From NCBI GenBank assembly GCA_903944555.1, contig CAJASG010000099.1, forward strand, positions 1 to 10,815: a stretch of 10,815 nt of DNA, written 5' to 3'. The stretch's first letter is position 1; every line of letters starts with the position of its first letter. This DNA is from an uncultured beta proteobacterium. Its GTDB lineage: Bacteria > Pseudomonadota > Gammaproteobacteria > Burkholderiales > Burkholderiaceae_C. The notes beneath the pieces were generated by a model. It made no database searches. It was given only the letters and a program-made list of their open reading frames with translations, and was not told the DNA's origin. Both the position numbers and the translations under genes were made by a program. Below, in pieces: positions 1-10,815 of the stretch.

Positions 1-33
1 GAGAAGCTGACGGGCAACAAACGTCCGGGCTAA
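1..33 (+). CDS. possible 3' end of an unidentified gene
   Basis: Reading from base 1, the frame encodes EKLTGNKRPG followed by TAA at 31-33. A strong hairpin terminator follows 25 bases later, which is where one would expect a + strand gene to end. Ten residues are too few to identify the protein. A second frame (from base 3) is also open through this stretch, so even the reading frame is an inference. Confidence 0.3.
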   Translation, partial: EKLTGNKRPG

Positions 34-58
34 GTTTTAGAAGTTCCGCTGCGTTCAT

Positions 59-92
59 AACGCCGCCACCCAAGGGTGGCGGCGTTGTTGTT
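59..92. terminator. hairpin terminator between convergent genes
   Basis: A perfect 13-bp inverted repeat (AACGCCGCCACCC, 59-71, against GGGTGGCGGCGTT, 74-86) forms a very stable GC-rich stem; in practice the loop would be about four bases. On the + strand it is followed by TTGTTGTT, as in a Rho-independent terminator. On the minus strand it lies just after the stop of the GGDEF gene (94-96) and has only a weak T run, so it should work best for the + strand gene and less well in the other direction. Confidence 0.8.
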
Positions 93-93
93 A

Positions 94-1317
94 TCAGGAT
101 GCAGTTTGAGGATCTGAAAACGCAAACAGCCCCGGGCTGTTCTGCTTGGCAACATACATGGCTTTATCGGCCAGATTGATCAACACCTCGATTGTGTCGC
201 CATCGTTCGGGAAAATGGCGATGCCGATGCTTGCGCTGACCTTTACCGTTTCGCTGCCGGTCTGTATGGGTTGTGAAATGCTGTCGAGTAATTTTTCGGC
301 CACCAGCGCTGCATTTTCCTCGCCGTATATTTCTGTGAGCAGCACGACAAATTCGTCACCGCCATAACGTGCTGCTGTATCGCAGTCACGCACGCAGGCC
401 TGCAAACGGCGGGCAATTTCTTTCAGCACAATGTCGCCGACCGGATGGCCGTAGCGGTCGTTGATCGGTTTGAATCCATCAAGGTCGAGAAAGAGAACCG
501 CCACCTTCATGTCGTGTCGTGACGCCAGGCGGATGGCCTGTTCAAGATGACCGAGCATGAGAAAGCGGTTGGGCAGGCCGGTCAGCGCATCATGTAGCGC
601 CAGATGTTCGATGGCGCGGCGTTCTTCCAGAAGGGCGAGGTGGTGCCGGTCATGCGAGTGCAAAAAAGCCAGCAACATGGCCAGGCTGCCCAGTAGCAGG
701 CCAATCGCGACATATTCGACTTCGCGTTGCGAATCGCGCGCCGCCGCAGATGCCAAACGCAAGGGGATCCCCAGCGATTTGTAATTGCGTATCTGCAGGT
801 ACACGTCTTGCGGCCCCCCGGAAAAATTGTTCAGTTGAAACTCCGGGTAGAGCCCGGGACGTGTCCATTGGCTGACGGGTGTCATGTCTCCGGAAACTTG
901 AGATTCCCATTGGCCTTTGGGGTTGACTTGGTAGAGCACCGCATGATCAAGGTAGGGCAAAGGGATGTGAAGCGTCCAATCGGCGGGGGCATTCGGTGCG
1001 CGCTCCAGTCGCAGGTGAATCCAAAGCGTATTGCGCTCGGACAGCGCATAAATTGTGCCCGCGGGGTGGGGTAAGAACGCACCTCGCGCGCCATCGGCGA
1101 TGGCCGCAATGCCTGCGCTGGGCCCTGTTTCCATCAGCGCGTGGACTCCATCCTGGATATCGAAGGCCGGCTGTGCCGCGCTGAGCAGGTGCGTCTTGAT
1201 GGGCCCTACAGGGAGGGCGCCCGCGAGCGCGGTGGAGGCGGTTCCTGCCGTGCAAAGCATTCCAGCCAACAGCAGTAGGTGCCAAAGTGCACGAACCACA
1301 CCTGCAGCGCTATTCAT
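94..1317 (-). CDS. membrane diguanylate cyclase, DISMED2 sensor, active GGDEF
   Basis: This 407-aa protein probably makes cyclic di-GMP from two GTP at the inner membrane in response to a periplasmic signal. A signal peptide (about 1-32) precedes a 7TMR-DISMED2-like extracytoplasmic domain (about 45-192), one membrane segment (about 201-219), a short linker (220-238) and a GGDEF domain (about 240-400). The catalytic GGDEF motif is intact (319-323), the metal-binding aspartate lies in FLDLDGF (276-282), and an inhibitory-site RxxD (RDCD, 310-313) lies five residues before it, so product feedback is likely. The start ATG overlaps the stop of the upstream gene by four bases (ATGA) and has no clear Shine-Dalgarno, which points to translational coupling. 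The sensor half is clearly paralogous to the upstream protein, but membrane segments 2-7 of a normal 7TMR-DISM protein are missing. The domain calls are from recognition of motifs and order, not a database search. Confidence 0.9.
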   Translation of the reverse strand: MNSAAGVVRALWHLLLLAGMLCTAGTASTALAGALPVGPIKTHLLSAAQPAFDIQDGVHALMETGPSAGIAAIADGARGAFLPHPAGTIYALSERNTLWIHLRLERAPNAPADWTLHIPLPYLDHAVLYQVNPKGQWESQVSGDMTPVSQWTRPGLYPEFQLNNFSGGPQDVYLQIRNYKSLGIPLRLASAAARDSQREVEYVAIGLLLGSLAMLLAFLHSHDRHHLALLEERRAIEHLALHDALTGLPNRFLMLGHLEQAIRLASRHDMKVAVLFLDLDGFKPINDRYGHPVGDIVLKEIARRLQACVRDCDTAARYGGDEFVVLLTEIYGEENAALVAEKLLDSISQPIQTGSETVKVSASIGIAIFPNDGDTIEVLINLADKAMYVAKQNSPGLFAFSDPQTAS

Positions 1318-3071
1318 GTGGGGCTGAGCTCACTTTGCAAGGCCGCTGCTTGGGTCGGCGCGGGTTCTAAAAAGCGGATCGGCCTGCGTGTGTGCGGTGA
1401 CATGCTGACTAAGAGTGCCTCCAGCGCGGGCAGGGCTGTGTCCGGCGCAACGGGGTTTTCATGCAGCAAGACGCAAGCTGCGTGGAACTGCAGTGTGACG
1501 GGAGGGTACAAGCCCGGCAGGGGAATCAGCCCGGATGCAATCAGCTGGACCATGCGCTCGGTCACCGTCTGTCGGGTTGCAACCCCATCGAGCAGCAGCG
1601 CGAAGTGGGCGGTCCCCACCCGACCGGCCGGGTCTACATCCCGCAATATCCGGTGGAGCTTGACGACCGCCCGCAAAAGGCTTTGTTCCGCCACCGGATC
1701 GCCCAGAGACTGCCGGATGTGCGCGTGGTTAATGATGTGCACCAAAACCAGAGAAATGGGTTCGCGGTGTTCTATGGACCGTTGAACGGCATCGTCTAAG
1801 TGGCTTTGGAAGACCTCTCGGGTGAGTAATCCGGTCAGTGCGTCCTGTGTCGGAAGGTGGTTGGCCCGGACCTCAAGTTCCTTGCGGTCGTGGGTGGCGC
1901 GACTCAGCGCGTACACCAGCACGGGCACAGACAATGCGACACAGGCCGAGGTGATGTAGCGCATCTCCCACATCGTGGGCACCCAGCCAAGCGCCTCCGC
2001 CATCAACGCCGAAAGCCCCAGGAACTGCGGCATATAGGCCAGCATCAGCCAGCGCCAAATCGACGATCCACCGAGCCAACTCACGCCCGTCGCACCCAGT
2101 CCAATGACGGTGGCCGTCAGCAAAATGATGTAGCTGATCTTGTCCGCGGCGGACCGGGGCATGACCGCGTACAGCAGCACCGAAGCAATGGTGCCCCACC
2201 CTACGGAGCTCAGGAACGCCTCGTAGCGGTGGAAATGGGTTGACAGCGCGTACAGGTCGCGCACAAAAAGCAAAGCGGCGCCCATCGCAATCAGGGGCAT
2301 GGTGGCGTAGGCGTAGTTCCCCCAATCCGGTACGCTGGCCCATAGGAAGACGTTGAGCACGCCGTTGATCTGTGCCACCGTCAGTGTGATCAGCAGGGCA
2401 TACAAGGAGGCCCAGATGTCCGAGAACTCACCGTGTTCCAGGTAGCGAACGACCGATAGCAGGGACAGGCAGACCAGGGCACCCAGCAGCAAGCCCAGCA
2501 AAATGGCTTCCAGAATGCGTTGGTATTCCCGCTCTGGCTTGGTTGCGAGCCGCAAAGGAATGCTGACGTGTTTGAAATTGCGCACCCGCAGGTACGCTAC
2601 CTGGGTTGCGCCGGTGGTCAGGCTCAGGTCAAACTCAGGGTACAGCCATCTCTTGTTCCAGTTGGCTTGGGCGATGGTGTCCCCCGCCGTTTGCACGTTC
2701 CAGCCGCCAGTGGCATTGGGTTGGTACAAGGTGGCGGAGTCCAAAAAAGGCAGCGGTATGGTGAGGTGCCAGTCGGCGTTGTTGCCGGCAGGACGGAGCA
2801 AATACAGTTTGATCCAAAGCGTGTCCTTGTCCAACAAGGGGTGGCGAGTCAGCGCCAATCCGGAGGTGAAGTTCTTCGGTGAAAGCGCTACCGCTTCGAT
2901 GGTCGCTTTTGAGCTGGTGTCAATCCAGGTCTGAATGTCAGAAGCAATTTCAAAAGACGGGGTGCCATCGCCAAGCACCACGGGTTCAAACGGGGCGGAG
3001 TTTGTGGCCCATGTGGGGTACGCGCAAAGGCACGTTAGTGCGAGCAGCAGCCGCGCAAGCAGGGAAGGCAT
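1314..3071 (-). CDS. 7TMR-DISM protein with degenerate GGDEF domain
   Basis: This 585-aa membrane protein has a signal peptide (about 1-22), a DISMED2-like periplasmic domain (about 35-176), seven hydrophobic segments (about 187-207, 219-243, 253-272, 284-303, 311-330, 338-360 and 371-390) and a C-terminal GGDEF-like domain (about 400-565). The domain begins with the usual DALTGL (410-415), but the catalytic motif reads GTAHF (486-490) in place of GGDEF and the metal-binding aspartate region reads LVHIINHA (443-450). Cyclase activity is therefore unlikely. An RxxD (RDVD, 477-480) remains at the inhibitory-site position, so it could bind cyclic di-GMP or regulate its active neighbour; that is inference. 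The start is supported by GAGGAG (3080-3085 on the complement) eight bases upstream. It is the first gene of a two-gene operon. A weak -10 candidate, TACAAT, lies on the complement of 3122-3127. Confidence 0.88.
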   Translation of the reverse strand: MPSLLARLLLALTCLCAYPTWATNSAPFEPVVLGDGTPSFEIASDIQTWIDTSSKATIEAVALSPKNFTSGLALTRHPLLDKDTLWIKLYLLRPAGNNADWHLTIPLPFLDSATLYQPNATGGWNVQTAGDTIAQANWNKRWLYPEFDLSLTTGATQVAYLRVRNFKHVSIPLRLATKPEREYQRILEAILLGLLLGALVCLSLLSVVRYLEHGEFSDIWASLYALLITLTVAQINGVLNVFLWASVPDWGNYAYATMPLIAMGAALLFVRDLYALSTHFHRYEAFLSSVGWGTIASVLLYAVMPRSAADKISYIILLTATVIGLGATGVSWLGGSSIWRWLMLAYMPQFLGLSALMAEALGWVPTMWEMRYITSACVALSVPVLVYALSRATHDRKELEVRANHLPTQDALTGLLTREVFQSHLDDAVQRSIEHREPISLVLVHIINHAHIRQSLGDPVAEQSLLRAVVKLHRILRDVDPAGRVGTAHFALLLDGVATRQTVTERMVQLIASGLIPLPGLYPPVTLQFHAACVLLHENPVAPDTALPALEALLVSMSPHTRRPIRFLEPAPTQAAALQSELSPT

Positions 3072-3103
3072 ACACTTGTCTCCTCGTTTTTAGAGGTTTT
3101 TTT

Positions 3104-3178
3104 ATGGACTTGGAGTGTGGCATTGTAGGCCTGCACCAGGTAGGGAAATCCCCCCCGTTCGACGCACGGACCAAGGCA
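3104..3178 (+). pseudogene. ychF: ychF 5'-end relic, copy A
   Basis: From ATG at 3104 the frame encodes MDLECGIVGL, then HQVGKS, then PPFDARTKA. This lines up with the N-terminus of the ribosome-associated P-loop ATPase YchF (in E. coli [20 protein letters not shown] and onward). After KA the similarity stops, and the frame runs on without recognisable homology to a TAA at 3275-3277. AGAGG followed by a T run precedes the ATG, the same layout as copy B. Compared with copy B there are many synonymous third-base changes as well as damaged residues (P to H, TL to PP, AL to AR), so this is a diverged fragment rather than a fresh duplicate. It lies in the upstream region of the minus-strand operon. 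Confidence 0.65.
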
Positions 3179-3185
3179 ATATTCC

Positions 3186-3229
3186 GCTGCCACGCAGCAA
3201 GCGTCCATCGGTTGCGGTGCTTCACCGCA
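3186..3229. other. two adjacent small hairpins
   Basis: GCTGC-CAC-GCAGC (3186-3198) and TGCGGTG-CTT-CACCGCA (3213-3229) form neighbouring stem-loops. Each is followed by GCAAG or CAGCAAG, so GCAGCAAG occurs twice (3194 and 3227). There is no T run, so these are not ordinary terminators. They could be structure in a leader RNA or recombination scars. Confidence 0.4.
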
Positions 3230-3282
3230 GCAAGGATTCGCTGCTCATTACAATTGGCATCCATCTTCCAGGGCTAAACGAG

Positions 3283-3314
3283 GACAAAACTTTGCAGGAA
3301 TGCGGTGTTTTGTC
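3283..3314. repeat. 32-bp nested inverted repeat
   Basis: GACAAAAC (3283-3290) is repeated perfectly in inverse as GTTTTGTC (3307-3314). Between them a second small stem, GCA-GGAA-TGC, is placed symmetrically with three unpaired bases on each side. It lies about 100 bases before the best ychF fragment. It may be an operator or RNA structure; nothing identifies the partner. Confidence 0.45.
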
Positions 3315-3416
3315 AGTGGGGTTTTGATCTATTTGGCCCTCGTCATGTGACGCGGGTCCGGCACTCTCACGATGCCCACCTTGGGCTCTATCGTGCTTTG
3401 ATACTTAAGGGTTTTT

Positions 3417-3527
3417 ATGAAATGTGGCATCGTTGGTCTTCCAAACGTCGGTAAATCGACCCTGTTTAACGCCCTGACCAAGGCGGGCATTGCGGCGGAG
3501 AACTACCCCTTAGGCTGGACGAAATAA
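3417..3527 (+). pseudogene. ychF: truncated ychF, copy B (best preserved)
   Basis: ATG at 3417 opens a frame reading [18 protein letters not shown] and then [13 protein letters not shown]. As far as I can recall the family, this is a perfect betaproteobacterial YchF N-terminus including the P-loop (GLPNVGKST, residues 7-15). YchF is normally about 363 aa. Here the match ends inside the codon after CCC (about 3511) and the frame stops at TAA 3525-3527 after only 36 codons, so the ATPase is lost. AAGGG five bases upstream is a good ribosome site, so the short peptide may still be translated. The sequence after the break appears to belong to a different gene. Confidence 0.85.
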
Positions 3528-3603
3528 AAAGGCCAATGGCCTCAAGGACTTCCGTGGATTCGAGGGCGCCGATCGGCAAAGCCAGGACAAAGAATCCCGC
3601 TGA
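3512..3603 (+). pseudogene. possible 3' tail of a lost GGDEF gene
   Basis: Directly after the break in ychF copy B, another frame (codons from 3514) reads [18 protein letters not shown] and ends at TGA 3601-3603. GGDEF domains typically end in an AKxAGRN-type motif, so AGRNKK may be the last part of one, followed by a hydrophilic tail. The terminator that begins 21 bases after this stop supports the idea that a real gene ended here. If so, a deletion joined the start of ychF to the end of a cyclase gene. The match is short and the assignment is an inference. Confidence 0.35.
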
Positions 3604-3612
3604 CAGAAGCAT

Positions 3613-3641
3613 CAACAGGTATGGGCCATCTTAGGATGGCC
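3613..3641 (+). repeat. direct repeat, copy 1 (terminator-associated)
   Basis: CAACAGGTATGGGCCATC followed by TTAGGATGGCC recurs in altered form at 5844-5871, after the chemoreceptor gene (CAACAGGTTTGGCTATC then TTAGGATGCCC). The two share about 25 of 29 bases with one gap. Both lie 9-15 bases after a stop codon and together they bracket the chemoreceptor gene. Confidence 0.5.
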
Positions 3642-3651
3642 TTTGTTTTTT
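3624..3651 (+). terminator. Rho-independent terminator
   Basis: GGCCATC (3624-3630) pairs with GATGGCC (3635-3641) around a TTAG loop, followed by TTTGTTTTTT (3642-3651). This is a standard intrinsic terminator on the + strand. It would end transcription from ychF fragment B or the GGDEF tail before the chemoreceptor gene, so that gene probably has its own promoter in 3652-3788. I see no convincing sigma-70 or FliA-type promoter there. Confidence 0.8.
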
Positions 3652-3788
3652 GTGGCGCTATTCCGTAAAGACGGGCGTGGCACGGGTGTCGTGTAGATGG
3701 CTGGTAGCTGTGTTCGACTTCATAGCCGCCTTACTTGCCACTCACTGGCACTTGCTTCCTGCCATCGTATGCTTAAGTGGTAAAGCAT

Positions 3789-3845
3789 ATGCACTGCGCG
3801 TCTGTGGGTTATCCTTCAATTGGAAAAACCACATTGAGTACCTGA
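3789..3845 (+). CDS. short leader ORF resembling YchF P-loop, copy C
   Basis: ATG at 3789 encodes MHCASVGYPSIGKTTLST and stops at TGA 3843-3845, immediately before and in the same frame as the ATG of the chemoreceptor gene (3846). Nine of 18 residues match [18 protein letters not shown], including the P-loop glycines, lysine and the TL pair, although the DNA is only about half identical to copy B. The upstream bases also resemble those of copy B (ATCGT and CTTAAG are shared). AAGTGG about eight bases upstream could act as a ribosome site. It may be a translated leader peptide coupled to the receptor gene, or a decayed third ychF fragment. Confidence 0.45.
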   Translation: MHCASVGYPSIGKTTLST

Positions 3846-5828
3846 ATGCATTTTCAAGACAATCGCCTCCCGAGGTCAGAAGCAGGATTTTTTGAACACC
3901 ATGGCTGGTTGGCTCCCGGCATTAGGCTGTTTCGCAATCTCAGGTTTCCTGCTAAGTCTGCGTGGGTCGTAGGTGCCATGTTGACTCCGGTGGTAATCCT
4001 GCTTGCCCAGCTATACCGTGCGGATACTGCAAACATCACCACGACCAATATGGAGCGTCAAGGTCTGCGCTATGTCAATGGCGTAACGGACTTGATGCAT
4101 GAACTCATCGCCTTGCGTGCTGCCGCGATGACCAAGGCAACCGATCTGCAACAAAAGCAGTCCAATGTTGATACGGCTTTCGCCAAGATACAGCAACTGG
4201 AAAACGAACTCGGCCCTTTTTTTGGAAGCCAGACCAAAGCGGGCTTCGAGGCGCTAAACAAAAGCGTCCACGATGCAGTTCAAAATCCGGTACGTCCAAG
4301 TGGTGATGAGACTTACGCTGCACATGTCTCCGCATCAGATGCTGCTTTGAAATTGCTCGGAGATATTGGAGATGGCTCCCAGCTCGCGCTGGACCCGGAA
4401 CTGGACACCTATCACCTAATGACGATGGCCGTCACTGTAGGACCTCAATATGCGGAGTACCTGTCACGCCTGCGCGACCTCGCTGCCTTGACCCTGAAGG
4501 ACCACGATGGCAAAGCCGTACCACCACAGCGCCTACGTGCTATGGAGCGGAATTTCACTCTCATCGGCTACATAGACCCGATTTATGAAAACTCATACGG
4601 CAAGGGTATAGAGGCGTTTCCCACGGTTGCGTCCGCCATGGACATGAAAGGAGTGGACAGCACCCGCGAAATTTTCATGGCAATGCTGGCAAAGCAGGTC
4701 CTAATAGATGTGCCTTCTGGCGAAGTCGGGCAGTTTCTGGGCGTAGCCGATGCTGCCATTGAAAAGCAGCTGACGCTTAGTCAGCAAGTCGCGCATCGGC
4801 TTGACGATCAGCTCGTAGCGCGCAACTTACGGATAACAGGTGAGATGCAGACAGGCTTTGCGATTGCCGGTGCATTTTTGTTTGTCGCGTTGTATCTTTT
4901 GCTGTGTTTCTATCGAGTGACCAAGGGGGGGCTGTCGCTCATTAGTGTGCATTTGCAGGAGCTGGCCGAGGGCGATTTGCGACACCGTCCGGTGGAGCCA
5001 CTGGGGAAGGACGAAGCAGCATTGCTCATTGTGGATATGCACAAAGTCTACGACTCGATGCAGGACCTAATTCGTCGGGTGCGTCATTCGGCCAATGAAC
5101 TGGCCAATACTAGCGCGGAAGTGTCTCGTGCCAGCTTGGATTTGTCGCACCGCACCGAGGATGCTGCGTCTAACCTGGGTGTGCAGGCAGGCGCAATGCA
5201 GCACATCAACGATCAGATTAACCAGTCGGCCAATCGCACGCAGGAAGCAGCAGTTATGGCGGGTGGCAACGCCGAGGTTGCCGAGGAGGGCGGACAGATT
5301 ATCGGCAATGTTGTGGATACCATGCGTGCCATTCGGACTTCATCATCCAAGATCAGTGAAATTATCGGCACCATTGACGGCATCGCTTTTCAGACCAATA
5401 TTCTGGCCCTGAATGCAGCGGTGGAGGCTGCGCGTGCTGGGGAGAGTGGCCGTGGTTTTGCAGTAGTTGCCTCGGAGGTGCGTAGCCTAGCGGGTCGCAG
5501 CGCATCGGCGGCTCGCGAAATCAAGGACCTGATCTCCGACAGTGAAGAAAAGGTCATCACCGGAACCCGTGTCGTGGAAGACGCTGGACGGAATATCTCG
5601 GAAATCGTGGCGAACGCCAAGCAGATCAACCTGTTTTTGGATGAGATCTCGCAAGCGACTCGGGAACAAGCATCGGAAGTGGAGCAAGTTGTTAACGCCA
5701 TCGGTCAGTTGGACGCCAACACGCAGCAAAATGCTGCATTGGTGGAAGAGACCAGTGCATCGGCAGAGTCACTCAGCGACCAGGCCACCAAGTTGACTCA
5801 GGAAATTGCCCGTTTTCGCACTTCGTGA
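3846..5828 (+). CDS. methyl-accepting chemotaxis protein
   Basis: This 660-aa transmembrane chemoreceptor should signal through CheW and CheA to control motility. It has a cytoplasmic N-terminal stretch (1-38), membrane segment 1 (about 39-57), a large helical periplasmic domain (about 58-335), membrane segment 2 (about 336-356), a HAMP domain (about 357-410) and the signalling domain (about 430-655). The hairpin tip (EIIGTIDGIAFQTNILALNA, 505-524, and on to about 545) is the highly conserved CheA/CheW contact region. The periplasmic part has the LDPELDTYHLM motif (182-192) seen in related receptors and kinases whose ligands are mostly unknown to me. There is no C-terminal CheR-binding pentapeptide (it ends RFRTS). 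The start at 3846 is the first ATG; it has only a weak TTGAG upstream and directly follows the leader ORF stop, so coupling is likely. Confidence 0.93.
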   Translation: MHFQDNRLPRSEAGFFEHHGWLAPGIRLFRNLRFPAKSAWVVGAMLTPVVILLAQLYRADTANITTTNMERQGLRYVNGVTDLMHELIALRAAAMTKATDLQQKQSNVDTAFAKIQQLENELGPFFGSQTKAGFEALNKSVHDAVQNPVRPSGDETYAAHVSASDAALKLLGDIGDGSQLALDPELDTYHLMTMAVTVGPQYAEYLSRLRDLAALTLKDHDGKAVPPQRLRAMERNFTLIGYIDPIYENSYGKGIEAFPTVASAMDMKGVDSTREIFMAMLAKQVLIDVPSGEVGQFLGVADAAIEKQLTLSQQVAHRLDDQLVARNLRITGEMQTGFAIAGAFLFVALYLLLCFYRVTKGGLSLISVHLQELAEGDLRHRPVEPLGKDEAALLIVDMHKVYDSMQDLIRRVRHSANELANTSAEVSRASLDLSHRTEDAASNLGVQAGAMQHINDQINQSANRTQEAAVMAGGNAEVAEEGGQIIGNVVDTMRAIRTSSSKISEIIGTIDGIAFQTNILALNAAVEAARAGESGRGFAVVASEVRSLAGRSASAAREIKDLISDSEEKVITGTRVVEDAGRNISEIVANAKQINLFLDEISQATREQASEVEQVVNAIGQLDANTQQNAALVEETSASAESLSDQATKLTQEIARFRTS

Positions 5829-5843
5829 GGTGCGGTAAGGGGG

Positions 5844-5871
5844 CAACAGGTTTGGCTATCTTAGGATGCCC
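5844..5871 (+). repeat. direct repeat, copy 2
   Basis: This is the second copy of the 3613-3641 sequence, 15 bases after the chemoreceptor stop codon. Here the stem of the original terminator is broken (GGCTATC against GATGCCC) and no T run follows, so it is unlikely to terminate transcription well. Confidence 0.5.
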
Positions 5872-5886
5872 ACCGGGGAACGCTTT

Positions 5887-5936
5887 CCCAAGCTGATGTG
5901 GATGACTTATCGGACTTCACTGCACATCAACTTGGG
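5887..5936. repeat. 14-bp inverted repeat at convergent gene ends
   Basis: CCCAAGCTGATGTG (5887-5900) is repeated in inverse as CACATCAACTTGGG (5923-5936) with one mismatch and a 22-base spacer. It spans the 3' end of the recombinase gene (stop at 5917-5919), so part of one arm encodes the C-terminus. It may be a bidirectional terminator without T runs or a site used by the recombinase. The sequence alone does not decide. Confidence 0.6.
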
Positions 5937-6666
5937 CGCCGCTATACGCTACCCAAGCGCATTGCAGGCGCTGCTGCTCGTCGGGCTGAAAGGCCGCGGT
6001 GAGTGTTGTAAATAGTCGCTGTACCTGTCCCAGTGACCACGCTCCCCCACGGGGCGCTCTGATCCCCAAGTCGTTCAGTTGCACGACCATCGCGCGCCGC
6101 GTCAAACCCTGTGAAGCGAAACCATTCAGCAAGGGCATCAAACGGGCGCTAAACGCACTGGACACCGCCTGACGCTCTTGGGTATGTCGCTTCAGATTGG
6201 CTGGCCCCGTAGCACCCAACACCACGCCACGCGCTTTCGCAGCAGCCAACGCATCACGGGTGCGCTCACTGATGCGTCGGGCCTCATGTTCTGCAAACGC
6301 TGCCATGATGTGAATGGTCAACTGGTTCGCTTCGGGTAGGTCGCAAGCAACGAACTTGACCTTGCTCTCCATCAAGCCGCTGACGAAGTGAACATTGCGG
6401 GCAAGCCGGTCCAGCTTCGCGATCAATAGCGTCGCTCCAGACTTCTTGCAAAGCTCAAGAGCAGCACGAAGCTCAGGACGACGATCCAAAGCATTGGCAC
6501 CTTTGCCCGTCTCGATCTCAACAAACTCAGCAAAAACGGTTTTAGTGCTTCCCGCAAGGTATTGCGAAACCGTCTGACGTTGGGCATCAAGACCCAAACC
6601 GGAAATGCCCTGTCTTGCGGTGCTGACTCGGAAGTAGGTTACGAATTGATTTTCTGTGGTCGCCAT
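5917..6666 (-). CDS. small serine recombinase (resolvase/invertase family)
   Basis: This 249-aa site-specific recombinase cuts and rejoins DNA through a serine-DNA intermediate. The N-terminal catalytic domain has YFRVST (11-16) with the nucleophile Ser15 and nearby Arg13, LGLDAQRQ (24-31), the conserved KLDRLAR (84-90) and the RISERTR segment (130-136) that leads into the long helix. The C-terminal part contains a helix-turn-helix-like segment with GLTRRAMVVQLNDLGIRAPR (187-206), as in family members that bind inverted half-sites. The start at 6666 is preferred because AAGGG lies seven to eight bases upstream and the conserved fold begins at once; the frame is open 90 codons further upstream but that part has no recognisable sequence. 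The size suits a resolvase, invertase or IS607-unrelated small recombinase rather than a large phage integrase. It converges with the chemoreceptor gene. Confidence 0.9.
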   Translation of the reverse strand: MATTENQFVTYFRVSTARQGISGLGLDAQRQTVSQYLAGSTKTVFAEFVEIETGKGANALDRRPELRAALELCKKSGATLLIAKLDRLARNVHFVSGLMESKVKFVACDLPEANQLTIHIMAAFAEHEARRISERTRDALAAAKARGVVLGATGPANLKRHTQERQAVSSAFSARLMPLLNGFASQGLTRRAMVVQLNDLGIRAPRGGAWSLGQVQRLFTTLTAAFQPDEQQRLQCAWVAYSGAQVDVQ

Positions 6667-6683
6667 GTTGAATCCCTTGCTTG

Positions 6684-6718
6684 TGTACATACAGGACGAG
6701 CGTCCTTTCATGTATACA
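6684..6718. promoter_or_regulatory. palindrome just upstream of recombinase gene
   Basis: A perfect GGACG-AG-CGTCC core (6694-6705) is flanked by TGTACATACA on the left and the near-inverse CATGTATACA on the right, giving an imperfect 35-bp palindrome. It starts 18 bases before the recombinase ATG and could be an operator for autoregulation or a recombination half-site pair. Confidence 0.5.
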
Positions 6719-6740
6719 GACTGTAGGATGCCGATGTCGG
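6711..6740 (-). promoter_or_regulatory. candidate recombinase promoter
   Basis: On the minus strand CCGACA (complement of 6735-6740) and TATACA (complement of 6711-6716) are separated by 18 bases and fit a weak sigma-70 promoter for the recombinase gene. An alternative pair, TTGTAG and TACAGT with a 17-base spacer, overlaps it slightly upstream. Either would place the palindromes within or just after the promoter. Confidence 0.3.
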
Positions 6741-6747
6741 GCCTACA
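6722..6747. promoter_or_regulatory. second palindrome upstream of recombinase gene
   Basis: TGTAGG (6722-6727) and CCTACA (6742-6747) enclose a smaller stem CCGA-TG-TCGG (6731-6740). Together with the palindrome at 6684-6718 it forms two adjacent dyads four bases apart, an arrangement seen in resolvase res sites and in operators. Confidence 0.4.
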
Positions 6748-7202
6748 AGGAGGAACTGGCGCAGTGTTGTATCGGCGAGGATCTTTCGAAAGCTGATGCA
6801 ACTGGATGGAAACTATGGGTCTAAACGTAACCTGCTCTAAACGGACATTTTGTAAACAACCGCCATGACCTCCACTCTTGTTGCTTGATCTCCGCATGAA
6901 CAACTGATAAACATTGGGGCTGGGCGTGTTAAACAAACCATGCTGTGTTTAGTGCGGTTTCGTGGATCATCGAAGTCCGGTGAGTGGCATGGAGTGCTGA
7001 AGGTAGTGCCTTCCTCGTTCCGACGCCAAAAGGCCAATCCTTACCCCTGGTCGCCAATGCATTACGGAAATATCAGTTGGGTCAGAATGGTCACGGGCGG
7101 GTTTTCCGTAGTTGATTACTCTGGAACCCGTTGTCAACGCTGGAAAGTGACCATTCGCCCTAAGAACTACTGTTATTGTTCTTTCTTTGCTTACCTATGC
7201 CA
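6748..7202. other. non-coding stretch, no gene recognised
   Basis: No protein with recognisable features or a convincing ribosome site was found on either strand. A + strand frame from 6940 to 7206 stays open for 88 codons, but its composition (many W, C, S and Y) and lack of a start signal argue against it. No tRNA or known RNA family was recognised. The stretch may carry the element's attachment or origin region, but this is not shown by the sequence. Confidence 0.4.
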
Positions 7203-7230
7203 ATGACAACAGAAAGCAAAGAGAAGATCA

Positions 7231-7290
7231 CTTCACTTCAGTTCAGTTCACTTCACTTCAGTTCAGTTCAGTTCAGTTCAGTTCAGTTCA
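7231..7290. repeat. pentanucleotide tandem repeat, 12 units
   Basis: Twelve consecutive 5-bp units read CTTCA CTTCA GTTCA GTTCA CTTCA CTTCA and then six GTTCA. The minus strand is therefore a run of TGAAC/TGAAG. It begins 13 bases after the stop of the 319-aa gene. The six identical units at one end suggest recent slippage, so copy number may vary between strains. Such short direct repeats could bind a replication protein, or simply be a microsatellite. Confidence 0.95.
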
Positions 7291-7302
7291 GTCTACCCCC
7301 CT

Positions 7303-8262
7303 TCAAGCCTTCATACGTCTAGTCAGTTCCCTTAACGCAGAGTAGGTCAACGCATTCAAATCAAAATCGGCCGCGGTGCCGGACGAGAAGTGTCGAGTCC
7401 CACCGTGAAGACGCTTTCTTAACTGGCGTTGCCCTACTTGGTCAATATGCTCAAGTCCATACCGTGCAAAAGGATTCAGTCGTGTCTTGAGCTTCCTGTA
7501 CTTGAAGTACCCAGCATCTGACGTAAAGTCATGTTCAGTCCAGCCTTGCAGGTCATGGTGCTTCAAGTCCTGACCTGAAAACGTGAATTCAGTTCTGGCT
7601 CTCTGTTCGGCTTCGGGTAAGACGTGAACAACATTGTCCCGCTTGGTCGTTTCCTTCACATACATGTGCTGGTACGTCGAATCAGACTGGTTTCCCACAT
7701 AGATATTGAATCCCTCGCTGACACGCCTTCTCAAGCCTTTGAATGATCCAATCCCTTGAGAGCTACCTTTGCCCTCGCCAGAGGTGCGGCGGTTGTCAGA
7801 GGTCATCACGGTAGCGAACTTGAAAAAGCGTGCAACCATGTCCACCAGCTCCTGCCGGTTCTGAGTGCGACTATATGCATCCATCGCAATCTCAATGCCG
7901 GTGACCTGCACCGCTACTGCCAATGGATGATCATGGGTCAACTTCTCAAGCCTCTCATAAATACTGGTCCAGCTTGTCGGCTCCTGGATTCTCACAGTGA
8001 ACTCCGTAGCAGCCCCGCCAAGCCCCTTATCCAGCGGTTTGGCGAACGCAATGCCCATCCTGGTTCGCACGGTGTCAAAGTTGGTTGGGCGCGCTGTGAC
8101 GATCCTGAGGTCGATCCAGTCAATCACTGCTCGGAAGCGGTAATTTGCGTATGGCTTGACGCTGCTGCTAGTGAGCAATCGAAAGGTTGTCGGCTCCGGT
8201 GGCATGGCCGTAAAAGTTGTGGTTCCTTCGGCTTCTTGGGTCAGATTGGCAATATGGTTCAT
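7303..8262 (-). CDS. hypothetical protein, candidate replication initiator
   Basis: I do not recognise this 319-aa protein with certainty. It has no signal peptide or membrane segment and is basic and probably cytoplasmic. YRFRAVIDWIDLRIVTARP (41-59), AVQVTGIEIAMDAYSRT (117-133) and YVKETTKRDN (201-210) followed by LPEAEQRARTEFTFSG (215-230) loosely recall the layout of phage/plasmid replication initiation factors (Rep_trans or RstA-like: a DxxxL strand, a xIExAxD strand, then a YxK segment and a RxE strand). No HUH motif was seen. The start at 8262 is chosen for AAAGGGA about seven bases upstream; the frame is open 29 codons further, without support. It lies downstream of a replicative helicase on the same strand and before a tandem repeat, which suits an initiator role. 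Function is inference. Confidence 0.75.
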   Translation of the reverse strand: MNHIANLTQEAEGTTTFTAMPPEPTTFRLLTSSSVKPYANYRFRAVIDWIDLRIVTARPTNFDTVRTRMGIAFAKPLDKGLGGAATEFTVRIQEPTSWTSIYERLEKLTHDHPLAVAVQVTGIEIAMDAYSRTQNRQELVDMVARFFKFATVMTSDNRRTSGEGKGSSQGIGSFKGLRRRVSEGFNIYVGNQSDSTYQHMYVKETTKRDNVVHVLPEAEQRARTEFTFSGQDLKHHDLQGWTEHDFTSDAGYFKYRKLKTRLNPFARYGLEHIDQVGQRQLRKRLHGGTRHFSSGTAADFDLNALTYSALRELTRRMKA

Positions 8263-8304
8263 ATGGGGTTCCCTTTCATTTGGATAATTTGGTTGGCTGT
8301 GTTT

Positions 8305-8319
8305 CCGCCACGGTGGCGG
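8305..8319. other. short perfect hairpin
   Basis: CCGCCAC-G-GTGGCGG is a 7-bp inverted repeat around a single base. It lies in the gap between the two minus-strand element genes, close to the larger inverted repeat at 8321-8414. It could be part of an origin or a processing site. Confidence 0.4.
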
Positions 8320-8320
8320 G

Positions 8321-8414
8321 GTGCCAGGATTGGTTTTGACAAATTCCAAGTGCAGTGCTGTCGGTTTCCGATCACTGACACCACCGTAGAAATAAGTAAA
8401 AACAACCCTGGCAC
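8321..8414. repeat. imperfect inverted repeat in gap before candidate initiator
   Basis: GTGCCAGGATTGGTTTT (from 8321) and the complement of the stretch ending at 8414 (GTGCCAGGGTTGTTTTT) match at 8 of 8 bases and then at most positions, about 19 of 27 in all, with some 40 bases between the arms. This is unusual for a simple intergenic gap and may be an initiator-binding or origin region. Confidence 0.45.
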
Positions 8415-8415
8415 G

Positions 8416-8430
8416 CTGTCAAGCTGACAG
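8416..8430 (-). terminator. small hairpin after helicase gene
   Basis: CTGTCA-AGC-TGACAG lies one base after the helicase stop. In the minus direction a TTGTTTTT run follows some 16 bases later. It could be a weak terminator or attenuator between the helicase and downstream genes; the gap between stem and T run makes this uncertain. Confidence 0.3.
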
Positions 8431-8431
8431 A

Positions 8432-9961
8432 TCAAAGAAGTGCCGGCGATGCCTTTGTGAACTCGCAAGACCAGTCGGCACGGTCTTGGATTGCCCACTT
8501 GGCATGATTGCGCAACGTCACTACTTGGACGCGCTTACCACGCACCGAAATCCGGTCCTGCGCGTAATCAAGGTGTTTCTTTCTCAGTGCCATGCTCATG
8601 GCCTTGGGCGTCGTTCGCACGGCGCCGGTGTCATGCTGGTACACCCGCACCAATTCCGCTAATGTCACGATTTCTCTGCGGATGTGGTTGTCGATGTAGT
8701 CATCGGTCATTGCGTCGGACATCCACTGATCCAGATCTGACTTGCTCAGTTCGATCATCGCCAGCTTGGCTTTGGTCATCGGTGCGTGGCCATGCGGGTC
8801 GAATCCGGTCATGTCCACGTGAAGCATGTGATCCATCAGAGCGGCCAGACCCTTGGCAGACTTAACCCAGGTGCCGATTGCCTCGTAGAAGGCGGCTTCC
8901 CGTTTTGGCGTAACCGCGTTCCAAACAAAGTAGCGCCTGTCATCATCGTCGAGTGTGAGTGCGTCGGCGTGATTAGACGTAAAGATGAAGTTCATCTGGT
9001 TGCGGCATTCAAACGCGGTGCGGTACTTTTCCTCAATGAAAACGGTAGGCCCAGTAACAAGTTGCTTTAGCTTGTTCGCTTCAGCTCGCTGGTCGTGGTT
9101 CTTCTCCTCGCCAAAGACCAGCAGGGCATCGTGCGCCCAGCCGTTGTACTTGCTTTTTAGCAGCGTGTCTGTGATGGTCTTGAAGTGCCCAGCATAGAGT
9201 TTGCCAACGCATTCGGCCACCATCGTCTTGCCAATGCCCTGCGCACCCCAAATCACCATGGCCGTGTTCATCTTCTTGCCGGGGTTCTGTATCGGATAGG
9301 CAAACCACTGTTGCGCCCAGGTTCGTTCCGGTGTACCTGCGCCAAATAGCTGGTTCAGAAGGTCATTCCATGGGGAAACATCACCCGCGACCGGCGCAAT
9401 GGCCCACCGTTTCCAAAGATTGATGCGGTCATTGACGATCGGAGCGCCACCAGGGGCAAAGGTGACATCAACATGCTCGCGGCGGTCTGCGGAATGCATC
9501 CATGCATCGAAGTGGGTGGATCGCTTTTGCTTGTCGCCGTTCATCAGCATGACGCTGGTGTTGGCGTAGTGGGTTTTCAGTGCGTCTTTCTTAACAATGC
9601 AGCGGTTCTCAAGGTCAAAGATTGCCTTCGGCCCTGACAACCAGACGTACTTCTTGTTGAGGATGGCCACTACCTTGTCCGCGGCAGTTTCAGCACGCTC
9701 GGCAGACTTCTTGGCTATACGATTTACTGCGGCTAGGTATGCGATGACTTTGCGTTCGACATCGGCAGGTGGCAATGGTGTGACAAAGTTGTTGGCACTG
9801 CACAACTGGCAAAGTTTGATGGCGAAGGCATTGTCTTTTCCTGCCTTGACTGCCCTTTGAACAAGGATGCTTATCGTTGCATCCCGCTTTATATCTGCGA
9901 CCTTCGGTGCGGTCGTGGTTGGCGCTACAGCGGATGATGTCTTGTCGATTATCTGAGTCAT
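8432..9961 (-). CDS. superfamily 3 helicase, DUF5906-like primase-helicase
   Basis: This 509-aa protein is a probable replicative helicase of a mobile element. The C-terminal half has a Walker A motif (GAQGIGKT, 239-246), a Walker B (LLVFGEE, 280-286), a superfamily 3 motif C with sensor asparagine (NFIFTSN, 324-330) and a likely arginine finger in DDDDRRYF (338-345). These fit the DUF5906 family found in phages, satellites and integrated plasmids. The N-terminal 230 residues carry no primase motif that I can see, so primase activity is unproven. A C-terminal region (about 420-490) could be a winged-helix DNA-binding part. The start at 9961 is supported by AAGGGAG six bases upstream; an open extension of 25 codons has no ribosome site. 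It lies upstream of the candidate initiator on the same strand. Confidence 0.9.
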   Translation of the reverse strand: MTQIIDKTSSAVAPTTTAPKVADIKRDATISILVQRAVKAGKDNAFAIKLCQLCSANNFVTPLPPADVERKVIAYLAAVNRIAKKSAERAETAADKVVAILNKKYVWLSGPKAIFDLENRCIVKKDALKTHYANTSVMLMNGDKQKRSTHFDAWMHSADRREHVDVTFAPGGAPIVNDRINLWKRWAIAPVAGDVSPWNDLLNQLFGAGTPERTWAQQWFAYPIQNPGKKMNTAMVIWGAQGIGKTMVAECVGKLYAGHFKTITDTLLKSKYNGWAHDALLVFGEEKNHDQRAEANKLKQLVTGPTVFIEEKYRTAFECRNQMNFIFTSNHADALTLDDDDRRYFVWNAVTPKREAAFYEAIGTWVKSAKGLAALMDHMLHVDMTGFDPHGHAPMTKAKLAMIELSKSDLDQWMSDAMTDDYIDNHIRREIVTLAELVRVYQHDTGAVRTTPKAMSMALRKKHLDYAQDRISVRGKRVQVVTLRNHAKWAIQDRADWSCEFTKASPALL

Positions 9962-10437
9962 GGAAAGCTCCCTTTTTGTTAATGAAGCTCTCAGCATGAC
10001 CGCCAGCTGTTGGCAGCGGGGCTTTTCCGTTGGCAATCTTCACTTTTGAAAAATAAAGTTCAAAACATCCCGTGGCCTGCGATCAGCCTCTATAGAAGTG
10101 CCCGATGACGAACGCAACCGCCCAATGGAGATTGATATGTGACGCGGCAAATGTGTGGACGACATAGGCTGAAATCCTATTGAAAATGAACGTAATCGCC
10201 CCGCAAAATGACGGCAGGATGCTAGGCCACTTATGAATTGTGTTGTTTAGCGGATATGGACGGGAGTCGACTTTTCAGCACTTGGGCCTGAAATTGGTTG
10301 CCTTCAGTACATCGGCATGGGCTGAAAACGGCATTTGGGGTTTTGACGGCAGGTATGCTCGGCTGCCTTCTGGTGAAAAGCGATCAGCAGGAACACGACT
10401 TTTTCGTGCGTCGATCGAGCTGAATCCGGAGACATGC
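9962..10437. other. divergent intergenic region of the element
   Basis: This 476-bp region separates the helicase gene from the small + strand gene and should hold both promoters. It contains the TTTTGAA dyad (10044-10065), an imperfect GC stem around 10000-10019 (CCGCCA against TGGCAGCGG) and a small CATAGG/CCTATT hairpin near 10166-10182. No convincing -35/-10 pair, small gene or RNA was recognised. Confidence 0.4.
10044..10065. promoter_or_regulatory. dyad upstream of helicase gene, operator candidate
   Basis: TTTTGAA (10044-10050) and TTCAAAA (10059-10065) form a perfect 7-bp inverted repeat around eight AT-rich bases. It lies about 83 bases before the helicase start, a typical distance for a promoter operator. 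No repressor gene is in the window. Confidence 0.4.
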
Positions 10438-10692
10438 ATGAGCAAGACTGACGACAACAATCAAGACATTCTTGTGCCCTATGCCAAGGACGGAACCTGC
10501 TTTTCTCCTGCGCTGAGAAGACCAAAGGCGGGTAGCTTCATGGTGGGCAAAAAGGGCGCAGAAGTCACGTTTGCCAGCTTTGATGAGGCACTTGATTTCC
10601 TGAACGACATGCCCAAAGCTATGTGGCGGCGACCAAACTCGGAAGGGAATTGGGGTCTTGTAGCTGCGGTAAGGTGGGATGTGTTGTCGTAA
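10438..10692 (+). CDS. small hypothetical protein (84 aa)
   Basis: This small protein has no signal peptide or membrane segment. It begins with a polar stretch (1-25), then reads KAGSFMVGKKGAEVTFASFD (about 30-49), EALDFLNDMPKAMWRRPNSE and NWGLVAAVRW. The compact, tryptophan- and glycine-bearing second half looks like a small folded domain. I do not recognise a family. The start at 10438 is chosen because GGAG lies six bases upstream; the frame is open back to a GTG at 10240 but without a ribosome site and with unlikely sequence. It is divergent from the helicase gene, so it may be the element's accessory or control protein, which is inference. Confidence 0.65.
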   Translation: MSKTDDNNQDILVPYAKDGTCFSPALRRPKAGSFMVGKKGAEVTFASFDEALDFLNDMPKAMWRRPNSEGNWGLVAAVRWDVLS

Positions 10693-10815
10693 TGGTGGCT
10701 CGGTCGCTGTGGCAGTAGCGCCGTAGTGCCAGAGAATCCAGAGAGAGCCATTCTTCTCATCCAATCGGCACAAGCATCAATAAAGTCAATCGATCAGAAT
10801 TCGCTGCGCAAGCGC

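Follow-up and report, generated by a model that had tools for sequence, protein, structure and literature searches.

The locus described here raises the question of why a short stretch of bacterial DNA should carry three frames that begin like YchF. The gene ychF encodes a universally conserved translation-associated ATPase. The window, meaning the whole stretch of DNA analysed (10,815 bp), is the entire contig C99 of a 4.07 Mb genome in 792 contigs that is about 91% complete. C131 is a second contig of that genome, and L and G numbers denote the loci and genomes compared. A preliminary description had offered two readings of the frames, called A, B and C: scars left where mobile elements had integrated in the 5' end of ychF, or leader peptides that imitate the YchF P-loop. 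The features discussed below are as follows.

1314-3071, reverse strand: 7TMR-DISM/GGDEF gene (Pfam), native left neighbour of ychF and divergent from it in empty-site genomes
3042-3178, forward strand: fragment A, a decayed form of the host's native ychF leader with codons 1-23 (ATG at 3104); first attL remnant (DNA alignment, position)
3179-3260, reverse strand: 5' remnant of the first island's integrase gene (tblastn; DNA alignment to the right end of L089 from 3172)
3261-3416, forward strand: right end belonging to the first island, with AAACGAGGACAAAA at 3276-3289 (alignment with the right ends of L089, L069, L156 and L005)
3351-3396, reverse strand: inverted copy of ychF codons ~33-48, before B (blastn, 80% over 46 bases on the reverse strand; translation)
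3417-3512, forward strand: fragment B, ychF codons 1-31/32 from the first island, now attL of the second (identity to intact ychF; shared break point)
3510-3660, forward strand: conserved left end of the second island, with an early stop codon followed by a terminator-like hairpin (recurrence after truncated ychF; terminator scan)
3789-3842, forward strand: fragment C, a P-loop-like frame of 18 codons (score against shuffles)
3846-5828, forward strand: methyl-accepting chemotaxis protein (MCP), probable island cargo (Pfam; best homologue in the genus 66% over residues 8-356)
5844-5871, forward strand: gapped second copy of the tail of the left end, located just past the stop codon of the MCP gene (gapped alignment)
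5917-6675, reverse strand: small serine recombinase of resolvase/invertase type (Pfam, PHROGs; 62-89% homologues in islands L067, L091, L163 and L164)
7303-8349, reverse strand: 348-aa protein, probable island gene (no Pfam or PHROG match; 48% homologue near an integrase piece in L096)
8432-9961, reverse strand: primase/helicase-like replication protein, probable island gene (DUF5906/VapE-like; phrog_1156, DNA primase)

Results

YchF-like starts in the window

The best 18-residue matches to the YchF start in the window scored 96 (B), 56 (A) and 50 (C), followed by a next-best score of 26. Because the score never rose above 31 in 60 shuffled windows (649 kb), all three starts exceed chance. A search with the YchF profile, suggested earlier as a check, was run on the whole genome; it returned the single intact ychF on C131 (495.6 bits), then fragment B (42.7 bits) and two weaker matches elsewhere in open frames of 396 and 177 amino acids, with neither A nor C among the matches. 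The intact gene, sought elsewhere in the genome as had been recommended, stands beside a divergent 381-aa tyrosine integrase (Pfam PF00589 and Arm-DNA-bind_3); the starts of the two genes are 168 bp apart, and the integrase gene is directed away from ychF.

Fragment C scored 48 against a generic DRG P-loop, and stretches resembling other GTPases in the fetched DNA scored 46-58. Based upon these scores, C is best described from its sequence as GTPase P-loop-like and not specifically YchF. The original description of three YchF look-alikes applied to B by the profile search and to A by DNA alignment and position. The region of C had no DNA match in the 102 other genomes of the genus. The DNA upstream of C and of B, described earlier as alike, showed no significant similarity. 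An assignment of C as an island end was considered and rejected: in addition to its absence from those genomes, its upstream DNA did not resemble seven right ends (shuffle fractions 0.07-0.73). C could not be tied to islands.

Fragment A and the first island

Eight genomes with an empty site were fetched (L074, L075, L077-L081 and L083). The GGDEF gene is divergent from ychF in all eight, with similar leaders, and the spacing is 37-38 bp in seven; in the eighth, L080, the GGDEF homologue matches only from residue 19. The corresponding spacing between A and the GGDEF gene is 39 bp. Over window 3042-3178, the leader and start of A agreed with the native locus L083 of a related genome in 113 of the 134 bases aligned. 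The neighbour at this distance, the same type of leader and the L083 alignment together identify A as the original host start, an identity that rests on DNA alignment and position: A had no Pfam match, and its weak tblastn match (E 2e-4) was no longer listed against a larger database. Over codons 1-23 (A aligned from 3110), A and B share 48 of 69 bases; ten codons differ synonymously and eight non-synonymously. The earlier view that A and B come from different lineages was borne out, A being the native start and B a start brought by an earlier island.

At 3172-3178 A gives way to the 5' part of an integrase gene, whose residues 1-51 matched at 3260-3123 on the reverse strand (tblastn, 45% identity, one stop). 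The remainder of the first island appears from the alignments to have been deleted, with a junction near 3172-3178. What follows is its right end, which leads directly into B; window positions 3216-3386 matched the right end on C131 at 69% of the DNA. A consensus scan for a right-end promoter found none in window 3040-3900 or in L005 3600-4100. In genome G072 (L076), the GGDEF gene has a weak ychF-like piece 46 bp away (E 0.69) and an intact ychF 4.3 kb on. This locus may be a further fossil island site.

Fragment B and the left end of the second island

Fragment B was identical to the intact ychF on C131 at 90 of 96 bases, after which the match stopped at ENYP, as first reported; its break point equals that of eight other fragments. 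Past the junction the frame reads ENYPLGWTK and then stops. The DNA at this junction, the conserved left end, was found in five copies in four of 100 genomes of the genus, each directly 3' of a truncated ychF, and also in L091 and L163. It was unrecognisable in L164 and L165, which counts against the island interpretation. A terminator scan placed a terminator-like hairpin with a T run at window 3623-3642, and this hairpin was seen in five of six left ends aligned (the window, L066, L067 and both L068 copies), being degenerate in L091. It presumably keeps host transcription out of the island.

The copy of the left-end tail after the MCP gene suggests a possible third, disrupted left end; the absence of a ychF start directly before it also weighs against the island interpretation. 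Left ends were further searched for an inverted ychF copy such as that described below, which visual inspection had suggested, and this was rejected (short, weak alignments in six left ends, shuffle fractions 0.03-0.57).

Recurrence of the layout and integrase specificity

Seven other genomes, three of them from other genera, share one layout: a ychF truncated at codon 31/32, an island, an integrase or its remnant, and an intact ychF with an island-supplied 5' end. The recurrence of such fragments at the ends of integrated elements, raised in the preliminary description as something to look for, was thereby found. Leaving A aside, nine truncated fragments were identified in eight genomes, namely B, one each in G104, G086, L091, G489, G479 and G250, and two in G012. 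Copies ending at residue 32 numbered at least four besides the window (G104, G086 and two in G012) when the first 41 YchF residues were used to query 100 genus genomes, a scan whose matches were listed to about E 1e-7 and which may miss strongly decayed copies. Only weaker YchF N-terminal matches (best E about 1e-8 or weaker) were seen in 13 of the 100 genomes (G008, G010, G011, G017, G019, G025, G027, G030, G061, G064, G080, G085 and G101), possibly reflecting incomplete assembly or breaks at ychF repeats. Whole islands between a truncated and an intact ychF measure about 7.0 kb in G489, 10.4 kb in G479 and 5.1 kb in G250, and in L091, a locus from a metagenome-assembled genome, the truncated start and left end lie 9.6 kb from the integrase.

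Integrases of at least 57% identity adjoined a ychF start in all 16 loci with a readable 5' side (L005, L066-L072, L089-L095 and L099). These include remnants, among them L066 and L068-L071, of which the L068 remnant adjoins a truncated ychF start; pieces lacking the 5' end of the integrase gene (L073, L096, L097, a second piece in L069 and one in G013) were left uncounted. A scan of GTDB species gave four more integrase loci, L091 among them, all beside ychF, and a family scan of 399 genomes gave relatives in other genera, where L093, L094, L095 and L099 adjoin ychF. Of the integrases below 35% identity (L098 and L100-L109, n=11), none of the 10 readable had a ychF start beside it, L103 being cut at the contig start. 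On our reading of the matches, at least 15 of 103 genus genomes have a right end at ychF, and L076 and L162 look like two more; the right-end query itself matched 82 of the 103, mostly because its inverted stretch matches ychF coding DNA.

Beside the right ends ychF has intact frames (for example, 361 aa in L005 and 363 aa in L067). The elements combine the marks of integrative islands: a tyrosine recombinase beside the target, direct repeats (attL/attR) and a reconstituted target gene. None of 39 stretches that matched a pattern in a viral contig set encodes a relative of the integrase, none of 10 proteins scanned had a structural-category PHROG, and 12 records of a plasmid collection had integrase matches, the best among the matches listed at 28%. 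The direct observations comprise how the sequences are arranged, that this arrangement recurs, and that the integrase clade is specific. A and B are genuine ychF starts that mark integration sites, and from these marks, the recurrent layout and the integrase specificity it follows that the window holds the traces of two islands: the first is nearly erased, and the second is represented by its left part. C99 and C131 probably flank the same second island; they are separate contigs and the island is seen in parts, which is a point against this reconstruction.

Crossover site and cargo

Codons 1-31 were compared between the two ends of single islands. They were identical in L163 (93 of 93 bases, 1320-1412 and 8345-8437), and differed at one base in L067 and L091 and at ten in L165; the block in L164 was identical at 96 of 96 bases (7393-7488 and 17823-17918). 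The DNA before the start codon was unrelated between the ends in L163, L164 and L066. Given a shared block below unrelated leaders, the crossover falls inside this block, most likely near its end. That this integrase catalyses integration, like any more exact position of the crossover, is inferred from the sequences. Complete identity of codons 1-31 despite unrelated leaders suggests within-species transfer or gene conversion, and the near-identity in some islands exceeds what carriage between species would predict, which tells against the preferred explanation.

Cargo varies among islands. The small serine recombinase is common (the window, L067, L091, L163, L164 and L165, with pieces in L068 and L097), while the L164 island carries the type I restriction-modification genes HsdM, HsdS and HsdR (7637-13832) and that of L067 encodes YaaC-like and DUF2971 proteins. 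A run of short tandem repeats (CTTCA/GTTCA) was noted by eye in the window at about 7228-7290, in the gap that separates the serine recombinase gene from that of the 348-aa protein.

An inverted copy of ychF sequence

In most right ends examined, ychF codons ~32-47 recur as an inverted copy shortly before the replaced start, 14-35 bases upstream of the replaced start region. In 18 loci, gapped local alignments gave 47 to 68 identical out of 61 to 79 bases. The copy is deleted in G117 (L157), the sole clear loss among the loci read, and poor in L162.

Across 24 loci, the copy was more similar to the ychF of its own genome (0.814) than to those of others (0.769), a value reached in none of 20,000 permutations; at third codon positions the figures were 0.663 and 0.559, and for the 20 loci without L093-L095 and L099 they were 0.805 and 0.766. 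A control that preserved only G+C class at third positions gave 269 versus 256 (P 0.014), and composition therefore explains part of the own-host match. Host tracking is an average trend and does not hold locus by locus: the own host was best or tied best in six of 18 loci (L067, L068, L071, L092, L093 and L095) and ranked 14th in L005, 16th in L069, 10th in L070 and 12th in L094. Differences between copy and gene concentrated at third codon positions (140 of 426) compared with the other two (70 of 436 and 71 of 430). Selection at the RNA level through G-U pairs was considered as well. Own-host alignments had 100 wobble-type and 34 other transitions (58 and 28 in fixed columns), a bias nearly equal in pairings with other hosts (0.674 versus 0.649, P 0.08). 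The G-U share of all mismatches was 0.411 for the own host versus 0.357 (P 0.0005), which may only reflect fewer transversions.

When the region from -95 to +150 was folded, z-scores ranged from -1.9 to -14.8 across 18 island loci, compared with -1.7 to 0.7 for 8 native loci. A long hairpin around the ychF start can thus form in the model, and the position of the transcript start would decide whether the RNA includes the copy. A coding role, as a leader fused to the integrase gene, was rejected as a general rule; the frame is open and ends at the integrase start (TGATG) in L005, L070 and L072, and is broken or shifted in most other loci translated.

Insofar as the copy has an explanation, we give about an even chance to its being a neutral relic kept host-like by replication template switching between the arms of the inverted repeat. 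Homogenisation of inverted repeats by template switching has been reported (PMC8604942, PMC8794818). The relic interpretation accords with the tracking of the host and with the excess of third-position differences, as expected for copies of functional genes; it sits poorly with a position and orientation kept across five genera, where neutral DNA should be lost. It appears unlikely, though conceivable, that the copy has a function for the island, sensing integration in cis, altering how ychF or the divergent integrase gene is expressed and being partly re-matched to each new host. If so, pairing of the copy with the true codons 32-47 would be possible only in an island integrated in ychF, and the ychF mRNA would acquire a long hairpin around its start. 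Host tracking would be explained by template switching without function, and by selection for pairing as well. A search of the open-access literature on inverted repeats, attP and template switching found nothing relevant among the papers listed.

Discussion

It is very probable that the window belongs to a family of small integrative islands whose dedicated tyrosine integrase acts inside ychF codons 1-32, with the exchange most likely close to the end of this block, and that two such islands have passed through this genome. Upon integration, the host's old ychF leader and codons 1-31 would be left at the far end (attL), where an early stop codon and, in five of the six left ends aligned, a terminator-like hairpin terminate them. 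The near end (attR) would keep ychF intact by providing it with another leader, start codon and codons 1-31. For the genome studied here, the first island would have left A as the native start and B as the replacement start before being almost wholly deleted; a second would then have integrated at B and displaced the working ychF to contig C131. The proposal of integration scars holds for A and B, given that sites without an island, junctions of attL type, an integrase beside ychF and islands seen whole were all found. Fragment C does not fit this picture and counts against it.

Two further accounts of the fragments seem very improbable to us, and about equally so. Regulatory leader peptides, mimics of the YchF P-loop that control the genes downstream, would suit short open frames with start codons, and C does end directly before the MCP start codon (TGA then ATG). 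Against this, A and B differ by those non-synonymous changes in 8 of 23 codons, A lies at nearly native ychF spacing, and B-like frames were found only at island ends, which makes the idea superfluous for A and B; for C, no similar frame occurs upstream of 13 readable homologues of the following MCP gene, a fourteenth homologue being cut off. The fragments might instead be debris of local duplication or homologous recombination at ychF, arising without a dedicated integrase. Conversion could account for codons 1-31 being almost identical at both ends of some islands, but such debris would not be expected to break constantly at codon 31/32, to have recurrent left and right ends, or to be accompanied by an integrase beside the ychF start in every readable locus of the clade.

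With the island family as the preferred reading, ychF joins the genes whose 5' ends are captured by mobile islands. Such sites form a readable record, in which A and B document two successive islands, one nearly erased. To our knowledge, a host-tracking inverted copy of target-gene sequence is unknown from other integration systems, and it makes island control of the captured gene a testable question.

The kind of element is known and its mechanism ordinary; the ychF target and the mirror copy appear new. As an island target, ychF was not found in the open-access literature searched, where the only relevant case among the papers listed was an intergenic one in pneumococcus. There, Int of prophages adjoins ychF, as in the islands described here, and a defective prophage is described as a ychF expression switch (PMC10383233, PMC8637289); integration is intergenic, upstream of ychF, at a 26 bp att site, whereas here it would fall within codons 1-32. 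Streptococcal ICEs resemble the ychF islands in that they enter essential genes at the 5' end and preserve the reading frame; they differ in their targets (ftsK, rbgA and ebfC) and in an N-terminus described as unmodified (PMC4701971). There is also a likeness to dusA-associated islands, in which an integrase lies where a conserved housekeeping gene begins, the island replaces the 5' end of that gene and the cargo varies (PMC4482086). Unlike these, the islands described here target ychF in 16 of 16 readable loci, and their right end includes the inverted copy of target-gene sequence. The ychF integrase shares 24-28% identity with Acinetobacter integrases from the plasmid collection, which may or may not be of the dusA type.
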